Below are positions 1-64,000 of a stretch of 64,000 bases of DNA, in pieces (positions within the stretch are counted from its first letter, which is position 1; every line of letters begins with the position of its first letter). The position numbers were made by a program, and so were the translations under genes. The stretch is from Anaeromyxobacter dehalogenans 2CP-1 (GTDB lineage: Bacteria > Myxococcota > Myxococcia > Myxococcales > Anaeromyxobacteraceae): assembly GCF_000022145.1 (NCBI RefSeq), contig NC_011891.1, forward strand, positions 1,996,001 to 2,060,000. Direction: 5' to 3'. The notes beneath the pieces were generated by a model. It did not search any database and was not told the origin of the DNA. It saw nothing but the letters and a program-made list of their open reading frames with translations.

Positions 1-95
1 AAGGTGAGCTTGCCGTCGAACTCGACCCCCTTGCCGAGCAGCAGGTCTCCGGCCGGCGCCTGCATGGGGTCGTCGCGCTTCTGGATCATGGCCAT
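1..95 (-). CDS. Bactofilin-like cytoskeletal protein, N-terminus only
   Basis: Only the first 31 codons lie in the window; the rest runs off the left edge. The peptide starts MAMIQKRDDPMQAP and continues with LLLGKGVEFDGKLT, which resembles the entry into the beta-helical DUF583 domain of bactofilins, polymer-forming cell-shape proteins common in myxobacteria. AGGAG at about 105-109 precedes the ATG at 95 with about 10 nt spacing; a second in-frame ATG lies at 89. Only the start of the domain is visible, so the family call rests on a short stretch. Confidence 0.55.
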   Translation of the reverse strand, partial: MAMIQKRDDPMQAPAGDLLLGKGVEFDGKLT

Positions 96-390
96 GGGTG
101 GTGCTCTCCTGACGCGGGCGGTCGGCCGGGTCACCCGGCCGCGCTGTGAGTTAGCCACCCGCCGCCGGCGCGGCCAGCCGCGAACCCCGAAGCAGGCGAG
201 GCCCCGCCCGGCGGCTGGCGCGAGCGCGGGAGTGCGCCGCCGTCCCGTTCGGCTACACTCCCGATACGTCCCGACCCAGAGTCATTTCGCCGGATACAGG
301 ACCCCGGACACCTGCCCCAGAGTCGTTTCGTCTGTCACCGGTCCTGCGCCGGCGGTAGTCGTGCCGGATGGATCATCCGATGGAGGGGGC
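96..390. other. Divergent intergenic region with two repeat copies
   Basis: No gene is seen in these 295 bases between the bactofilin-like gene (leftward) and the small Cys protein (rightward). The region must hold both promoters, but I see no clear -35/-10 pair. Two copies of the dispersed GACCCAGAGTC repeat lie at 270-292 and 313-330. Confidence 0.6.
270..330 (-). repeat. Dispersed TGACTCTGGGTCG-family repeat, two copies
   Basis: On the plus strand the copies read CCGACCCAGAGTCATTTCGC (271-290) and GCCCCAGAGTCGTTTCG (from 314), so both are in reverse orientation relative to the form AAATGACTCTGGGTCGG. The core is a near-palindrome, GACTC-T-GGGTC with one wobble pair. The same unit recurs near 2980, 5780, 5890, 9690-9930 and 41340-41410. 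Confidence 0.8.
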
Positions 391-621
391 TTGAGCTCCT
401 GGAGTTGCCGCTACGAGTTGAAAGGCATCTGCAAGAAGGTCGTGGGCGCGTACTGCCGCCCCGGCATGAAGGGATGCATCCTGGTCGGGAAGGTGAAGTT
501 CCAGGACGGCCAGGTGCCGGCTCCCATATGGCCACCCGGAGCGAAGCCCGGACGGGACCCGGATGAGGCCGCGCCGAGGGAGCCGGGGGACGCGAGCGCT
601 CCCGAGGACGCCGAGCCCTGA
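391..621 (+). CDS. Small cysteine-rich protein
   Basis: 76 residues if the TTG at 391 is the start; GGAGG at 382-386 lies just upstream and codons before 391 do not look coding. The N-terminal half carries four Cys in the order C-x7-C-x7-C-x6-C (CRYELKGIC, AYCRPGMKGC), like small metal-binding proteins seen in other delta-type proteobacteria. The C-terminal half is Pro/Glu/Asp-rich and probably disordered. A zinc or Fe-S ribbon is possible; no function can be assigned. The start is the least certain part. Confidence 0.55.
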   Translation: MSSWSCRYELKGICKKVVGAYCRPGMKGCILVGKVKFQDGQVPAPIWPPGAKPGRDPDEAAPREPGDASAPEDAEP

Positions 622-646
622 GTCGCGGCGCGAGGACCGCGCGCCC

Positions 647-1057
647 TCACGGCGCAGTGCGCGGGGACGCTTCGTTCGGCGGCGGCGCCACCGTTCCGGT
701 GGCGGGCGACACGCCGGCGCGCACCGGCGGAACCTGGCCCGAACCATCCTTCTCGCGGGTCATGCCTCGGACCGACACCGGCACGCACCGCATCCCGCCC
801 CCCGGCGCCTCCTGGCACACCTGCTCCGCCGCCGCGGCCTCGCACATGCCGTTCACCGGGTTGCACACGGTGCCGCCGGTGCAGGTCGCATAGCAGCCGC
901 CGCTGGCGCGCTGGCCTGCAGCGACCCCGAGCGCGAGCGACGTGTTCACGGCTGCGGCCCCGAGCGTGTACGGCGCGGACGAGGAGCACGCCGCGAGGCC
1001 CGCGGCGGCGCTGAGGAGCACGACGAGGCCGATGGCCGGGCGGGAGGCGAGAAGCAT
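647..1057 (-). CDS. Cys-rich lipoprotein, unknown function
   Basis: 136 residues with a classic lipoprotein signal: MLLASRPAIG start, hydrophobic stretch, then the lipobox LAAC giving an N-terminal acylated Cys. The mature part has a compact Cys-rich segment (CYATCTGGTVC, GMCEA, VCQEA, MRCVPV), probably disulfide-bonded, and a Pro/Ala-rich tail. It resembles the many small secreted Cys-rich lipoproteins of myxobacteria. It lies back to back with the methyltransferase gene at 1115. No specific family is recognised. Confidence 0.75.
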   Translation of the reverse strand: MLLASRPAIGLVVLLSAAAGLAACSSSAPYTLGAAAVNTSLALGVAAGQRASGGCYATCTGGTVCNPVNGMCEAAAAEQVCQEAPGGGMRCVPVSVRGMTREKDGSGQVPPVRAGVSPATGTVAPPPNEASPRTAP

Positions 1058-1114
1058 GCGAGAAGCGTAGCGCGTCCCGGCGCGGGGGTGGGATTCGCGT
1101 ATCATCCGCCACCG

Positions 1115-1960
1115 GTGCTCCCCGAGATCCTTCGACATCTGCGCTGCCCCGTCTGCCGGGCACCGCTCACCGCGGTTCCCGGAGCCGTGCGCTGTCCGGC
1201 GGGGCACGCGTTCGATCTCGCGCGCCAGGGCTACGTGAACTTGCTTCGCGGCCGCTCGCCGGGCACCGGCGACGACGCTGACATGGTCGCCGCCCGCGAG
1301 GCGTTCCTCGGCGCGGGACACTTCGCGCCCCTGGGGGCGGCGCTCGCGCGCGCGGCCCAGGCGCACGCCGGCCCCGACGGCATCGTGCTGGAGGTCGGCG
1401 CGGGGACAGGACACCATCTCCGCTCCGTGCTCGAGGCGCTTCCGGATCGCTTCGGACTCGCCCTGGACCTCTCCCGCCACGCCGCGAGGCGGGCCGCGCG
1501 GGCACACCCGCGCCTGGGCGCCGTGGTCGCCGACGCCTGGGAGCCGCTGCCGATCGCGGATGCGTGCGCGGCGCTGGTCCTCGACGTCTTCGCGCCCAGG
1601 AACGTCGCGGAGTTCCGGCGCGTTCTCGCGCCGGGCGGAGCGCTGCTCCTCGTCACCCCCGCGCCCGCGCACCTCGCCGAACTGCGTAAGCCGCTCGGGC
1701 TGCTCGAGGTCGACCCCGACAAGGCGCGCCGGGTGTCGGAGGCGCTGGAGGGCCGCTTCGCACTCGCGGCCTCGGAGTCGCTCGAGTGGACCCTCTCCCT
1801 CCCGCGGACCGACGTCCTCGCCGCGGCTCGGATGGGCCCGTCCGCCCACCACACCGCCCTCGACGTCCTCGCTGCGCGCGTTGCCGGGCTCGACGAACCG
1901 GTGCGTGTGTCCGCCGCGGTCCAGGTGCAGGTGTACCGGCCGGCGGCGAGCGCGGCGTGA
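1115..1960 (+). CDS. rlmA: 23S rRNA guanine-N1 methyltransferase, RlmA family
   Basis: 281 residues from a GTG start. The N-terminus has the family's zinc site (Cys11, Cys14, Cys27, His31) followed by FDLARQGYVNLL, the signature linking the finger to the SAM domain. The class I SAM motif EVGAGTG is at 93-99. Members methylate G745 or G748 of 23S rRNA (helix 35) in the cytoplasm; some confer tylosin-type resistance. Which position this one modifies cannot be told. The start is fixed by the beginning of homology: the zinc site is only 10 residues in, and no better start lies closer. Confidence 0.85.
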   Translation: MLPEILRHLRCPVCRAPLTAVPGAVRCPAGHAFDLARQGYVNLLRGRSPGTGDDADMVAAREAFLGAGHFAPLGAALARAAQAHAGPDGIVLEVGAGTGHHLRSVLEALPDRFGLALDLSRHAARRAARAHPRLGAVVADAWEPLPIADACAALVLDVFAPRNVAEFRRVLAPGGALLLVTPAPAHLAELRKPLGLLEVDPDKARRVSEALEGRFALAASESLEWTLSLPRTDVLAAARMGPSAHHTALDVLAARVAGLDEPVRVSAAVQVQVYRPAASAA

Positions 1961-1993
1961 CGGCTGCGATGACGGCCACCGCGCCTCGACGCC

Positions 1994-2881
1994 CTACGAA
2001 GGGGCCTCGCAGCGCACGCCGTGCAGGACGCGGAGCAGGTACGTGCCCGCCGGGAAGAGCGCGTCGCGTACCCCGGCGCTGAAGCGCGCTCGGGCTTCGC
2101 GGTAGGCACTCTGAAACGACCGCAAGCGCGCGAGCGCCTCCATCCTTTTCCACCGATCTCGCGCGGCGACCCGCGGGCTCAAGTTGCGGCGCGGCTCGTG
2201 GGTCCTGGGGGAGGAGGTCGGGTCCTGCGCGAGCACGCGCCGGACGCCGAGGAAGCCGCGCCCGCTGGACGAGACCGCCGCGCGCGCCTTCTCCTCGGAT
2301 ACCGCGAGCTCCGCCTCGACGCGTGTGCGGTACTCGTCCGCGGTGAACCCAGGCGGTGGCGTCAGCGTGAGCTGAGCGGACTCCGGCAAAGGGCCGTGCG
2401 CGCGGAAGAACGCGGGCCGCTCGAAGACGAGCGGCGTCCCGATGTGCTTCGGCCCCAGCCACAGGCCCGGCCACTCACGCCCCGAAGGCACGAGCCCCGC
2501 CTTGACCGGGTTGGCGAGCGCGTACGCCGTCTCGGCCACGACGCTCTCGGCGGTCTCGAGCTGGACGGCGCTGTAGCTGGAAGGCGCCCACAGCGACTCC
2601 CACCGCCCCAGCGACGCGTTGAGTGCGCGAGCGACGAGTGACCACAGGTACTGCGAGAACTCGGGGAGGCGTGCTTCGGGATCGGTGAGCACGAGGTGCA
2701 CGTGGCTCGACATGACGATGCACGCGTGGATGAGGACACCCGTTCGTGCCGCGGCGACCGCGAGCACGTAGCCGAACAGGGCGGTGGACTCGGGTGACGG
2801 GCGGAGCAGGAACTGGCGCTGCGTGCAGCGGCGCGTCACGAAGTACGTCTTCCCGGGGCAGATCTGGCGGGGCGCGGTCAT
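1994..2881 (-). CDS. REP-associated (RAYT-type) Y1 transposase
   Basis: 295 residues. The HUH motif HVHLVL is at 60-65 and the YxxxNPxxA segment carrying the likely nucleophile (Tyr120, AYALANPVKAGLV) follows at about 120-131. This is the layout of single-copy IS200/IS605-related Y1 transposases that mobilise REP palindromes. ATG 2881 is chosen because the family's conserved start (PRQICPGKTYFVTRR) follows at once. The Arg-rich C-terminal extension is longer than in short members. It is a lone gene with no IS ends seen; a copy of the window's dispersed repeat lies about 100 bp upstream, making that repeat a candidate substrate. Confidence 0.85.
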   Translation of the reverse strand: MTAPRQICPGKTYFVTRRCTQRQFLLRPSPESTALFGYVLAVAAARTGVLIHACIVMSSHVHLVLTDPEARLPEFSQYLWSLVARALNASLGRWESLWAPSSYSAVQLETAESVVAETAYALANPVKAGLVPSGREWPGLWLGPKHIGTPLVFERPAFFRAHGPLPESAQLTLTPPPGFTADEYRTRVEAELAVSEEKARAAVSSSGRGFLGVRRVLAQDPTSSPRTHEPRRNLSPRVAARDRWKRMEALARLRSFQSAYREARARFSAGVRDALFPAGTYLLRVLHGVRCEAPS

Positions 2882-2977
2882 GGTGGGTCGCCCATGGCAC
2901 CGGGCGTGCCACGTCCAAGCCACGTCCTGACGCGCCTTTCGGCGCGGTGAACGGTCCGCGCGACGGACCTGCGTCCG

Positions 2978-3002
2978 AGAAAAACTACTCTGGGTCGGGA
3001 GG
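2978..3002 (+). repeat. Dispersed repeat copy at the RAYT 5' side
   Basis: AAAAACTACTCTGGGTCGGG is a one-base variant of the dispersed repeat. It overlaps the 3' end of the DUF4032 gene: read on the minus strand it encodes the last residues Asp-Pro-Glu and the TAG stop. Confidence 0.75.
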
Positions 3003-4217
3003 AGGAGGAGAAGGAGGGCGAGCCGCGGGCGGCGGGAAGCGCCGCAGCCAATCCTCCAGGGCGGCGTCGAAGCCGACGTCGCGGCGGGCGCGCTCGGACA
3101 GGTACCACTTGTGCTCCAGCAGCTGGCAGTACAGCTCAGCGGGATCGCTGCCGGGGCGCGGTGCGAGCTTGCGGATCGCCGGCAGCCAGCGCTCGTTGAG
3201 CCAGCGGTACGCGGCGACCGCGAGCGCGACGCTCCGGTTCTCGCGCCGCACCAGCGTGGCGCGCAGCTCCTGGATCTCGTTCACCATCAGCGCGGCTTGC
3301 CGGTCCTCCGCCACGAGCCCGGTGAGCGCGTGCAGGAGGTCGCGGTGGTAATCGCGGTCGGTCACCACCGCCCGCATTCGGAGGCGGCTGCCGTCGCCGG
3401 TCGGCTCCAGCTTCACCTCTCCCACGGTGAACCCCAGCGCATTGAGCGAACGGATGCGCTCGTGGATGCGCCAGCTCTCGCCGGCGGAGATGAGCTCCTC
3501 GCGCGTGATCTCGCCCCACAGCTGCTCGTAGCGAGCGCGCAGCGCGGCGCCGGTCTCGTACAGCCAGGGCGGCGGAGCCACCCCCAGCATGGCGGCGACG
3601 TCGAGGAGGTCGCCGGTGACGTTCTCCTCCAGGATCTCGATGTCGTGCCGCCGCTGGCCGTCGGAGAGGGGGTCGTGCATCTCCGCCGTCTCGGCATCGA
3701 CGAGGTACGCGCGCAGCTCGCCCGCGTCCCTGCGGAACAGCGTGTTCGAGAGCGAGCAGTCGCCCCAGTAGAAGCCGCCGAGGTGGAGCCGCACCAGCAG
3801 CCCGGCGATCGCGTCGAGCAGGCGCGCCCGGTACGTTTCCAGGCCGGCGTTCTCGAACAGGGTGCGAAAGGGCAACGACCGGTCGAGGAACCGCGTGATG
3901 AGCACGCTCGCGTCGCCCTCGCCGGTGCGAACGTGGGCGTGTCCCGCGGCGACGACCGCCGGGAGCTCGCGGTCCTCGAGCCAGCGCAGCGCGCCGTACT
4001 CCCGCTCGCCCAGCGCCGGCGGCAGCTCCTTCACGACGTACAGCGCCCGATCGTACTGGAGGAACAGCACGTCGTGCCGCGAGACGCCGCGCGTCACCTC
4101 CACGATGCGCGCGCAGCGCTCGCCCCAGCGGGAGAGCGGGAGATCCCATGGCAGGTCGAGGAAGTCCGGGTGGCCGGGCCGGACCTGCAGGCCGACGAGC
4201 CCGGGACCCGCGGTCAT
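2985..4217 (-). CDS. DUF4032 kinase-like protein
   Basis: 410 residues. The fold of lipopolysaccharide/protein-kinase-like enzymes is visible: a candidate ATP-binding Lys63 (ALYVVKELPP), a catalytic loop FYWGDCSLSNTLF with Asp153 and Asn158, and an acidic metal-binding residue in YLVDAET (Asp174). The rest matches DUF4032 proteins of unknown substrate. The ATG at 4217 overlaps the panE stop by 4 bp, so the two are translationally coupled. The C-terminus is a Pro-rich tail whose last codons lie in a dispersed repeat, suggesting the end was remodelled. Kinase activity is inferred only. Confidence 0.75.
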   Translation of the reverse strand: MTAGPGLVGLQVRPGHPDFLDLPWDLPLSRWGERCARIVEVTRGVSRHDVLFLQYDRALYVVKELPPALGEREYGALRWLEDRELPAVVAAGHAHVRTGEGDASVLITRFLDRSLPFRTLFENAGLETYRARLLDAIAGLLVRLHLGGFYWGDCSLSNTLFRRDAGELRAYLVDAETAEMHDPLSDGQRRHDIEILEENVTGDLLDVAAMLGVAPPPWLYETGAALRARYEQLWGEITREELISAGESWRIHERIRSLNALGFTVGEVKLEPTGDGSRLRMRAVVTDRDYHRDLLHALTGLVAEDRQAALMVNEIQELRATLVRRENRSVALAVAAYRWLNERWLPAIRKLAPRPGSDPAELYCQLLEHKWYLSERARRDVGFDAALEDWLRRFPPPAARPPSPPPPDPE

Positions 4218-5152
4218 GCGACGCCCCCGGCCCCGCGCGCGGCCGCGATCGCGTCGAGCGCCGCGATGGCCTGGCCCAGGAATGCGTTCGTGGGGGTCGC
4301 GACCGCGTGCCGGCGGCCGAGCTCGACCACCGCACCCGCGAAGATCTCCACCTCCGTCTTCCGGCCCGCCTCCACGTCCTGCAGCATCGACGTCTTCCCC
4401 GCGGGCGCGAGCCCGGCAATGACCGGGAAGATCCGCTCCACGTCCTCGGCCACCAGCCCCACGCCCTCGTGCCGCGAGACCGCGACCACCTCGAGCGCCG
4501 CCCGGCGGGCGAGCGCGCGGACCTCCTCGAGCATGAACGCGCCGTAGGGCGCGCGCAGCAGCGCCGAGACCTGGTTCACGCCCACGTTCAGCATGAACTT
4601 CCACCACTGCTCGCGCCGGATGTCCGCGGCGACCTGGCACGGGATGCCGGCCCGGTCGAGGAGGTGCTTCACCGTGAGGACGCGCGGGTCGGCCGGGTCG
4701 TTCGAGGGCGCGCCGAACACCAGCCGGCCGATGTTCTGGTAGCGGACGTGCGTCCCCTCGCGCACCACGTCGTTGCCGACGAGGAACGCCGGGAGCACCT
4801 TGTCGGCGCCGTACGCCTCGGCGAGCGTCGCCTCGCTGGAGATCCCGTTCAGCAGCGACATGACGACCGTGCGCGGACCGACCGCGCGGCGGGCATCCTC
4901 GACCGCGGCCGTGAGGTCGCCGTGCTTCACGCCGACGAGGAGGAGATCCGCCGGGGTCAGCGCCGACGGCGCGGCCACGCGCGGCGAGAACCGTCGGCCG
5001 TTGACGGTGAGCCCCTCGCGCTCCAGGCGCTCGCGGCGCGCGCCGTCCGCCACCACCGTCACGCACGCTGGATCCATGGCGTGCAGCCGCTCGACCGCGG
5101 CCGCGCCCACCGCCCCCACGCCGCACACCACCACGCTCTCGATGCTCCGCAT
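4214..5152 (-). CDS. panE: 2-dehydropantoate 2-reductase family (ketopantoate reductase)
   Basis: 312 residues. The Rossmann motif GVGAVG is at 11-16, followed by LVGVKHGDL and, in the C-terminal helical domain, WWKFMLNVGVNQVSALL, the region holding the catalytic Lys/Asn. The reaction is NADPH reduction of ketopantoate to pantoate in coenzyme A synthesis, in the cytosol. Family members with other ketoacid substrates exist, and the neighbour (DUF4032) is not a pantothenate gene, so the exact substrate is not proven. It is the first gene of a two-gene operon with 2985-4217. Confidence 0.8.
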   Translation of the reverse strand: MRSIESVVVCGVGAVGAAAVERLHAMDPACVTVVADGARRERLEREGLTVNGRRFSPRVAAPSALTPADLLLVGVKHGDLTAAVEDARRAVGPRTVVMSLLNGISSEATLAEAYGADKVLPAFLVGNDVVREGTHVRYQNIGRLVFGAPSNDPADPRVLTVKHLLDRAGIPCQVAADIRREQWWKFMLNVGVNQVSALLRAPYGAFMLEEVRALARRAALEVVAVSRHEGVGLVAEDVERIFPVIAGLAPAGKTSMLQDVEAGRKTEVEIFAGAVVELGRRHAVATPTNAFLGQAIAALDAIAAARGAGGVA

Positions 5153-5242
5153 GCGTGCATCGTAACCGCGGAGCGCGGCCCGCGCGGCGCAACCCGCACG
5201 GAAGCGCAGCACCTCGCCGCCTCCCGCGGTATCCAACCCGGC

Positions 5243-5698
5243 ATGCGCCACGACGAGATCACCGAGTACCTGCACGCGCACATCCCGATCACGCAGGCGC
5301 TGGGCGCGCGGGTGGAGGCGTGGGATGGCGGCGCCATCCGGCTCTCGGCGCCGCTCGTGCCCAACCTGAACCATCGCGGCACCGCGTTCGGCGGCAGCCT
5401 CTCGGCGCTCGCCATCCTCGCAGGGTGGGCCGTCCTGCACCTCGCGTTGCGCGAGCACGGCCTCGAGGTGCGGCTCGTGATCCAGCGGAGCGCACTCGAC
5501 TTCCTGGAGCCGATCGAGGGCGACTTCACCGCTTCTGCGCGGCTTCCGCCCCCGGCGCAGTGGGACCGCTTCCTCGCCACGCTCGCCCGCCACTCCCGTG
5601 CCCGTATCACCGTCGAGGGCGAGGTGGCCAGCGGCGGCCGCGCCGGCGGCCGCCACGAGGGCGTCTACGTCGCGTTGCGGGGGTCCGACCGGGGCTAG
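5243..5698 (+). CDS. Hotdog-fold thioesterase, YiiD C-terminal type
   Basis: 151 residues, single hotdog domain. The motif LNHRGTAFGGSLSALAILAGW matches the helix and active-site loop of the YiiD C-terminal thioesterase family (its Asn-His/GTAFGG pattern). The N-terminus IPITQALGARVEAWD is typical. It probably hydrolyses an acyl-CoA-type thioester; the substrate is unknown. It diverges from panE with a 90-bp gap and is convergent with the ABC-F gene. Confidence 0.75.
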   Translation: MRHDEITEYLHAHIPITQALGARVEAWDGGAIRLSAPLVPNLNHRGTAFGGSLSALAILAGWAVLHLALREHGLEVRLVIQRSALDFLEPIEGDFTASARLPPPAQWDRFLATLARHSRARITVEGEVASGGRAGGRHEGVYVALRGSDRG

Positions 5699-5754
5699 TC
5701 GCCGGTGGCGGCCCCCGACCCTCCCGGCCGGCCCCGGCCCCGACCCGGCCCCGG

Positions 5755-5906
5755 CCCCGACCCACAGTCATCGTCGTCCTGACCCAGAGTCGTTTATCCG
5801 CCCCGATGGCGTGGCGAACGTTTCGCGCGTCGTGAACCCATCCCGAGTGGTTTCGAGCGCTTCCAGCGCGAGCGCCGGACCCGGCAAATGACTCTGGGTT
5901 CGGGGC
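5755..5906. repeat. Inverted pair of dispersed repeats
   Basis: Reverse copies at 5757-5775 (degenerate, CCGACCCACAGTCATCG) and 5779-5797 (CTGACCCAGAGTCGTTTATC) face a forward copy at 5884-5905 (CAAATGACTCTGGGTTCGGG). The pair encloses about 90 bp between two convergent genes, an arrangement like a BIME of REP sequences. Confidence 0.75.
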
Positions 5907-5914
5907 AGGGCGGG

Positions 5915-7561
5915 CTAGGCTCGCGCGGCGCGGCCGGGGGCGGCCCGCAGGCCGGGGGCCTCGCGGCCGGTCCGGGCGACGTACTCGGTGTACCCGCCCC
6001 CGTACGGGACGGGCCCATCGGGCCCGAGCTCGAGGACGCGGTTCGAGAGGGACGCCAGGAACCGGCGGTCGTGCGAGACGAACAGGAGCGTTCCCTCGTA
6101 GCCGGCGAGCGCCCGCACGAGCATCTCGCGGGTGGCGGCGTCGAGGTGGTTCGTGGGCTCGTCGAGCACGAGGAAGTTGGGCGGGTCGTAGAGCAGCGTC
6201 GCGAGCACGAGGCGCGCCTTCTCGCCGCCGGAGAGCACCTTGCAGCGCTTGTCGATCTCGTCGCCGGAGAACCCGAAGCAGCCGGCCAGCGTCCGGAGCG
6301 ATCCGACCGACGCGCGCGGGAACGCGCGCTGCAGCGCGTCCCACACCGTCTCCTCGGCGCGCAGCAGCTCCATGGCGTGCTGCGCGAAGTACCCCATCTT
6401 CACGCTGCCGCCGACGGTCACCGACCCGGCGTCGGGCGTGGACTCCCCGGCCACCATCCGCAGCAGCGTGGACTTGCCGGCGCCGTTCGCGCCCAGCACG
6501 CACCAGCGCTCGCCGCGGCGGACGAGGAAGTCGAGGCCGCCATACACGGTGCGCTCGCCGTACCGCTTCACCACGCCCGCCAGCTTCGCCACGTCCTCGC
6601 CGGACCGCGGCGGCGGCCGGAACTCGAAGTCGACGGTGCGCCTCACCTTGGGCGGCTCGACCTTCTCGATCTTGTCGAGCTTCTTCACCCGCGACTGCAC
6701 CTGCGCCGCGTGGGAGGCGCGCGCCTTGAACCGCTCGATGAACGCGAGCTCCTTCTTCAGCATCGCCTGCTGCCGGTCGAACGCGGCCTGCTGGTGCTGG
6801 TCGGCGACGGCCCGCTCCCGCTCGTACAGGTCGTAGTCGCCGGAGTAGGTGGTGAGCGTGCCGGCGTCGATCTCGATGATCTTCCCGACCACGCGGTTCA
6901 TGAACTCGCGGTCGTGCGAGGTCATGAGGATGGCGCCCTCGTAGCCGCGCAGGAACTCCTCCAGCCAGATGATCGACTCGAGGTCGAGGTGGTTGGAGGG
7001 CTCGTCGAGGAGCATGGCGTCGGGCCGCATGAGCAGGATGCGCGCCAGCGCCACGCGCATCTTCCACCCGCCGGAGAGCGCGCCGACGTCGCCGTCCATC
7101 ATCTCCTGCGTGAAGCCGAGGCCGGCCAGGATCTCCCGCGCCCGGGCCTCGAGCGCGTACCCGCCCAGCTCGTCGAAGCGCGCCTGCACGTGGCCGAAGC
7201 GCTCGACCAGCGCCTCCAGCTCGTCCGCGCGCTCCGGATCCGCGAGCGCCTGCTCGAGCCCGTGCAGCTCGGCGGCCACCTCCGACACGGGGCCGGCGCC
7301 GTCCATGGTCTCGGCGAGCGCGGTCCGGCCGGACATCTCGCCGACGTCCTGCGAGAAGTGACCCACGGTCACTCCGCGGTCGATGGAGACCTGGCCCTCG
7401 TCCGGCGCCTCCTCGCGCGTGATCAGGCGGAACAGGGTGGACTTGCCCGCGCCGTTCGGGCCGACGAGGCCGACCTTCTCGCCGCGGTGGACGACGGCGG
7501 AGGCCTCCACGAACAGGAGCTGGTTGCCGTGCTGCTTGGAGATGGCGTCGAGGCGGATCAC
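5915..7561 (-). CDS. ABC-F family ATPase (ribosome-associated)
   Basis: 548 residues, two ABC domains and no membrane segment. Walker A motifs are GPNGAGKST (34-42) and GANGAGKST in the second half; signatures LSGGWKMRVALAR and LSGGEKARLVLA, Walker B LLDEPSNHLD and LVLDEPTNHLD. The inter-domain linker (QSRVKKLDKIEKVE) is the charged helical segment of ABC-F translation factors. These proteins bind the ribosomal E site and relieve stalled or difficult translation. The exact subgroup (Uup/EttA/YheS-like) is not resolved. GTG start at 7561. Confidence 0.85.
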   Translation of the reverse strand: MIRLDAISKQHGNQLLFVEASAVVHRGEKVGLVGPNGAGKSTLFRLITREEAPDEGQVSIDRGVTVGHFSQDVGEMSGRTALAETMDGAGPVSEVAAELHGLEQALADPERADELEALVERFGHVQARFDELGGYALEARAREILAGLGFTQEMMDGDVGALSGGWKMRVALARILLMRPDAMLLDEPSNHLDLESIIWLEEFLRGYEGAILMTSHDREFMNRVVGKIIEIDAGTLTTYSGDYDLYERERAVADQHQQAAFDRQQAMLKKELAFIERFKARASHAAQVQSRVKKLDKIEKVEPPKVRRTVDFEFRPPPRSGEDVAKLAGVVKRYGERTVYGGLDFLVRRGERWCVLGANGAGKSTLLRMVAGESTPDAGSVTVGGSVKMGYFAQHAMELLRAEETVWDALQRAFPRASVGSLRTLAGCFGFSGDEIDKRCKVLSGGEKARLVLATLLYDPPNFLVLDEPTNHLDAATREMLVRALAGYEGTLLFVSHDRRFLASLSNRVLELGPDGPVPYGGGYTEYVARTGREAPGLRAAPGRAARA

Positions 7562-7644
7562 GAGGGGCGCGTTCTCGCACGCCCAACGCCCCGGTTCAAG
7601 CCGGCACGTCGACGGCGCCCGGGCCCTGCGCTACGGTGCCGGCC

Positions 7645-8424
7645 ATGAGGACGGTGGTCGCGACCCGCTACGTCACCCCCTTGCGCGAGGGCGGCTCCCT
7701 GCCGGCCATCGTGGAGGGCGACGACGACGGCCTGTACGTCGTGAAGTTCCGCGGGGCGGGGCAGGGGCCGAAGGCGCTGGTGGCCGAGGTGGTCGCGGGC
7801 GCGCTGGCACAGGCGGCCGGGCTGCGCGTGCCGGAGCGCGTGCGCGTGCTGATCGACCCGGCGCTCGGCCGCAACGAGCCGGATGGCGAGATCCGCGACC
7901 TGCTCAAGGCGAGCGCGGGCGAGAACCTGGGCCTCGACTACCTGCCCGGTAGCCTGACGTTCGACCCGGTGGCCGATCCGCCGCCGTCGCCCGCGGAGGC
8001 GTCGGAGGTGGTGTGGTTCGACGCGCTGGTGACGAACGTGGATCGCACCGTGCGCAACCCGAACCTGCTCCGCTGGCACCGCCGGCTGTGGCTCATCGAC
8101 CACGGCGCGGCGCTCTACTTCCACCACGACTGGGACCGCGCCGCCGATCCGGCGCGCGCGCCGTTCCCGATGGTCGGCCAGCACGTGCTCCTGCCGTTCG
8201 CGGGCGAGCTGGCCGCCGCGGGCGAGCGGCTCGCGCCGCGGCTCGCGGGCGGCGCCATCGCCGGCGCGCTGGAGGAGGCGCCGGACGCCTGGCTCGTGGG
8301 CGACCCGCGCTTCGCGACGCCGGCCGCGCACCGGGCCGCGTACGTCGATCACCTGTCGCGCCGGCTGGCCGCGGCGCCCGCGTTCGTCGAGGAGGCCGAG
8401 CGTGCCCGCGCGAAGCTCGTTTGA
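7645..8424 (+). CDS. HipA-like kinase
   Basis: 259 residues from ATG 7645. HipA-like features: nucleotide-binding Lys in DGLYVVKFRGAGQG, catalytic loop FDALVTNVDRTVRNPNLL (Asp and Asn), and a metal-binding motif LIDHGAALYF. It lacks the N-terminal domain and the length (about 440) of true HipA toxins, so it belongs to the short HipA-like group that is usually paired with a DUF3037 gene. The next gene overlaps it by 23 bp. No HipB-type antitoxin is nearby; a toxin role is not shown. Confidence 0.8.
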   Translation: MRTVVATRYVTPLREGGSLPAIVEGDDDGLYVVKFRGAGQGPKALVAEVVAGALAQAAGLRVPERVRVLIDPALGRNEPDGEIRDLLKASAGENLGLDYLPGSLTFDPVADPPPSPAEASEVVWFDALVTNVDRTVRNPNLLRWHRRLWLIDHGAALYFHHDWDRAADPARAPFPMVGQHVLLPFAGELAAAGERLAPRLAGGAIAGALEEAPDAWLVGDPRFATPAAHRAAYVDHLSRRLAAAPAFVEEAERARAKLV

Positions 8425-8812
8425 CTACGCGGTGGTCCGCGTCGTCCCGCGCGTCGAGCGGGAGGAGTTCGTGAACGCGGGCGTGGTCCTGTTCTGCCTG
8501 GAGCGCGGGTTCCTGGGCGCGCGGGTGGAGCTGGACCGCGCGCGCGTGACGGCGCTCTGCCCGCACGCCGACCTGGACGCGATCGCCGCCCACCTCGAGG
8601 CCATCCCGCGCATCTGCGCGGGCGGCCAGGGCGCCGGGCCCATCGGCGCGCTCTCGGTGCGGGAGCGCTTCCACTGGCTGACCGCACCTCGCAGCACCAT
8701 GGTGCAGCTCTCGCCGGTCCACTCCGGCCTGTGCGACGACCCGGACCGCGCGCTCGAGCGGCTCTTCCAGCGGCTCGTGCGTCCGCCCGCGCCCCCCCAG
8801 GATCCTCGATAG
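8402..8812 (+). CDS. DUF3037 protein, partner of the HipA-like kinase
   Basis: 136 residues, GTG start inside the end of the HipA-like gene (23-bp overlap), so translationally coupled. DUF3037 signatures are clear: SFDYAVVRVVPRVEREEFVNAG near the start, LFCLERGFL, and TMVQLSPVHSGL with the conserved His near the end. Function is unknown. The fixed pairing with HipA-like kinases across bacteria suggests it is the kinase's substrate, regulator or adaptor. Confidence 0.8.
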   Translation: MPARSSFDYAVVRVVPRVEREEFVNAGVVLFCLERGFLGARVELDRARVTALCPHADLDAIAAHLEAIPRICAGGQGAGPIGALSVRERFHWLTAPRSTMVQLSPVHSGLCDDPDRALERLFQRLVRPPAPPQDPR

Positions 8813-8838
8813 CGGCAGCGCCCGGGCGGCGACCCGGG

Positions 8839-9570
8839 CTAGCGGCGCCCCCGCGCGACGGCCCGGGCTCGTGCGCGGGACGCTGGCGCCGGCTCGGGCT
8901 CCGCTGACGCCCCGTCGACGACGACCGGCCGCTCGAACCCGCGCCGCGCCCGCTCGACGCGGCCGCGCACGGCGCAGCCCTCCACGTGGTCGTTCACGAG
9001 CCCCATGGCCTGCATGAACGCGTAGCAGGTGGTCGGCCCGACGAACGCCCAGCCGCGCCGCTTCAGGTCGCGCGAGAGCGCTTTCGATTCCGTGGTGACC
9101 GGCTGCGCCCGGAGCGCCGCCCAGGTGACCCGCTCCGGCCGCGAGGCCTTCGGCGGCTCGAATTGCCAGAAGTAGGCCGCGAGAGATCCGGCCTCGGCGG
9201 CGAGCTCGCAGGCGCGCCGCGCGTTGTTGAGCGTCGCCTCGATCTTGCCGCGGTGGCGCACGATGCCGGCGTCCCCGAGCAGGCGCGCCACGTCGCGGGC
9301 GCCGAAGCGGGCCACCTTCTCGAAGTCGAAGCCGGCGAACGCGGTCCGGAACGCCTCGCGCTTGCGCAGGATGGTGAGCCACGACAGGCCGGACTGGAAG
9401 CCTTCCAGGCACAGCTTCTCGAACAGCCGGCGATCGTCCGCGACGGGGAGCCCCCACTCCTCGTCGTGGTACCGGACGTAGTCCGCGGCCGAGAGCCCCC
9501 AGGCGCAGCGGGCCCGGCCGTCGGGGCCCGTGCCGAGGCCGTCGTCGAGCGCGTGGGCGTGCTGGGGCAT
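8839..9570 (-). CDS. tag: DNA-3-methyladenine glycosylase I
   Basis: 243 residues. It removes 3-methyladenine in base-excision repair. The Tag zinc site and active-site residues are present: Cys22 (RCAWG), His35 with the acidic pair in YHDEEWG, and the C-terminal VNDHVEGC His/Cys. The body (GFQSGLSWLTILRKREAFR) is typical. It is about 55 residues longer than the E. coli enzyme, mainly an Arg/Ala-rich C-terminal tail. The ATG at 9570 has GGAGG upstream (9582-9578). Confidence 0.9.
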   Translation of the reverse strand: MPQHAHALDDGLGTGPDGRARCAWGLSAADYVRYHDEEWGLPVADDRRLFEKLCLEGFQSGLSWLTILRKREAFRTAFAGFDFEKVARFGARDVARLLGDAGIVRHRGKIEATLNNARRACELAAEAGSLAAYFWQFEPPKASRPERVTWAALRAQPVTTESKALSRDLKRRGWAFVGPTTCYAFMQAMGLVNDHVEGCAVRGRVERARRGFERPVVVDGASAEPEPAPASRARARAVARGRR

Positions 9571-10035
9571 CGGGTTCCTCCCGCGCCGGTGCGCCGGCGC
9601 CGTGTGCGCGGAACCTGCCGGCCGGCGGGGGCGGCGTCAAGGCGCCGGGCAGGCACCCGATGGTGGCTCGGGGTCGGAGCGCGGAAATGACTCTGGGTCG
9701 GAAACCGAACCGAACCGAACCGAAGGGGCGGGAACCGAACCGAACAGAATGACTCTGGGTCGGGAAGAGAAGAGGACGGTCGGGGACGGGGCAAATGACG
9801 TGGGTCGGGAACGAACCGAGCCGAGCCGGGAAATGACTCTGGGTCGGGAAACCGGGGTCGAACCGGGGTCGGGAAACCGGGGTCGGGGAGGAGGGGGAGG
9901 GTCGCCGACGGGGCAAATGACTCTGGGTCGGGGACCGGCGGGCCTGGCGGCGGCCGGGTGTCGCACGGGCGGGGCGCGGCGCGCCCCCCGGGGCGGGTCG
10001 GGCCGGTGTATACAGGCCGCGGGCAAGGAGGCGGC
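9571..10035 (+). repeat. Cluster of five dispersed repeats in a divergent intergenic region
   Basis: No gene is seen here. Forward copies of AAATGACTCTGGGTCGG lie at 9685-9701, 9748-9764, 9829-9847 and 9915-9932, with a shortened one (AAATGACGTGGGTCGGG) at 9793-9809. Spacers consist of short runs such as repeated CCGAA and GGAAACCGGGGTC. Copies are irregularly spaced (43-86 bp) and all point toward the NDH-2 gene. The stretch separates divergent tag and ndh and must include both promoters. Confidence 0.85.
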
Positions 10036-11397
10036 GTGGATCCGCAGCAGGAGAAGGCGCAGCAGACGCCGCACGTGGTGATCGTGGGCGGGGGGTTCGC
10101 CGGGCTGTACGCGGCGCGCGAGCTGGCGGGCGCGCCGGTCCGCATCACGCTGGTGGACCGCCGCAACCACCACCTCTTCCAGCCGCTCCTGTACCAGGTG
10201 GCCACCGCCGCGCTGAGCCCCGCCGACATCGCGGAGCCCATCCGCCACGTCCTCTCGCGCCAGCGCAACGTCCGGACGCTGCTCGCCGAGGCGGCGGCGG
10301 TCGAGCCGGCGCAGCGCCGCCTGCGGCTCGCCGACGGGTACGCGCTCGACTACGACTTCCTGGTGGTCGCGGCGGGCGCGACGCACTCCTACTTCGGCCA
10401 CGACGAGTGGGCCCGCTTCGCGCCGGGCCTGAAGACGCTGGAGGACGCGCTCGAGATCCGCCGGCGGGTGCTCACCGCCTTCGAGCGCGCCGAGGCGGAT
10501 CCGGACCGCCAGCGCCGCGAGGCGCTCCTCACGTTCGTGGTGGTGGGCGGCGGACCGACCGGCGTGGAGCTGGCCGGGGCGCTGGCGGAGATCGCGCGCT
10601 TCACCGTCCCGCGCGACTTCCGCACCGTGTCCACCGAGCGCGCGCGCGTGATCCTCATCGAGGGCAGCGAGCGCGTGCTGCCGGCGTTGCCCGCGAGCCT
10701 CTCGGCGGCGGCGCAGCGCGACCTGGAGCGGCTCGGCGTGCAGGTGTGGACCGGCAAGCGGGTGACCGGGATCGACCCGCGCGGCGTGCAGGTGGGCGAG
10801 GAGCGGGTGGCGGCGCGCACGGTGCTGTGGGCGGCGGGCGTGGCCGGCGCGCCGCTGGCGCGGACGCTGGGCGTGCCGCTCGACCCGGCCGGCCGCGTGC
10901 CGGTGAGCCCGGACCTGACCGTGCCGGGCCACGAGGAGATCTACGTCGTCGGTGACCTGGCGCTCGCCCGCGACAAGCACGGCAGCGCCATCCCGGGCGT
11001 GGCCCCGGCGGCGATCCAGCAGGGCCGCCACGCCGGGCGCAACCTGCTCGCGACGCTGCGCGGCCGGCCGCGCGCGCCGTTCGTCTACTTCGACAAGGGC
11101 GTGATGGCGACGGTGGGGCGCGGGCGCGCGGTGGCCGGCTTCTGGCGCATCCGCATCAGCGGCTACCTGGCCTGGCTCGCCTGGCTGTTCATCCACATCT
11201 GGTTCCTCATCGACTTCCGGAACCGCGCCTCGGTGCTGTTCCAGTGGTTCTGGCACTACCTCACGTTCAAGCGCGGCGCGCGGCTCATCCTGGAGACGCC
11301 GGAGGAGATCCGCTTCCGTGCCGTGGCCGGCGTGGCCCCACCGGACGTGGACGCCTGGCCGCCGAACGAGAGCGACGCGGAGCGGCCGCGCGACTGA
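10036..11397 (+). CDS. ndh: Type II NADH dehydrogenase (NDH-2)
   Basis: 453 residues. Non-proton-pumping NADH:quinone oxidoreductase. The FAD-binding GGGFAGLYAAREL motif lies near residue 18 and the NADH-binding VVGGGPTGVELAG about 160 residues later; NHHLFQPLLYQVATAALSP is typical of NDH-2. The C-terminal part has a hydrophobic amphipathic segment (AWLAWLFIHIWFLIDF) for membrane attachment. The GTG at 10036 follows AAGGAGG (10025-10031). Stands alone, before the tetrathionate-reductase-like operon, which could draw on the same quinone pool. Confidence 0.9.
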   Translation: MDPQQEKAQQTPHVVIVGGGFAGLYAARELAGAPVRITLVDRRNHHLFQPLLYQVATAALSPADIAEPIRHVLSRQRNVRTLLAEAAAVEPAQRRLRLADGYALDYDFLVVAAGATHSYFGHDEWARFAPGLKTLEDALEIRRRVLTAFERAEADPDRQRREALLTFVVVGGGPTGVELAGALAEIARFTVPRDFRTVSTERARVILIEGSERVLPALPASLSAAAQRDLERLGVQVWTGKRVTGIDPRGVQVGEERVAARTVLWAAGVAGAPLARTLGVPLDPAGRVPVSPDLTVPGHEEIYVVGDLALARDKHGSAIPGVAPAAIQQGRHAGRNLLATLRGRPRAPFVYFDKGVMATVGRGRAVAGFWRIRISGYLAWLAWLFIHIWFLIDFRNRASVLFQWFWHYLTFKRGARLILETPEEIRFRAVAGVAPPDVDAWPPNESDAERPRD

Positions 11398-11637
11398 GCG
11401 CGCCGGCGCTCCGGACACGAGCGCTGGCGTGGGGAGCGCGGGTCGGCGCCACGAGGCTCCGATGCCGCGGCCGCGCGATGCGCACCGCGGCGCACCTCGT
11501 GCCCGCCGTCTCGCTCACGCTCGGTGCGGCCCGACCTGGGGCACGGACGATGTGCCGCATCGGCTGCTTGGAGCGCCAACGTTAGCTTGCCGGCCCTCGT
11601 TTCGCGCGCCCTCTGCGGCGCGCCGGAGGAACGGTCG

Positions 11638-12414
11638 ATGCGAAGGCTGTCCCGGAGAAGTGCGCTGCGGCTGGGCGCGGCCGCGGCCGTGGTCACCGCG
11701 ACGCGGCGCGCGGACGCGCTCGGCCCGGAGGTCGAGGACGGCGAGGGGCCCGCGTTCCGCGGAGATCCCGCGCGCCGCTGGACGATGATCGTGGACCTGC
11801 GCCGCTGCGTGGGCTGCCAGTCGTGCACCGTCTCCTGCGCGGTGGAGAACGCGGTCCCGGCCGGCTCGTTCCGCACCGTGGTGTCGGAGTACGAGGTGGT
11901 CCGCGGCGGCGCCGCGCGCCGCGTCATGGTACCGCGCCTGTGCAACCACTGCGAGTCGCCCGCCTGCACCACCGTGTGCCCGACGCAGGCGACCTGCCGG
12001 CGCGCCGACGGCGTGGTGGTGGTGAACAACACCCGCTGCGTCGGCTGCGCGGCGTGCGTGCAGGCCTGCCCGTACGAGGGGCGCTTCCTGAACCGCGAGA
12101 CCGGCACGGCCGACAAGTGCACCTGGTGCGCGCACCGGATCGATCAGGGCCTCCTCCCCGCGTGCGTCGAGACGTGCGTGGGGGGCGCGCGCGTGTTCGG
12201 CGATCTCGCCGATCCCGGCTCCGCCGTGTCGCGCCTCGTCCGCGAGCAGCCGCTCCAGGCGCTGCAGCCGGCCATGGGGACGAATCCCCGGGTCCGCTAC
12301 GTCGCGCTCGACGCCGAGGTCGCGGCGCGGCCGGACGCGGCGCGGCCCACGCTGTGGGACGCGGAGGACCTGGGCATCGAGGCCACCACCCGCGTGGCCG
12401 GGGAGGGCGCATGA
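11638..12414 (+). CDS. ttrB: Tetrathionate-reductase-like Fe-S subunit (TtrB-like)
   Basis: 258 residues. N-terminal twin-arginine signal (RRLSRRSALRLG plus a short hydrophobic run) predicts Tat export. Four Cys clusters follow: CVGCQSCTVSC, CNHCESPACTTVC, CVGCAACVQAC and CTWCAHRID...CVETC, i.e. four [4Fe-4S] clusters carrying electrons from the quinol-oxidising anchor to the molybdopterin subunit. The downstream gene overlaps by 4 bp. The wider DMSO-reductase family shares this subunit type; the tetrathionate assignment comes mainly from the catalytic subunit two genes on. Confidence 0.8.
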   Translation: MRRLSRRSALRLGAAAAVVTATRRADALGPEVEDGEGPAFRGDPARRWTMIVDLRRCVGCQSCTVSCAVENAVPAGSFRTVVSEYEVVRGGAARRVMVPRLCNHCESPACTTVCPTQATCRRADGVVVVNNTRCVGCAACVQACPYEGRFLNRETGTADKCTWCAHRIDQGLLPACVETCVGGARVFGDLADPGSAVSRLVREQPLQALQPAMGTNPRVRYVALDAEVAARPDAARPTLWDAEDLGIEATTRVAGEGA

Positions 12415-13586
12415 GCATCACCGAGCTCGTCCAGCCGGTCTGGCCCGTGGCCTGGAGCCTCGCCGTCCCGCAGTACTTCTTCATGACCGGCGTCTCGGCC
12501 GCCGCGTTCCTGGTCTCCTCGCTCACCTACGCGTTCGGCGACGGCCGGTACCGCCCGGTGGCGGGGCTCTCGCTCATCGTGGCGCTCACGGTGCTGCTCG
12601 CCGCGCCGCTGAACCTCATCGCGGACCTGGGCCAGCCCGGCCGGTTCTACGAGCTCACCTTCGCCCTCCACGGCACCGCGCCCATGTCCTGGGGCGTGTT
12701 CCTGCTCACCACCTACCCGGCGCTCATCCTGCTCGAGATCCTGTTCGCGTACCGCGGCGCGCTGGCGGAGCGCGCCGCCTCTGCGCGAGGCCGGATGGCG
12801 ACGGTGTACCGCTGGCTCGCGGCCGGCCGCACGTCGGTGGACGCGGCGGAGCGCGCGCGGACGCACCGGGTGTCGCGCCGCCTCGCGCTCCTCGGGATCC
12901 CGTGGGCGCTCGCGGTGCACGGGTACACCGGCTACATCCTCGGCGTCATGAAGGCGCGGCCGCTCTGGCACACCGCGCTCATGCCCATCGTGTTCCTGGT
13001 GTCCGCGATGGTGTCCGGCGTGGCGCTGCTCATCCTGGTGGCGGCGCTGTTCCAGCGGCTCGACACCGCCGGCGGACGCGTGGACCGGGAGCTCCTCGAG
13101 CGGCTGGCCCGCATGCTCGCCGGCTTCATCGTGCTGGACCTCCTGCTCCGGCTGTTCTGGTACACGATCCAGTGGATGTACGGCGTCGGCGCCTACGGCC
13201 CGGTGCTGCAGCACCTGTTCGTGGACTCGTTCTGGACCGCGGTGGTGCTCGAGACCGTGCTGGGCCTGCTCGTGCCGCTGGCCGTGGCGCTCGTGCCCGG
13301 CTGGCGCCGGCGCGGGTGGCTCCTGTTCCCGGCCGCGGCGCTGGCGGTGACGGGCGTCTGGGTGTTCCGCTGGGACACCGTCATCGGCGGGCAGCTCATC
13401 CCCAAGGTCGGCGCGGGCTTCTACGCGTACGCGCCGCCGCTCGGCGGCAAGGACGGCGTGCTGCAGGTCGTGGGGAACTGGGCCTTCTGGATCTTCCTGC
13501 TCCTCGGGGCGACCTCGCTGCTGCCGTGGCAGCGCGAGGCCGGCGGCGCGCCGGCCGGCGAGGCCGCGGCGGCGGAGGTGCGGTGA
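12411..13586 (+). CDS. ttrC: NrfD/TtrC-type membrane anchor subunit
   Basis: 391 residues, strongly hydrophobic with about nine or ten membrane segments and the NrfD-family start (VPQYFFMTGVSAAAFLVS), plus LIADLGQPGRFYELTF. It anchors the complex and should exchange electrons with the quinol pool. Overlaps ttrB by ATGA (12411-12414) and shares TGATG with ttrA, so the three subunits are coupled for stoichiometric translation. Confidence 0.85.
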   Translation: MSITELVQPVWPVAWSLAVPQYFFMTGVSAAAFLVSSLTYAFGDGRYRPVAGLSLIVALTVLLAAPLNLIADLGQPGRFYELTFALHGTAPMSWGVFLLTTYPALILLEILFAYRGALAERAASARGRMATVYRWLAAGRTSVDAAERARTHRVSRRLALLGIPWALAVHGYTGYILGVMKARPLWHTALMPIVFLVSAMVSGVALLILVAALFQRLDTAGGRVDRELLERLARMLAGFIVLDLLLRLFWYTIQWMYGVGAYGPVLQHLFVDSFWTAVVLETVLGLLVPLAVALVPGWRRRGWLLFPAAALAVTGVWVFRWDTVIGGQLIPKVGAGFYAYAPPLGGKDGVLQVVGNWAFWIFLLLGATSLLPWQREAGGAPAGEAAAAEVR

Positions 13587-16500
13587 TGGCGACGCGACGG
13601 GGCGTGCTGAAGGGGCTTGGGGCGCTCGGTGCCCTGGGGATCTTTGCGGCGGGCTACGCGCCGACGCTGCGCAAGCTCGGACGCGGGTGGTGGTCCGGGA
13701 GGAAGCCGCGCCACCCGGTGTACGGGGACGCGCTCCCCTGCGAGGCCGCAGTGAACGCGGCAGGCGAGGTAACGCCGAGCGGCGAGGTGGCGATCGCGCA
13801 CGCGGTGTGCCACGGTTGCACCACCCTGTGCGGCGTGCGCGTGGTGAAGGACGCCCGGACCGGCGTGGCGCTCCGCGCGCTGGGCAACCCGTACCACCCG
13901 CTCTCGGCGGACCCGCCGCTGCCCTACGCGACGCCGGTGCGCGAGAGCCACCGTGCGTTCACCCCGTCCGGCCAGGCCAGCCGCGGCGTCATGTGCGCGC
14001 GCGGGAACGACGCGTTCGAGAAGATGTCCGACCCGCTGCGCGTCCGCGCCGTGCTGAAGCGTGCCGGGCCGCGCGGCTCGGGCCGCTGGCGCACCATCCC
14101 GTTCGACGAGGCGATCCGGGAGATCTCCCGGGGCGGGCGGCTGTTCGCCGAGGCCGGCGAGGACCGCGAGGTCCCGGGGCTCGCCTCGCTGCGCGACGTC
14201 GCCACGCCGCTCGACCCGGGCGCGCCGGAGCTCGGGCCGCGCGCCAACCAGCTCGGCGTCATGGCCTCGTTCGACGACGGCCGCATCGAGCTGGTGCGCC
14301 GGTTCGTGCGCGCGTTCGGCACCGCGAACATGTGGGAGCACCGCGGCACCTGCGCGCTCACCATGCGCGCGGGCGCCGCGGCGCTGCTGTCGGACTGGAA
14401 GGGGCAGCCGCACCTCAAGCCGGACTTCGAGCACTGCGAGTTCGCGCTGTTCTTCGGCACCTCGCCCGGCCAGGCCGGGAACCCCTTCAAGCGGCAGGCG
14501 CAGCTCCTCGCCGGGGGGCGGACCTCGGGCCCGCTCCGGTACGCGGTGGTGGACCCGGTGCAGCACGGGAACGACGTGCTCGCCGCGGGCGACCGCGCCC
14601 GCTGGGTTCCCATCCGGCCCGGCACCGACGCCGCGCTGGCGCTCGCCATCGGGCGCTGGATCCTGGAGCACGACGCGCACGACGCGCGCTACCTGGCCGC
14701 GCCGAGTCTCGCCGCCGCAGCGAAGGTCGGCGAGCCGTCGTTCTCCGGCGCCACCTGGCTGGTGGTGTCGGAACCGTCGCACGAGCGGCACGGCGCGTTC
14801 CTGCGGGCCGCCGAGCTGGGCCTCGGCGGCGACGACGCGGCGGTGGTCGTGGACGCCGCCACGGGGAAGCCGGCCGCGAGCACCGCCTGCGACGCGGGCG
14901 CGCTGTTCTTCGACGGCGAGGTGTGGCTGGGCGGGCGGCCGGTGCGTGCGCGCACCGCGCTGTCGCTGTACCGCGAGAGCGCGCTCGGGCTCACGCTGGC
15001 GCAGGCGTCCGAGGTCACCGGCGTGCCGGTGGCGACCATCGAGGCGCTGGCGTCGGAGCTGACCCGTCACGGCAAGCGGGTGGCGGTGGATGCGCACGGC
15101 GGCACCATGCACGCGGGTGGGTTCCAGGCGGCCTGGGCGGCGCTGGCGCTGAACGGGCTCCTCGGCAACCTGGGCTGGAAGGGCGGGGTGGGCACCGGCG
15201 GCGACGCGTTCCCCGCGTTCGGCGAGGGGCCGCGCTACGACCTCGCCGCCATCCCGGGGGGCGCGAAGCCGCGGGGCGTGAAGATCACGCGCGAGAGCGA
15301 CTACCGCGAGACCAGCGAGTTCCGCGCCAACGGCTTCCCGGCGCGCGCGCCCTGGTTCCCGTTCGGCCGCGCGCTGCAGGGCGAGGTGCTCGCCTCGGCG
15401 CTCGACGGATACCCGTATCCGCTGCGCGCGCTCGTGTCGTTCGACGCGAACCCCCTGTACGGCGCGGCCGGGCTGGACCGCCTCGTGCGCGACCGGATCG
15501 CGGACCCGGAGCGGCTGCCGCTGTTCGTGGCCGTGGACCCGTTCCTCAACGAGACCAGCCGCTGGGCGGACTACGTGTTCCCGGACTCGGTGATGTACGA
15601 GAGCTGGGGCGTGAGCGGCGCCTGGGGCGCGGTGCAGACGAGGCTGTCCAGCACCCGGTATCCGGCGGTCGTCTCGCCGCTCCCCCGCACGGCCGCAGGC
15701 GACCCCGTGGACGGCGACGCGTTCCTGGTGGAGCTGGCCATGGCGCTCGGGCTGCCGGGCTTCGGCGACGCCGCCATCCCGCTCGCGGACGGCACGAGGG
15801 CGCCGCTGCGGCGGCCCGGCGACTTCTACCTGCGCGCCTTCGCGAACGTGGCGTTCGCCGGCGCGCCGGTGCCGGACGCCTCCGAGGAGGACGCCGCGCT
15901 GACCGGCGTGCGCGACGTCTTCGTCCGTCACCCTGGCGTGCTCACGCCGGAGGAGGAGAGGAAGGTCGCGATGGTGCTCTCGCGCGGTGGCCGCTTCCAG
16001 CCGGCGGGGGCGGCGTACGAGGGCGAGTGGCTGGCGCGGCGATGGGAGAAGCCGGTCGCGTTCCACGACGAGGCGCTGGCCCGCACGCCGCGCAGCCAGA
16101 CCGGCCGGCCCTACGCGGCGGTCCCGACCTGGGAGCCGGCGGTGGGCGGCAGCGGCGAGCCGCTCGACGCGGCGTTCGGTCGGGAGTGGCCGCTGCGGCT
16201 GGTCTCGTACAAGTCGCAGACCCACTCGTCGATGCACCCGGGCACGCGCATCCGCAGCATCCGCGCCCGGAACGCGATCGAACTCTGCCCCGAGGACGCG
16301 CGCCGGTGCGGCGTGGTGCACGGCGGCCGCGCGCGCATCGAGACGCCAGCGGGGGTCGCCGAGGGTGTGGTCCGGGTGCGGGCCGGCATCGCGCCGGGGG
16401 TGGTCGCGCTCGAGCACGGCTTCGGACACTGGGGCTTCGGCGCCGAGGGGCGGGTGGTGGACGGGGAGGCGCTCCCGGCCGACGCGCGCCGCGGCCTGGG

Positions 16501-16621
16501 CATCGCCCACAACCGGCTGGTGCCCGGCGATCCGACGCTCGCTCGCCCGGGCCTCCTCACCGACTCGGTCACCGGCGCCGCCGCGCGCCAGGCGATCCCG
16601 GCCCGGGTGGTGAGGGCCTGA
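13586..16621 (+). CDS. ttrA: Molybdopterin oxidoreductase, TtrA-like catalytic subunit
   Basis: 1011 residues. Tat-type signal (ATRRGVLKGLG). [4Fe-4S] ligands Cys75, Cys78, Cys82 and Cys137 (CHGCTTLC, RGVMCARGN). HRGTCALTMRAG probably supplies a Cys ligand to Mo; FFGTSPGQAGNPFKRQAQ is very like TtrA. So the likely reaction is reduction of tetrathionate or a related sulfur/oxyanion acceptor outside the cytoplasmic membrane. No dedicated two-component regulators (TtrRS) flank it, unlike in enterics. Substrate is inference; arsenate, polysulfide or selenate enzymes share the fold. Confidence 0.8.
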   Translation: MATRRGVLKGLGALGALGIFAAGYAPTLRKLGRGWWSGRKPRHPVYGDALPCEAAVNAAGEVTPSGEVAIAHAVCHGCTTLCGVRVVKDARTGVALRALGNPYHPLSADPPLPYATPVRESHRAFTPSGQASRGVMCARGNDAFEKMSDPLRVRAVLKRAGPRGSGRWRTIPFDEAIREISRGGRLFAEAGEDREVPGLASLRDVATPLDPGAPELGPRANQLGVMASFDDGRIELVRRFVRAFGTANMWEHRGTCALTMRAGAAALLSDWKGQPHLKPDFEHCEFALFFGTSPGQAGNPFKRQAQLLAGGRTSGPLRYAVVDPVQHGNDVLAAGDRARWVPIRPGTDAALALAIGRWILEHDAHDARYLAAPSLAAAAKVGEPSFSGATWLVVSEPSHERHGAFLRAAELGLGGDDAAVVVDAATGKPAASTACDAGALFFDGEVWLGGRPVRARTALSLYRESALGLTLAQASEVTGVPVATIEALASELTRHGKRVAVDAHGGTMHAGGFQAAWAALALNGLLGNLGWKGGVGTGGDAFPAFGEGPRYDLAAIPGGAKPRGVKITRESDYRETSEFRANGFPARAPWFPFGRALQGEVLASALDGYPYPLRALVSFDANPLYGAAGLDRLVRDRIADPERLPLFVAVDPFLNETSRWADYVFPDSVMYESWGVSGAWGAVQTRLSSTRYPAVVSPLPRTAAGDPVDGDAFLVELAMALGLPGFGDAAIPLADGTRAPLRRPGDFYLRAFANVAFAGAPVPDASEEDAALTGVRDVFVRHPGVLTPEEERKVAMVLSRGGRFQPAGAAYEGEWLARRWEKPVAFHDEALARTPRSQTGRPYAAVPTWEPAVGGSGEPLDAAFGREWPLRLVSYKSQTHSSMHPGTRIRSIRARNAIELCPEDARRCGVVHGGRARIETPAGVAEGVVRVRAGIAPGVVALEHGFGHWGFGAEGRVVDGEALPADARRGLGIAHNRLVPGDPTLARPGLLTDSVTGAAARQAIPARVVRA

Positions 16622-16647
16622 ACCGAGGGCCTGCGGCCGACCGCCGA

Positions 16648-16681
16648 GGCCGGCGGCGCGCCCGTGCGCGCACCGCCGGCC
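16648..16681. terminator. Strong hairpin between convergent genes
   Basis: GGCCGGCGG-CGCGC pairs with GCGCG-CA-CCGCCGGCC around a CCGT loop, 27 nt past ttrA and 24 nt from the 3' end of the converging transporter gene. There is no U-tract, so it is a terminator-like structure, possibly bidirectional. Confidence 0.4.
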
Positions 16682-16704
16682 CCGCCCCGCGCCCGCGGCG
16701 CCCT

Positions 16705-18048
16705 TCAGAACGCGAGCCGCGAGAGCGCGTACGCGACGACCGTGGAGGTCCCCACGCCGATGAAGCCGGGGATCATGAAGCTGTGGTTGAGCAGGTACTT
16801 GCCGATGTGCGTGGTACCGGTCCGGTCCATGTTGATGGCGGCGAGATCCGACGGGTAGAAGCAGAAGAAGAAGTAGGCGTAGCTCGCCGGCATGAGGCCG
16901 AGCAGCAGCGTCGCGGGCAGCCCGAGCGCGAGGCCGAACGGCAGCATGATGGTGAGCGTGGCGGCCTGGCTCTTCACGAACGCCGACACGCAGAACATGG
17001 CGACGGCGAACGTCCAGGGCGCCACCTGCACCATCGCCTGGATCTTCTCGATGAGGAACGGCTTGTTCGCGGTGACGAAGGTGTCGCTCATCCAGGCGAT
17101 GCCGAAGATGGACACCACCGCGATCATGCCGGCGGTGAACACGCTCGAGCGCGCCACCTCGGCGGCCTTCACCTTCGCGGTGAACAGGATGAACGCGCCG
17201 AACGCCAGCATCACGATCTGCACCACCGTGGTCATGGCCACGGGCTTCCCGCCGTTCACGAGCGGGATGAGCCCGAGGTGCAGGAAGTCCTGGTCGAGCG
17301 CGAGCACCACGATCGTGGCGACGCCGGTGAAGAACAGCAGCACCGACAGCCTGGCGGCGCGGGGGAGCTGCTTGTCGAGGGTGGTGACCGAGACGTCGAG
17401 CGACTTGCGGAACTCGGGGTCCTCGAGCTTCTTCAGGAACTCCGGGTCGGAGTACAGGTCCCGGCCGCGGTTCATGCTCCACAGCGCGGCCGCGAGGACG
17501 CCCACCACGCCCGCGGGGATGGTGATCTTGAGGATGTCGTAGAGCGAGAGCGGCTGGCCCGCCTTGGCGGAGAACGCGAGGAAGGTGGTGACCGCCGCGG
17601 CCACCGGGCTCGCGGTGATGCCCATCTGCGAGGCGACGCTCGAGACCGCCATGGGCCGCTCCGGCCGCGTCTTCGTCTTCAGCGCGACGTCGGCGATCAC
17701 CGGCAGCAGCGCGTACACCGCGTGCCCGGTGCCCACCGCCATGGTCAGGAAGAACGTGCAGAACGGCGCGAGGATCGTCACGTACTTCGGGTGCGCCCGC
17801 AGCAGCTTCTCGGCGAGCTGCACCAGGTAGTCGAGCCCGCCCGCCACCTGCAGCGTGGCGGAGGTGGTGACCACCGCCAGGATGATGAGCATGACGGCGA
17901 TGGGCGGCTCCGACGGCGCGGCGCGGAACAGGAACACCAGCACGGCGACGCCCAGGCCGCCGATCATCCCGAGCGCCACGCCGCCGCGGCGGATGCCGAG
18001 CAGGATGGCGCCGAGCACGAGGGCGAACTGGATCCAGAACATGAGCAT
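16705..18048 (-). CDS. Anaerobic C4-dicarboxylate transporter, Dcu family
   Basis: 447 residues with about 12 hydrophobic segments. Dcu-type signatures include SVASQMGITASPVAAA and KTRPERPMAVSS. Such carriers exchange fumarate, malate or aspartate for succinate during fumarate respiration. Start ATG 18048 has GGAGG six bases upstream; a second ATG at 18042 is less well placed. A sigma-54 promoter (18089-18073) and palindromic upstream sites precede it, and the adjoining response regulator is a sigma-54 activator, so induction by an extracellular signal, perhaps a dicarboxylate, is likely. Confidence 0.85.
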   Translation of the reverse strand: MLMFWIQFALVLGAILLGIRRGGVALGMIGGLGVAVLVFLFRAAPSEPPIAVMLIILAVVTTSATLQVAGGLDYLVQLAEKLLRAHPKYVTILAPFCTFFLTMAVGTGHAVYALLPVIADVALKTKTRPERPMAVSSVASQMGITASPVAAAVTTFLAFSAKAGQPLSLYDILKITIPAGVVGVLAAALWSMNRGRDLYSDPEFLKKLEDPEFRKSLDVSVTTLDKQLPRAARLSVLLFFTGVATIVVLALDQDFLHLGLIPLVNGGKPVAMTTVVQIVMLAFGAFILFTAKVKAAEVARSSVFTAGMIAVVSIFGIAWMSDTFVTANKPFLIEKIQAMVQVAPWTFAVAMFCVSAFVKSQAATLTIMLPFGLALGLPATLLLGLMPASYAYFFFCFYPSDLAAINMDRTGTTHIGKYLLNHSFMIPGFIGVGTSTVVAYALSRLAF

Positions 18049-18072
18049 GTGTGGCCTCCGCCCGTGTCCTTG

Positions 18073-18089
18073 AGCACGGGCGGTGCCAG
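18073..18089 (-). promoter_or_regulatory. Sigma-54 promoter of the Dcu transporter
   Basis: Minus strand CTGGCACCGCCCGTGCT: TGGCAC at -24, TGC at -12, with exactly 10 bp between GG (18087-18086) and GC (18075-18074). The expected start site near 18062 leaves a short leader containing GGAGG before ATG 18048. Confidence 0.7.
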
Positions 18090-18154
18090 GGCGCCGGGCG
18101 CAGCAACGTCGCGGGATCGCTGGGCCGCGCGCGCCGCCGGCACGGGGGAGGGGT

Positions 18155-18258
18155 ATGAGCGGGCTCCTGCGGATCCGGGCGGCCGCGCCCGAACCCCGCG
18201 TCCGGCCGCCGGATTCCACGCGGCATGCGCCGGCTCATGCGCATGAGCCCGCTCATGC
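18155..18258. promoter_or_regulatory. Palindromic upstream activator sites
   Basis: A perfect 18-bp palindrome GGCTCATGCGCATGAGCC lies at 18232-18249 and overlaps GCATGAGC-CC-GCTCATGC at 18241-18258. A weaker copy (ATGAGCGGGCTCCT) lies at 18155-18168. These are 70-170 bp upstream of the -24 element, the usual place for enhancer sites of NtrC-type activators; the gene at 18309 encodes one. Confidence 0.55.
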
Positions 18259-18308
18259 CCGTTCCCGGGCGCGACCGGATGCCGCGGCGCGGGCCGCGGC
18301 GCGCGGGG

Positions 18309-19724
18309 TCACTCGCGCGCGGCCTTGAGCCGCTTCGAGAGCGCCGACTGGGTGATGCCGAGCGTGCGCGCCGCGATGGTCTGGCTGCCGCCGGCGCGCG
18401 AGAGCGCCTCCTCGACCAGCAGCTCGACCGCGTCGTGGATGGTGGGCAGGTGCTCGGCCACGGCGAACGGGTTCCGGTCCGGGAGGGCCCCCGGCGCGGG
18501 CGCCGCCGCGCCCCCGCGGGCCATGGCCTTCACGAACGCGTCCATGGAGAGCACGCGCTCGCGGTGCAGGCTCACCGCGTCGAGCACCATCGAGCGCAGC
18601 TCGCGCACGTTGCCGGGGAACGCGTAGCTGCCGAGCAGCGGCACGAGCTCCCTGGGCGGGGTGGGCCGCTTCTTCCCGAGCTCGCGCGCCGCCTCGGCGA
18701 GGAAGTGGTCGAGCAGCAGCGGGAGGTCGCCGCGGCGCTCGCGCAGCGGCGGGATGCGCACCTGGTGCGTGGCGAGCCGGTAGTAGAGGTCCCGCCGGAA
18801 CGTGCCCGCCGCCTGCCGGGCCGCGAGGTCGTGGTGCGTCGCCACGATCACGCGCGCCAGCAGCCGCTTCGGCCGGTCGCTGCCGAGCGGGAAGTATTCG
18901 CCCTCCTGCAGCAGCCGGAGCAGCTTCACCTGCGACGCCTGCGAGAGGTCGCCGATCTCGTCGAGGAACAGCGTCCCGTCGGCCGCCTCCTCCACCATGC
19001 CCCGGCGCGCCTGCTCGGCGCCGGTGAACGCGCCGCGGGCGTGGCCGAACAGCGTGTCGGCGAACACCGTGTCGTCGAGCCCGGCCACGTTCACCGCCAC
19101 GAGCGGCCCGCGCCGGCCCGAGACCTGGTGCGCAGCGCGCGCCACGAGCTCCTTGCCCGACCCGCTCTCGCCCTGGACGAGCAGGGGCTGCGGACTGCGC
19201 GCCACCGCCTCCACGTAGGAGAAGATCGCCAGCATGGCGCGGTCCTGGGTGACGAGCCCGGCGAAGGCCTCCGGGTGGCGGAGGTCGCCGGAGAGGAACC
19301 GGCTCGCCATCTCGCGGTTCTCGCGCTGCAGCTCGAGCAGGCGGATGGCGCGCAGCACGCCGCCCACCAGCCGGTCCTCCTCGGCGGTCTTCACGTAGTA
19401 GTCGAGCGCCCCGGCCTTCACGCAGCGCACCGCCGTCTCGACCTGGTTCATGCCGCTGATGACGATCACCGCGACCTCGGGCCGCTCCGCCGCGAGCCGC
19501 TCGAGCAGCGCCTCGCCGGAGAGGTGGGGCATGTTGAGGTCGAGCAGCACGAGACCCACCGGCTCGCGCGCCAGGAGCTCCGGGACCTCGCGCGGCTCCT
19601 GCGTCGCGAGCACGTGGTCCACCCCGGCGCGCTGCAGCGCCACGCGCATGGAGCGCAGCCAGGCCGCCTCGTCGTCCACCAGCAGCACGGCGAAGGAGGG
19701 GTAGGTGGACGCGGGCTCGCTCAT
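18309..19724 (-). CDS. NtrC-type sigma-54 response regulator
   Basis: 471 residues. Receiver domain with acidic pocket Asp17/Asp18, phospho-acceptor Asp62 (LLDLNMP) and Lys in YYVKTAEE. AAA+ domain with Walker A GESGSGKE, the sigma-54 contact GAFTGA and Walker [11 protein letters not shown]-terminal Fis-type helix-turn-helix (GGSQTIAARTLGITQSALSKRL). It overlaps the sensor kinase by 4 bp, making a two-component system; the likely target is the sigma-54 promoter of the Dcu gene just downstream. Confidence 0.9.
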   Translation of the reverse strand: MSEPASTYPSFAVLLVDDEAAWLRSMRVALQRAGVDHVLATQEPREVPELLAREPVGLVLLDLNMPHLSGEALLERLAAERPEVAVIVISGMNQVETAVRCVKAGALDYYVKTAEEDRLVGGVLRAIRLLELQRENREMASRFLSGDLRHPEAFAGLVTQDRAMLAIFSYVEAVARSPQPLLVQGESGSGKELVARAAHQVSGRRGPLVAVNVAGLDDTVFADTLFGHARGAFTGAEQARRGMVEEAADGTLFLDEIGDLSQASQVKLLRLLQEGEYFPLGSDRPKRLLARVIVATHHDLAARQAAGTFRRDLYYRLATHQVRIPPLRERRGDLPLLLDHFLAEAARELGKKRPTPPRELVPLLGSYAFPGNVRELRSMVLDAVSLHRERVLSMDAFVKAMARGGAAAPAPGALPDRNPFAVAEHLPTIHDAVELLVEEALSRAGGSQTIAARTLGITQSALSKRLKAARE

Positions 19725-21484
19725 GGGATCCCCTGGGGGCCGGCGTCGGGCGCGGCCGGGAGCGTGACGGTGGCGGTGGTCCCCGCGCCGGGCGCGGAGC
19801 GGAACTCGAGCGTCCCCCCGTGCTCCTTCACGATCCCGGACGACACCGAGAGGCCGAGACCCGTCCCGCCGCTGTCGCGCTTGGTGGTGAAGAACGGGTC
19901 GGTGAGGCGCGGCAGGTGCTCGGGCGGGATCCCCACGCCCTCGTCCCGGACCTCGCAGATCACCACGCCTCGGGCGCCGTCGGCGCGGGTCGAGACGCGC
20001 ACGGCGCGGTCGGGCGAGGGCAGCGCCTGGCAGGCGTTCAGCACCAGGTTCACGATCACCTGCTCGATGCGCTGCGCGCTCCCCACCACCGGCGGGAGCG
20101 CGCCGTCGAGGGCCAGCTCGAACCGCGTGGTCGCCTTGCGGATGGGGTTCTCCACCAGCCGCACCGCCGCCCGCACCACCTCGTCGAGGTCGAGCGGCGC
20201 GCGCGCGGGGGCGTCCTCCCGCCGCGCGAAGTCCTTCAGGTCCTCGACGATGCGCCGGATGCGCCGCGCCCCGTCCAGCATCTCGTCGAGCATGCGCGGC
20301 ACCTCCTCGCGCGCGGTCGCGAACGGCAGCCCGCCGAGCCGCGGGGGCGCGCCGTCCGGCCGGTCGCGGTCGAGCGCCTCCAGCGCGTCGAGGTACACGT
20401 CCTTCAGCGCCGGCATGTTGAGCAGGATGAAGCCGTTGGGGTTGTTGATCTCGTGGGCCACGCCGGAGACCAGCACGCCCAGCGCCGCCATCTTGTCGGC
20501 CTGGACGAGCTGGGCCTGGTTGAGCCGCAGCTCCTCCACCGCCGCGGCGAGGGAGGCGGTGCGCTCGGCCACCTCGCGCTGGAGCTGGCGCGACCAGAGC
20601 ACCGTGCCGCCCAGCACGAGCAGCAGCGGCACGAACACCACCGCGCCGTACTGGAAGAACTTCCCCCAGGAGACGGGCTGCGGCTCGAGCACCCCCAGCC
20701 AGCGCTGCCGCAGCGCCTCGTAGCGCCCGGTCTGTTTCAGGATGGCGAGCCCCTCGTCGAAGCGGGACCGGAGCGCCGCGTCGCCCTTGCGGACCGCGTA
20801 CCCGTAGCGCTGCGAGGCGACGCTATGCGCCACCGGGTCGAGGTTGGTGAGCTTCAGCTCGCGGATGATGAACGTGCCGGGCAGCGCCGCCACCACCGCG
20901 TACTCGCCCTTGCCGGACGCGAGCAGCCGCAGCGCGTCCGCCGGCGTGTCGGTGCGCAGCAGGCGGTCGCCCATGCCCAGGGTGGTGAGCTGGTCGTCCA
21001 TGATCCCGTCGCGGTGGACCGCCACCGCGTGGCCCCGGAGCGCCTCCAGCGACGCCACCGCGGGCGTGCCCTTGCGCGCGAAGATGGCGTGGTTCACCAC
21101 GAGGTGCGGCGGCGAGAAGTCCACCTCCGCGGCCCGCTGCTCCGACCAGGACATGCCCTGCAGCGCGTCGATGCGCCCGGCGGCGAGCGCGGCGCGCATC
21201 TCCGACCACGCGCCCAGGCGGATCTCCACCCGCATCCCCGTCACCTCGGCGATGGCGCGGGTCAGCTCGACGTTGAAGCCGGCGGGCTTCCCGTCGCGGT
21301 CGAGGAACTCGTAGGGCGGGTAGTCGCGGTCGCCACCGACCACCACGGTCCGCGCCGGCGGCGCGGCGGGGGGCGGCTCGGCGCGGACGGCCCCGGCGTT
21401 CGCCGCGGCGGCGACGAGCGCCGCGAGCGCCGCGCGGCCGAGCGCGGCGAGGGTGCGCGGGGCGGCGAGCCGGGTCCCGGGGAT
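19721..21484 (-). CDS. Sensor histidine kinase with periplasmic solute-binding domain; ATC start
   Basis: 587 residues if started at the ATC codon 21484-21482. Order: signal peptide (TLAALGRAALAALVAAAA), family 3 solute-binding domain beginning GDRDYPPYEFLDRDGKPAGF, one membrane segment (GAVVFVPLLLVLGGTVLW), HisKA with VAHEINNPNGF, and HATPase (NLVLNACQ, DEGVGIP, GGTGLGLS). From 21346, the first in-frame NTG (GTG), the protein would lose its signal peptide although the periplasmic domain starts there. No ATG, GTG or TTG lies between; GGAGGAGG sits six bases before the ATC. It probably senses an amino or dicarboxylic acid. Confidence 0.8.
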   Translation of the reverse strand: MPGTRLAAPRTLAALGRAALAALVAAAANAGAVRAEPPPAAPPARTVVVGGDRDYPPYEFLDRDGKPAGFNVELTRAIAEVTGMRVEIRLGAWSEMRAALAAGRIDALQGMSWSEQRAAEVDFSPPHLVVNHAIFARKGTPAVASLEALRGHAVAVHRDGIMDDQLTTLGMGDRLLRTDTPADALRLLASGKGEYAVVAALPGTFIIRELKLTNLDPVAHSVASQRYGYAVRKGDAALRSRFDEGLAILKQTGRYEALRQRWLGVLEPQPVSWGKFFQYGAVVFVPLLLVLGGTVLWSRQLQREVAERTASLAAAVEELRLNQAQLVQADKMAALGVLVSGVAHEINNPNGFILLNMPALKDVYLDALEALDRDRPDGAPPRLGGLPFATAREEVPRMLDEMLDGARRIRRIVEDLKDFARREDAPARAPLDLDEVVRAAVRLVENPIRKATTRFELALDGALPPVVGSAQRIEQVIVNLVLNACQALPSPDRAVRVSTRADGARGVVICEVRDEGVGIPPEHLPRLTDPFFTTKRDSGGTGLGLSVSSGIVKEHGGTLEFRSAPGAGTTATVTLPAAPDAGPQGIP

Positions 21485-21579
21485 GGCGTCCTCCTCCCCG
21501 TACCGTAGGCCGTCGCGCCCGGGCGCTCAAGCGACGCGCCGCCTCGCACCGGGAGCGGCTGCCGCGCCGCCCGCCCGCG

Positions 21580-21969
21580 TCAGGGCCGCGCGTGCGCGTG
21601 GCGCCGCGCGCGCAGGCGGACGCCGTCGGCCTCGACGCCGTAGTCGGTGAGCGCCGAGACGATCAGGATCCCCACGCCGGACGCGAGGAACAGCCCGTCG
21701 GCCGGCGCGGTGAGCAGGCCCAGGAACACGAGCAGCCCGGCCCAGCCGGCCGCCTCGACGGCGCCGTGCGCCCAGAACGGGATCACGCGCAACGCGCCGG
21801 GGGCGTAGCCGGTGAGCAGCGACATCCCGAGGTGCGCGCCGCCCACCGCGTACGCGATCACCGCGGGCCCGGCGGGCAGGCCGAGCACGGATGGCGCCAG
21901 GACGAGCACCGCTCCGAGCAGGTAGTCGAGGATGCCGTGGATGGTGGGCGAGATGAGCGGCGCAGTCAT
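21580..21969 (-). CDS. Small membrane protein, SPW-repeat-like
   Basis: 129 residues with about four hydrophobic helices. The start PLISPTIHGILDYLLGAVLV and the later IPFWAHGAVEAAGW show an internally repeated two-helix pattern reminiscent of SPW-repeat proteins. The tail is short and basic (RLRARRHAHARP). Function unknown. It sits alone upstream of the sensor kinase and faces away from the gene at 22265. Confidence 0.65.
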   Translation of the reverse strand: MTAPLISPTIHGILDYLLGAVLVLAPSVLGLPAGPAVIAYAVGGAHLGMSLLTGYAPGALRVIPFWAHGAVEAAGWAGLLVFLGLLTAPADGLFLASGVGILIVSALTDYGVEADGVRLRARRHAHARP

Positions 21970-22264
21970 GATCGAGCCCTCGTCTCAAGACGGTGGACAC
22001 TCGGTCCGGGCGATGCCCCGCCGCCCGGACGCTCCGGGCGCGTGCGGCCTTCGCGCGGGGCCCGACCGTGCTGCGCCGGCGTCTCGCTGGCCCGGGCCGC
22101 GCGGGTCCACGCGGGCCGCAGGGAGCGTTGGCCACCGGATCGAGGGATCCCACCGTCACTCGAAGTCCGGATTGACGGCTTTTCGATCCTGACCCAAAAG
22201 TGCCCGACCTTCCTCTACAATGCCGCCGCGCCGCACCGTCGCGGCCGCACCTTCCGGAGATCCT
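21970..22264 (+). promoter_or_regulatory. Divergent intergenic region; possible -10 box
   Basis: No gene is seen in these 295 bases. TACAAT at 22216-22221 is a good -10 hexamer for the gene at 22265 (leader of about 37 nt), but no convincing -35 is spaced correctly. GACCCAAAAGTGCCCGACC at about 22191 slightly resembles the dispersed repeat. Confidence 0.35.
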
Positions 22265-24034
22265 GTGACCGACACGGAAAAGCGAAACCTGGTCGCGCAG
22301 TGGGCGTTCGACACCCGGCCCGTGCTCCTCCGCTTCCACCTCTGGCTGGAGGACGTCGAGGTCGAGCGCGCGCAGACCGAGCCGGTCTCCGCGTTCTCGT
22401 TCACGCCGCGCGGCATCGCCCGCTGCCTGGCCATGACCTCGGCCGCGACCGCGCTCGGCACGCGGCTGTTCGGCGACTACGGCGGCGGCGCGGGCAAGGA
22501 CAAGGCCGCCTACAACCAGGTGAAGAAGGGCGCCGACGCGATCAGCGCCTACGTGATGAGCGAGGGCCTCTGGCACCTCACCCGGACGCTCCCCGAGAAC
22601 CACGCCATCATGGTGTCGCTGGGCGAGGGGCTCATGCCCAAGGCGGGCGAGACGCCGGAGATGGGCGCGAACCCGCTGCTCGGATTCGGGCGCGTGTACG
22701 CCCGGCCCGAGGTGGCGCGGCTGGTGGATCGCGCGGTGCGCCGCCTGCTCAACGACCCCTCGCACTCCTTCGACGACTTCTACGGGTGGCTGCAGAAGCG
22801 CGGCATCACCGTGTGGGGCGCGGCGGTGGACACGCTCGAGAACACCTCGCGCTTCGCCGAGGGGAAGCCCACCGGGCCGATGGCGGTGTTCCACCTGTTC
22901 GACTCACCGCTGACCATGTCTCGGCCGTACGAGTCGTACATGGGCAGCCTCACCGTGCCGCGGGCGGTGGCGCAGTCGGCCGAGCGCGCCTCGGTGCTGC
23001 TCGACTACCGCACGCCGCGCCGCCAGGTGGTCGAGGCGATCGAGGCGACGTACCCGGGCATCCGCCGCGAGAACGTCCACGTCTGGACGCTGCGCGGGAA
23101 GAGCCGCGTGGCCCGCCTCGGCAAGCTGTGGGAGGAGTGGAAGTCGCTCGGCGTGGACCTCGTAGAGGACGGCTGGAAGGCGCCGTCCGGCGTGGCCGTG
23201 TTCACCGACTCGGGCACCTACGCGCCCACGTTCCTGGTGGGGAGCTGGAAGGACGCCGAGGGCGCGACGCACGTGTTCCTCACCGACGGCTACGCCGCGA
23301 CCGCGGAGGCGGTGCAGGCGGCCAGCCTGTCGGAGGTGCTCGACGTCGAGACCACCATGGCGCCGTTCTCGCCGTCGTTCGAGCTGCCCTGCGACGCCGA
23401 GGGGCGGATCATGCAGCTCGATCCGGCCGCGCCGGACTTCGCGCGCCGGCTCACCGACGTGTTCGGCGGGCGCGAGCTCGAGGTGGGCAAGGTCGAGAGC
23501 TACGCCGAGGCCATCCGCGAGGCGGACGTGTCCAACATGCCGCTCGGTCGGCGGGTGCTGCGCGCCGCCGACTTCCTGCCGGAGAAGAGCTGGCGCGTGC
23601 TCGCGAGCACCGGGTACATGTGCGACGACCCGTACACCGGGAGCCCGGGCGTCACGAAGGTGCGCGACGGCGTCTACCGGGTCACCACCCGGCTCGCCAC
23701 GCACAGCGCGTCCGCGCAGATCGCGTTCACGTTCCGGCTCATGGAGCCGCTCGAGCAGGCGCGGCACGTGTTCAGCCCGCTGCTGGTCCGGTTCATGTCG
23801 GGGGTGGACCACACGCAGCGCCCGGTGAAGATCTCCGACTCGGGCCGGATCCGGAACGAGCTGCAGACCATGTTCTCCCAGGCGCTCGAGCACGACCGCG
23901 AGAAGATCCGCGTCCACTTCGACCGGGTGGACGAGCGGGTGGTGCCGCGTGAGAAGCAGGAGGCGGTCCGCCGCGTGCTCGAGTGGTACAAGGCGAACCA
24001 CCCGGTCTGGTTCTCCTGGCTCGAGCTGGGCTGA
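22265..24034 (+). CDS. Conserved-looking 589-residue cytoplasmic protein, unknown function
   Basis: I do not recognise the family. GTG 22265 is chosen because GGAG lies six bases upstream; an in-frame ATG at 22220 would overlap the putative -10 box. No signal peptide or membrane segment. Composition is that of a soluble globular enzyme with many Trp, Tyr and Arg; segments with a conserved look are QWAFDTRPVLLRFHLWLEDV, GDYGGGAGKDKAAYNQVKKG and STGYMCDDPYTGSPG. No nucleotide-binding motif is obvious. IS copy 1 begins 8 bp after its stop codon. Confidence 0.7.
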   Translation: MTDTEKRNLVAQWAFDTRPVLLRFHLWLEDVEVERAQTEPVSAFSFTPRGIARCLAMTSAATALGTRLFGDYGGGAGKDKAAYNQVKKGADAISAYVMSEGLWHLTRTLPENHAIMVSLGEGLMPKAGETPEMGANPLLGFGRVYARPEVARLVDRAVRRLLNDPSHSFDDFYGWLQKRGITVWGAAVDTLENTSRFAEGKPTGPMAVFHLFDSPLTMSRPYESYMGSLTVPRAVAQSAERASVLLDYRTPRRQVVEAIEATYPGIRRENVHVWTLRGKSRVARLGKLWEEWKSLGVDLVEDGWKAPSGVAVFTDSGTYAPTFLVGSWKDAEGATHVFLTDGYAATAEAVQAASLSEVLDVETTMAPFSPSFELPCDAEGRIMQLDPAAPDFARRLTDVFGGRELEVGKVESYAEAIREADVSNMPLGRRVLRAADFLPEKSWRVLASTGYMCDDPYTGSPGVTKVRDGVYRVTTRLATHSASAQIAFTFRLMEPLEQARHVFSPLLVRFMSGVDHTQRPVKISDSGRIRNELQTMFSQALEHDREKIRVHFDRVDERVVPREKQEAVRRVLEWYKANHPVWFSWLELG

Positions 24035-24042
24035 GCGAGCGC

Positions 24043-25547
24043 TGAGAGAGCGTGAAGGAATCGGCCGGTGCCCCATGGACTGGGGCCGCCGGCCGTGATC
24101 TTCTCGGGGCGTGAGCGAACACGACGCGCCGCGGGTGGTGAGGCCGGTCCGAAATCAACTCTCGCTGCAGCCGACGGACCTCGAAGCGCTGGTCCCGGAC
24201 GAGCACCCGGTTCGCGCCATCTGGACGTTGGTCGAGCGGCTGGACCTGTCGGCGTTCTACGACGAGATCGCGTCGCGCGGCAGCAATGCTGGGCGGCCAG
24301 CAACGGACCCGGCGGTGCTGCTCGCGCTGTGGCTGTTCGCCAACTCGGAGGGCGTGGGGAGCGCGCGGTTGCTCGAGCGGCTGTGCGAGCGGGACGCGCC
24401 CTACCGCTGGATCTGCGGCGGGGTGCCGGTGAACCACCATACGCTCGCCGACTTTCGCGTGGAGCACGGGAAGAAGCTCGACCGGCTCATGACGCAGGTG
24501 CTGGCCGCGCTCATGAAGGAAGGCGTGGTGCAGCTCCGGCGCGTGGCGCAGGACGGGATGAAGGTCCGGGCGAGCGCCGGCGCGGCGAGCTTCCGGCGTC
24601 GTCAGTCACTGGAGCGCTGCCGCAAAGAAGCCGAGGAACAGGTCCGAAAGCTCAGGCGCGAGATCGAGAGCGATCCGTCAGCTTCGACGAAGCGTGTTCA
24701 GGCTGCGAAGGAGCGGGCCGCGCAAGCTCGGCTCGATGCCGTCGAGGCCGCACTTGCGGAGGTCGAAGTCGTCGAGAAGCAGCGCGTCGAGCGAGACGAG
24801 AAGAAGCCCTCGGACGCGAGGCGTCGCGGCGAGATCCGCGTCAGCACCACGGACGCGGAGAGCCGCGTGATGAAGATGGCGGACGGTGGGTTCCGGCCCG
24901 CCTACAACGTGCAGTTCGCGACGGACGAGAGCGGTGTCATCGTGGGCACCGACGTCACGAACAACGGTACCGACCAGCCGCACGTCGTGCCGATGCTCGA
25001 CGAGATCCGGCGCCGAACGGGCGAGACGCCACGCGAGTACCTGGTCGACGGTGGCTTCGTGACGCTCGACAACATCGAGGCCATCGCAGAGCGGGGCGCG
25101 ACTCCGTATGCGCCGCTGCCGAAGCCGAAGAGCAAAGCCGTCGATCCGCACGCTCCGAAGCGCAACGACACACCTGCGATCGGGGCCTGGCGCGTGCGGA
25201 TGGGGACAGAGGACGCCAAGCGCGTCTACGTGCAGCGCGGCGTCCTCGCCGAGAGGACGAACGCAGATCTCCGTGTGCACCGGCGACTCGACCGGCTGAA
25301 CGTCCGAGGGCTGGTAAAGGTGAAGACGATCGTGCTGCTCGCCGCGATCAGCTTCAACATCATGCGTCTCGTCGCGAGCAGACTCTCGGCCTAATCGCCT
25401 CCGGACGGGACTCCCGGCGCCGGACCGAGCTCCGCCGGCTGAACGAGCCCTCCGACGCCCCCGCGTCCCCGAAGGTGGGCGCGCTCGACCCCGGGCGCCT
25501 GCCCGCGCCGCACCCGCAGCGCGGACGGATTACTTCACGGTCCCTGA
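24043..25547 (+). mobile_element. IS1182-like insertion sequence, copy 1
   Basis: 1505 bp, bounded by comparison with the inverted copy at 27656-29162. Imperfect terminal inverted repeats: left TGAGAGAGCGTGAAGGAATC, right (read inward) TCAGGGACCGTGAAGTAATC. One transposase gene. No target duplication is evident. The two copies differ by one base near 24080 and by a few changes between the transposase gene and the right end. Confidence 0.85.
24111..25394 (+). CDS. IS1182-family transposase
   Basis: 427 residues, DDE transposase. The N-terminal part (RNQLSLQPTDLEALVPDEHP, FYDEIASRGSNAGRPATDP) matches IS1182-type enzymes; catalytic Asp residues are expected at VAQDGMKVRA and YLVDGGFV, with the Glu near GVLAERTNADLRVHRRLDR. 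A Lys/Glu/Ala-rich coiled coil lies between the first two. Codon use has more A/T at third positions than neighbouring genes, consistent with acquisition. Translation is identical to the second copy. Confidence 0.9.
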   Translation: MSEHDAPRVVRPVRNQLSLQPTDLEALVPDEHPVRAIWTLVERLDLSAFYDEIASRGSNAGRPATDPAVLLALWLFANSEGVGSARLLERLCERDAPYRWICGGVPVNHHTLADFRVEHGKKLDRLMTQVLAALMKEGVVQLRRVAQDGMKVRASAGAASFRRRQSLERCRKEAEEQVRKLRREIESDPSASTKRVQAAKERAAQARLDAVEAALAEVEVVEKQRVERDEKKPSDARRRGEIRVSTTDAESRVMKMADGGFRPAYNVQFATDESGVIVGTDVTNNGTDQPHVVPMLDEIRRRTGETPREYLVDGGFVTLDNIEAIAERGATPYAPLPKPKSKAVDPHAPKRNDTPAIGAWRVRMGTEDAKRVYVQRGVLAERTNADLRVHRRLDRLNVRGLVKVKTIVLLAAISFNIMRLVASRLSA

Positions 25548-25766
25548 GCCGCCCCGACGTCCTGAGGTCCCACCCGGGTGAGTCACGCCACGGCGTGCCG
25601 TGGATTCACGCCCTCCGGGGGCGACGCATTACTCTCGGTCGGGGGAAGCGGACCCTAAGCGCCCGATTTCATTGATCGGCCGGACGGTCCGGGGCTGGTG
25701 CGGCGCATGCAGATCCGGGAGGATGGATGCCCGGCGCCCGCCGCCGGCCCAGCCCGGAGACGCTCC

Positions 25767-26258
25767 ATGAAGAAGCCCGCCCTGCTCGCCCTCGCGCTGG
25801 TCCCGACCCTGCTCCTCCCCGCCTGCGTGACGACCACCACGAGCACGCGCACCTGGGGAGATCCGTACGGCGGCGGGGGCGGCGACTGGGTCCGCTACGG
25901 CCGCGTCGAGTCGATCCGCGAGGTGGTCCAGAAGCAGCAGGGCAACCCCGGCGCCGGCGCGGTGGCCGGCGCGGTGATCGGCGGCCTGCTCGGCAGCGCG
26001 CTCGGTGGCCACACGCACTACGACCGCTACGGCTACGCGCACACCCACGCCAGCGCGGGCGGCGCAGTGGTGGGCGCGGTCGGCGGCGCCATGATCGGCG
26101 CGGCGGCCAGCCAGGGCTCGAACGCGGAGTACCGCAGCTACGAGGTGTTCGTGCGCTACGAGGACGGCGGCGTCGAGCGCCACGTGTACCAGGGCTACGC
26201 CCCGTTCCGAGTCGGCGACGCGGTGGCGCTCACCGCGAACGGCCTCGCCCGCGAGTAG
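25767..26258 (+). CDS. Glycine-zipper outer-membrane lipoprotein
   Basis: 163 residues. Lipoprotein signal MKKPALLALALV with lipobox LPAC. The middle carries two Gly-zipper helices (AGAVAGAVIGGLLGSALGG and GGAVVGAVGGAMIGAAASQG) separated by a His/Tyr-rich loop, the layout of SlyB/17-kDa-antigen proteins. The C-terminus (VFVRYEDGGVERHVYQGY, FRVGDAVAL) is the usual SlyB-like end. GGAG precedes the ATG by eight bases. Probable envelope-stability role. It is inside the IS-bounded segment. Confidence 0.8.
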   Translation: MKKPALLALALVPTLLLPACVTTTTSTRTWGDPYGGGGGDWVRYGRVESIREVVQKQQGNPGAGAVAGAVIGGLLGSALGGHTHYDRYGYAHTHASAGGAVVGAVGGAMIGAAASQGSNAEYRSYEVFVRYEDGGVERHVYQGYAPFRVGDAVALTANGLARE

Positions 26259-26398
26259 CCGTTCGTCGCCATCGCGGCGGGCGGAGGCACGCGCGGCCTG
26301 CGCGCGCTCCCGCGGCCGGCCCCTGCGCACTCGGGGTGCACCCGGCGTTCCGGGGGCGCGGCGCCCGGCCGCGCGGCCCGCGGGTGTAGGATCACGCC

Positions 26399-26785
26399 AT
26401 GGTCACCGTCCGCGTCCGGCTCGCCGCCGCCGGCCGCGCCGCCGCCGGCGCGACCCTGCTCCTCGCCCTCGCCTGCGCCGGCCCGCCGGCCGCCACCGGC
26501 CCGCTGCCGGAGCGCCGCACCGCCTTCGCGCGCCCGGACCAGGATCCCGCCCTGCGATCGCTGCCGCTCGACGAGCGCTCGCTGACCGGCGTGGAGCGCG
26601 TGGTGGTGCGGCTCTCGCCCGGTCCTCGCGGCGGGGTGCGGCTGGTGGAGGTCGTCTCGCCGGACCTCACGCCGGCCGAGCGCGCCGACCTGGCGCGCGC
26701 CATCGAGGCCGGCGAGGTGAGGCCGGAGACCGGGCCGGAGCGTCAGGGCGCGAGCTGGACCAGCACCGTGCTGCGCCGGCGCTGA
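26399..26785 (+). CDS. Small putative lipoprotein
   Basis: 128 residues. N-terminal signal with ALAC lipobox (LLLALACAG). The mature part is charged and short, with a weakly conserved-looking centre (GVERVVVRLSPGPRGGVRLV, VVSPDLTPAERADLARAIEA). No family recognised. It lies between the glycine-zipper gene and a convergent secreted-protein gene, inside the IS pair. Confidence 0.6.
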   Translation: MVTVRVRLAAAGRAAAGATLLLALACAGPPAATGPLPERRTAFARPDQDPALRSLPLDERSLTGVERVVVRLSPGPRGGVRLVEVVSPDLTPAERADLARAIEAGEVRPETGPERQGASWTSTVLRRR

Positions 26786-26958
26786 TCCACCGAACGTGAA
26801 CCTCCGCTCAGAGCGCGTGAATCCATCCCCGGACCGAGCCAGGCGGTCGAGCCGCGGGCAGCGCGAGGCGCGACGACCGAGCATGCCCCGAGGCATGTGA
26901 GGGAGGATCAACGACGCGATGCGACGCGGATCGGCCGCCGCGGCGACGGGAGGTGCTC

Positions 26959-27492
26959 TCAACGCCGGTCCTGGGTGGGATCGGGGTTCGAGCTCCCCGA
27001 CCAGCCGCCGGTGGCGGTGTCGCCGCTCGACGAGGTGCCCCCGCCGGCGTGGGAGTCCTCCTCGCCGCCGGTGCGCGGCCCGGGTGGCTCGACCGGGCTC
27101 TCGGCGCTCGCGCCGGACGCCGCGCCCACCTGCTCGCCGGCCGTGGTCCGCCGCTCCGCGCCCGTGCCGCCCCGCCGCCCGTGCACCGGGCGCCGGACGT
27201 CCTGCGCGCTCCGCTGCTGCGGCACCGCCTTGCGGGCGTGGGGCGTGCCGGCCGCCTCGCCGCCCTTCGCGCGCGGCGCCTGGCTCGCGGCGGCCGCGTG
27301 CTCCCCTGTCGCGTGCGGCGCCGCCTTGGTCGCGTCACCCTTCGCCTTGCGCGGCGCCTCGGGCTGCGCACGCTCCCCGCCCGCTGGCCCGCGCCCGTCC
27401 TCCTGCGCGCGCTCCCCTTGCGCCCGCGCGCCGGCCGCGAGCAGCAGGCCCGCCGAGATGGCCGCCCCGATCGCCCATCGCCGCGCCGTCAT
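26959..27492 (-). CDS. Secreted low-complexity protein
   Basis: 177 residues with a cleavable signal peptide (IGAAISAGLLLAAGARAQ). The mature protein is Gly/Ala/Glu/Arg/Ser-rich, without Cys and without obvious structure, so probably disordered. No family recognised. Codon use fits the host; the frame is supported mainly by the signal peptide and could be a weakly conserved gene. It is the third gene between the two ISs. Confidence 0.5.
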   Translation of the reverse strand: MTARRWAIGAAISAGLLLAAGARAQGERAQEDGRGPAGGERAQPEAPRKAKGDATKAAPHATGEHAAAASQAPRAKGGEAAGTPHARKAVPQQRSAQDVRRPVHGRRGGTGAERRTTAGEQVGAASGASAESPVEPPGPRTGGEEDSHAGGGTSSSGDTATGGWSGSSNPDPTQDRR

Positions 27493-27655
27493 GTTCCCGC
27501 CTCCCCGCGGCGAGCCCGCCGCGCTCCCTCACGGTGGGGAGCGGCGGCCGGCTTCGCAGCGGCAGCGGGCGCCGGGGCGGCGCGCAGCGGGGCGAGCGCC
27601 TCGGCGGCCCCGGTGACGGAGCGCAGGGCGGGCGCTTTCGCGCCCGCTCGTGCTG

Positions 27656-29162
27656 TCAGGGACCGTGAAGTAATCCGTCCGCGCTGAGGGAAGCGGCGCG
27701 GGCAGGCGCCCGGGGTCGAGACGCGCCCACCTTCGGGGACGCAGGGGCGTCGGAGGGCTCGTTCAGCCGGCGGAGCTCGGTCCGGCGCCGGGAGTCCCGT
27801 CCGGAGGCGATTAGGCCGAGAGTCTGCTCGCGACGAGACGCATGATGTTGAAGCTGATCGCGGCGAGCAGCACGATCGTCTTCACCTTTACCAGCCCTCG
27901 GACGTTCAGCCGGTCGAGTCGCCGGTGCACACGGAGATCTGCGTTCGTCCTCTCGGCGAGGACGCCGCGCTGCACGTAGACGCGCTTGGCGTCCTCTGTC
28001 CCCATCCGCACGCGCCAGGCCCCGATCGCAGGTGTGTCGTTGCGCTTCGGAGCGTGCGGATCGACGGCTTTGCTCTTCGGCTTCGGCAGCGGCGCATACG
28101 GAGTCGCGCCCCGCTCTGCGATGGCCTCGATGTTGTCGAGCGTCACGAAGCCACCGTCGACCAGGTACTCGCGTGGCGTCTCGCCCGTTCGGCGCCGGAT
28201 CTCGTCGAGCATCGGCACGACGTGCGGCTGGTCGGTACCGTTGTTCGTGACGTCGGTGCCCACGATGACACCGCTCTCGTCCGTCGCGAACTGCACGTTG
28301 TAGGCGGGCCGGAACCCACCGTCCGCCATCTTCATCACGCGGCTCTCCGCGTCCGTGGTGCTGACGCGGATCTCGCCGCGACGCCTCGCGTCCGAGGGCT
28401 TCTTCTCGTCTCGCTCGACGCGCTGCTTCTCGACGACTTCGACCTCCGCAAGTGCGGCCTCGACGGCATCGAGCCGAGCTTGCGCGGCCCGCTCCTTCGC
28501 AGCCTGAACACGCTTCGTCGAAGCTGACGGATCGCTCTCGATCTCGCGCCTGAGCTTTCGGACCTGTTCCTCGGCTTCTTTGCGGCAGCGCTCCAGTGAC
28601 TGACGACGCCGGAAGCTCGCCGCGCCGGCGCTCGCCCGGACCTTCATCCCGTCCTGCGCCACGCGCCGGAGCTGCACCACGCCTTCCTTCATGAGCGCGG
28701 CCAGCACCTGCGTCATGAGCCGGTCGAGCTTCTTCCCGTGCTCCACGCGAAAGTCGGCGAGCGTATGGTGGTTCACCGGCACCCCGCCGCAGATCCAGCG
28801 GTAGGGCGCGTCCCGCTCGCACAGCCGCTCGAGCAACCGCGCGCTCCCCACGCCCTCCGAGTTGGCGAACAGCCACAGCGCGAGCAGCACCGCCGGGTCC
28901 GTTGCTGGCCGCCCAGCATTGCTGCCGCGCGACGCGATCTCGTCGTAGAACGCCGACAGGTCCAGCCGCTCGACCAACGTCCAGATGGCGCGAACCGGGT
29001 GCTCGTCCGGGACCAGCGCTTCGAGGTCCGTCGGCTGCAGCGAGAGTTGATTTCGGACCGGCCTCACCACCCGCGGCGCGTCGTGTTCGCTCACGCCCCG
29101 AGAAGATCACGGCCGGCGGCCACAGTCCATGGGGCACCGGCCGATTCCTTCACGCTCTCTCA
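27656..29162 (-). mobile_element. IS1182-like insertion sequence, copy 2 (inverted)
   Basis: 1507 bp, minus-strand orientation, same ends as copy 1. Two one-base insertions and a few substitutions lie between the transposase stop and the end at 27656. Its other terminus starts with TGA at 29162-29160, which serves as the stop codon of the YbaK-type gene. Confidence 0.85.
27811..29094 (-). CDS. IS1182-family transposase, second copy
   Basis: 427 residues, identical in translation to 24111-25394. Identity of two full-length copies implies a recent duplication and that both may be active. The start lies 68 bp inside the IS end, as in copy 1. Confidence 0.9.
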   Translation of the reverse strand: MSEHDAPRVVRPVRNQLSLQPTDLEALVPDEHPVRAIWTLVERLDLSAFYDEIASRGSNAGRPATDPAVLLALWLFANSEGVGSARLLERLCERDAPYRWICGGVPVNHHTLADFRVEHGKKLDRLMTQVLAALMKEGVVQLRRVAQDGMKVRASAGAASFRRRQSLERCRKEAEEQVRKLRREIESDPSASTKRVQAAKERAAQARLDAVEAALAEVEVVEKQRVERDEKKPSDARRRGEIRVSTTDAESRVMKMADGGFRPAYNVQFATDESGVIVGTDVTNNGTDQPHVVPMLDEIRRRTGETPREYLVDGGFVTLDNIEAIAERGATPYAPLPKPKSKAVDPHAPKRNDTPAIGAWRVRMGTEDAKRVYVQRGVLAERTNADLRVHRRLDRLNVRGLVKVKTIVLLAAISFNIMRLVASRLSA

Positions 29163-29627
29163 GTGCACCGGCGCGCCCAGGTTGGCGACCGGCTGCACCT
29201 GCTCGCAGCGCATCCACTCGGCGGTGTCGAGCAGGACGGAGTCCATGTACGTCCCGGCGGGCATCAGCAGGCGCGGCGCGTGGGCCAGCGTGGCGTCCAC
29301 GAAGATCGGCGCGCCGAACAGGCCGAGCGGCGGCTCCGCGCCCGGGTCGCAGGGCCGGAAGTGCTCCGCGAGCTCGTGCTCGGGGACCAGCTCGGCGGCG
29401 GCGCCGGTCGCCTCCTCGAGCACGCCGAGCCGGACCTTCTCGGCGGCCGACACCACCGCGATCGCGTACTTGCCGTCGAGCCGCACCACCACCGCCTTCG
29501 CGACGCGGTGGCCGGAGACGTGCTCGGTGGCGGCGAGGTCCTGCGCCGACATGGCGAAGGGGTGCGTGTGCAGCTCGTACCCCCGGTGATGCTCCTTCAG
29601 GTGCGCCTCGATCATCATCGGGATCAT
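29160..29627 (-). CDS. YbaK/EbsC-type aminoacyl-tRNA deacylase domain protein, 3' end altered by IS
   Basis: 155 residues. YbaK-domain features: HLKEHHRGYELHTHPFAMSA, the conserved Lys in HRVAKAVVVRLDGKYAIAV, and GLFGAPIFVDATL. Members hydrolyse mischarged aminoacyl-tRNA; in this stand-alone, His-rich variant the substrate is unknown. The last sense codon (His) is followed directly by the first three bases of IS copy 2, TGA, as the stop. The original C-terminus has therefore been replaced, although the domain itself appears whole. Confidence 0.75.
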   Translation of the reverse strand: MIPMMIEAHLKEHHRGYELHTHPFAMSAQDLAATEHVSGHRVAKAVVVRLDGKYAIAVVSAAEKVRLGVLEEATGAAAELVPEHELAEHFRPCDPGAEPPLGLFGAPIFVDATLAHAPRLLMPAGTYMDSVLLDTAEWMRCEQVQPVANLGAPVH

Positions 29628-29789
29628 GACCGTTCGCTCCCGTCTCGAGAGATGGGCTACGCGGCGATCGTGCCCCCGCCGGCGCGGCGCGGCGCGCCCG
29701 CGACCGGGGCCAGGCGTGGGTCTTCGGGGTTGCCGCGGGCGGGCGTGCCCCCGCGGCGCGCGGCGCCGCGCCCAGCGCTCGAGGATCGC

Positions 29790-30986
29790 TCAGCCCGCGG
29801 CGGGTCGCGGCGCCGCCGGCGCGGCCTGGCACAGCCGGCCGGAGAGGCGCTGCAGCGCGTCCACCAGCGCGTCGAGAGACTGCTCGCCCACCAGCCGCTG
29901 CACCTCGCGGCCGGCGCCGTCGAGCGCCAGGAACGTGGGCACGGCCACCACCCGGTGCGCGCGCGCCAGCGCCGCGCCCTCCGGCGCCTCCACCGTGTGC
30001 CGCTCCACCCGCGCGCCCGGGCAGCCGTGCTCCGCGGCGGCCACCACCGGCTCCATCCGCCGGCAGACCGGGCAGCTCCGGCTCACGATCTCGACCAGCG
30101 CCGGGCCGTGCCGCGGCGGAATGGCCGCGGGCGCCGCGCCGGGCGCGTCGGGCACCGCCACCGCGCAGGCGGCCGAGGACGCGTCGGTGCAGACCGCCGG
30201 CGCGTCGGCCCCGGCCGGCCGGGCCGACGCGACGGACGGGGTCGAGGGGACCGCCGGAGCGCCCGCCGCGACCTCCTCTGCCGCGGCGCCGCCCGCCCGC
30301 GGCATCAGCACCATGAGCCGATCGGTGGCGAGCAGGATCCCGGCGCCCACCAGCAGCAGCCCGGTCGCCTTCTCGAGCCGGGGCAGCTGCCGCTTCAGCC
30401 GGTCGAGCCAGGCGAGCGCGCGCCCCGCGAAGGCGGCCGCGAGGACGAGCGGGGTCACCAGGCCGGCCGCGTACGTGCCGAGGTAGAGCGCGCCGCGGGC
30501 CGGGCTCGCGCCGGCGGACGCGGTCCAGGTGAGCACCGAGCCGAGGACCGGGCCGACGCAGGGGGTCCAGCCGAGCGCGAACGCCCCGCCGAACGCGAAC
30601 GACGCCGCGAGCGAGCCGCCGGGCCGCACGCGCGCCAGCCACGGCCGCCGCTCCACGTCGAGCGCGGGCAGCCGGAGCACGCCGAGCACCTTCAGGCCGA
30701 GCGCGACGACCAGCGCGCCGGACACCGCCAGCAGCGCGTCCCGGTGCGCCGAGAGCGCCTCGCCCGCCGCGCTCGCCCCGGCGCCGAGCGCCACGAACAC
30801 CGCCGCGAGGCCGAGCGAGAACGCGATCGCCGATGGGACCAGCCCGCGCGGCCGCTCGCCCCGGCGGAGCGCCTCCACCGACGCGCCGCCGAGCAGCGAC
30901 AGGTAGACCGGCACCAGCGGCAGGACGCAGGGGGAGGCGAAGGTGAGGATCCCGGCGGCGAACAGGCCGGGCAGATCGAAGCCCAT
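29790..30986 (-). CDS. CcdA/DsbD-type membrane protein fused to thioredoxin domain
   Basis: 398 residues. The first about 240 residues form six membrane helices of the CcdA/DsbD-beta family, with the conserved ASPCVLPLVPVYLSLLG and GWTPCVGPVLG Cys pair that carries electrons across the membrane. An Ala/Pro-rich linker leads to a thioredoxin-fold domain with CPVC active site (VSRSCPVCRRMEP) and the cis-Pro AVPTFLA. It should move reductant from cytosolic thioredoxin to the periplasm, for cytochrome c maturation or disulfide isomerisation. Convergent/divergent neighbours give no partner gene. Confidence 0.85.
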   Translation of the reverse strand: MGFDLPGLFAAGILTFASPCVLPLVPVYLSLLGGASVEALRRGERPRGLVPSAIAFSLGLAAVFVALGAGASAAGEALSAHRDALLAVSGALVVALGLKVLGVLRLPALDVERRPWLARVRPGGSLAASFAFGGAFALGWTPCVGPVLGSVLTWTASAGASPARGALYLGTYAAGLVTPLVLAAAFAGRALAWLDRLKRQLPRLEKATGLLLVGAGILLATDRLMVLMPRAGGAAAEEVAAGAPAVPSTPSVASARPAGADAPAVCTDASSAACAVAVPDAPGAAPAAIPPRHGPALVEIVSRSCPVCRRMEPVVAAAEHGCPGARVERHTVEAPEGAALARAHRVVAVPTFLALDGAGREVQRLVGEQSLDALVDALQRLSGRLCQAAPAAPRPAAG

Positions 30987-31160
30987 CTCTGGATTCTCCC
31001 CGGGCGCGGGCCCGGCGTCACGGGGCCGATGTGGGAGCCCCGGCCGCCCGCTGGACGCGGGCCGGCGCCCCCTGGACACGTCCGGCCGGCCGGAAAGTTC
31101 CCGCGCGCGCCGCTCGGGCGGGTCGCCGGGCCGGCGCCGGGAACCTTTTCGCGGCTCCGC

Positions 31161-31694
31161 GTGTCTCACCCTCCGGTGGCCGGCGGCTTCCTCCAGCGTG
31201 CGCTCGCGCAGGTCCCGTTCCTCCGCCGGAACGGGCGCCGCCTCGCGCGCAGCGCCGCCGACGCGGACGACCTCGTGCAGGAGACGCTGGTGCGCGCGCT
31301 GGAGCGGCAGGAGGAGCTGCGCGACCCGGCCCGGCTGCGCGGCTGGCTCGGGGCCCTGCAGCGATCCATCCACCTGAACGCGGTGCGCGGGCTGCGGCCG
31401 CGGCTGGAGGTGCTGGAGGGCGGGCGCGCGGCGGAGGCGACGCCGGACGCGGCCCCCACCGCCGAGGAGGCGCTGCTGGCCCGCGCGCTCGGGGACGGGC
31501 TCTCGGCGGCGCTCGCCGCGCTGCCGCCGGAGTGGCGCGAGGCGCTGTGGCTGCGCGAGGTGGAGGATCTGTCGTACCAGGAGATCGCGCGCGTGCAGGG
31601 GTGCCCGGTGGGCACGGTGCGCTCGCGGCTGGCGCGGGCGCGGCGGGAGCTCGCCGGCCGCCTGCGCGAGGAGGACCGCCATGTCGGCCTGTAG
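31161..31694 (+). CDS. ECF RNA polymerase sigma factor
   Basis: 177 residues from GTG 31161 (GTG 31176 is an alternative). Region 2 includes SAADADDLVQETLVRALERQ; region 4 is EVEDLSYQEIARVQGCPVGTVRSRLARARREL. It recruits RNA polymerase to stress promoters. The following gene overlaps by 14 bp and encodes a zinc-finger anti-sigma factor, its expected partner. Divergent from the CcdA-thioredoxin gene, with a promoter presumably in 30987-31160, perhaps recognised by this sigma itself. Confidence 0.85.
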   Translation: MSHPPVAGGFLQRALAQVPFLRRNGRRLARSAADADDLVQETLVRALERQEELRDPARLRGWLGALQRSIHLNAVRGLRPRLEVLEGGRAAEATPDAAPTAEEALLARALGDGLSAALAALPPEWREALWLREVEDLSYQEIARVQGCPVGTVRSRLARARRELAGRLREEDRHVGL

Positions 31695-32427
31695 CCCGGA
31701 GTGGAACGAGCGCGTCTCGGCCTGGCTCGACGGCGAGGTCGAGCGGATGGAGCGGGTGCGGGTGGAGGCCCACCTCGCCGGCTGCCCCGGCTGTGCGGCG
31801 GCGGCGGCGGCGTTCGGGCGGCTGGGCGCGGCGCTCCGGCGCGGCGCGGGCCCGGCCCGGGCGGCGCGGCAGGTCCTGCCGGCGCGGCGCGCACTCCGCC
31901 CGGCCTTCCGGGCGGCGGCGCTCGCGGCGGGCCTGGCGCTCGCGGTCGGAGGGATCGCCGGCGGGGTCTGGCTGGCGGGGCGGGGCAGGGCGGGCCTGGA
32001 TCGCGGCCTCGCCTCCGACGCGGAGCGCACGCACCTGCGCTCCTTCTCGCGCGCCTCGCCCTGCGAGTTCGAGTCGCGCGACGCGGGCGCGGTGGCCTCC
32101 TGGCTCGAGGGCGCGCTGGGCTTCACGGTCCCGGTGCCCGACCTGCCCGGCGCGACGCTGCTCGGCGCGCGCCGGTGCGCGCTGGGCGGGCAGCCGGCCG
32201 CGCACCTCCTGTACCGGGTGGGCGAGCGCGCGCTGACCGTGCTCGTTCCGGGCGTGGGCTCGCCGGCGTCGGCGGCGGTGGAGCGGGTGGCGCGGGGCGG
32301 CGCGAGCTGCACCGCCGGGCCGCTCGGCGAGCGGGTCTGCGCGGTGCCGCTGGGGCAGCCGGCGCTGGCGGTGTCCGAGCTGGATCCGCCCGCGCTCCTG
32401 GCGCTGTTCGACGCGCCGCGCGGCTGA
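31681..32427 (+). CDS. Anti-sigma factor with zinc-finger HC2 domain
   Basis: 248 residues. The N-terminal zf-HC2 motif (VRVEAHLAGCPGCAAAAAAF, His-x3-Cys-x2-Cys) is the sigma-binding zinc site, followed by one membrane helix (FRAAALAAGLALAVGGIAGGV). The outer part contains several Cys residues and a compact domain (PCEFESRDAGAVASWLEGAL, LLYRVGERALTVLV) probably used for sensing. It overlaps the sigma gene by 14 bp. Redox or thiol signals are plausible because of the Cys content and the neighbouring thioredoxin-like gene, but this is inference. Confidence 0.8.
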   Translation: MSACSPEWNERVSAWLDGEVERMERVRVEAHLAGCPGCAAAAAAFGRLGAALRRGAGPARAARQVLPARRALRPAFRAAALAAGLALAVGGIAGGVWLAGRGRAGLDRGLASDAERTHLRSFSRASPCEFESRDAGAVASWLEGALGFTVPVPDLPGATLLGARRCALGGQPAAHLLYRVGERALTVLVPGVGSPASAAVERVARGGASCTAGPLGERVCAVPLGQPALAVSELDPPALLALFDAPRG

Positions 32428-32550
32428 CGCGCCCGATCGCGCGACGGGGCTCGGCGGGAGCGGAGCGCGGGATGCCGCGCCCCGCGGCTGACGGCCCGGG
32501 CCGACGGTTCCGCGAGCGCGGCGGCCGGATCGGATCTAAAACGTCCGGCC

Positions 32551-33759
32551 GTGTCCGCCGCCCCCTCCGTCCGGTTCATCGTGCTCGTGCTCGCCGTCGC
32601 GGCGGGCGCCAGCGTGGGCAACCTGTACCTGCTGCAGCCGCTCCTCCCCGAGGTGGCGCGCACGTTCTCCACCTCGCCGCGGGCGGTGGGGGTGGTCTCG
32701 ATGCTGACGCAGGTCGGGTACGGCGCCGGCATGTTCCTGTTCGTGCCGCTCGGCGACGTGCTGGAGCGGCGCCGGCTCATGCTGGCGCTGCTCGGCGCGG
32801 TGGCGGTGGCGCTGGTCGCGGTGGCGGCGTCGCCGACGCTGCCGGTGCTGGCGGGCGCGTCGCTGGCGGTGGGGATGACCACGGTGGTGCCGCAGCTGGC
32901 GCTCCCGCTCGCCGCGCACGTCGCGCCGCCGGAGGAGCGCGGCCGCGCGGTGGGCGCGGTGATGGGCGGGCTGCTGGTGGGCATCCTGCTCGCGCGCACC
33001 GCGAGCGGCTTCCTGGGCGCGCACCTGGGCTGGCGCGCGGTGTACGTGGTGGCGGCGGCGCTCATGGTGGCGCTGGCGGCGGCGCTCCGGGCGCTGCTCC
33101 CGCGGAGCGAGCCGGACGCCTCCATGCCGTACCCGGAGCTGCTCCGGTCGATGCTCGACATCGCGCGCGAGGAGCCGGTGCTCCGGGAGGCGGCGGCGCT
33201 CGGCGCGCTCGGGTTCGCGGCGTTCAGCGTGTTCTGGAGCACGCTCGCGTTCCAGCTCGAGGCGCGGCACGGGCTCGGGCCGGACGTGGCCGGGCTGTTC
33301 GGGGTGCTCGGGGCCGCGGGCGCGCTGGCGGCGCCGGTGCTGGGGCGGCTCGCCGACCGCACCCGCCCGCGCGCGAACGCCGGCATCTCCATCGTGGTGG
33401 CGCTGGCCGGATTCGCGGTGTTCGCCGCGAGCGGGAGCGTCCCCGCGCTGGTGGCGGGGGTGCTGCTCCTCGACGTGGGGGTGCAGGGCAACCACGTCTC
33501 CAACCTGGCGCGGGTGCACGGGCGCCGGCCGGAGGCGCGCAGCCGCATGAACACGATCTACATGGTGACCTACTTCGCCGGCGGCGCGCTCGGGACCGCG
33601 GTGGGCACCTGGGCCTGGACCGCCCGCGGCTGGGCGGGCGTGTGCGCGGCGGGCGCGGCGTTCCTCGCCGCCGCGCTGGCCCTCTGGGCGCTCGGGCTGC
33701 GGCGCGACCCGGCCCCGGCGCGCGACGGTTCCCGCGGCAACCCGGCCCGAGGGGATTAG
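32551..33759 (+). CDS. MFS transporter
   Basis: 402 residues with about 12 membrane helices, GTG start. The loop after helix 2 reads FLFVPLGDVLERRRLMLALL, the MFS motif A region. Similar to EmrD/CynX-like drug or small-molecule exporters (NLYLLQPLLPEVARTF at the start). Substrate unknown. The next gene starts 2 bp after its stop, but that protein is unrelated. Confidence 0.8.
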   Translation: MSAAPSVRFIVLVLAVAAGASVGNLYLLQPLLPEVARTFSTSPRAVGVVSMLTQVGYGAGMFLFVPLGDVLERRRLMLALLGAVAVALVAVAASPTLPVLAGASLAVGMTTVVPQLALPLAAHVAPPEERGRAVGAVMGGLLVGILLARTASGFLGAHLGWRAVYVVAAALMVALAAALRALLPRSEPDASMPYPELLRSMLDIAREEPVLREAAALGALGFAAFSVFWSTLAFQLEARHGLGPDVAGLFGVLGAAGALAAPVLGRLADRTRPRANAGISIVVALAGFAVFAASGSVPALVAGVLLLDVGVQGNHVSNLARVHGRRPEARSRMNTIYMVTYFAGGALGTAVGTWAWTARGWAGVCAAGAAFLAAALALWALGLRRDPAPARDGSRGNPARGD

Positions 33760-33760
33760 A

Positions 33761-34264
33761 ATGCGCCCCGTGAGCCAGCCCATCCGCGTGTTCGTCACCG
33801 GCGGTACCTTCGACAAGGAGTACGACGAGCTGTCCGGTCGGCTCTACTTCAAGGACACGCACCTGCCGGAGATGCTGCGGCTGGCGCGCTGCCGCCTCGA
33901 CGTGAGCGTCCGGAACCTCATGATGGTGGACAGCCTCGACATGACCGACGGCGACCGGCGGATCATCGTGGAGAGCTGCCGCTCCGCCGCCGAGGACCGC
34001 ATCCTGGTGACCCACGGCACCGACACCATGGCCGAGACGGCGCGGGCGCTCCTCGCCGCCGGCCTCGGCAAGACCGTGGTGCTCACCGGCGCGATGATCC
34101 CGTACGCGTTCGGCAGCTCCGACGGGCTCTTCAACCTCGGCAGCGCGCTCTCGTTCGTGCAGGTGCTGCCGCCCGGCGTCTACGTGGCCATGAACGGCCG
34201 CGTGTTCCCGGGCGACAAGGTCCGCAAGAACCGGCAGACCGGGACCTTCGAAGACCTCGCCTGA
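33761..34264 (+). CDS. Half-length asparaginase-like protein
   Basis: 167 residues, about half of a normal asparaginase (about 330). It contains the family's two catalytic Thr motifs, VTGGTFDKEYDE and VTHGTDTMAETAR, and LTGAMIPYAFGSSDGLFNLG, but ends where the smaller C-terminal domain would begin. Small stand-alone N-terminal-domain homologues exist, so this may be complete rather than broken; the coding style is normal right up to the stop. ATG 33761 or GTG 33770 may be the start. It probably forms a dimer-built active site or binds rather than hydrolyses the amide. Confidence 0.75.
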   Translation: MRPVSQPIRVFVTGGTFDKEYDELSGRLYFKDTHLPEMLRLARCRLDVSVRNLMMVDSLDMTDGDRRIIVESCRSAAEDRILVTHGTDTMAETARALLAAGLGKTVVLTGAMIPYAFGSSDGLFNLGSALSFVQVLPPGVYVAMNGRVFPGDKVRKNRQTGTFEDLA

Positions 34265-34551
34265 GCGCGTCCGGCCACCGGACTCGACGCGCGCGCTGGT
34301 CGAGCGCGCCGCACCCGACTCGGACGGGAGCTTCTCCCCGCTGCGTCGCAGCGTCGCGGACGCGCGGCCTCGCTGTGCCCTGGCGTGGTGTCGCGCAACC
34401 CGGGGGCGGCGTGGTCGTCGGAGGTGGGTGAAGGTCGTCTTCCGGAAATTCAGGGCCTGAGAGGAGCGTTTCCCGGCCCCGAGTGTTCAAGGTTGCGACC
34501 GCCAGCCCGGTTGCTGGCGTCGCTCCCCTGGTCATCGAAGGAGGTTCGTAC

Positions 34552-35679
34552 ATGAAGCTTCAGGGTCTTCGCATCGCGCTCGCTGGCGCGCTCGCGCTCG
34601 GTCTCGCCGCGTGCGGCTCGTCCAGCAACGACGCGCCCGCCCGGATCAACGTCCGCCTGGTGGACGCGCCCGGCGACTACACGCAGCTGTTCCTCGACGT
34701 CCGCGAGGTGCAGATCGACGGACCGGACGGCTGGCAGACGCTGGGCACCTGGACCGGCGGCCCGATCGACCTGCTCACGCTCACCAACGGCCTGAGCAAG
34801 ACGCTGGCCGAGAACGCGCCGATCGCGGCGGGTCACTACGGGCAGATGCGCCTGCTGCTCGGGCCGGACAACACCGTGGTGGTGGACGGCATCGCCGAGC
34901 CGCAGCCGCTCAAGGTGCCCTCGGGCATGCAGTCGGGGGTGAAGCTCACCGTCAACTTCGACGTCGAGCCCGGCACCACCAAGGACGTCTTCATCGACTT
35001 CGACGCCCACAAGTCGATCTTCGTCCACCGCGCCGGCAACTCCGACCAGTACATCCTCCGCCCGGTGGTGCGCGCGTTCGACCAGGTGGTCACCGGCACC
35101 ATCTCCGGCACGGTCACCGCGGGCGGCACGGCGGTGGCGGGCGCCACGGTGCTCGTCGAGACGGTCGAGGGCGGCGCGCCGAGCGTGGTCCGCGCCACCG
35201 TGACGGGCGCCGACGGCAAGTACGCGGTCGGCCTGCTGCCGGTCGCCACGACCTATTACGTGGTCACGCAGCCGGTGGTCGGCGGCACGGTCTACCAGAC
35301 CTTCGCGAGCGGGCCGATCGAGCTCACCGCGGCGGCGCCGCTGCCGGTGCAGGACGTCGCGCTCACCGTGGCGGCCGAGCACGGCGGCATCAACGGCGCG
35401 GTGACGCCCATCGCGACCGACACGCAGCGCGACCTGCTGCAGGTCGTCCAGCCGTTCGGGGCGACGCCGGTGAACCTGATCGTCCGCGAGGTCACCCCGG
35501 TGGTGGCCGCGACCGAGACGTTCGCGGCGCCGGACCTGCCCACCGGCGCCTACTCGCTGGTGCTCACGCGCGACACGTTCGACGCGAACGGCGACCAGAC
35601 CGGCCACGCCGTGGCCGCGCCGGTGGCCGCGACCGTGACGAACGGCGCCACCGCGAACGTGGCGCTCACGGCGCCGTAG
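34552..35679 (+). CDS. DUF4382 lipoprotein with carboxypeptidase-regulatory-like repeat
   Basis: 375 residues. Lipoprotein signal with LAAC lipobox (ALALGLAACGSSS). Residues about 30-180 form a DUF4382 domain (INVRLVDAPGDYTQLFLDV, VQIDGPDGW). A beta-sandwich of carboxypeptidase-regulatory type follows (GTISGTVTAGGTAVAGATVL, GADGKYAVGLLPV), with a second, more degenerate one at the end. Surface-exposed and probably binds polymer or ligand. Excellent AAGGAGG at 34538-34544. A strong terminator follows at 35729. Confidence 0.8.
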   Translation: MKLQGLRIALAGALALGLAACGSSSNDAPARINVRLVDAPGDYTQLFLDVREVQIDGPDGWQTLGTWTGGPIDLLTLTNGLSKTLAENAPIAAGHYGQMRLLLGPDNTVVVDGIAEPQPLKVPSGMQSGVKLTVNFDVEPGTTKDVFIDFDAHKSIFVHRAGNSDQYILRPVVRAFDQVVTGTISGTVTAGGTAVAGATVLVETVEGGAPSVVRATVTGADGKYAVGLLPVATTYYVVTQPVVGGTVYQTFASGPIELTAAAPLPVQDVALTVAAEHGGINGAVTPIATDTQRDLLQVVQPFGATPVNLIVREVTPVVAATETFAAPDLPTGAYSLVLTRDTFDANGDQTGHAVAAPVAATVTNGATANVALTAP

Positions 35680-35728
35680 CCGCGCAGGACCGGATCCCGG
35701 GGCGCAGCCCCGTGGATCGGGAGGGGAG

Positions 35729-35770
35729 ACGGCCCCGCTGCCCATCGCCGGGCGGCGGGGCCGTGCCTTT
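35729..35770. terminator. Bidirectional intrinsic terminator
   Basis: ACGGCCCCGCTGCCC pairs with GGGCGGCGGGGCCGT (one bulge) around ATCGCC, followed by GCCTTTCC on the plus strand. It lies between the DUF4382 gene and the converging end of the liv operon. Confidence 0.7.
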
Positions 35771-35781
35771 CCGGCCACGCC

Positions 35782-36567
35782 CTACTGCGCGGTGTAGCCG
35801 CCGTCGACCACCGCCGCCGACCCGGTGACCCCGGCGGCGCGGTCGCTCGCCAGGAACAGCGCGTAGTCGGCCACCTCGCGCGGCGAGAGCAGCCGCCGCT
35901 GCGGGACGAGCGGGTAGATGACGTCCTCCAGCACGCGCTCCAGCGGCACGCCGCGGGTGCGGGCCAGGTCGGCGAGCTGGTTGCGCACGAGCGGCGTGTC
36001 CACGTAGCCCGGGCAGAGCGCGTTCACGGTGATGCCGTCGGCGGCGCCCTCCAGCGCGGCCACCTTGGTGAGCCCGAGCAGCCCGTGCTTCGCGCTGTTG
36101 TAGGCCGCCTTCCCGGCGAAGCCGACGAGGCCGTTCACCGACGCCACGTTCACGACGCGCCCGTGCCGCTGCCGGCGCATGACCGGGAACGCGTGCTTGG
36201 TGGCGAGGAACGGCCCGACCAGCATGACCCGCAGCAGCAGCTCGAACTTCTCGGTGGGGAACGCGTCGAGCGGCGCCACGTGCTGCAGCCCGGCGTTGTT
36301 CACGAGCACGTCGAGCCGCCCGTGCGCGGCGAGCACCGCGGCGACCGCCCGCTCCACGTCCGCCTCGCGGGTGACGTCGCAGCCGATGCCCTGCGCCACG
36401 AGCCCCTGGGCCGCCAGCGCGGCGGCGGCCTGCCCGGCGCCCGCGGCGTCGAGGTCGGCCAGAACCACCCGGGCGCCCTCCCGCGCGAGCTGCTCCGCGA
36501 TCTCGCGGCCGATGCCGCTCGCCGCGCCGGTGACCAGCGCGGCCCGCCCGTCCAGCCCAGCGCTCAT
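35782..36567 (-). CDS. 3-hydroxybutyrate-dehydrogenase-like short-chain dehydrogenase
   Basis: 261 residues. NAD-binding TGAASGIG near residue 14, NNAG, and the Ser-Tyr-Lys triad (ASVNGLVG, YNSAKHG). CPGYVDTPLVRNQL matches D-3-hydroxybutyrate dehydrogenases. It oxidises D-3-hydroxybutyrate to acetoacetate with NAD. It is the last gene of the liv operon and overlaps livM by 4 bp, which suggests the transporter brings in the substrate or a related short-chain acid. Relatives acting on other hydroxyacids cannot be excluded. Confidence 0.8.
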   Translation of the reverse strand: MSAGLDGRAALVTGAASGIGREIAEQLAREGARVVLADLDAAGAGQAAAALAAQGLVAQGIGCDVTREADVERAVAAVLAAHGRLDVLVNNAGLQHVAPLDAFPTEKFELLLRVMLVGPFLATKHAFPVMRRQRHGRVVNVASVNGLVGFAGKAAYNSAKHGLLGLTKVAALEGAADGITVNALCPGYVDTPLVRNQLADLARTRGVPLERVLEDVIYPLVPQRRLLSPREVADYALFLASDRAAGVTGSAAVVDGGYTAQ

Positions 36568-37505
36568 GGCTTCCCTCCGGTGAACGACCGCCGCACCAGC
36601 GCGCGGACCTCGCCCACGATCCCGCGGCGGAACGCGACCACGCAGGCGACGAACACCGCGCCGGTGATCACCGTCACCCACGAGCCGGTGTCGGCAAGGT
36701 AGTTCTCGAGCGCCACCACCAGCAGCGCCCCCACCGAAGGCCCGAGCACCGTGCCCATGCCGCCGAGCAGGGTCATGAGCACCACCTCGCCCGACCGGTG
36801 CCAGTGCACGTCGGAGAGCGAGGCGAACTGGAGCACCACCGCCTTCAGCCCGCCCGCCAGGCCGGAGACGCCGGCCGAGAGCACGAACGCGAGCAGCTTG
36901 TAGCGGGCCACGTCGTAGCCGAGCGAGACCGCGCGCGGCTCGTTCTCGCGGATGGCGCGGAGCACGTGGCCGAACGGGGAGTGGATGGCGCGGTGGAGCA
37001 GCCAGAAGCCGGCCAGGAACGCGGCGTACACGAACCAGTAGGCGGTGCGCGGGTCGTCGAGCGGGATCAGCCCGAGCGCGCGGCCGCGCGGGATGCCCTG
37101 CAGCCCGTCCTCGCCGCCGGTCCAGGGCAGCTGGACCACCAGGAAGTACACGAGCTGCGCGAAGCCCAGCGTGATCATCGCGAAGTAGATGCCGGAGCGC
37201 CGGATGGCGAGCGCCCCGAACACGAGGCCCAGCGCGGCGGCGAGCGCGGTGCCGAGCAGCACCGCCACCTCCGGCGGCAGCCCCCAGCTCCGCAGCGCCC
37301 AGCCGGTGGCGTAGGCGGACGCGCCCAGGAACGCGGCGTGGCCGAAGGAGAGCAGCCCGGTGTAGCCGAGCAGCAGGTTGAACGCGCTCGCGAACAGCGC
37401 CAGGCAGAGCACGTTCATGGCGAAGACCGGGTACACCACGAACGGCGCGGCCAGCCCCGCGGCGAGCAGGGCCAGCCAGCCCCAGGTGACGAGCCGCCCG
37501 GGCAT
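36564..37505 (-). CDS. livM: Branched-chain-amino-acid-type ABC permease, LivM
   Basis: 313 residues, about eight to ten membrane helices. LivM hallmarks: FASAFNLLLGYTGLLSFGHAAFLG, and the EAA-like loop region RAIRENEPRAVSLGYDVARYKLLAF that docks on the ATPases. ATG at 37505, directly after livH (0-bp gap). Forms the inner-membrane channel with LivH. Confidence 0.9.
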   Translation of the reverse strand: MPGRLVTWGWLALLAAGLAAPFVVYPVFAMNVLCLALFASAFNLLLGYTGLLSFGHAAFLGASAYATGWALRSWGLPPEVAVLLGTALAAALGLVFGALAIRRSGIYFAMITLGFAQLVYFLVVQLPWTGGEDGLQGIPRGRALGLIPLDDPRTAYWFVYAAFLAGFWLLHRAIHSPFGHVLRAIRENEPRAVSLGYDVARYKLLAFVLSAGVSGLAGGLKAVVLQFASLSDVHWHRSGEVVLMTLLGGMGTVLGPSVGALLVVALENYLADTGSWVTVITGAVFVACVVAFRRGIVGEVRALVRRSFTGGKP

Positions 37506-38372
37506 CTAGCGCTCCCTCCCGAACAGCCCGGCGGGGCGCACCAGCAGCACGAGCGCCATCACCACGAACACCACCACGCTGGAGGCGGGCGGGTACCAGA
37601 AGCGCGTCAGGCCCTCGAGCAGCCCGACGCCGAGGCCGGTGACGATGGCGCCGCCGATCGACCCCATGCCGCCGATCACCACCACCGCGAACACCACCAT
37701 GATGACGCTCGACCCCATGAGCGGCGTCACCTGGTACACCGGCGCGGCCACCACGCCGGCGAACGCGGCGAGCGCCGCGCCGAAGCCGTAGGTGAGCGTG
37801 AACATGAGCGGCACGTTCACCCCGAACGCCTGCAGCAGCTTCGGGTTCTCCGTGCCGGCGCGCAGGTACGCGCCCAGCTTGGTCCGCTCGATGACGAACC
37901 AGCAGGCGAGGCACACCGCCAGCGACAGGCCCACCGCCCAGGCGCGGTACAGCGGCAGGAACATGAAGCCGAGGTTCACGCCGCCGCGCAGCCAGCCCGG
38001 CACCGGGTAGGCGAAGCCGGAGTTGCCGTAGGCGTGATGGAACAGCCCCTCCGCGATGAGCGTGAGGCCGAACGTGAGCAGCAGGCCGTAGAGCGGATCC
38101 AGCCCCTGCAGGCGGCGCAGCAGCGTCCGCTCGACGGCCATGCCGACGAGGCCCACCGCGAGCGGCGCGAGCAGGAGCGCCCAGCCGTAGGGGACGCCCA
38201 GGTACGTGAGCCCCATCCACGCGGCGAAGGCGCCCATCATGTACTGCGCGCCGTGGGCGAAGTTCACCACGTCGAGCAGGCCGAAGATGACCGCGAGGCC
38301 CAGCGAGAGGAGCGCGTAGAACGCGCCGTTGATGAGGCCGAGGAAGAGCTGGCCGAAGAGCGCCTGGGTCAT
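37506..38372 (-). CDS. livH: Branched-chain-amino-acid-type ABC permease, LivH
   Basis: 288 residues, about eight membrane helices. Family motifs: GLINGAFYALLSLGLAVIFG and LDVVNFAHGAQYMMGAFAAW at the start, and GMGSIGGAIVTGLGVGLLEG near the end. Heterodimer partner of LivM. ATG 38372, 57 bp downstream of livK. Confidence 0.9.
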   Translation of the reverse strand: MTQALFGQLFLGLINGAFYALLSLGLAVIFGLLDVVNFAHGAQYMMGAFAAWMGLTYLGVPYGWALLLAPLAVGLVGMAVERTLLRRLQGLDPLYGLLLTFGLTLIAEGLFHHAYGNSGFAYPVPGWLRGGVNLGFMFLPLYRAWAVGLSLAVCLACWFVIERTKLGAYLRAGTENPKLLQAFGVNVPLMFTLTYGFGAALAAFAGVVAAPVYQVTPLMGSSVIMVVFAVVVIGGMGSIGGAIVTGLGVGLLEGLTRFWYPPASSVVVFVVMALVLLVRPAGLFGRER

Positions 38373-38429
38373 GGGGGACGGGGCCCGGCGCGCGCCGCCG
38401 GCGGGCGGCGCGGCGCCGGGCGCGCGGGG

Positions 38430-39644
38430 CTACCTCTTCGCCAGCGGGCAGGCCTGGGCCTCGACCGAGGGGAACGCCTCGGCGGCCGGGATGGTCTTCA
38501 CGATCTGGTAGTAGTCCCAGGGCTGCTTCGAGTCCTTCGGCGCCTTCACGCGGGCGAGGTACATGTCGTGGCGCAGCAGCCCGTCGGGCCCGATGCGGGC
38601 GTTCTTCGCGAAGAAGTCGCTCACCGGCGTCTCGCGCATCTTCGCCATCACCGCGTCGGCGTCGTCGGTGCCGGCCGCCTGCACCGCCTTCAGGTAGTGC
38701 ATGACCGACGAGTACACGCCGGCCTGGACCATGGTCGGCATCTTCCCGTGCTTCTGGAAGAAGCGCCGCGACCACTTGCGCGTCTCGTCGTTCAGGTCCC
38801 AGTAGAACGCGGTGGTGAGGTACATGCCCTTGGCCGCCTCGAGCCCGAGGCTGTGCACGTCGGTGATGAACACGAGCAGGCCGGCCAGGCTCTGCTTCGG
38901 CGTGATGCCGAACTCCTCGGCCTGGCGGATGGAGTTCACGGTGTCCGCGCCGGCGTTCGCGAGGCCGACGATCTTCGCGCCGGAGCCCTGCGCCTGCAGC
39001 AGGTAGCTGGAGAAGTCGGTGGTCCCGGGGGAGGGGTAGCGCGCGGCGCCGAGCACCTTGCCGCCGGCCGCCTTCACCACCTTGGTGGTGTCCTCCTCCA
39101 GCGACTTCCCGAAGATGTAGTCGGCGGTCAGGAAGAACCAGGAGTCGCCGCCCTGCTTCACCACCTCGCGGCCGGTGCCGTTCGCGAGCGCCCAGTTGTT
39201 GTAGGTGTAGTGCACGTTGTACCGGGTGCACTTCTCGCCGGTGAACGCGGTGGTGCCCGGGCCGGAGAGCAGCGTGATGCGCTTCTTCTCCGCCGCGACC
39301 GGCATCACCGCGCCGGCGGTGGACGAGGAGACCAGGTCCACGATGGCGTCCACCTGGCCCTCGTCGATCCACTTGCGCGCGATGTTGGAGGCGACGTCGG
39401 CCTTGAGCTGGTGGTCGGCGGAGACGAGCTCGACGGGCTTGCCGAGGACCTTGCCGCCGAAGTCCTCCACGGCGATCCGCGCCGCCACCACCGAGCCGGG
39501 GCCGGCCAGGTCGGCGTAGTAGCCGGTCATGTCGGTGAGGACGCCGAGCTTGACCTTGCCGTCGGAGAGCTTCTCCGCGGCGGGGGCGGGCGCCGCGCCG
39601 GCGGCGAGGCCGGCGGTGACGAGGGCGAGGGCGAACCGGTGCAT
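38430..39644 (-). CDS. livK: Periplasmic substrate-binding protein, LivK type
   Basis: 404 residues, cleavable signal peptide (FALALVTAGLAAGAAPAPAA). Type I periplasmic binding fold: KLGVLTDMTGYYADLAGPGS, DGQVDAIVDLVSSSTAGAVM and GTTDFSSYLLQAQGSGAKIV. The later part (LLRHDMYLARVKAPKDSKQP) resembles the subgroup that binds aromatic or short-chain carboxylates rather than leucine, but the ligand is not determined. ATG 39644 has GGAGGA four to five bases upstream; an upstream ATG at 39656 lacks one. Confidence 0.85.
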   Translation of the reverse strand: MHRFALALVTAGLAAGAAPAPAAEKLSDGKVKLGVLTDMTGYYADLAGPGSVVAARIAVEDFGGKVLGKPVELVSADHQLKADVASNIARKWIDEGQVDAIVDLVSSSTAGAVMPVAAEKKRITLLSGPGTTAFTGEKCTRYNVHYTYNNWALANGTGREVVKQGGDSWFFLTADYIFGKSLEEDTTKVVKAAGGKVLGAARYPSPGTTDFSSYLLQAQGSGAKIVGLANAGADTVNSIRQAEEFGITPKQSLAGLLVFITDVHSLGLEAAKGMYLTTAFYWDLNDETRKWSRRFFQKHGKMPTMVQAGVYSSVMHYLKAVQAAGTDDADAVMAKMRETPVSDFFAKNARIGPDGLLRHDMYLARVKAPKDSKQPWDYYQIVKTIPAAEAFPSVEAQACPLAKR

Positions 39645-39671
39645 GCTTCCTCCCATCCGTGTGTGCGGGCG

Positions 39672-40403
39672 TCAGACGCCCAGGAACCGCTGCAGCGACT
39701 CCATCCGTGACTCCAGCTCGGCGCGCGCCACCTCGCCGACCACCCGGCCGCGCTCGACGAGCAGGTGCCGATCGGCGAGCGGCGCGACGAAGCGGAAGTT
39801 CTGCTCCACCAGCACCAGCGTGAACCCGTGGTCCTTCAGGGCGCGGACGGCCCGCCCCAGCGCCTGGACGATCACCGGGGCGAGCCCCTCGGTGATCTCG
39901 TCGAGCAGCAGCAGGCGCGCGCCGGTGCGCAGGATCCGGGCGAGCGCCAGCATCTGCTGCTCGCCGCCGGAGAGGCGTGAGCCGGGGCTCCTCCGGCGCT
40001 CCCACAGGTTCGGGAACATCTCGTAGATGCGCTCGAGCGGCATGCCGCCGCTGCGCACCTCGGGGAGCAGCGTGAGGTTCTCCTCGGCGGTGAGGCGCGA
40101 GAAGATCCCGCGCTCCTCCGGGCAGTAGCCGACGCCCAGGTGCACGATCCGGTGCGTGGGCATGCGGACGGTCTCGCGCCCGTTCACCACCACCGACCCG
40201 GTGCGGCGGCCGGTGAGCCCCAGGATGGCCTTCAGCGTGGTGGTGCGGCCCGAGCCGTTCCGGCCGAGCAGCGTGACCACCTCCCCGGCGGCGACCGCGA
40301 GGTCCACGCCGTGGAGCACGTGCGACTCACCGTAGAACGCGTGCAGGCCGGAGACGCGCAGCATCTCGCCGGCCGGCGCCGGGGCGGGGAAGGGCGCCGT
40401 CAC
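39672..40403 (-). CDS. livF: ABC ATPase, LivF type, Walker A Lys replaced by Arg
   Basis: 243 residues from GTG 40403, overlapping livG by 4 bp. ABC features: Walker A GRNGSGRTTT, signature RLSGGEQQMLALAR, Walker B LLLLDEITEGLAP, and the switch His replaced in VLVEQNFRFV by Gln-Asn as usual for LivF. The Walker A lysine (GxxGxGKT) is Arg here. Similar GRNGSGR variants occur in some LivF proteins, so the change may be tolerated, with LivG providing the canonical site. Confidence 0.85.
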   Translation of the reverse strand: MTAPFPAPAPAGEMLRVSGLHAFYGESHVLHGVDLAVAAGEVVTLLGRNGSGRTTTLKAILGLTGRRTGSVVVNGRETVRMPTHRIVHLGVGYCPEERGIFSRLTAEENLTLLPEVRSGGMPLERIYEMFPNLWERRRSPGSRLSGGEQQMLALARILRTGARLLLLDEITEGLAPVIVQALGRAVRALKDHGFTLVLVEQNFRFVAPLADRHLLVERGRVVGEVARAELESRMESLQRFLGV

Positions 40404-41152
40404 GGGGACGCCCCGATGTACGCCTCGAGCACCGCGGGGTCGCGCGAGACCTCGTCGTAGGTCCCCTCGGCGAGCACGCTCCCGCGCGCCAGCACCGTGA
40501 CGCGGTCGGCGAGGTCGCGCACCACCGAGAGGTTGTGCTCGACCAGCACCACCGTGCGCCCGGCGGCCACCTGGCGGATGAGGCCGACCACGCGCCCGAC
40601 GTCCTCGTGCCCCATGCCCTGGGTCGGCTCGTCGAGCAGCATCACCTCCGGCTCGAGCGCGAGCGTGGTGGCGATCTCCAGCGCGCGCTTGCGGCCGTAG
40701 GGCAGCTCGACGGTGGTGACCTGCTCCTGCCCCTCCAGCCCCACCGCCGCGAGCAGCTCGCGGGCGCGCGCGTCGAGGACCGAGAGCGAGCGCTCCGGGC
40801 GCCAGAAGTGGAAGGAGGTGCCGAGCCCGCGCTGCAGCGCCACCCGCACGTTCTCGAGCGCGGTCAGGTCCGGGAACACCGCCGAGACCTGGAACGAGCG
40901 GACCAGCCCGCGGCGCGCGATCTCGGCGGGGCGGGCGCGGGTGATGTCCTCGCCGCGGAACAGGATGCTGCCCCGGGTCGCGGGGAGGAAGCGGGTGAGC
41001 AGGTTGAAGACGGTGGTCTTGCCCGCGCCGTTCGGCCCGATGAGCGCGTGGATGCTGCCGCGCGCGACGCGCAGCGAGACGCCGTTCACCGCCACGAACC
41101 CCTGGAACGCCTTCACCAGCTCCCGCGTCTCCAGGATCGTCTCGCCGTCCAT
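40400..41152 (-). CDS. livG: ABC ATPase, LivG type
   Basis: 250 residues from ATG 41152; a GTG at 41167 is possible and GGAGG overlaps the gap between them. Walker A GPNGAGKTT, signature ELPYGRKRALEIA (the LivG variant of LSGGQ), Walker B VMLLDEPTQGMGHED. First gene of livGFKH M-bdh; a promoter must lie in 41153-41427, which contains three dispersed repeats. Confidence 0.85.
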   Translation of the reverse strand: MDGETILETRELVKAFQGFVAVNGVSLRVARGSIHALIGPNGAGKTTVFNLLTRFLPATRGSILFRGEDITRARPAEIARRGLVRSFQVSAVFPDLTALENVRVALQRGLGTSFHFWRPERSLSVLDARARELLAAVGLEGQEQVTTVELPYGRKRALEIATTLALEPEVMLLDEPTQGMGHEDVGRVVGLIRQVAAGRTVVLVEHNLSVVRDLADRVTVLARGSVLAEGTYDEVSRDPAVLEAYIGASP

Positions 41153-41337
41153 ACGCCTCCGCCGCACCCGGGGAAGGCTCCATTAAGCAGGACGATACGG
41201 CCTGTCGAGGTGTGCCACCCCGTGAAGGACGCGCTCAGCGTGAACGGATCGACCCGCACGGAGCGTCATCGCGGCCCGGGAGGGATCGCGCAGCGCGTCG
41301 AGGCCGCGCGCGCCGCCGCCTCCCGACCCCGCCGCCT

Positions 41338-41412
41338 CCCGACCCAGAGTCGTTTCGCCCCGACCCAGAGTCGTTGGGACGGCCGAGCTTCGCCCCGACC
41401 CAGAGTCGTTGG
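41338..41412 (-). repeat. Three dispersed repeats in tandem
   Basis: Reverse-orientation copies CCCGACCCAGAGTCGTTTCG (41338-41357), CCCGACCCAGAGTCGTTGGG (41359-41378) and the same again at 41395-41413. The last two belong to a roughly 36-bp direct repeat continuing into GAC[G/C]GCCGAG. Located between livG's start and the 3' end of the hemerythrin gene. Confidence 0.85.
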
Positions 41413-41427
41413 GACCGCCGAGGCGGC

Positions 41428-41889
41428 TCAGGGCAGCGCGGGGGCCAGGGGCCCGCCGATGGCGTGCCCGGCCGCGGTCTCGTCGAGGATGGGGAAGAAC
41501 ACCGCCTCCTCGAGCTCGAAGTGCGCGAGCACCACGCCGAGCAGCCGATCGGCGTGTCGCACGAACCCGACCGCGTCCTCGGGATCGCCGGCGCGCCGGG
41601 CCAGCTCGGCCATCCAGCGGTGGATGATGTCGTGCTCGTAGCGCATGGAGGCGCTGAACGCGCGCGGCCCCTCGCAGGCGAACTTGTCCACCACCGGGTG
41701 GAGCGTCCGCTCCTCCCACTCCAGGTGGCCGCGCAGGCAGCGGTCGAGCCCGGCGACCACCTCGCGCATCGTCGCGGCGCGCGCCGCGGGCGGGCCGGAG
41801 GTGACCGCGCCCGCCTTCTCCGCCACCTCCTGCAGCCGCGCCCGGATCCCCGCGCGCGTGGCGCGCAGGGCGTCGGTGGCGCGGGCCAT
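41428..41889 (-). CDS. Hemerythrin-domain protein
   Basis: 153 residues, all-helical. Iron-ligand His/Glu pattern: LRGHLEWEERTLHPVVD, MRYEHDIIHRWMAEL and VLAHFELEEAVFFPIL. Overlaps the stop of the upstream RIC gene as TGATG, so it is translated with it. Probably binds O2 or NO, or delivers iron in the same repair response. It would be transcribed from the sigma-54 promoter at 42630. Confidence 0.8.
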   Translation of the reverse strand: MARATDALRATRAGIRARLQEVAEKAGAVTSGPPAARAATMREVVAGLDRCLRGHLEWEERTLHPVVDKFACEGPRAFSASMRYEHDIIHRWMAELARRAGDPEDAVGFVRHADRLLGVVLAHFELEEAVFFPILDETAAGHAIGGPLAPALP

Positions 41890-42584
41890 CAGCCCCGCGC
41901 CTCGGCGGTCGCGCGCCCGGCGAAGCGCGGCATGAGCACGTGGTTCTCGAGGTGGACGTGGCGGAGCACGTCGGTCTCGAGCGTCTCCAGCTCGCTCATG
42001 AGCACGCGGTAGCTGCGGCAGCCCCACTCCGGCACGGTGAAGCCCTCGGAGAGCGCGCGGATCCGCTCGAGCAGCGCGCCGACCTGGAGGTGGTCGCTCA
42101 TCATTCCCTCGAGCTCCTTGCGGAGGATCTCGCGGTCCGGGGCCGGCGAGAGGAGCGCGGGGAACAGCACCGCCTCCTCGTGGTCGAGGTGCGGCTCGAG
42201 CGCGGCGGCCAGCTCGAGGAACGCGTCGCGCACGCCGAGCAGGCGAGGGTTGTGGTCCCCGTGGACGCTCGCGACCTTGTGCGCGAGCGGCTCGAGGAAC
42301 GGCAGGGTCCGACGCAGGTAGGCGTGGTGGCGGTCCACGATGCGGGCGACGAGCGCGAAGGTGGAGAGCGCGCGGGGATCCTCGTCGCCGTTCGCCTGGG
42401 GGAGCGACGCCTCGAGCTCGGCGAAGACCGTGTCCGGGTCGAGCGCGCGCGGGCGGCAGGCCTCGGCGACGCTGACATCGCCGTGGCAGCAGAAGTCGAT
42501 GCGGTGCTTCTGGAAGATGCGGGCGGTGACGGCGTGGGCGGTGACGATCTCGGCGACGGTGGCGTTGCGGTCGATGGCGGGCAT
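41889..42584 (-). CDS. scdA: Iron-sulfur cluster repair di-iron protein (RIC/ScdA/YtfE)
   Basis: 231 residues. N-terminal ScdA domain with FQKHRIDFCCHGDVSVAEAC (double Cys and Cys), then the hemerythrin-like di-iron domain: DRHHAYLRRTLP, HLDHEEAVLFPALL, DHLQVGALL and HVHLENHVLMPRF. Repairs Fe-S clusters after nitrosative or oxidative damage and can release NO. GAGGAG precedes the ATG. A matching sigma-54 promoter is 30-45 bp upstream and a sigma-54 activator gene diverges from it. Confidence 0.9.
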   Translation of the reverse strand: MPAIDRNATVAEIVTAHAVTARIFQKHRIDFCCHGDVSVAEACRPRALDPDTVFAELEASLPQANGDEDPRALSTFALVARIVDRHHAYLRRTLPFLEPLAHKVASVHGDHNPRLLGVRDAFLELAAALEPHLDHEEAVLFPALLSPAPDREILRKELEGMMSDHLQVGALLERIRALSEGFTVPEWGCRSYRVLMSELETLETDVLRHVHLENHVLMPRFAGRATAEARG

Positions 42585-42614
42585 GTTCGTTCGTTTCTCC
42601 TCGGGGGAGCCCAG

Positions 42615-42630
42615 AGCACGGGCCGTGCCG
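42615..42630 (-). promoter_or_regulatory. Sigma-54 promoter of the RIC-hemerythrin operon
   Basis: Minus strand CGGCACGGCCCGTGCT: GGCACG at -24, GTGCT at -12, GG (42629-42628) and GC (42617-42616) separated by exactly 10 bp. Start site near 42604, leader about 20 nt. It closely matches the Dcu promoter at 18089-18073. GCACGGCCCGTGC is also a perfect palindrome, so an operator is the alternative reading. A second palindrome, TTCCGGGCCGGAA, lies at 42648-42660. Confidence 0.6.
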
Positions 42631-42711
42631 GATGCCGATCCCCCGGTTTCCGGGCCGGAATGCGCCGATGCGCGCCGCGGCGGGCCCGGTTAAGCTCCAG
42701 CCTGGAACACC

Positions 42712-43722
42712 ATGGAACGCCTTCCGGTCATGAGCGATGCGTGCGCGGTCTGCGGCCTGGGGACCGTGGTCGAGCGCGTCCGGCGCACCACGCACGTGGT
42801 GGCGGAGAGCCCGGCCATGCAGGCGGTGCTGGTGCGGGCGCGCGACTTCGCGGACGCCGATGCCCCGGTCGTCATCCTGGGGGAGAGCGGGACGGGCAAG
42901 GAGGTGGTCGCCCGCGCGCTCCACGCGAGCGGCCCGCGGGGCGCCCGCCCGTTCGTGGCGGTGAACGTGGCGGCGTTGCCTGGGGACCTGCTCGAGTCCG
43001 AGCTGTTCGGCCACGTGAAGGGCGCGTTCACCGGCGCGACCGCCGAGAAGCAGGGGCTGCTCGAGGCGGCGCACGGGGGCACGCTCTTCCTCGACGAGAT
43101 CGGCGAGATGCCGCTGCCGCTCCAGGCGAAGCTGCTGCGGGCGCTCGAGGACGGCGAGGTGCGCCGGGTGGGCGACACGCGCGCGTTCGGCGTGGACGTC
43201 CGCTTCGTCTGCGCCACGCACCAGGACCTGGCGCGCCTGGTGACGGAGGGGCGCTTCCGCGAGGACCTCTACTACCGCCTGAAGGTGCTGGTGCTGCGCC
43301 TCCCGCCGCTCCGCGACCGCCCCGAGGACGTGCTGCCGCTGGCGCGCCGCTTCCTCGCCGAGGAGAAGCGCCCGGGCCCGGGGTTCTCGCCCGAGGCCGA
43401 GCGGCGGCTCCTCGCCTACCGCTGGCCGGGGAACGTGCGCGAGCTCGGCAACGTGGTCCGCTACGCGGCGGCGGTGGCGCGCGGGGCCGAGATCCGCCCC
43501 GAGCACCTGCCGGAGGAGCTGACCGCGCCGGCCGGGCCCGCGGCGCGCGGCGGCACGGCGGGCGAGCCGGCGGCGATGGCCACGCTCGCCGAGGTGGAGC
43601 GGGCGCACGTGCTCGCGGTGCTGGAGCGCTGCGGTGGCTCGCAGGCGGAGGCCGCGCGGGTGCTGGGCATCGGCCGGAACACGCTCTGGCGGAAGCTGAA
43701 GGCGTACGACGGGCCGGCCTGA
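42712..43722 (+). CDS. Receiver-less sigma-54 activator
   Basis: 336 residues (318 if ATG 42730 is used). There is no receiver or GAF domain: only about 40 residues, with CAVCGLG, precede the AAA+ domain. Walker [15 protein letters not shown] loop ([13 protein letters not shown]), Walker [11 protein letters not shown], arginine-finger region, then Fis-type helix-turn-helix [22 protein letters not shown]. Divergent from the RIC operon with about 130 bp between, hence its likely regulator. The short N-terminal Cys pair could sense metal, NO or redox state, or it may be controlled by a partner protein. Confidence 0.85.
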
Positions 43723-43724
43723 TC

Positions 43725-43934
43725 CGGCGCATCCCGACCCTTCGACTCCGGGCGCTCATCCCGACCCTTCGACTCCGAGCCGCTCATCCCGAGCGTAGGC
43801 CGTGCCCCCTCGACTCCGGGCCGCGTCGCGGCCCTACGCTCGGGGTGAGCGGACGTGACGGGGCACGGCCGGAGTCGAGGGACGCTCGGGGTGAGCGGAC
43901 GTGACGGGGCACGGCCGGAGTCGAGGGACGGGCT
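43725..43934. repeat. GAGCGTAGG/CTACGCTC-family repeat block
   Basis: Inverted and direct copies of TTCGACTCCGG / CTACGCTCGGGGTGAGCGG. A roughly 45-bp unit containing GCTCGGGGTGAGCGGACGTG and GGGGCACGGCCGGAGTCGAG is present twice in tandem (about 43842-43887 and 43889-43931). The block fills the gap between the convergent activator and aceF genes and can form long hairpins. Confidence 0.8.
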
Positions 43935-45593
43935 CTAGAGCACGATCCGCCGCATATCCCCGAGGAGCTGGGCCAGGTACGTCGTGATCCGCGCCGCCAG
44001 CGCGCCGTCGATGACGCGGTGGTCGTAGGAGAGCGACAGCGGCAGCATCAGCCGGGGCTGGAACTGCGTGCCGTCCCACACCGGGCGCATGGCGCTCCGC
44101 GATACGCCCAGGATGGCGACCTCCGGCGCGTTGATGATGGGCGTGAAGGCGGTGCCGCCGATGCCGCCCAGGCTGGAGATGGAGAAGCAGCCGCCCTGCA
44201 CGTCGGCGGGGGAGAGCTTCCCGTCGCGGGCCTTCGCGGCGAGCTCGCCCAGCTCCTTCGCGAGCTGCAGGACGCCCTTCTGATCGGCGTCCTTCAGCAC
44301 CGGGACCACCAGCCCCTGCGGCGTGTCGGCCGCGAAGCCGACGTGGAAGTAGCGCTTCAGCACCAGCTCGTCGCCGTCGAGCGAGGCGTTCAGCTCGGGG
44401 AACCGCCTCATGGCGGCGACGCAGGCCTTCACCAGGAACGCGAGCAGCGTCACCTTGACGCCCTGCTTCTCGTGCTCGCGGTTCAGCTCGACGCGGAAGC
44501 GCTCCAGCTCGGTGATGTCCGCCTCGTCGAACTGGGTGACGTGCGGGATCATCACCCAGTTCCGCGCCAGGTTGGTCCGCGACAGCTTGCGGATGCGCGA
44601 GAGCGGCTGGCGCTCGACCGGGCCGAAGCGGGTGAAGTCCACCTTGGGCCAGGGCGCGAGGTCGAGCGCGCCGCCCCCGCCGCCGCCGGACTCGAGCCGG
44701 GCGAGCGAGGCCTTCACGAACTTCTGCACGTCGTCCTGCAGGATGCGGCCGCGCGGGCCGCTCCCCTCGACGCGGCCGAGGTTCACGCCCAGCTCGCGGG
44801 CGAGCTTGCGGACCGAGGGCGAGGCGTGCGGCACCTGGCCCTGGGCACCGGTCTCCGGCGCGACCGGCGGCGCAGCGGGGGAGGGCGCCGGCGGCGGCGC
44901 GGCGGCCTTCGCCGCGGGGGCCGCGGCGGGCTGGGACGGGGCCGGCGCGGCGGCGGTCGTCGCGGCGGCGGGCGCGACCGCGTCGAGGATCGCCACCAGC
45001 GATCCCTCGCTCACCTTGTCCCCGGCCTTCAGCGCCACCTCGCGGATCGTGCCGGCCGCGGGCGCGGGCACGTCGAGCGTGGCCTTCTCCGACTCGAGCG
45101 TGGCGAGCGGCGCGTCGGCCTCGACCCGATCGCCCGGCTTCACCAGCACCTCGATGACCGGGACGTCCTTGAAGTCGCCGATGTTCGGGACCTTCACCTC
45201 CACCGTGCGCGGCGCGCCCGCCGGCGAGGCCGCGGCCGGAGGCGCGGAGGGCGCAGCCGGGGCAGGGGAGGGCGCCGGCGCGGGCGCCGCGGCGGCGGGC
45301 TTCGGGGGCGCGGCCTGCGCGGGCGCCGCGGGCGCCTCCGCCTTCGCCTGCCCGTCCGACGCCTCCAGGGTCACGACCAGCGATCCCTCGCTGACGCGGT
45401 CGCCGACCTTCACCTTCACCTCGCGGATGGTGCCGGCCGCGGGGGCGGGCACGTCGAGCGTGGCCTTGTCCGACTCGAGCGTGACCAGCGGCGCGTCGGC
45501 GTCCACCTGCTCGCCGGGCTTCACCAGCACGTCGATGACCGGGACGTCCTTGTAGTCGCCGATGTTCGGGACCTTGACCTCGATGGTGCGCAT
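43935..45593 (-). CDS. aceF: Pyruvate dehydrogenase E2, dihydrolipoamide acetyltransferase
   Basis: 552 residues. Two lipoyl domains with ESDKATLDVP and ESEKATLDVP (lipoyl-Lys), each followed by an Ala/Pro linker; a peripheral-subunit-binding domain (PSVRKLARELGVNLGRVEGS); and the catalytic domain with SLSYDHRVIDGALAARI (active-site His and Asp). Transfers acetyl groups from E1 to CoA. ATG at 45593, 17 nt after aceE's stop. Only E1 and E2 are here; E3 (lpd) must lie elsewhere. Confidence 0.95.
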   Translation of the reverse strand: MRTIEVKVPNIGDYKDVPVIDVLVKPGEQVDADAPLVTLESDKATLDVPAPAAGTIREVKVKVGDRVSEGSLVVTLEASDGQAKAEAPAAPAQAAPPKPAAAAPAPAPSPAPAAPSAPPAAASPAGAPRTVEVKVPNIGDFKDVPVIEVLVKPGDRVEADAPLATLESEKATLDVPAPAAGTIREVALKAGDKVSEGSLVAILDAVAPAAATTAAAPAPSQPAAAPAAKAAAPPPAPSPAAPPVAPETGAQGQVPHASPSVRKLARELGVNLGRVEGSGPRGRILQDDVQKFVKASLARLESGGGGGGALDLAPWPKVDFTRFGPVERQPLSRIRKLSRTNLARNWVMIPHVTQFDEADITELERFRVELNREHEKQGVKVTLLAFLVKACVAAMRRFPELNASLDGDELVLKRYFHVGFAADTPQGLVVPVLKDADQKGVLQLAKELGELAAKARDGKLSPADVQGGCFSISSLGGIGGTAFTPIINAPEVAILGVSRSAMRPVWDGTQFQPRLMLPLSLSYDHRVIDGALAARITTYLAQLLGDMRRIVL

Positions 45594-45610
45594 GTCCTCG
45601 TTCTCGCGGT

Positions 45611-48268
45611 CTAGACGGTCCAGGGGGCGGGCTTCGCGGGGTCGATGCCGTACTTCTTCAGCGCCTCGGCGACCTTCGCGGCGGGCACGGTGCCCTCGTC
45701 GGCGAGCGCCTTCAGCGCGGCGATCGCCACGTGGTGCCGGTCCACCTCGAAGAAGCCGCGCAGCTTCTCGCGCGTGTCGGAGCGGCCGAAGCCGTCGGTG
45801 CCGAGCACGTGGTAGGCGCGCGGCACCCACGGGCGGATCTGCTCGGCGAAGGTGCGGACGTAGTCGGTCGCGGCGACGACCGGCCCCTGCGTGCCGCCGA
45901 GGCAGGTCTCCACGTGCGAGCGGCGGGGCGCGTCCTCGGGGTGGAGCCGGTTGTGGCGCGACACCGCCATGCCGTCGCGCGCCAGCTCGGTGAAGCTCGG
46001 GCAGCTCCACACGTCCGCGTCCACGCCCCACTGGCTCTTCAGCAGGTCGGCCGCGGCGATCACCTCGCGGAGGATGGCCCCGGAGCCGAGGAGCTGCACC
46101 CGCGGCGCCTTGCCCTTCGCCTTCGCGCCCTGCTTGAACAGGTACATGCCCTTCACGATGTCCTGCTCCGCGCCCTCCGGCATGCCCGGGTGCGCGTAGT
46201 TCTCGTTGAGGACGGTGACGTACCAGTACGCGTCCTCCTGCTCCGCCAGCATGCGGCGCAGGCCGTCGTGCACGATCACCGCCACCTCGTACGAGAACGT
46301 CGGATCGTAGGAGCGGCAGTTCGGGATCACCGACGAGAGCACGTGCGAGTGCCCGTCCTCGTGCTGGAGCCCCTCGCCGTTCAGCGTGGTGCGCCCGGAG
46401 GTGCCGCCGACGAGGAAGCCGCGGCAGCGCATGTCGCCGGCCGCCCAGGCGAAGTCGCCGACGCGCTGGAAGCCGAACATCGAATAGAACAGGTAGAACG
46501 GGATCATCGGCTCGCCGTGCGTGGCGTACGCGGACGCGGCGGCGATCCAGTCGCACATCGCGCCGGCCTCGGTGATGCCCTCCTGCAGCACCTGCCCCTG
46601 CTTGTCCTCGCGGTAGTAGGCGAGCTTGTCCGCGTCCTCGGGCGTGTAGAGCTGGCCGACGTGGCTCCAGATCCCGAGCTGCCGGTACATGCCCTCCATG
46701 CCGAACGTGCGCCCCTCGTCCGGCACGATGGGCACCACGCGCTTCCCGATGGCCTTGTCGCGCGCGAGGAGCGTCATGATCTGCACGAGCGCCATGGTGG
46801 TGGACAGCTCGCGGTCCTCGCTGCTCTTCAGGAGCCGGTCGAACGCGGAGAGCGGCGGTACCTCCAGCGGCTTCGCCTTGGCGCGGCGCCGCGGCCGGTC
46901 GCCGCCGAGGTCCTGCCGGCGCGCCTTCAGGTACTCGAGCTCCTTCGAGCCCTCCGGCAGCTTCAGGAACGGCACCTTCTCGAGCTGGTCGTCCGGCACC
47001 GGCAGGTCGAAGCGGTCGCGGAAGCGCCGGATGGCGTCCACCGCGATCTTCTTCTGCTGGTGCGCGATGTTCATGGCCTCGCCGGCCTCGCCCATGCCGT
47101 AGCCCTTGATGGTCTTCGCGAGGATCACGGTGGGCTGGCCGGTGTGCTTCACCGCCGCGTCGTAGGCCGCGTAGACCTTGAACGGATCGTGCCCGCCGCG
47201 GTTCAGCCGCCAGACGTCCTCGTCGGACAGCTCGGAGACCATGGCCTTCAGCTCGGGCGAGTTGAAGAAGTGCTCGCGGACGAACGCGCCGTTGCGCGAC
47301 TTGTAGAGCTGGTACTCGCCGTCCACCACCTCCATCATCCGGCGGCGCAGGATCCCCTCCGAGTCCTTCGCGAACAGCGGATCCCAGTGGCGGCCCCAGA
47401 TCACCTTGATGACGTTCCAGCCGGCGCCGCGGAACGTGCCCTCCAGCTCCTGGATGATCTTGCCGTTGCCGCGGACCGGCCCGTCGAGCCGCTGCAGGTT
47501 GCAGTTCACCACGAAGATGAGGTTGTCGAGCTTCTCGCGGCCGGCGCGGTCGATGGCGCCCATGGCCTCCGGCTCGTCCATCTCGCCGTCGCCGCAGAAC
47601 GCCCAGACCTTGCGGTCGGCGGTGTCGGCGATGCCGCGGTCGTGCAGGTACCGCATGAAGCGGGCCTGGTAGATGGCCATGTGCGGCCCGAGGCCCATCG
47701 ACACGGTGGGGAACTGCCAGAAGTCCGGCATGAGCCAGGGGTGCGGGTACGAGGACAGGCCCTTGCCGTCCACCTCCTGGCGGAAGTTCTGGAGCTGCTC
47801 CTCGCTGAGCAGGCCGAGCAGGAACGCGCGCGCGTAGATGCCGGGCGCGGAGTGGCCCTGGATGTAGACGAGGTCGCCGCCGCGGTCCGGGGTCCAGGCC
47901 CGCCAGAAGTGGTTGTAGCCGACGTCGTAGAGCGTCGCGGCCGAGGCGAAGCTGGCGATGTGGCCGCCGACGTTGGTGTGCTTGTTCGCCCGCACCACCA
48001 TCGCCATCGCGTTCCAGCGGAGGTAGTGGCGGATGGTCTGCTCGATGGCGAAGTCGCCCGGGTAGCGCGGCTGCTTCTCCACCGGGATGGTGTTCACGTA
48101 GGCGGTGTTGGCCGAGAACGGCAGGTACGCGCCGGAGCGGCGGGCGCGGTCGATGAGCTGCTCGATGAGGAAGTGCGCGCGGTCCGTGCCCTCGCGCTGG
48201 AGCACGCCCTCGAGGGCGTCCAGCCACTCGCGCGTCTCCTGCGGATCGAGGTCGGGGAGCTTGTCCAT
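45611..48268 (-). CDS. aceE: Pyruvate dehydrogenase E1, homodimeric
   Basis: 885 residues, full length for the AceE type. TPP-binding segment WAFCGDGEMDEPEAMGAI with the NCNLQRLDGPVRGNG stretch. Typical start (YVNTIPVEKQPRYPGDFAIE) and end. Decarboxylates pyruvate and reductively acetylates E2 lipoyl groups. First gene of aceEF; the promoter must lie in 48269-48485, shared with the divergent lipoprotein gene. Confidence 0.95.
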   Translation of the reverse strand: MDKLPDLDPQETREWLDALEGVLQREGTDRAHFLIEQLIDRARRSGAYLPFSANTAYVNTIPVEKQPRYPGDFAIEQTIRHYLRWNAMAMVVRANKHTNVGGHIASFASAATLYDVGYNHFWRAWTPDRGGDLVYIQGHSAPGIYARAFLLGLLSEEQLQNFRQEVDGKGLSSYPHPWLMPDFWQFPTVSMGLGPHMAIYQARFMRYLHDRGIADTADRKVWAFCGDGEMDEPEAMGAIDRAGREKLDNLIFVVNCNLQRLDGPVRGNGKIIQELEGTFRGAGWNVIKVIWGRHWDPLFAKDSEGILRRRMMEVVDGEYQLYKSRNGAFVREHFFNSPELKAMVSELSDEDVWRLNRGGHDPFKVYAAYDAAVKHTGQPTVILAKTIKGYGMGEAGEAMNIAHQQKKIAVDAIRRFRDRFDLPVPDDQLEKVPFLKLPEGSKELEYLKARRQDLGGDRPRRRAKAKPLEVPPLSAFDRLLKSSEDRELSTTMALVQIMTLLARDKAIGKRVVPIVPDEGRTFGMEGMYRQLGIWSHVGQLYTPEDADKLAYYREDKQGQVLQEGITEAGAMCDWIAAASAYATHGEPMIPFYLFYSMFGFQRVGDFAWAAGDMRCRGFLVGGTSGRTTLNGEGLQHEDGHSHVLSSVIPNCRSYDPTFSYEVAVIVHDGLRRMLAEQEDAYWYVTVLNENYAHPGMPEGAEQDIVKGMYLFKQGAKAKGKAPRVQLLGSGAILREVIAAADLLKSQWGVDADVWSCPSFTELARDGMAVSRHNRLHPEDAPRRSHVETCLGGTQGPVVAATDYVRTFAEQIRPWVPRAYHVLGTDGFGRSDTREKLRGFFEVDRHHVAIAALKALADEGTVPAAKVAEALKKYGIDPAKPAPWTV

Positions 48269-48485
48269 GTCGGTCCCTGGGCGTTGGTTGCGCGCTACTC
48301 CTACTGGGGAGGGGTCCCGGATTCAAACGAACCCTTGGACCCCGAGAGGACGGTGCGCACCGGCGCGCAACCGTGCCGCACCGCGCCACGCACGCGACAC
48401 CAAACGTCGTTGTGACCCCCGCTCGAACATCGGACACTGGAACGCGGGGGCGCGCGCAGGGGAGCGCGGCGCGAGGAGGGGGGCC

Positions 48486-50405
48486 ATGCGGACGCGTCCG
48501 ATCGGACTTGCGGCTGGAGTGGTGCTCGCCTTCCTGGCCGGGCACGGGTGCAGCAGCGGCGGCGGGGACGGGCCCGCGCCGGCGGTGTGCGAGGGAGCGC
48601 CGGATCCAGGGACGGCCGGGCCAGGGGACGTGGAGGGCTGGTTCCCGCTCGCGCCGGGCTGGAGCTGGAGCTACCGGATCGCCGGGCAGCCCGTCACGCG
48701 CCCCGCGGACCTGCGCATCGAGGTCGGGGGCGCGCGGAGCTACCGCGGGTTCGCCGCCACCGAGCTGCGCGAGCTGGATCCGACCACCGGCGCCGACCTC
48801 GCGGGCGGGACGGCGCTCGTCGCCTCCGCGCAGGCCGGCCTGGTCGAGCTCGGTGACGGGACCGCGACGGACCCGACGCCGTCCACCTACGACCTCCGCT
48901 ACCCCGTCACCATGGGTGGAGCCTGGTCCGAGCGCTGCACCGGTCTCGATTACGGCGAGGACCTGGACGAGGACGGGAAGCACGAGACGCTCGACCTCGC
49001 GCTCGCGGGGCAGGTGCTCGGCCTCGAGGACGTGACCGTGCCCGCGGGGACGTTCGCGGGCGCCGCGCACGTCCGGCTCACGCTGACGCTCACGCTCTAC
49101 CCGACGCGCGCCGGGCTCCAGCCGGTCACGGCCACCGCCTGGCAGGAGACCTGGTACGCCCGCGGCGTCGGCATCGTGCGCCGGAGCGACGGCGGCGAGC
49201 TCTCGCCCACCACCGCGTACGAGCTGGTGGGCTGGTCCGGCCCGGCCGGCGGCGGCGGGCTCGCCGAGCTGACCCGGCTCGTGGTCCCGCCGCCCAGCTC
49301 GGATCCGTACGTGAGCCCGTGGCGCGTGGTCCCGGCCCGCGGCGGCTCCTCCCGCGCGATGGTGCTGGACCTCGCCTGGCGCGACGGCCCGGTGCGGCTG
49401 GTGGGCCGCTTCGTGGACGGCGGCGCCGCCGGCGCGCCGGTCGAGGTGGTGCCGCAGTGGCCGGCCACCAGCGCGCTCCTCCCGTGGCACATGGCCACGC
49501 AGGTCGCGCCGGGGCCGGACCGGCACCTGGTCGCGTTCGCGGCGGAGCCGGCGCAGGCGCCGGGCACGGCGGAGATCCGGGCGGCACGGGTGACGGCGGA
49601 CGGGGTCGCGCTGGACGGGCCCTCCGGGTTCCTGGTGGCGCAGTGCGCGAGCTGGACGGCGTACGCGGTCGCGGCCTCGCGCGCGGGCGACGGATACCTC
49701 GTGACCTGGGGCTGCAGCGCGCCGGCGGGCGGCGTGTACGCGGCCACGGTCGGCGCGGACGGCACCGTGGGCGCGCCGACGTTCCTCGGCGAGGGGCCGG
49801 TCCAGTTCCTCCAGGCCGCCGGACGCGGGGCCGAGCACCTCGTGGTCTGGGGCCGTGGGTCGTCGGCCGACACGGAGGTGGTGGGCGTGCGGGTGAGCGC
49901 CGCGGGCACCTCGCTCGACGCGGCGCCGGTCCGGCTGGTCGCGGATCAGGACTTCAAGGTCCCGGGCGACCTCGCCTGCGGCGACGCCGCGTGCCTGCTC
50001 ACCTGGCGGCGGGCGGCGATGCCGTACGGCTCCTACGAGCTCGCCGCGGTGCGCCTCGCGCCGGGGGCGCTGGCGGAGCGCGCCGCGGTCCGGCTGGCCG
50101 GCCCGATCGACTCCGAGACCGAGCCGCTCGCCGTGCCGGTCGGCGACCAGTTCGCGATCACCTGGGGCGACCCGCAGATCTACCCGCTGCCGTGGGGCCA
50201 GCCGGGGCCGGCGGTCCGGGTGGCGTGGGCCGGAGCCGACCTGAGCCTCTCGCCGCCGGACGGGATCCCGGTCCTCTACCACTGGGACTTCTACGACGCG
50301 CTCGGCAACGCGGCGCTCCTCTCGGCCGGCGCCGCCGACGCGTGGGTGGCGTACGAGTGGATCCCGGCCTACCCCGAGCTGGACGCGGTGCACTGGATCC
50401 GCTGA
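48486..50405 (+). CDS. Large lipoprotein, unknown function
   Basis: 639 residues. Lipoprotein signal with GHGC lipobox region (GVVLAFLAGHGCSSGGG). The N-terminal third (WFPLAPGWSWSYRIAG, VTVPAGTFAGAAHVRLTL, WYARGVGIVRR) is the type seen in lipoproteins built around a beta-barrel or lipocalin-like fold. The rest resembles a beta-propeller repeated with VAASRAGDGYLVTW and LLTWRRA blades. Stands between the aceEF promoter region and a convergent frameshifted gene 4 bp away. Confidence 0.7.
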   Translation: MRTRPIGLAAGVVLAFLAGHGCSSGGGDGPAPAVCEGAPDPGTAGPGDVEGWFPLAPGWSWSYRIAGQPVTRPADLRIEVGGARSYRGFAATELRELDPTTGADLAGGTALVASAQAGLVELGDGTATDPTPSTYDLRYPVTMGGAWSERCTGLDYGEDLDEDGKHETLDLALAGQVLGLEDVTVPAGTFAGAAHVRLTLTLTLYPTRAGLQPVTATAWQETWYARGVGIVRRSDGGELSPTTAYELVGWSGPAGGGGLAELTRLVVPPPSSDPYVSPWRVVPARGGSSRAMVLDLAWRDGPVRLVGRFVDGGAAGAPVEVVPQWPATSALLPWHMATQVAPGPDRHLVAFAAEPAQAPGTAEIRAARVTADGVALDGPSGFLVAQCASWTAYAVAASRAGDGYLVTWGCSAPAGGVYAATVGADGTVGAPTFLGEGPVQFLQAAGRGAEHLVVWGRGSSADTEVVGVRVSAAGTSLDAAPVRLVADQDFKVPGDLACGDAACLLTWRRAAMPYGSYELAAVRLAPGALAERAAVRLAGPIDSETEPLAVPVGDQFAITWGDPQIYPLPWGQPGPAVRVAWAGADLSLSPPDGIPVLYHWDFYDALGNAALLSAGAADAWVAYEWIPAYPELDAVHWIR

Positions 50406-50409
50406 GCGG

Positions 50410-51302
50410 TCACCAGCGCCGCGCCCAGGCCGGCGCAGGGCGAGGGTCGGGGCGAAGGGCGGAGAGGTCGTGCGCGCCGCGGAGGGCGAGCCCCGCGGCG
50501 CGCCCGTCGCGCAGCTCGAGCCGCGCGTCGTGCGTGGCGACGAGCAGCCGCCCGCGCGCGTCCCAGTCGGCCCAGGCCGCCTCCGGCAGGGCGACCGTGC
50601 GCCGCCCCAGCTCGACCGAGTAGGCTGGGCTGCGCCCCTCGATGCGCGGCGCGCGCGTGTCGAGCCCCCGGTCCTCGAGCGCCAGCCGCGCGGCGCGCGC
50701 GTGTCGAGCCCCCGGTCCTCGAGCGCCAGCCGCGCGCCGCCGCCGGGGCGCGGCTTCACCAGCCTGGCGCGCCGCCGCTCGTCCCAGGGATCGCCGCGCG
50801 GATCCCGCGGCTCGCCCCGCGGGTCCTCCTCCCATCCGCGCCGGCGCTCGGCTGCGTATTGCACGACGGGCGTCGGCACGAGCCCGCCGCGCGCGCGGAG
50901 CGGCGACGCGTCGCCCGCGTCCGCCGGCGCGACCGCGCCGACCTCGCCCGCTGCCGCGAAGTGGTGCCCGCGGCTCCAGGTCCCGCCCTCGCGCCACGCG
51001 GCGAGCGCGAACAGCCAGGGCGCCTTCGACACGAGGAGGTACGCGGTCCACGGGTGCTCGCCGAGGAACTCCGGCGACGACGCCGACGCGGCGAACGCGG
51101 AGAGCAGGGCGCCGTCCGGCGAGAGATCGCAGCGGCGCGGGTAGAGCGTCCCGCGGAACCACGCGCCCGGCTCGAGCGCGTCCTGCTCCAGGTGCCAGCG
51201 CACGAGGTGCCACCAGCCGCCGGGCCCGCGGCGGAAGACGAGCGCCACCGGGGCCGCGGTGGCGACCTGCGCGTAGAGGCGCGGAGGTGGGTGCGTCTGC
51301 AT
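50410..51302 (-). pseudogene. Hypothetical gene frameshifted by a 44-bp tandem duplication
   Basis: The N-terminal part (QTHPPPRLYAQVATAAPVAL, WWHLVRWHLEQDALEPGAWF) runs in one frame from ATG 51302 (GTG 51305 also possible). After the repeat at 50644-50736 sensible coding continues in another frame (RSPAYSVELGRRTVALPEAA, LLVATHDARLELRDG) to TGA at 50410-50412. Removing one 44-bp unit joins the two into 282 residues. As it stands the first frame reads into Arg-rich nonsense. No family recognised; probably a cytoplasmic beta-rich protein. Could be a pseudogene, a reversible slip-strand switch, or a sequencing or assembly error. Confidence 0.75.
50644..50736. repeat. Perfect 44-bp tandem duplication
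   Basis: Bases 50644-50692 equal 50688-50736, so the 44-bp unit (containing GTGTCGAGCCCCCGGTCCTC) is present 2.1 times with no mismatch. 44 is not a multiple of three; the duplication shifts the frame of the surrounding gene. Confidence 0.95.
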
Positions 51303-51485
51303 CACTTATCGTGTATCACGTGCGGCGCCCGCGCGCAGCGGGCCGGGCCGGGCGGGGAGCGGCGCCACGATCCGGCGCGTTTGCGGTGTGTGAATGTGGC
51401 CGGCGCACGCGTCCCGCGGTCCGTGGAGTGGTGGCGAGCACGGACGCAGCGTAGCGTCGGTCCTCGCACGCACGGGAGGGGTCGC

Positions 51486-51812
51486 ATGGCGCTCCACGGC
51501 ATCGCGGTGTGCAGCCTCGACGACGGTCGTGTCCTCCGGCTCCCGCCGGACGCCTGGTGCGTCCCGCTGCCGCCGCCGCTTCGCGGGCGCGCGCTCCGCA
51601 TCGAGGCGGTGGAGCGCGGCTTCGAGGACCTCGCCTGCGTGACCTACGCGGACGCCGGCGGGCTGGCCGGCTACGTCATGAGCGAGGCGCGCCTCGGCTC
51701 GCGCGGCGCCGGCGAGGACGTGATCGTGCGCAGCGCCGCCGCGTTCGGCGAGCAGCGCTGGATGGTGGTGCGCATCGGCGGGGCCGTGGACGGCGTCCGG
51801 CTGGTCGGGTAG
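51486..51812 (+). CDS. Small hypothetical protein
   Basis: 108 residues, ATG 51486 with GGGAGGGG about eight bases upstream. No signal peptide. Beta-rich composition (LDDGRVLRLPPDAWCVPLPP, RWMVVRIGGAVDGVRLVG). No family recognised. Stands between the frameshifted gene and the convergent TonB-like gene. Confidence 0.6.
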   Translation: MALHGIAVCSLDDGRVLRLPPDAWCVPLPPPLRGRALRIEAVERGFEDLACVTYADAGGLAGYVMSEARLGSRGAGEDVIVRSAAAFGEQRWMVVRIGGAVDGVRLVG

Positions 51813-51823
51813 GGCGCCCCGCG

Positions 51824-53068
51824 CTACACGCCCTCGAACCGGATCGGCATCACCACCCAGATCGCCACCGGCCGCCCCCCGGCGTCCGCGCCGGCGCGCC
51901 ACGGGCAGGCCCGCACCGCGGCCTCGATCGCGTGTGCGATCCGAAGATCGGGCACGCTCGACAGCAGCTCCACCCGCCCGACCCGCCCGTCGCCGCCGAT
52001 CGCCACGCGCACCGTGATCGGCCCCGAGGTGAACCCGGTCAGCTCGCGCGGCAGCCGGATGGCCCGCCCCACGCAGCCCGGGTCCGCCTCGACCGGCTTG
52101 CGGAAGCCCGCCGTCATGTACTGCGGCGCGTCCTCGATCTCCTGCGGCTGCGCGCCGGCGCTGGTCCCCGCCACGGCAGCGCCGCCGCCCCAGGCGCCGC
52201 CGCCGCCCCCGCCCACCACGCCGCCGATGACGCCGCCCTCGACCTCGCCGGGCGCGTACTCGCCCTCGTCGGCGCCCTCCGGCAGCGCCTCGACGGGCTC
52301 GTCCGGATCCGGCACCCGCATCGCCGCCTTCACCTCGCGCGGCTGCAGGAGCGCGGTCGGCGGCGGCGGCGGGAGGGTAGCGCGCGGGCGGGCCCCGGGC
52401 GCGGGCGCCCTGCGCCGCGGCGCGGGCGCCGCCGGCATCCCGGGCAGGCCGGGCGGTCCGGCGGTCTTGCGCGGTGCGGCCGCCGGCAGGTGCACCGGGA
52501 CGATCATCTCGATCTCCTCGCGCTCCGGCGCGGCCACCGCCGAGGCGAGGAACACCGCGGCGCCGACGAGGCACGCCTGCACGCCCGCGCCGAAGCCGGT
52601 CCAGGCCGCCCGCCGGCCGGCGCGCGCGGCGCGGTCGTGGCGGAGCAGCGAGGCGAAGGACGGCGGCGCGACGCCCTGCACCGGCGCGAGCGGCGGCCGC
52701 GCGGCGTCGTCCGCCGTACGGTCGCGCGGCAGGGTGGTCCCGGTCCCCGGGCCGGCCAGCCGCTCGAACAGCGGGTGGTCGGGATCCGGCGGGGGAAAGG
52801 ACAGGATGGAGAGCAGCGCGCTCAGATCCGCGGGCGGGGGCTCGGCCGCGCCGGGCGGCAGCGGGACGAGGTCGCCGAACAGCCGCCGGGCGCGCTCCGG
52901 ATCGTGCACCTCGACCGGGCCGGGCCCTCCGTTCACCGGGGCGGGGTTCACGGTGGGTATGGTATCGCCCGGCGCCGTGCCTTCCGCCGGACGCGTCTGC
53001 GCCGCGTCCTGCGCGCCGGGTTGCCCCCTCCGCTTCGCGCTCCGCCGGTTCAGGATCGTGTCGAACAT
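51824..53068 (-). CDS. TonB-like energy-transducer protein
   Basis: 414 residues. A long Pro-rich cytoplasmic N-terminus, one membrane segment (AWTGFGAGVQACLVGAAVFL), a Pro/Gly-rich periplasmic spacer, and a C-terminal TonB-type domain (GPITVRVAIGGDGRVGRVEL, ACPWRAGADAGGRPVAIWVV). Membrane-anchored TonB-like proteins pass proton-motive energy to outer-membrane transporters; in myxobacteria similar ones also serve in gliding or secretion machines. The N-terminal cytoplasmic extension is unusual for TonB. No ExbB/ExbD gene is nearby. Confidence 0.75.
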   Translation of the reverse strand: MFDTILNRRSAKRRGQPGAQDAAQTRPAEGTAPGDTIPTVNPAPVNGGPGPVEVHDPERARRLFGDLVPLPPGAAEPPPADLSALLSILSFPPPDPDHPLFERLAGPGTGTTLPRDRTADDAARPPLAPVQGVAPPSFASLLRHDRAARAGRRAAWTGFGAGVQACLVGAAVFLASAVAAPEREEIEMIVPVHLPAAAPRKTAGPPGLPGMPAAPAPRRRAPAPGARPRATLPPPPPTALLQPREVKAAMRVPDPDEPVEALPEGADEGEYAPGEVEGGVIGGVVGGGGGGAWGGGAAVAGTSAGAQPQEIEDAPQYMTAGFRKPVEADPGCVGRAIRLPRELTGFTSGPITVRVAIGGDGRVGRVELLSSVPDLRIAHAIEAAVRACPWRAGADAGGRPVAIWVVMPIRFEGV

Positions 53069-53263
53069 CGGCGTCCCCTCTTCACTCCTAAGCCCGTCCC
53101 GGGAGACCGGCGTTGCGGTTCGTTGTCCGGGGGGAACGGGGGAGGATCGCGGGGGACCGGGCCGCGGGGGACGACGCGCGGGGTGGCCCGGAAGCGCGGC
53201 CCCGAGAGCACCCGCCCGCCCGCGTGCGTTCGACGGTCGCGCCGGTGTACACGTCGCGCCCGC

Positions 53264-54637
53264 ATGCGCTCCCGCCACGCACTTTCCGTGATGGTCGCCG
53301 CCCTCTCGGCCGCGGCCGCCGCGCTCGCCGGCTGCACCGGCGGCTCCTCCGGCGCCGAGCCGCGCCCGCTCGCCGCGGCGCTCGCGGCCGACCCGCCCGC
53401 GTTCGCGCCGGGCGCCGGCGTGACGCTCGTGCCGGCGTTCGCGCGCGGCACCGCGCGCATCGAGCCGGATGTCGGCCCGGTGACGAGCGGTGGCCGATAC
53501 CAGGTGGGCCCCGCGCTCGAGGCGCGCACCTACCGGCTGATCGTCGAGGACGGCGCCGAGCGCGCCGAGGCGGTGGTCCGGGTCCCGTTCGCCTACCGCG
53601 ACGCCATCCGGCCGCTGGACCCGCCAGGGAGCGCCCGCGCGCAGCACGTCGCGGTGGGCCTCGGGGACGGCCGCGTCCTGCTCGCCACCGGCTCGGCGAA
53701 CATCTCGACATTCAGCTGGACCGCGGAGCTCTACGACGCGACCACCGGCACCTCGGCGGCCACCGGCGAGCTGCGCCTGGGCCTCGCGGCCGCTGCCGCG
53801 CTGCGCCTCGCCGACGGACGCGTGCTGGTGGCGGGCGGGCAGAGCAACTTCCGCGATCGGGAAGACCTCGCGGCGGTCTGGGATCCGGCGGACGGGCGCT
53901 GGACCGAGCCGGGCGCGCTCGCCCAGGCGCGCGCGGGTCACGCGCTCGCGCTGCTCGACGACGGCCGCGTGCTCGTGACCGGCGGCGCGTGGCTGGGCAG
54001 GGCGCCGGGCTCGGTCGTCACCGAGGAGCTGCTCGACCCGGACGCGGCCGCGAGCCGGGCGCCGGCGGGCTCGGCCATGATCCATCCACGCGCGTTCCAC
54101 ACCGCCACGGTCCTGCGCGACGGCCGGGTGCTGGTGGCGGGCGGGCTGAACAGCTTCTCCGGCGGCGACGCGGTCGAGGCCGAGCTGTTCGACCCGGTCA
54201 CCGAGTCGTTCGCGCTCACCGGCTCGCTCGCGCACCCCCGCGGCAGCCACGCGGCGGTGCGGCTCGGCGACGGCCGCGTGCTGGTGGTGGGCGGGCTCGA
54301 CGCGGGGTGGACGTACGTGGCCGAGGCCGAGCTGTGGGACCCGGACACCGGCGCCTTCACGCCGGCCGGGGCGCTCGCGACGCCGCGGGCGGACCACTCC
54401 GCCACGCTGCTCGCCGACGGCCGGGTGCTGGTGGCGGGCGGTACCGACGTGGACGGCAAGCGGCTCGACACGGTGGAGCTGTGGGACCCGGCGACCCGGG
54501 CGTTCACCCCGGGGCCGGTCCGACTCGGCGCCCGGCGCGCGCTCCACAGCGCCACGGCGCTCCCCGACGGACGAGTCCTGGTGGTCGGCGGCGAGGACGG
54601 CGCGGACGCGCTCCGGCAGGCGGAGGTGTACGAGTAG
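53264..54637 (+). CDS. Kelch-repeat lipoprotein (beta-propeller)
   Basis: 457 residues. Lipoprotein signal with LAGC lipobox. A short Ig-like domain precedes at least six kelch-type blades, each with LxDGRVLVxGG, for example ALLDDGRVLVTGGAWLG, ATVLRDGRVLVAGGLNS, AVRLGDGRVLVVGGLDAG and ATLLADGRVLVAGGTDV. Typical of extracellular myxobacterial propellers; a binding or adhesion role is likely. The start lies 195 bp from the divergent TonB-like gene. Confidence 0.85.
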   Translation: MRSRHALSVMVAALSAAAAALAGCTGGSSGAEPRPLAAALAADPPAFAPGAGVTLVPAFARGTARIEPDVGPVTSGGRYQVGPALEARTYRLIVEDGAERAEAVVRVPFAYRDAIRPLDPPGSARAQHVAVGLGDGRVLLATGSANISTFSWTAELYDATTGTSAATGELRLGLAAAAALRLADGRVLVAGGQSNFRDREDLAAVWDPADGRWTEPGALAQARAGHALALLDDGRVLVTGGAWLGRAPGSVVTEELLDPDAAASRAPAGSAMIHPRAFHTATVLRDGRVLVAGGLNSFSGGDAVEAELFDPVTESFALTGSLAHPRGSHAAVRLGDGRVLVVGGLDAGWTYVAEAELWDPDTGAFTPAGALATPRADHSATLLADGRVLVAGGTDVDGKRLDTVELWDPATRAFTPGPVRLGARRALHSATALPDGRVLVVGGEDGADALRQAEVYE

Positions 54638-54744
54638 GCGGGCAGGCCGGACCGTGCGTCCGTCCGTTCCGCTCCCGGCCGGGCCCCCTCGGGACGCCAT
54701 GTCCGGGCATCTGGTAGAACCCGGGGCGGACCCGGGACCCCCTC

Positions 54745-57693
54745 GTGACGCCGCCCAAGCCCGCCCAGACCGCCGAGCCGGTGAGCCAGGACTCGCCGCG
54801 CTCCGAGCCGGCCGCCGAGCACCGCTCGGTCCAGCTCACGCGGCTGCTCGCCGAGATGGTGCACGTGAACGACGTGCCGCTCGGCGATGCCTGGTCCCCG
54901 GTGCTCCGGCCCGGCGCCACCATCGGCCGCTTCCGCCTGGTCCGCGAGCTGGGGCGCGGCGGCTTCGGCGTGGTGTACGAGGCCGAGGACGGCGACCTGG
55001 GCCGGACGGTGGCGGTGAAGGTGGTGCGCCCGGGCACGCGCATCGCCACCCGCGGCCGCGAGTGGATGCAGCGCGAGGCCGAGGCGGTGGCGCGGCTCAA
55101 CCACCCGAACATCGTCACGCTGCACGACTTCGGGCAGGCGCCGGAGGGCCCGTACCTCGTGTTCGAGCTGCTGCGCGGCGACTCGCTGGCGCGGCGGCTG
55201 GAGCGCGAGAAGACGCTCGAGTTCGAGCAGGTGATCGACCTCGGCGTCGCCATCACGCGGGCGCTCGTGCACGCGCACGCGGCCGGCGTCGTCCACCGCG
55301 ACCTCAAGCCCGGCAACGTCCACCTCGGCGACGACGGCGAGGTGAAGGTGCTCGACTTCGGGTTCGCGCACCTGTTCGGGCGCGGCGGCATCGGCGACGG
55401 CGGGACGCCCGCGTACATGGCGCCCGAGCAGTGGGAGGGGGAGGGCGGCGACGCGCGGGTGGACCTGTTCGCGCTCGGCATCATCCTGCACCAGTGCCTC
55501 GCCGGCGCGCTGCCGTACCGGGTGGACAAGGACTGGAGCGAGGCGCAGGAGCCCGGGCCGACGCCGGCCCTGCCGCGCCGGGCCGCCCCGCGGGCGCTCC
55601 GGGCGCTGGTGCGGCGGCTGCTCGACCGCGACGCCGCGAGGCGCCCCGCCAGCGCGCGCGAGGCCCGCGACGCGCTGCTCGCCATCCAGCAGGCGCACGC
55701 CGGCCGGACCCGCCGCCGCACCCTGGTCGCGACCTCCAGCGTGGCGCTCACCGCCATCGCGCTCTCCGCCTGGCTCGCGCTCGACCGCGAGCCGCCGCCC
55801 GGCGAGCAGCTGAAGGCGGTGCTCGGCGCCATGGAGAACCGCGCCGGCGATCCCACGCTCGACGCGGTCCCCGGCCTGCTCGCCGCCGCGCTCGAGCCCT
55901 CGAAGCGCGTGCGGCTGGTGGCGCCGGCGCGGCTCGCCGCGGTGTCGCGCGAGGCCGGGCTGGGGGAGCCGGGGCGGCTCGACGCCGAGCGGGCGCGCAA
56001 CCTGGCCCGCATCGCCGGCGCCGGCCTGGTGCTGCTGCCGTCTGCGGAGCCGGGCGAGCACGGCCCGGTGCTGTCGGTGCGGGCGGTCGAGTCGGAGACC
56101 GGCAAGGAGCTCTTCGAGGCGACCGCCGACCTGTGGAGCGCCTCGGGCATGTCCGACGGCGTGGACCAGCTCGCCGAGCGGATCCGCCGGGAGGCCAAGG
56201 AGCGCCGCGCCGACCGCCGCGTGCGGCGCCCGGTGGCGGAGGCCGTGACCGCAAGCCCGGAGGCGGCGCGCTGGTACTACGCGGGGGTGGATTGCATGGA
56301 GAGGGCGCGAGCGTTCGCTGGCCCGTACGAGAGTTGCGTTTCGGCTCTCGACCGCGCGCTCGCGCTCGATCCCGCGTTCCCGCTCGCGCACTACAGGCTC
56401 GCGTTGGTCGGTTCGACCGCGGGTGCCAAGGACGACGTCGGGCTGCGGCACGTCGACGCGGCAATGAGGGGGGCCGGGCGATTGGGCCCACGCGAGCGGC
56501 GGCTCGTCGAAGCGCTCCAGGCGCGCATCGATGGCAGGTTTCAGGAGGCGCACCGCCTCTACGACCTGGTCCTGGCCGAAAACGGAGACGACGTCGAGGC
56601 GCTCGAAGGCGCCGGTGACCTCCTGTGGAGGCAGGGCAGATGGGCCGAGTGCGTGCCGTACTACGAGAAGCTCGTCGCGCTCATGCCCGATCGAGAGGAT
56701 CCGCTGGCGACCCTGGCCGAGGCCCTGGGGCGCCTTGGGCGCTTCGACGAGCTTCGCTCGCTTCGAGCGCTCGTGTTCGGCCGTCCGGATTCGCCCGCCC
56801 GCAGCCAAGGGCTCGTGGACGTCCATCTGTGGCTCGGGGAACCCGACGTCGCCTTGGCAGAGGCTCGTCGCGCGTTCGAACTTCGGGGTACGACCGAGGC
56901 GCTTCTGCTGCAGAAGGCGGCGGTCGCAGCAGGAGAATACGCCGAAGCAGCCAAGGCGGCGCGCGCGCTCCAGGATCGCGCCAGGGGGTCGGTACAGCTC
57001 GCGCGGTTGCTCGCGGCGCAAGGTCAGCTGCGAGATGCTCTGGCCCTCAACGAAGCGGCGTACGCCGAGTATCCGGAGCCGATCGTGAACGAGCGCCACT
57101 ACATTGGCGCTCACCTGTCCATGGTTGCGTGGGATCGCAAGCGGGTCTGGCCCTTTGCGGCTCGGGCGGCGGCCGTAAACCCGGAGTACGCGGCGGACCT
57201 CGCCGTTCCTCTCGCGCTCCTTGGCGACATCGATCACGCGCGGGCTCTTGGCCAGCACCTTGCGCCAGGGTCCGTCGCGGCCGAAGAACTGGCGGCGCTG
57301 CTCGCGTGGCGCGCGGGTGACGTGAACGGCGCACTGACCCGCCTCGCTGCGGCGGAGGTGCGGGACGCCTGGCCGATGGACGGCGTGCCGCCCGCCTACC
57401 TTTTCGCGGAGGTGAGCGCTAGCGCAGGGAACGATCGCGAGGTGCTCGCGGCGGTCCGGCGATTCCTCCGGCTTCCGCCCCGCGGTGCCTGGCGCTCCTT
57501 TGCGTTTCCACGTGCTCTCTATCTTGCGGCGAAGGCGGAGAAGAACATCGGGGACGACGCCGCGGCCCTGGAACGCGTGGACCGCCTCCTCCGGATCGTC
57601 GGCGAGGCCGATCGCGATGTCCCGTTGGCGAGGGACGCGCGAGCGCTCCGCTCATCGCTCGCCGCGCCTCAGGGGATTCGTGTCCGTCAGTGA
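54745..57693 (+). CDS. Ser/Thr protein kinase with helical-repeat C-terminus
   Basis: 982 residues, GTG start. Kinase domain about 61-310: glycine loop GRGGFGVVYEA, Lys92, HRDLKPGN (184-191), DFG (204-206), APEQW (227-231). One membrane helix about 327-346 (VATSSVALTAIALSAWLAL). Then a periplasmic part with TPR-like helical repeats (for example LLWRQGRWAECVPYYEKL, LAALLAWRAGDVNGALTRLA). Third-position GC falls noticeably from about base 56280 (residue 512), so the distal half may have a separate history. Followed after 43 bp by the repeat-bearing small gene, suggesting that system's regulator or sensor. Confidence 0.85.
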   Translation: MTPPKPAQTAEPVSQDSPRSEPAAEHRSVQLTRLLAEMVHVNDVPLGDAWSPVLRPGATIGRFRLVRELGRGGFGVVYEAEDGDLGRTVAVKVVRPGTRIATRGREWMQREAEAVARLNHPNIVTLHDFGQAPEGPYLVFELLRGDSLARRLEREKTLEFEQVIDLGVAITRALVHAHAAGVVHRDLKPGNVHLGDDGEVKVLDFGFAHLFGRGGIGDGGTPAYMAPEQWEGEGGDARVDLFALGIILHQCLAGALPYRVDKDWSEAQEPGPTPALPRRAAPRALRALVRRLLDRDAARRPASAREARDALLAIQQAHAGRTRRRTLVATSSVALTAIALSAWLALDREPPPGEQLKAVLGAMENRAGDPTLDAVPGLLAAALEPSKRVRLVAPARLAAVSREAGLGEPGRLDAERARNLARIAGAGLVLLPSAEPGEHGPVLSVRAVESETGKELFEATADLWSASGMSDGVDQLAERIRREAKERRADRRVRRPVAEAVTASPEAARWYYAGVDCMERARAFAGPYESCVSALDRALALDPAFPLAHYRLALVGSTAGAKDDVGLRHVDAAMRGAGRLGPRERRLVEALQARIDGRFQEAHRLYDLVLAENGDDVEALEGAGDLLWRQGRWAECVPYYEKLVALMPDREDPLATLAEALGRLGRFDELRSLRALVFGRPDSPARSQGLVDVHLWLGEPDVALAEARRAFELRGTTEALLLQKAAVAAGEYAEAAKAARALQDRARGSVQLARLLAAQGQLRDALALNEAAYAEYPEPIVNERHYIGAHLSMVAWDRKRVWPFAARAAAVNPEYAADLAVPLALLGDIDHARALGQHLAPGSVAAEELAALLAWRAGDVNGALTRLAAAEVRDAWPMDGVPPAYLFAEVSASAGNDREVLAAVRRFLRLPPRGAWRSFAFPRALYLAAKAEKNIGDDAAALERVDRLLRIVGEADRDVPLARDARALRSSLAAPQGIRVRQ

Positions 57694-57736
57694 AGTACTA
57701 TCTCGTTCCGTCTCACGAACCCCGACCGGAGAACGC

Positions 57737-58129
57737 ATGCCGAATGATCCGAGCCCCATGGCCACGACATTGTCGAAGGATGAGCCCAGCATCACCGCCG
57801 TGTCCACGCCGACAGATCCGGCGCCTACTGCGACCACGTTGAGCAAGGACGCCGCTACGACGGTCGCACTTTACGGACCGGAGAGCCCGCGCCCGTGGGG
57901 AAGCCCGGAGAACGTCAACCTCGACGTCGCGCGGAATCGCAAGGAGATCGCCTCCGCGCTCCTCGACCATCTCGGGAAGCTCCTCGACGTGCTCCAGCCG
58001 GCCCATCGCGCCGGCGCGCTCACGCCCGAGGACATCCGTCAGATGCAGCAGGTCGAGCTCTGGTACGCGAGCCTGCAGGTGGACATCGAGCACATCCAGG
58101 TCGCGACCGCCGGCGCGACCACGGTCTAG
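57737..58129 (+). CDS. Putative ribosomal peptide precursor with duplicated ATTLSKD motif
   Basis: 130 residues. GGAG five bases before ATG 57737. Residues 9-15 and 32-38 both read ATTLSKD, inside a 23-residue repeat rich in Thr, Ser, Asp and Glu, the side chains that graspetide ligases join as esters or amides. A central linker (YGPESPRPWGSPENVN) leads to a helical C-terminal domain (RNRKEIASALLDHLGKLLDV, MQQVELWYASLQVDIEHIQV). If it is a precursor, the core precedes the recognition domain, the reverse of usual. An MvdD-type ATP-grasp gene follows after a strong hairpin. Alternatively it may be a substrate of the upstream kinase. No signal peptide. Confidence 0.55.
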   Translation: MPNDPSPMATTLSKDEPSITAVSTPTDPAPTATTLSKDAATTVALYGPESPRPWGSPENVNLDVARNRKEIASALLDHLGKLLDVLQPAHRAGALTPEDIRQMQQVELWYASLQVDIEHIQVATAGATTV

Positions 58130-58147
58130 CGCGTCGACCGCACTGCC

Positions 58148-58179
58148 GCCGGCGCGCGCCTCTCGGTGCGCGCGCCGGC
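58148..58179 (+). terminator. Hairpin between precursor and ATP-grasp gene (attenuator-like)
   Basis: Perfect 12-bp stem GCCGGCGCGCGC / GCGCGCGCCGGC with loop CTCTCGGT, followed by T and seven C, nine bases before ATG 58188. It would lower transcription into the enzyme gene, as is common after RiPP precursor genes. No U-tract is present. Confidence 0.5.
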
Positions 58180-58187
58180 TCCCCCCC

Positions 58188-59129
58188 ATGATCCTCGCCA
58201 TCACCCACCCCGCGGACGAGCACGCGCCGCTGATGCTCCGGGCGCTCGAGGCCATCCGGGCGCCGGTCACGGTGCTCGACTTCTCGGACCTGCCGCGACA
58301 CGGGCGCATCGTGCTCTCGCACGGCGGCCGCGCGCGCCGCCGGGAGCTCCGGCTCGACGGCCAGCCGCCCATCGATCCGGACCAGGTCACCGCGGTGTGG
58401 TGGCGCCGGCCGCTGCCGTTCGCCGCGGCGGCCGCCCTGAGCCGGCAGGACGCCTCCTTCGCGAACCGGCAGATGGGCGAGGCGATCATGGGCATCATGG
58501 CCTCGCTCCGCGAGGCGCGCTTCGTGAACGAGCCCTGGCGCGCCCAGGTGGCCTCCCACAAGACCCACCAGCTCGCCGCCGCGGAGCGCGCCGGGCTGCC
58601 GCTGCCGCGCACGCTCGTCACGAGCGATCCGGACGAGGCCCGCGCGTTCCTCGACGGGTGCGGCGCCGACGGCGCCATCCACAAGGCGCTCCACGCCATC
58701 GAGGCGGACTGGCGGACCACCCGCCGCGTCGGCCCGGACGACCTGGCGCGGCTCGCGGCGCTGCCGCTCGCGCCGGTCATCTTCCAGGAGCGCGTGCCGG
58801 GGGTGGACGTGCGGGTGACGGTGGTGGGCGACCAGCTCTTTGCGGCCGACTTCGACGCGCGCGACACGGCCTCGCCGGACGACTTCCGGCCGGTGACCCA
58901 CCTCTGCCGCGTGGCGGCCTGCGAGGTCCCGGACGCGGTCGCGGCCGGACTGCGGCGGCTCATGGCGGACCTGGGGCTGGTCTACGGGGCGGCCGACTTC
59001 CGGCGCCGGGACGACGGCTCCTGGGCGTTCCTCGAGGTGAACCCGGGCGGCCAGTGGGGGTTCGTGGAGGAGCGGACCGGACAGCCGATCACCGCCGCGC
59101 TCGCCCGGCTGCTGGCGGGCCGGCGCTGA
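58188..59129 (+). CDS. MvdD/graspetide-type ATP-grasp ligase
   Basis: 313 residues. The pre-ATP-grasp part carries VTAVWWRRPLPF; then FVNEPWRAQVASHKTHQLAA, GLPLPRTLVTSDPDEARAFL, nucleotide-binding Lys in GAIHKALHAI, VIFQERVPGVDVRVTVVG, and the metal-binding end FLEVNPGGQWGFVEE (NPGGQW 285-290), characteristic of microviridin and other graspetide macrocyclases. Such enzymes phosphorylate Asp/Glu side chains of a precursor peptide and join them to Thr/Ser or Lys. The gene before it encodes a candidate precursor. No Shine-Dalgarno is visible upstream of its start. Confidence 0.8.
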   Translation: MILAITHPADEHAPLMLRALEAIRAPVTVLDFSDLPRHGRIVLSHGGRARRRELRLDGQPPIDPDQVTAVWWRRPLPFAAAAALSRQDASFANRQMGEAIMGIMASLREARFVNEPWRAQVASHKTHQLAAAERAGLPLPRTLVTSDPDEARAFLDGCGADGAIHKALHAIEADWRTTRRVGPDDLARLAALPLAPVIFQERVPGVDVRVTVVGDQLFAADFDARDTASPDDFRPVTHLCRVAACEVPDAVAAGLRRLMADLGLVYGAADFRRRDDGSWAFLEVNPGGQWGFVEERTGQPITAALARLLAGRR

Positions 59130-59181
59130 CCTACACCGCTCCATCTCGACCACCGCCGCGCGCTCGTCTAGATTGCCGCGC

Positions 59182-59766
59182 ATGGACGTCGAGTCCAGGG
59201 TCTCCGCGGCGCTGGAGGCGGGCGATCACCGCCTCGCCGCGACCGAGATCATCCGCGGCTACGGCCCGCGGATCCTGGGCTACCTGAACGTCCTGCTCCG
59301 CGACGAGACCGCCGCCTCCGACGCGTTCGCGCTGTTCGCCGAGCAGGTGTGGCGCGGCATGCCGGGCTTCCAGCGCCGCTCCAGCGCCCGGACCTGGGCG
59401 TTCAAGGCCGCCTGGAGCGCCGCCATGAAGGTGCGCGACGACGCCTGGCGGCGGCTGGGGCAGCGGCTCGACACCACCGAGGCCACCCGCCTCGCCGCCG
59501 ACGTGCGCACCCGCACCGCGGTCCGCCTCGAGCGCCAGCGGCAGGAGCTGGAGGAGCTGCGCGCGATGCTGGACGACGAGGAGCAGACGCTGCTCGTGCT
59601 CCGGCTCGACCAGCAGCTCTCCTGGGACGAGGTCGCGGAGGTGCTGTCGCAGGAGGGGAAGCGCGTGGACCCGGCCACGCTGCGCAAGCGCTACGAGCGC
59701 ATCAAGGACCGCCTCGCCGAGATCATCCGGCGGCGCGCGGTCGAGGGCAGCCGGGAAGAGTCCTGA
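59182..59766 (+). CDS. Sigma-70-family (ECF-like) sigma factor
   Basis: 194 residues from ATG 59182. Region 2-like segment (ETAASDAFALFAEQVWRGMPGF with an FQRRSSARTWAFKAAW continuation) and region 4 with DQQLSWDEVAEVLSQEGKRV and LRKRYERIKDRLAEIIRR. Long spacer helix between, as in the STK-linked myxobacterial ECF-like groups. No anti-sigma gene follows. It is 52 bp past the ATP-grasp gene and may control the locus under the upstream kinase. Confidence 0.75.
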   Translation: MDVESRVSAALEAGDHRLAATEIIRGYGPRILGYLNVLLRDETAASDAFALFAEQVWRGMPGFQRRSSARTWAFKAAWSAAMKVRDDAWRRLGQRLDTTEATRLAADVRTRTAVRLERQRQELEELRAMLDDEEQTLLVLRLDQQLSWDEVAEVLSQEGKRVDPATLRKRYERIKDRLAEIIRRRAVEGSREES

Positions 59767-60081
59767 CGGGCGCCCCTTTCATGGTAAACGTTCTATTGCG
59801 CTGAAATGGTGAGTGGTTTCCCCGGGCCGCGCGAGACCCGCGCCCGAGGCGTCACACGCCGCGGGCCGGCCGTTCAAAGTCTGCGGAGCGTCCAAGGGTG
59901 AGCGCTCCACTCGAAGTGGCCGGGGGGCCACGGGGGCTCCGCCGGGAAACCGGCGGAGCCTCCGACTTTCTGGGCCCTCGACTCCGCGCGGCCTTCAGCC
60001 GCGCCGCTCACCCTGAGCGTAGGCGAGCCGCAAGGCTCGCCGGAGTCGAAGGGTCGTAGTCGAAGGGCGGAACTCGGACGC
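59767..60081. other. Convergent intergenic region with terminator and repeats
   Basis: No gene. It contains a GNRA-loop hairpin at 59935-59960 and, at about 59977-60068, a copy of the CTACGCTCAGGGTGAGCG repeat family in inverted form (GCTCACCCTGAGCGTAGG, then GCCGGAGTCGAAGGG). ATGGTAAACGTTCTATTGCG near 59781 is unusually AT-rich for the window but encodes nothing obvious. Confidence 0.7.
59935..59960 (+). terminator. Hairpin after the sigma-factor gene
   Basis: GGCTCCGCCGG pairs perfectly with CCGGCGGAGCC around the tetraloop GAAA, followed by TCCGACTTTCTGGG. It lies about 170 bp past the sigma-factor stop and could end transcription. Confidence 0.45.
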
Positions 60082-61074
60082 TCACCAGGCGTACGCCTCC
60101 GGCGCCTCGCCGCCGGGGCCCGGCCAGATCGCGTCGATGGCCTGCACAGCGGCCGCGTCGAGCGTCAGCTCGGTCGCGGCGATGGCCTCGTCGAGCTGGG
60201 CCACGGTGCGCGGCCCGACGATGGGCGCGGTGACGCCGGGCCGCCCCAGCACCCACGCCAGCGCCACGTCCGCGGGCCGCTGGCCCATCTCGGCGCAGAG
60301 CTTCTCCCAGCGCTCGAGCTGCGGGCGGTGCTGCTCGATCTTCTTCTGCACCCGCTCGCCGGCGCGCCGGCCGGTGGCGGCCTTCGCGAGCGCGCCGCCG
60401 AGGAGGCCGCCCGCGAGCGGGCTCCAGGGCAGGATGCCGACGCCATAGGCGCGGCAGGCCGGGACCACCTCCAGCTCGATGGTGCGGGAGACGAGGTTGT
60501 AGAGGCTCTGCTCGGAGACGAGGCCGAGGAGGTTCCGCCGTGCGGCGGCCTCGCAGGCCTGCGCCACGTGCCAGCCGGCGAAGTTGCTGCTGCCGACGTA
60601 GAGCACCTTGCCGTCGCGCACCAGCCGGTCCATCGCCTCCCAGAGCTCGTCCCACGGCGTGGCGCGGTCCACGTGGTGCATCTGGTACAGGTCCACGTGG
60701 TCGGTGCCGAGCCGGCGCAGGCTGTCCTCGCAGGCGCGGCGGATGTGGTACGCGGAGAGCCCGCGGCCGTTCGGCCCCTCCCACATCGGCCCGTACACCT
60801 TGGTCGCGAGCACGATGCGCTCGCGCCGCCCGCCGCCCTGCGCCAGCCAGCGCCCCACGATCTGCTCGGTGCGCCCCTCGCGCGGGAGCTTGCCCCACTC
60901 GCTCGCCTTCTGGCCGTAGACGTTGGCGGTGTCGAAGAAGAACACGCCCGCGTCGAGCGCGCGGTCCATGATCCGGAACGCCTCGTCCTCCGGCGTCTCC
61001 GGCCCGAAGTTCATGGTGCCGAGGCACAGCCGGCTGACCTCGAGCCCGGTCCTTCCCAGTCGCGTGGTGTCCAT
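60082..61074 (-). CDS. Aldo/keto reductase
   Basis: 330 residues. AKR signatures: LGTMNFG, DTANVYG (catalytic Tyr with Asp), VLATKVYGPMWEGPNGRGLS (catalytic Lys), DLYQMHHVD (His) and the NADPH site APIVGPRTVAQLDEAIAA. Closest to the voltage-channel-beta/YhdN-like general stress group. Reduces aldehydes or ketones; substrate unknown. Confidence 0.85.
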   Translation of the reverse strand: MDTTRLGRTGLEVSRLCLGTMNFGPETPEDEAFRIMDRALDAGVFFFDTANVYGQKASEWGKLPREGRTEQIVGRWLAQGGGRRERIVLATKVYGPMWEGPNGRGLSAYHIRRACEDSLRRLGTDHVDLYQMHHVDRATPWDELWEAMDRLVRDGKVLYVGSSNFAGWHVAQACEAAARRNLLGLVSEQSLYNLVSRTIELEVVPACRAYGVGILPWSPLAGGLLGGALAKAATGRRAGERVQKKIEQHRPQLERWEKLCAEMGQRPADVALAWVLGRPGVTAPIVGPRTVAQLDEAIAATELTLDAAAVQAIDAIWPGPGGEAPEAYAW

Positions 61075-61203
61075 GGGTGGAGGTGATGGCGCCTCCGGCG
61101 CGGCCGCGCAAGCTGCGCCGAAGCTGCGCCACCGTGTCGCACGGCCCGGCCCGGGCGCCCGGCCCGGCGGGCGCGCCCGGCGGCCGGCCGCTATCCTCGG
61201 AGC

Positions 61204-61710
61204 GTGTCCAAGGCCTTCACCAGCGAGGAGACGCCCGACCTCGGCCCGGTGGTGCGCCCGCCGCCGCGGCTCGCGCCGGGCGAGGTGCGCTATGTCACGC
61301 CCGAGGGGCAGGCCGCGCTGCGCGAGGCGCTGGCGCGGCTCCGGGCCGAGCGCGCCGACGCGGCCCGGCTCCCAGACGCCGAGCGCGCGCCGCGGCTCGC
61401 CGACCTGGACGCGCGCATCGCAGCGCTCGACGCGACGCTGGGCGCGCTCACCGTGCTCGGGCCCGAGGCGACGCCGGAGGGGCAGGTGGGGTTCGGGACC
61501 TGGGTGACCGTCGAGGAGGAGGACGGCCGCCGGGTCACCTGGCGCCTGGTCGGGCCGGACGAGGCCGACGCGCGGCGCGGGCTCATCAGCGCCGGCTCGC
61601 CGGTGGCACGCGCGCTGCTCGGGCGTCGCGCCGGGGAGGTGGTGGAGGTGCACCGGCCCGGCGGCGAGGCGGAGCTGACCGTGGTGGCGGTGCGGCGCAC
61701 CGCGCCCTGA
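61204..61710 (+). CDS. greB: GreA/GreB-family transcription elongation factor
   Basis: 168 residues from GTG 61204. N-terminal coiled coil (YVTPEGQAALREALARLRAE, RAPRLADLDARIAALDATLG) and C-terminal FKBP-like domain (VTWRLVGPDEADARRGLISA, SPVARALLGRRAGEVVEVHR). The tip carries acidic residues needed to stimulate transcript cleavage in backtracked polymerase. GreB rather than GreA is a preference from the overall pattern. Confidence 0.8.
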   Translation: MSKAFTSEETPDLGPVVRPPPRLAPGEVRYVTPEGQAALREALARLRAERADAARLPDAERAPRLADLDARIAALDATLGALTVLGPEATPEGQVGFGTWVTVEEEDGRRVTWRLVGPDEADARRGLISAGSPVARALLGRRAGEVVEVHRPGGEAELTVVAVRRTAP

Positions 61711-61724
61711 CGCGACGCTCGCCC

Positions 61725-61919
61725 TTCGACAGGCTCAGGGCGAGCGGAAGACCCCGGTCGCTCATCCCGACCCTTCGACTCCGTTCGCTCATCCCGACCC
61801 TTCGACTCCGGCGAGCCGTCGGCTCGCCTACGCTCAGGGTGAGCGCGCATGGCCGCGCGGAGTCGAGGGACGCTCAGGGTGAGCGGACTTCTCCGCTGGG
61901 CCGCGCGGAGTCGAGGGAC
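61725..61919. repeat. CTACGCTCAGGGTGAGCG-family repeat block
   Basis: Contains TTCGACAGGCTCAGGGCGAG, two copies of CTCATCCCGACCCTTCGACT, and GCCTACGCTCAGGGTGAGCG with a second GACGCTCAGGGTGAGCGG. It fills the gap between the convergent Gre and phosphoesterase genes; the phosphoesterase stop codon lies at its edge. Confidence 0.8.
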
Positions 61920-62660
61920 TCAGGCCCGCCCCGTCTCCAGCCAGCGCGCCCAGTCCTCGCGGCCGTTCGCGCGCGCCGTCTCCGCGGCGCGGAAGTGATC
62001 GTAGGCCACGCAGCGGAACGCGACGCTCCAGCCCCGCAGCGTGCGGTGGCAGAGGGCGTAGCGCGCGTGCGGCGAGCCGTTCTCGACCCTGTGGTGGGAG
62101 GGGTGGTCGTCCTCGTACGCCTGCAGCCCGACGCTGCCCGGGTTCACCACCAGGCGACCGCCGCTCAGCGCGGTCGCGTGCGGCACGTGCGAGTGGCCGC
62201 AGAGGATGAGGCTCCGGTCCACACCGAACGCGCGGGTCTCGAGCGTGCCCGGCGCGGCGAGGCGCAGCCCGCCGTGCTCGACGTCCTCGAGCAGGTGCTG
62301 GGTGTCGCTGGTCGGCGAGCCGTGGCAGAGGAACACGCCCGCGCGCGCCAGGTCGAGCGTGGGCGGCAGGTGGCGCAGCCACTCGCGGTGGCGTGGCGTG
62401 GTGTGCTCGAACGCGTGCTGGTCGGCCGGCCCGCCGGCGTGGTGCTCGCAGGCGAGGAGCTGCCGCTCGTGGTTGCCCGCGATGGTCGGCAGGCCGAGCG
62501 GGATGAGCAGGTCGGCGGTGGCCGCCGGCTCGAGCGGCCCGGAGAGGACGTCGCCCGTGTTGACGACGAGGTCCACGCCCTGCCGGTGCGCGTCCTCCAG
62601 CACCGCCTCGAGGGCCCAGACGTTCCCGTGGATGTCCGAAAGCGCCGCGATGCGCAGCAT
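61920..62660 (-). CDS. Metallophosphoesterase (YfcE/MJ0936-like)
   Basis: 246 residues. Calcineurin-type metal site: LSDIHGN, NTGDVLSGP, AGNHERQ, VFLCHGSP and LCGHSHVPH. A stand-alone soluble phosphodiesterase of the small YfcE-like class; substrates of relatives include cyclic nucleotides and phosphoesters, but this one's is unknown. Confidence 0.85.
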   Translation of the reverse strand: MLRIAALSDIHGNVWALEAVLEDAHRQGVDLVVNTGDVLSGPLEPAATADLLIPLGLPTIAGNHERQLLACEHHAGGPADQHAFEHTTPRHREWLRHLPPTLDLARAGVFLCHGSPTSDTQHLLEDVEHGGLRLAAPGTLETRAFGVDRSLILCGHSHVPHATALSGGRLVVNPGSVGLQAYEDDHPSHHRVENGSPHARYALCHRTLRGWSVAFRCVAYDHFRAAETARANGREDWARWLETGRA

Positions 62661-62720
62661 GGCCGCGCAGTATTCCGCCGCGCGGCGGTGAGGGCACGGG
62701 AAAAATGAGCGGTGCCGCGA

Positions 62721-63398
62721 CTACCGCGCCTTGCGCGCCCGAGGCGCCGGCGCCTCCTCCGGCTCCGCGCCCCCTTCGTCGTCCTGCATCCAGCGCTTCA
62801 GCGCCGGGACCGTGCGCGAGGCCCAGGCCCGCGAGGCGCGGACCTCGAGGAACGCCGCCGCGAGCGCGTCCACCAGCGCCGAGAGCCGCTGCGCCTGCTC
62901 CAGCCGCTCGACGAGCTTGTCGTCGTCCGCCTCCGCCAGCGGCGGCGGCAGCTTCGCGCCCTTCACGTCCAGGAACTCCGCGTCGAGCGTGACCTCGTAG
63001 GCCTGCTCGCCGTGCTGGATGCGCACGCGGGCCTGGTGCACCAGCAGCCCCGCGTCGAGCGCCCGCCGGACCTCGCGCGCGTACGGCGCCTGCGTGCCCC
63101 GCGCCGCCAGCTCCGTCACGTCGCCCACCACCCCGCGCAGCGTGACCCGCCCGACGAAGAGGACGACCACCGGCGTCCCGTCCAGCTCGGTGATCGGCTC
63201 CCCCGACTCCGAGCGCCACAGCAGCCAGGTCAGCAGCTCGCGCCCTAGCCACGTGCGGCCGCGAACCAGCGCCTCCCGCGCCTTGTCGCGCTCGACCTCC
63301 GCCTCGTCCCGCCCGTCCGCGTCGGTCGCGACGCCATCGACGCCCGTGTCGCCGCGCATGAACGCGGCCTCCGCCCTCGCCTGATCACGCCTCGCCAC
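62721..63398 (-). CDS. Hypothetical protein downstream of rdgC
   Basis: 225 residues, overlapping rdgC by 14 bp, so co-translated. A charged N-terminus, a globular middle (ELLTWLLWRSESGEPITELD, VTLRGVVGDVTELAARG) and a Lys/Arg/Pro tail. No family recognised. The tight coupling implies a role with RdgC, perhaps in recombination or phage control. Confidence 0.65.
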   Translation of the reverse strand: MARRDQARAEAAFMRGDTGVDGVATDADGRDEAEVERDKAREALVRGRTWLGRELLTWLLWRSESGEPITELDGTPVVVLFVGRVTLRGVVGDVTELAARGTQAPYAREVRRALDAGLLVHQARVRIQHGEQAYEVTLDAEFLDVKGAKLPPPLAEADDDKLVERLEQAQRLSALVDALAAAFLEVRASRAWASRTVPALKRWMQDDEGGAEPEEAPAPRARKAR

Positions 63399-64000
63399 GG
63401 CTCGCCTCCTTGCCCGAAAGCCCCGTCAGCGCCGCGGTGGGAGCCAGCGCCGAATCGGAGATCTCCGACCGGACCGCCAGCGCGCTCACCGAGGAGGGCG
63501 TCAGCTTGATCTCCAGCGCCCCCTCCACCGCCGCCGCGATCTCGTCCACCAGCTTGCGCGACGCCGCCCACACCAGCAGCTCGCCAGACCCGAGGTGCAG
63601 GCTCACGTCATGCACCTTGCTGGAAGGAACCGCCCGCTGCCGGTGCGCATGGCGGATGAGGTCCTTCTGCGTCGCCTTCTCGCCCTTCGTCGGCGGCCGG
63701 CCACGCTCCTTCTCGTGGAGCGCGATCCACCGGTCCAGCTCTGCCCGGACCGCCGAGGCCGGCACGCGCAGCGTGTCCACGCGGAACCCGAACAGCGCCC
63801 ACTCGCCCTCGAGCACGCCCGAGGTGAAGTCCGTGACCCCCGGATCCTCAGCGGAGACGAACCCCGCCGCCCGATCGTCCTCCCCGCGTTCGACATCGAG
63901 CGCCTCGAAGGCCCCCTTGGCGAGCCCGCGGGCCAGCCAGCGGCGCGTGTCGGAGGAGCGCTTCGCGGGGATCTCCGCGCGGAAGCGAGCGAAGGTGACC
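63385..64000 (-). CDS. rdgC: RdgC-like recombination-associated protein, 5' end missing
   Basis: About 205 residues in the window; the N-terminus lies beyond the right edge. RdgC features: PAKRSSDTRRWLARGL, LDVERGEDDRAAGFVSAEDP, then the basic GRPPTKGEKATQKDLIRHAH segment and an acidic C-terminal part. RdgC forms a ring dimer on double-stranded DNA and restrains RecA. Assigned by pattern rather than strong motifs. Confidence 0.7.
   Translation of the reverse strand, partial: VTFARFRAEIPAKRSSDTRRWLARGLAKGAFEALDVERGEDDRAAGFVSAEDPGVTDFTSGVLEGEWALFGFRVDTLRVPASAVRAELDRWIALHEKERGRPPTKGEKATQKDLIRHAHRQRAVPSSKVHDVSLHLGSGELLVWAASRKLVDEIAAAVEGALEIKLTPSSVSALAVRSEISDSALAPTAALTGLSGKEASRGEA

Follow-up and report, generated by a model that had tools for sequence, protein, structure and literature searches.

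A 44-bp tandem duplication bounded by microhomology frameshifts an orphan gene of Anaeromyxobacter dehalogenans 2CP-1

The stretch of 64,000 nucleotides analyzed here (hereafter the window; bases 1996001-2060000 of the closed, single-contig chromosome of A. dehalogenans 2CP-1, 5,029,329 bases) carries an orphan gene that is interrupted by a perfect tandem duplication of 44 bp (Table 1). The gene lies tail-to-tail with a lipoprotein-like gene on the plus strand that ends at 50405. The window also holds genes for a dehydrogenase E1 and E2, which, judging by their sequences, are presumably of the pyruvate dehydrogenase type; the E2 gene occupies a minus-strand frame and has its own ATG at 45593. 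A tRNA scan around the duplication returned no hits.

Table 1. Positions of the interrupted gene, the duplicated units and associated features, numbered from the first base of the window.
Feature	Position	Strand	Basis or context
Frameshifted orphan gene, 282 codons with one unit skipped	ATG 51302, stop ends 50410	-	Orthologs with open frames
Tandem unit copy 1, 44 bp	50644..50687	.	Self-match at lag 44, TRF, shuffles
Tandem unit copy 2, 44 bp, identical to copy 1	50688..50731	.	Self-match, TRF, shuffles
Boundary microhomology GCGCG (gene strand CGCGC), identical to bases 1-5 of each unit	50732..50736	.	
Shifted reading frame, 2,455 codons without a stop in all	43935..51302	-	ORF reading
Two-copy perfect tandem duplication, 46 bp	43836-43930		Intergenic, immediately 3' of the dehydrogenase E2 gene

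A preliminary description had reported a perfect 44-bp duplication at this site, and its coordinates proved exact: at a lag of 44, bases 50644-50692 match 50688-50736 without a difference over 49 bases, so that the array comprises two full units plus 5 bases, or 93 bp in all. TRF, which tolerates mismatches beyond 50736, placed 2.2 copies with a 44-bp period at 50644-50740. Two occurrences of the unit in the 64-kb window compare with zero in 100 dinucleotide shuffles. Among exact tandem self-matches in the window with periods of 20-600, the array ties for the greatest length with the 46-bp duplication at 43836, while the third-ranked match is 27 bp long.

Since 44 cannot be divided evenly by 3, the additional unit throws the orphan gene out of frame. 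That coding continues on either side of it in different frames, and that removal of one unit restores 282 codons, had likewise been put forward, and both points were borne out: the 282-residue ortholog from a related genome of 5,013,479 bases (G002) aligns with 2CP-1 as two segments whose frames differ, one covering residues 1-208 and the other residues 174-282, and the sequence with one unit removed reads uninterrupted from the ATG to the stop over 849 bases. The intact ortholog matched no family of Pfam or NCBIfam at E ≤ 1 and gave no significant match among PDB sequences (best E 0.88), and its structure, predicted from three sequences, is poor (mean pLDDT 45), with only parts of approximately residues 181-260 reaching a pLDDT of 60-84, as beta strands. 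Four of nine genomes of the genus carry the gene (2CP-1 included), with one clear homolog outside the genus among 195 genomes of the phylum.

Four further orthologs were found (in G002, in Anaeromyxobacter sp. PSR-1, i. e., G001, and in G003 and G161), all of which have uninterrupted frames. In G002 and PSR-1, the gene has one unit and 282 codons and can be aligned base for base with that of 2CP-1, the comparison comprising one genome per species. The absence of the second unit from these two genomes, together with the uninterrupted frames of the more distant orthologs in G003 and G161, indicates that the single-unit form is ancestral and that the extra unit was gained in the lineage leading to 2CP-1.

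Several observations suggest that this gain was recent, as the preliminary description had supposed from the identity of the copies. When codons of the 2CP-1 gene are read across one unit, dN/dS amounts to 0.22 against G002 and 0.19 against PSR-1 and does not rise downstream of the duplication; a search for a second lesion in the gene read in this way found none. Codon changes unique to 2CP-1 comprise 20 synonymous and 10 non-synonymous ones. The ratio of about 0.2 and the lack of any other lesion argue for a recent break in a gene that was under purifying selection until not long ago. Between the two copies, zero differences were seen where about 10 neutral ones would be expected had the duplication been as old as the lineage split (P ~5e-5, assuming that neither copy is under constraint and that both evolve at the synonymous rate of this single gene), which places a rough upper bound, derived from a single gene, at approximately 30 % of the 2CP-1 lineage's branch.

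The ends of the unit point to how it may have arisen. The second copy is an exact head-to-tail repeat that is absent from the putative ancestral allele, where each end of the unit carries the same short sequence: CGCGC (gene strand) is present at both ends in PSR-1 and in the one-unit form reconstructed for 2CP-1, whereas the allele of G002 has it at one end and a one-base change at the other. At least 5 bp would be shared at a random boundary with a chance of 1.2 %. Unit ends of this kind are usually explained by slippage during replication or by template switching at microhomology, and the 5-bp direct repeat bounding the unit points to one of these processes here. During replication of this G+C-rich stretch, the two CGCGC repeats, 44 bp apart, could have allowed slippage or template switching, by which the intervening 44 bp would have been duplicated; the 44-base insertion shifts the frame after approximately codon 205, and the C-terminal ~77 residues, and with them presumably the function of the protein, are lost. 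We thus favor an ordinary, recent, lineage-specific loss-of-function mutation as the best explanation, with a probability of roughly 0.84. A perfect tandem repeat of 49 bp should lose one unit at some rate, so that physical reversion to the one-unit form is expected, presumably without being selected as a switch, and one-unit cells may coexist with two-unit cells in the strain.

Perfect repeats with units of 20-600 bp were further surveyed in 2.4 Mb of the 2CP-1 genome (10 kb masked). Two simple two-copy perfect duplications of at least 20 bp were recovered, namely the 44-bp and the 46-bp one, the remainder being arrays of shorter units and a few clustered arrays. The 46-bp duplication has 3 bp common to its ends and lies 6.8 kb from the 44-bp array; since G002 has one copy of its unit, it is probably lineage-specific, too. 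The nearness of the two may be due to chance, two loci being too few to tell. The tandem array at 41313-41422 differs between genomes: 2CP-1 has two copies of a 35-bp unit (97 %) and G002, at the corresponding position, 2.8 copies of a 21-bp unit, a difference that marks a locally unstable site. Related intergenic elements, partly palindromic and with CCCTTCGACTCCG / CTCATCCCGA motifs, are found at 43730-43930 and 61750-61919; these elements are scattered and few (7 and 16 exact motif matches in 2.4 Mb). Outside the window, a long array of the 15-bp unit AACGGCATCAACACG extends over bases 2360256-2360840 of the 2CP-1 chromosome (G000:C1); the unit length is a multiple of 3, and translation could yield repeated pentapeptides, for example NGINT.

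Of the competing explanations, an artefact of assembly, cloning, or sequencing, with the strain in reality carrying one unit, would account for the second unit being found in a single genome only, and extreme G+C content and palindromic runs are indeed hard to sequence. However, the array measures just 93 bp and can be spanned by one Sanger or long read, which makes its expansion during assembly unlikely; moreover, the genome is one closed contig, and the intergenic 46-bp duplication nearby is an event of the same kind. We therefore consider an artefact unlikely.

Phase variation, as proposed in the preliminary description, would make the gene a contingency locus that is on at one or four units, off at two or three, and maintained as such by selection. 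A perfect 49-bp repeat with a unit not divisible by 3, within an otherwise intact and constrained gene, is what such a locus could look like, and there are precedents in duplications of pneumococcal capsule genes reported as phase-variable (Waite et al. 2001, 2003, as cited in PMC4022640) and in promoter tandem repeats of Mycobacterium tuberculosis that vary within isogenic populations (PMC12817950). However, all four other orthologs are intact, the one-unit alleles of the relatives contain no repeat tract but merely 4-5 bp of boundary homology, and neither an ancestral nor a recurrent tract is seen, both G002 and PSR-1 being single-unit. A set of similar gene-interrupting duplications was sought in the 2.4 Mb and was not found; furthermore, the gene is a lone orphan for which searches of Pfam, NCBIfam, and PDB sequences gave no sign of a surface role. 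With no two-unit relative among those compared and no set of such loci in the 2.4 Mb, the proposal is not supported, and we regard a selected contingency locus as very improbable. About as improbable is a genuine on/off switch of the 2CP-1 lineage in which a long unit (44 bp) that arose at microhomology is gained and lost and thereby controls an orphan protein of a free-living soil bacterium.

The frame entered after the duplication deserves a comment, as it runs on past the gene: it lies on the strand opposite the lipoprotein-like gene, crosses the E1 gene in a frame other than that of E1, and coincides with the reading frame of the E2 gene from the ATG of the latter. In the other five frames of the same stretch, open runs of 400-945 codons are found, some of which correspond to real genes. 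At 74 % G+C, a long stop-free frame is to be expected, and the open frame, 2,455 codons from the ATG (2,456 codons at 43935-51305) and ending within the E2 gene, is best read as a curiosity that is mostly non-coding and not a product. That the two-unit gene is functional, by programmed ribosomal frameshifting or as a useful fusion (e. g., a readthrough protein joined to the dehydrogenase E2, as the length of the open frame and its in-frame meeting with E2 might invite), was rejected because the relatives lack the duplication, and is extremely unlikely given that the frame opposes one gene on the other strand and crosses another in the wrong frame, that long open non-coding frames are usual at this G+C content, and that selection has had too little time since the duplication to build anything from it.

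The recent loss-of-function mutation favored here is a clear case of a gene observed shortly after its inactivation by a duplication at microhomology, and, as the ancestral allele is kept in relatives, its reversion could be measured. It also illustrates that, in a genome of 74 % G+C, a shifted frame may stay open for kilobases, and gene callers can be misled by it. Both microhomology duplications and phase variation based on duplications are already known kinds of events.

Duplications in pneumococcal capsule genes reportedly arise spontaneously, inactivate the gene, and are revertible in principle by losing one copy. The 2CP-1 case resembles them in being a short exact tandem duplication within an open reading frame, inactivating and in principle revertible. 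Waite et al. (2001, 2003, according to PMC4022640) reported phase variation through such tandem duplications for the type 3 locus, cap8E, and tts, whereas the two-unit allele of 2CP-1 comes from a single genome. Microhomology-mediated tandem duplications (MTDs), for example in ssp1 of fission yeast, are unstable and revertible and have been described as adaptive (reviewed in PMC13207564); they share with the present case the two-copy structure, the few bases of boundary microhomology, and the location within a coding region, but concern a eukaryote and an adaptive setting, whereas the 2CP-1 duplication represents one bacterial case that is not known to be under selection. In icaC of Staphylococcus aureus, a 4-nt tandem repeat expands and contracts by slipped-strand mispairing (PMC4117637), and, as in 2CP-1, a change in the number of units shifts the frame; unlike this 4-nt tract, the corresponding site in the relatives of 2CP-1 has no repeat tract from which to start. 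Finally, copy number varies within isogenic populations in the promoter tandem repeats of M. tuberculosis (PMC12817950), and the 2CP-1 gene resembles such phase-variable loci in that losing one 44-bp unit would restore the frame.
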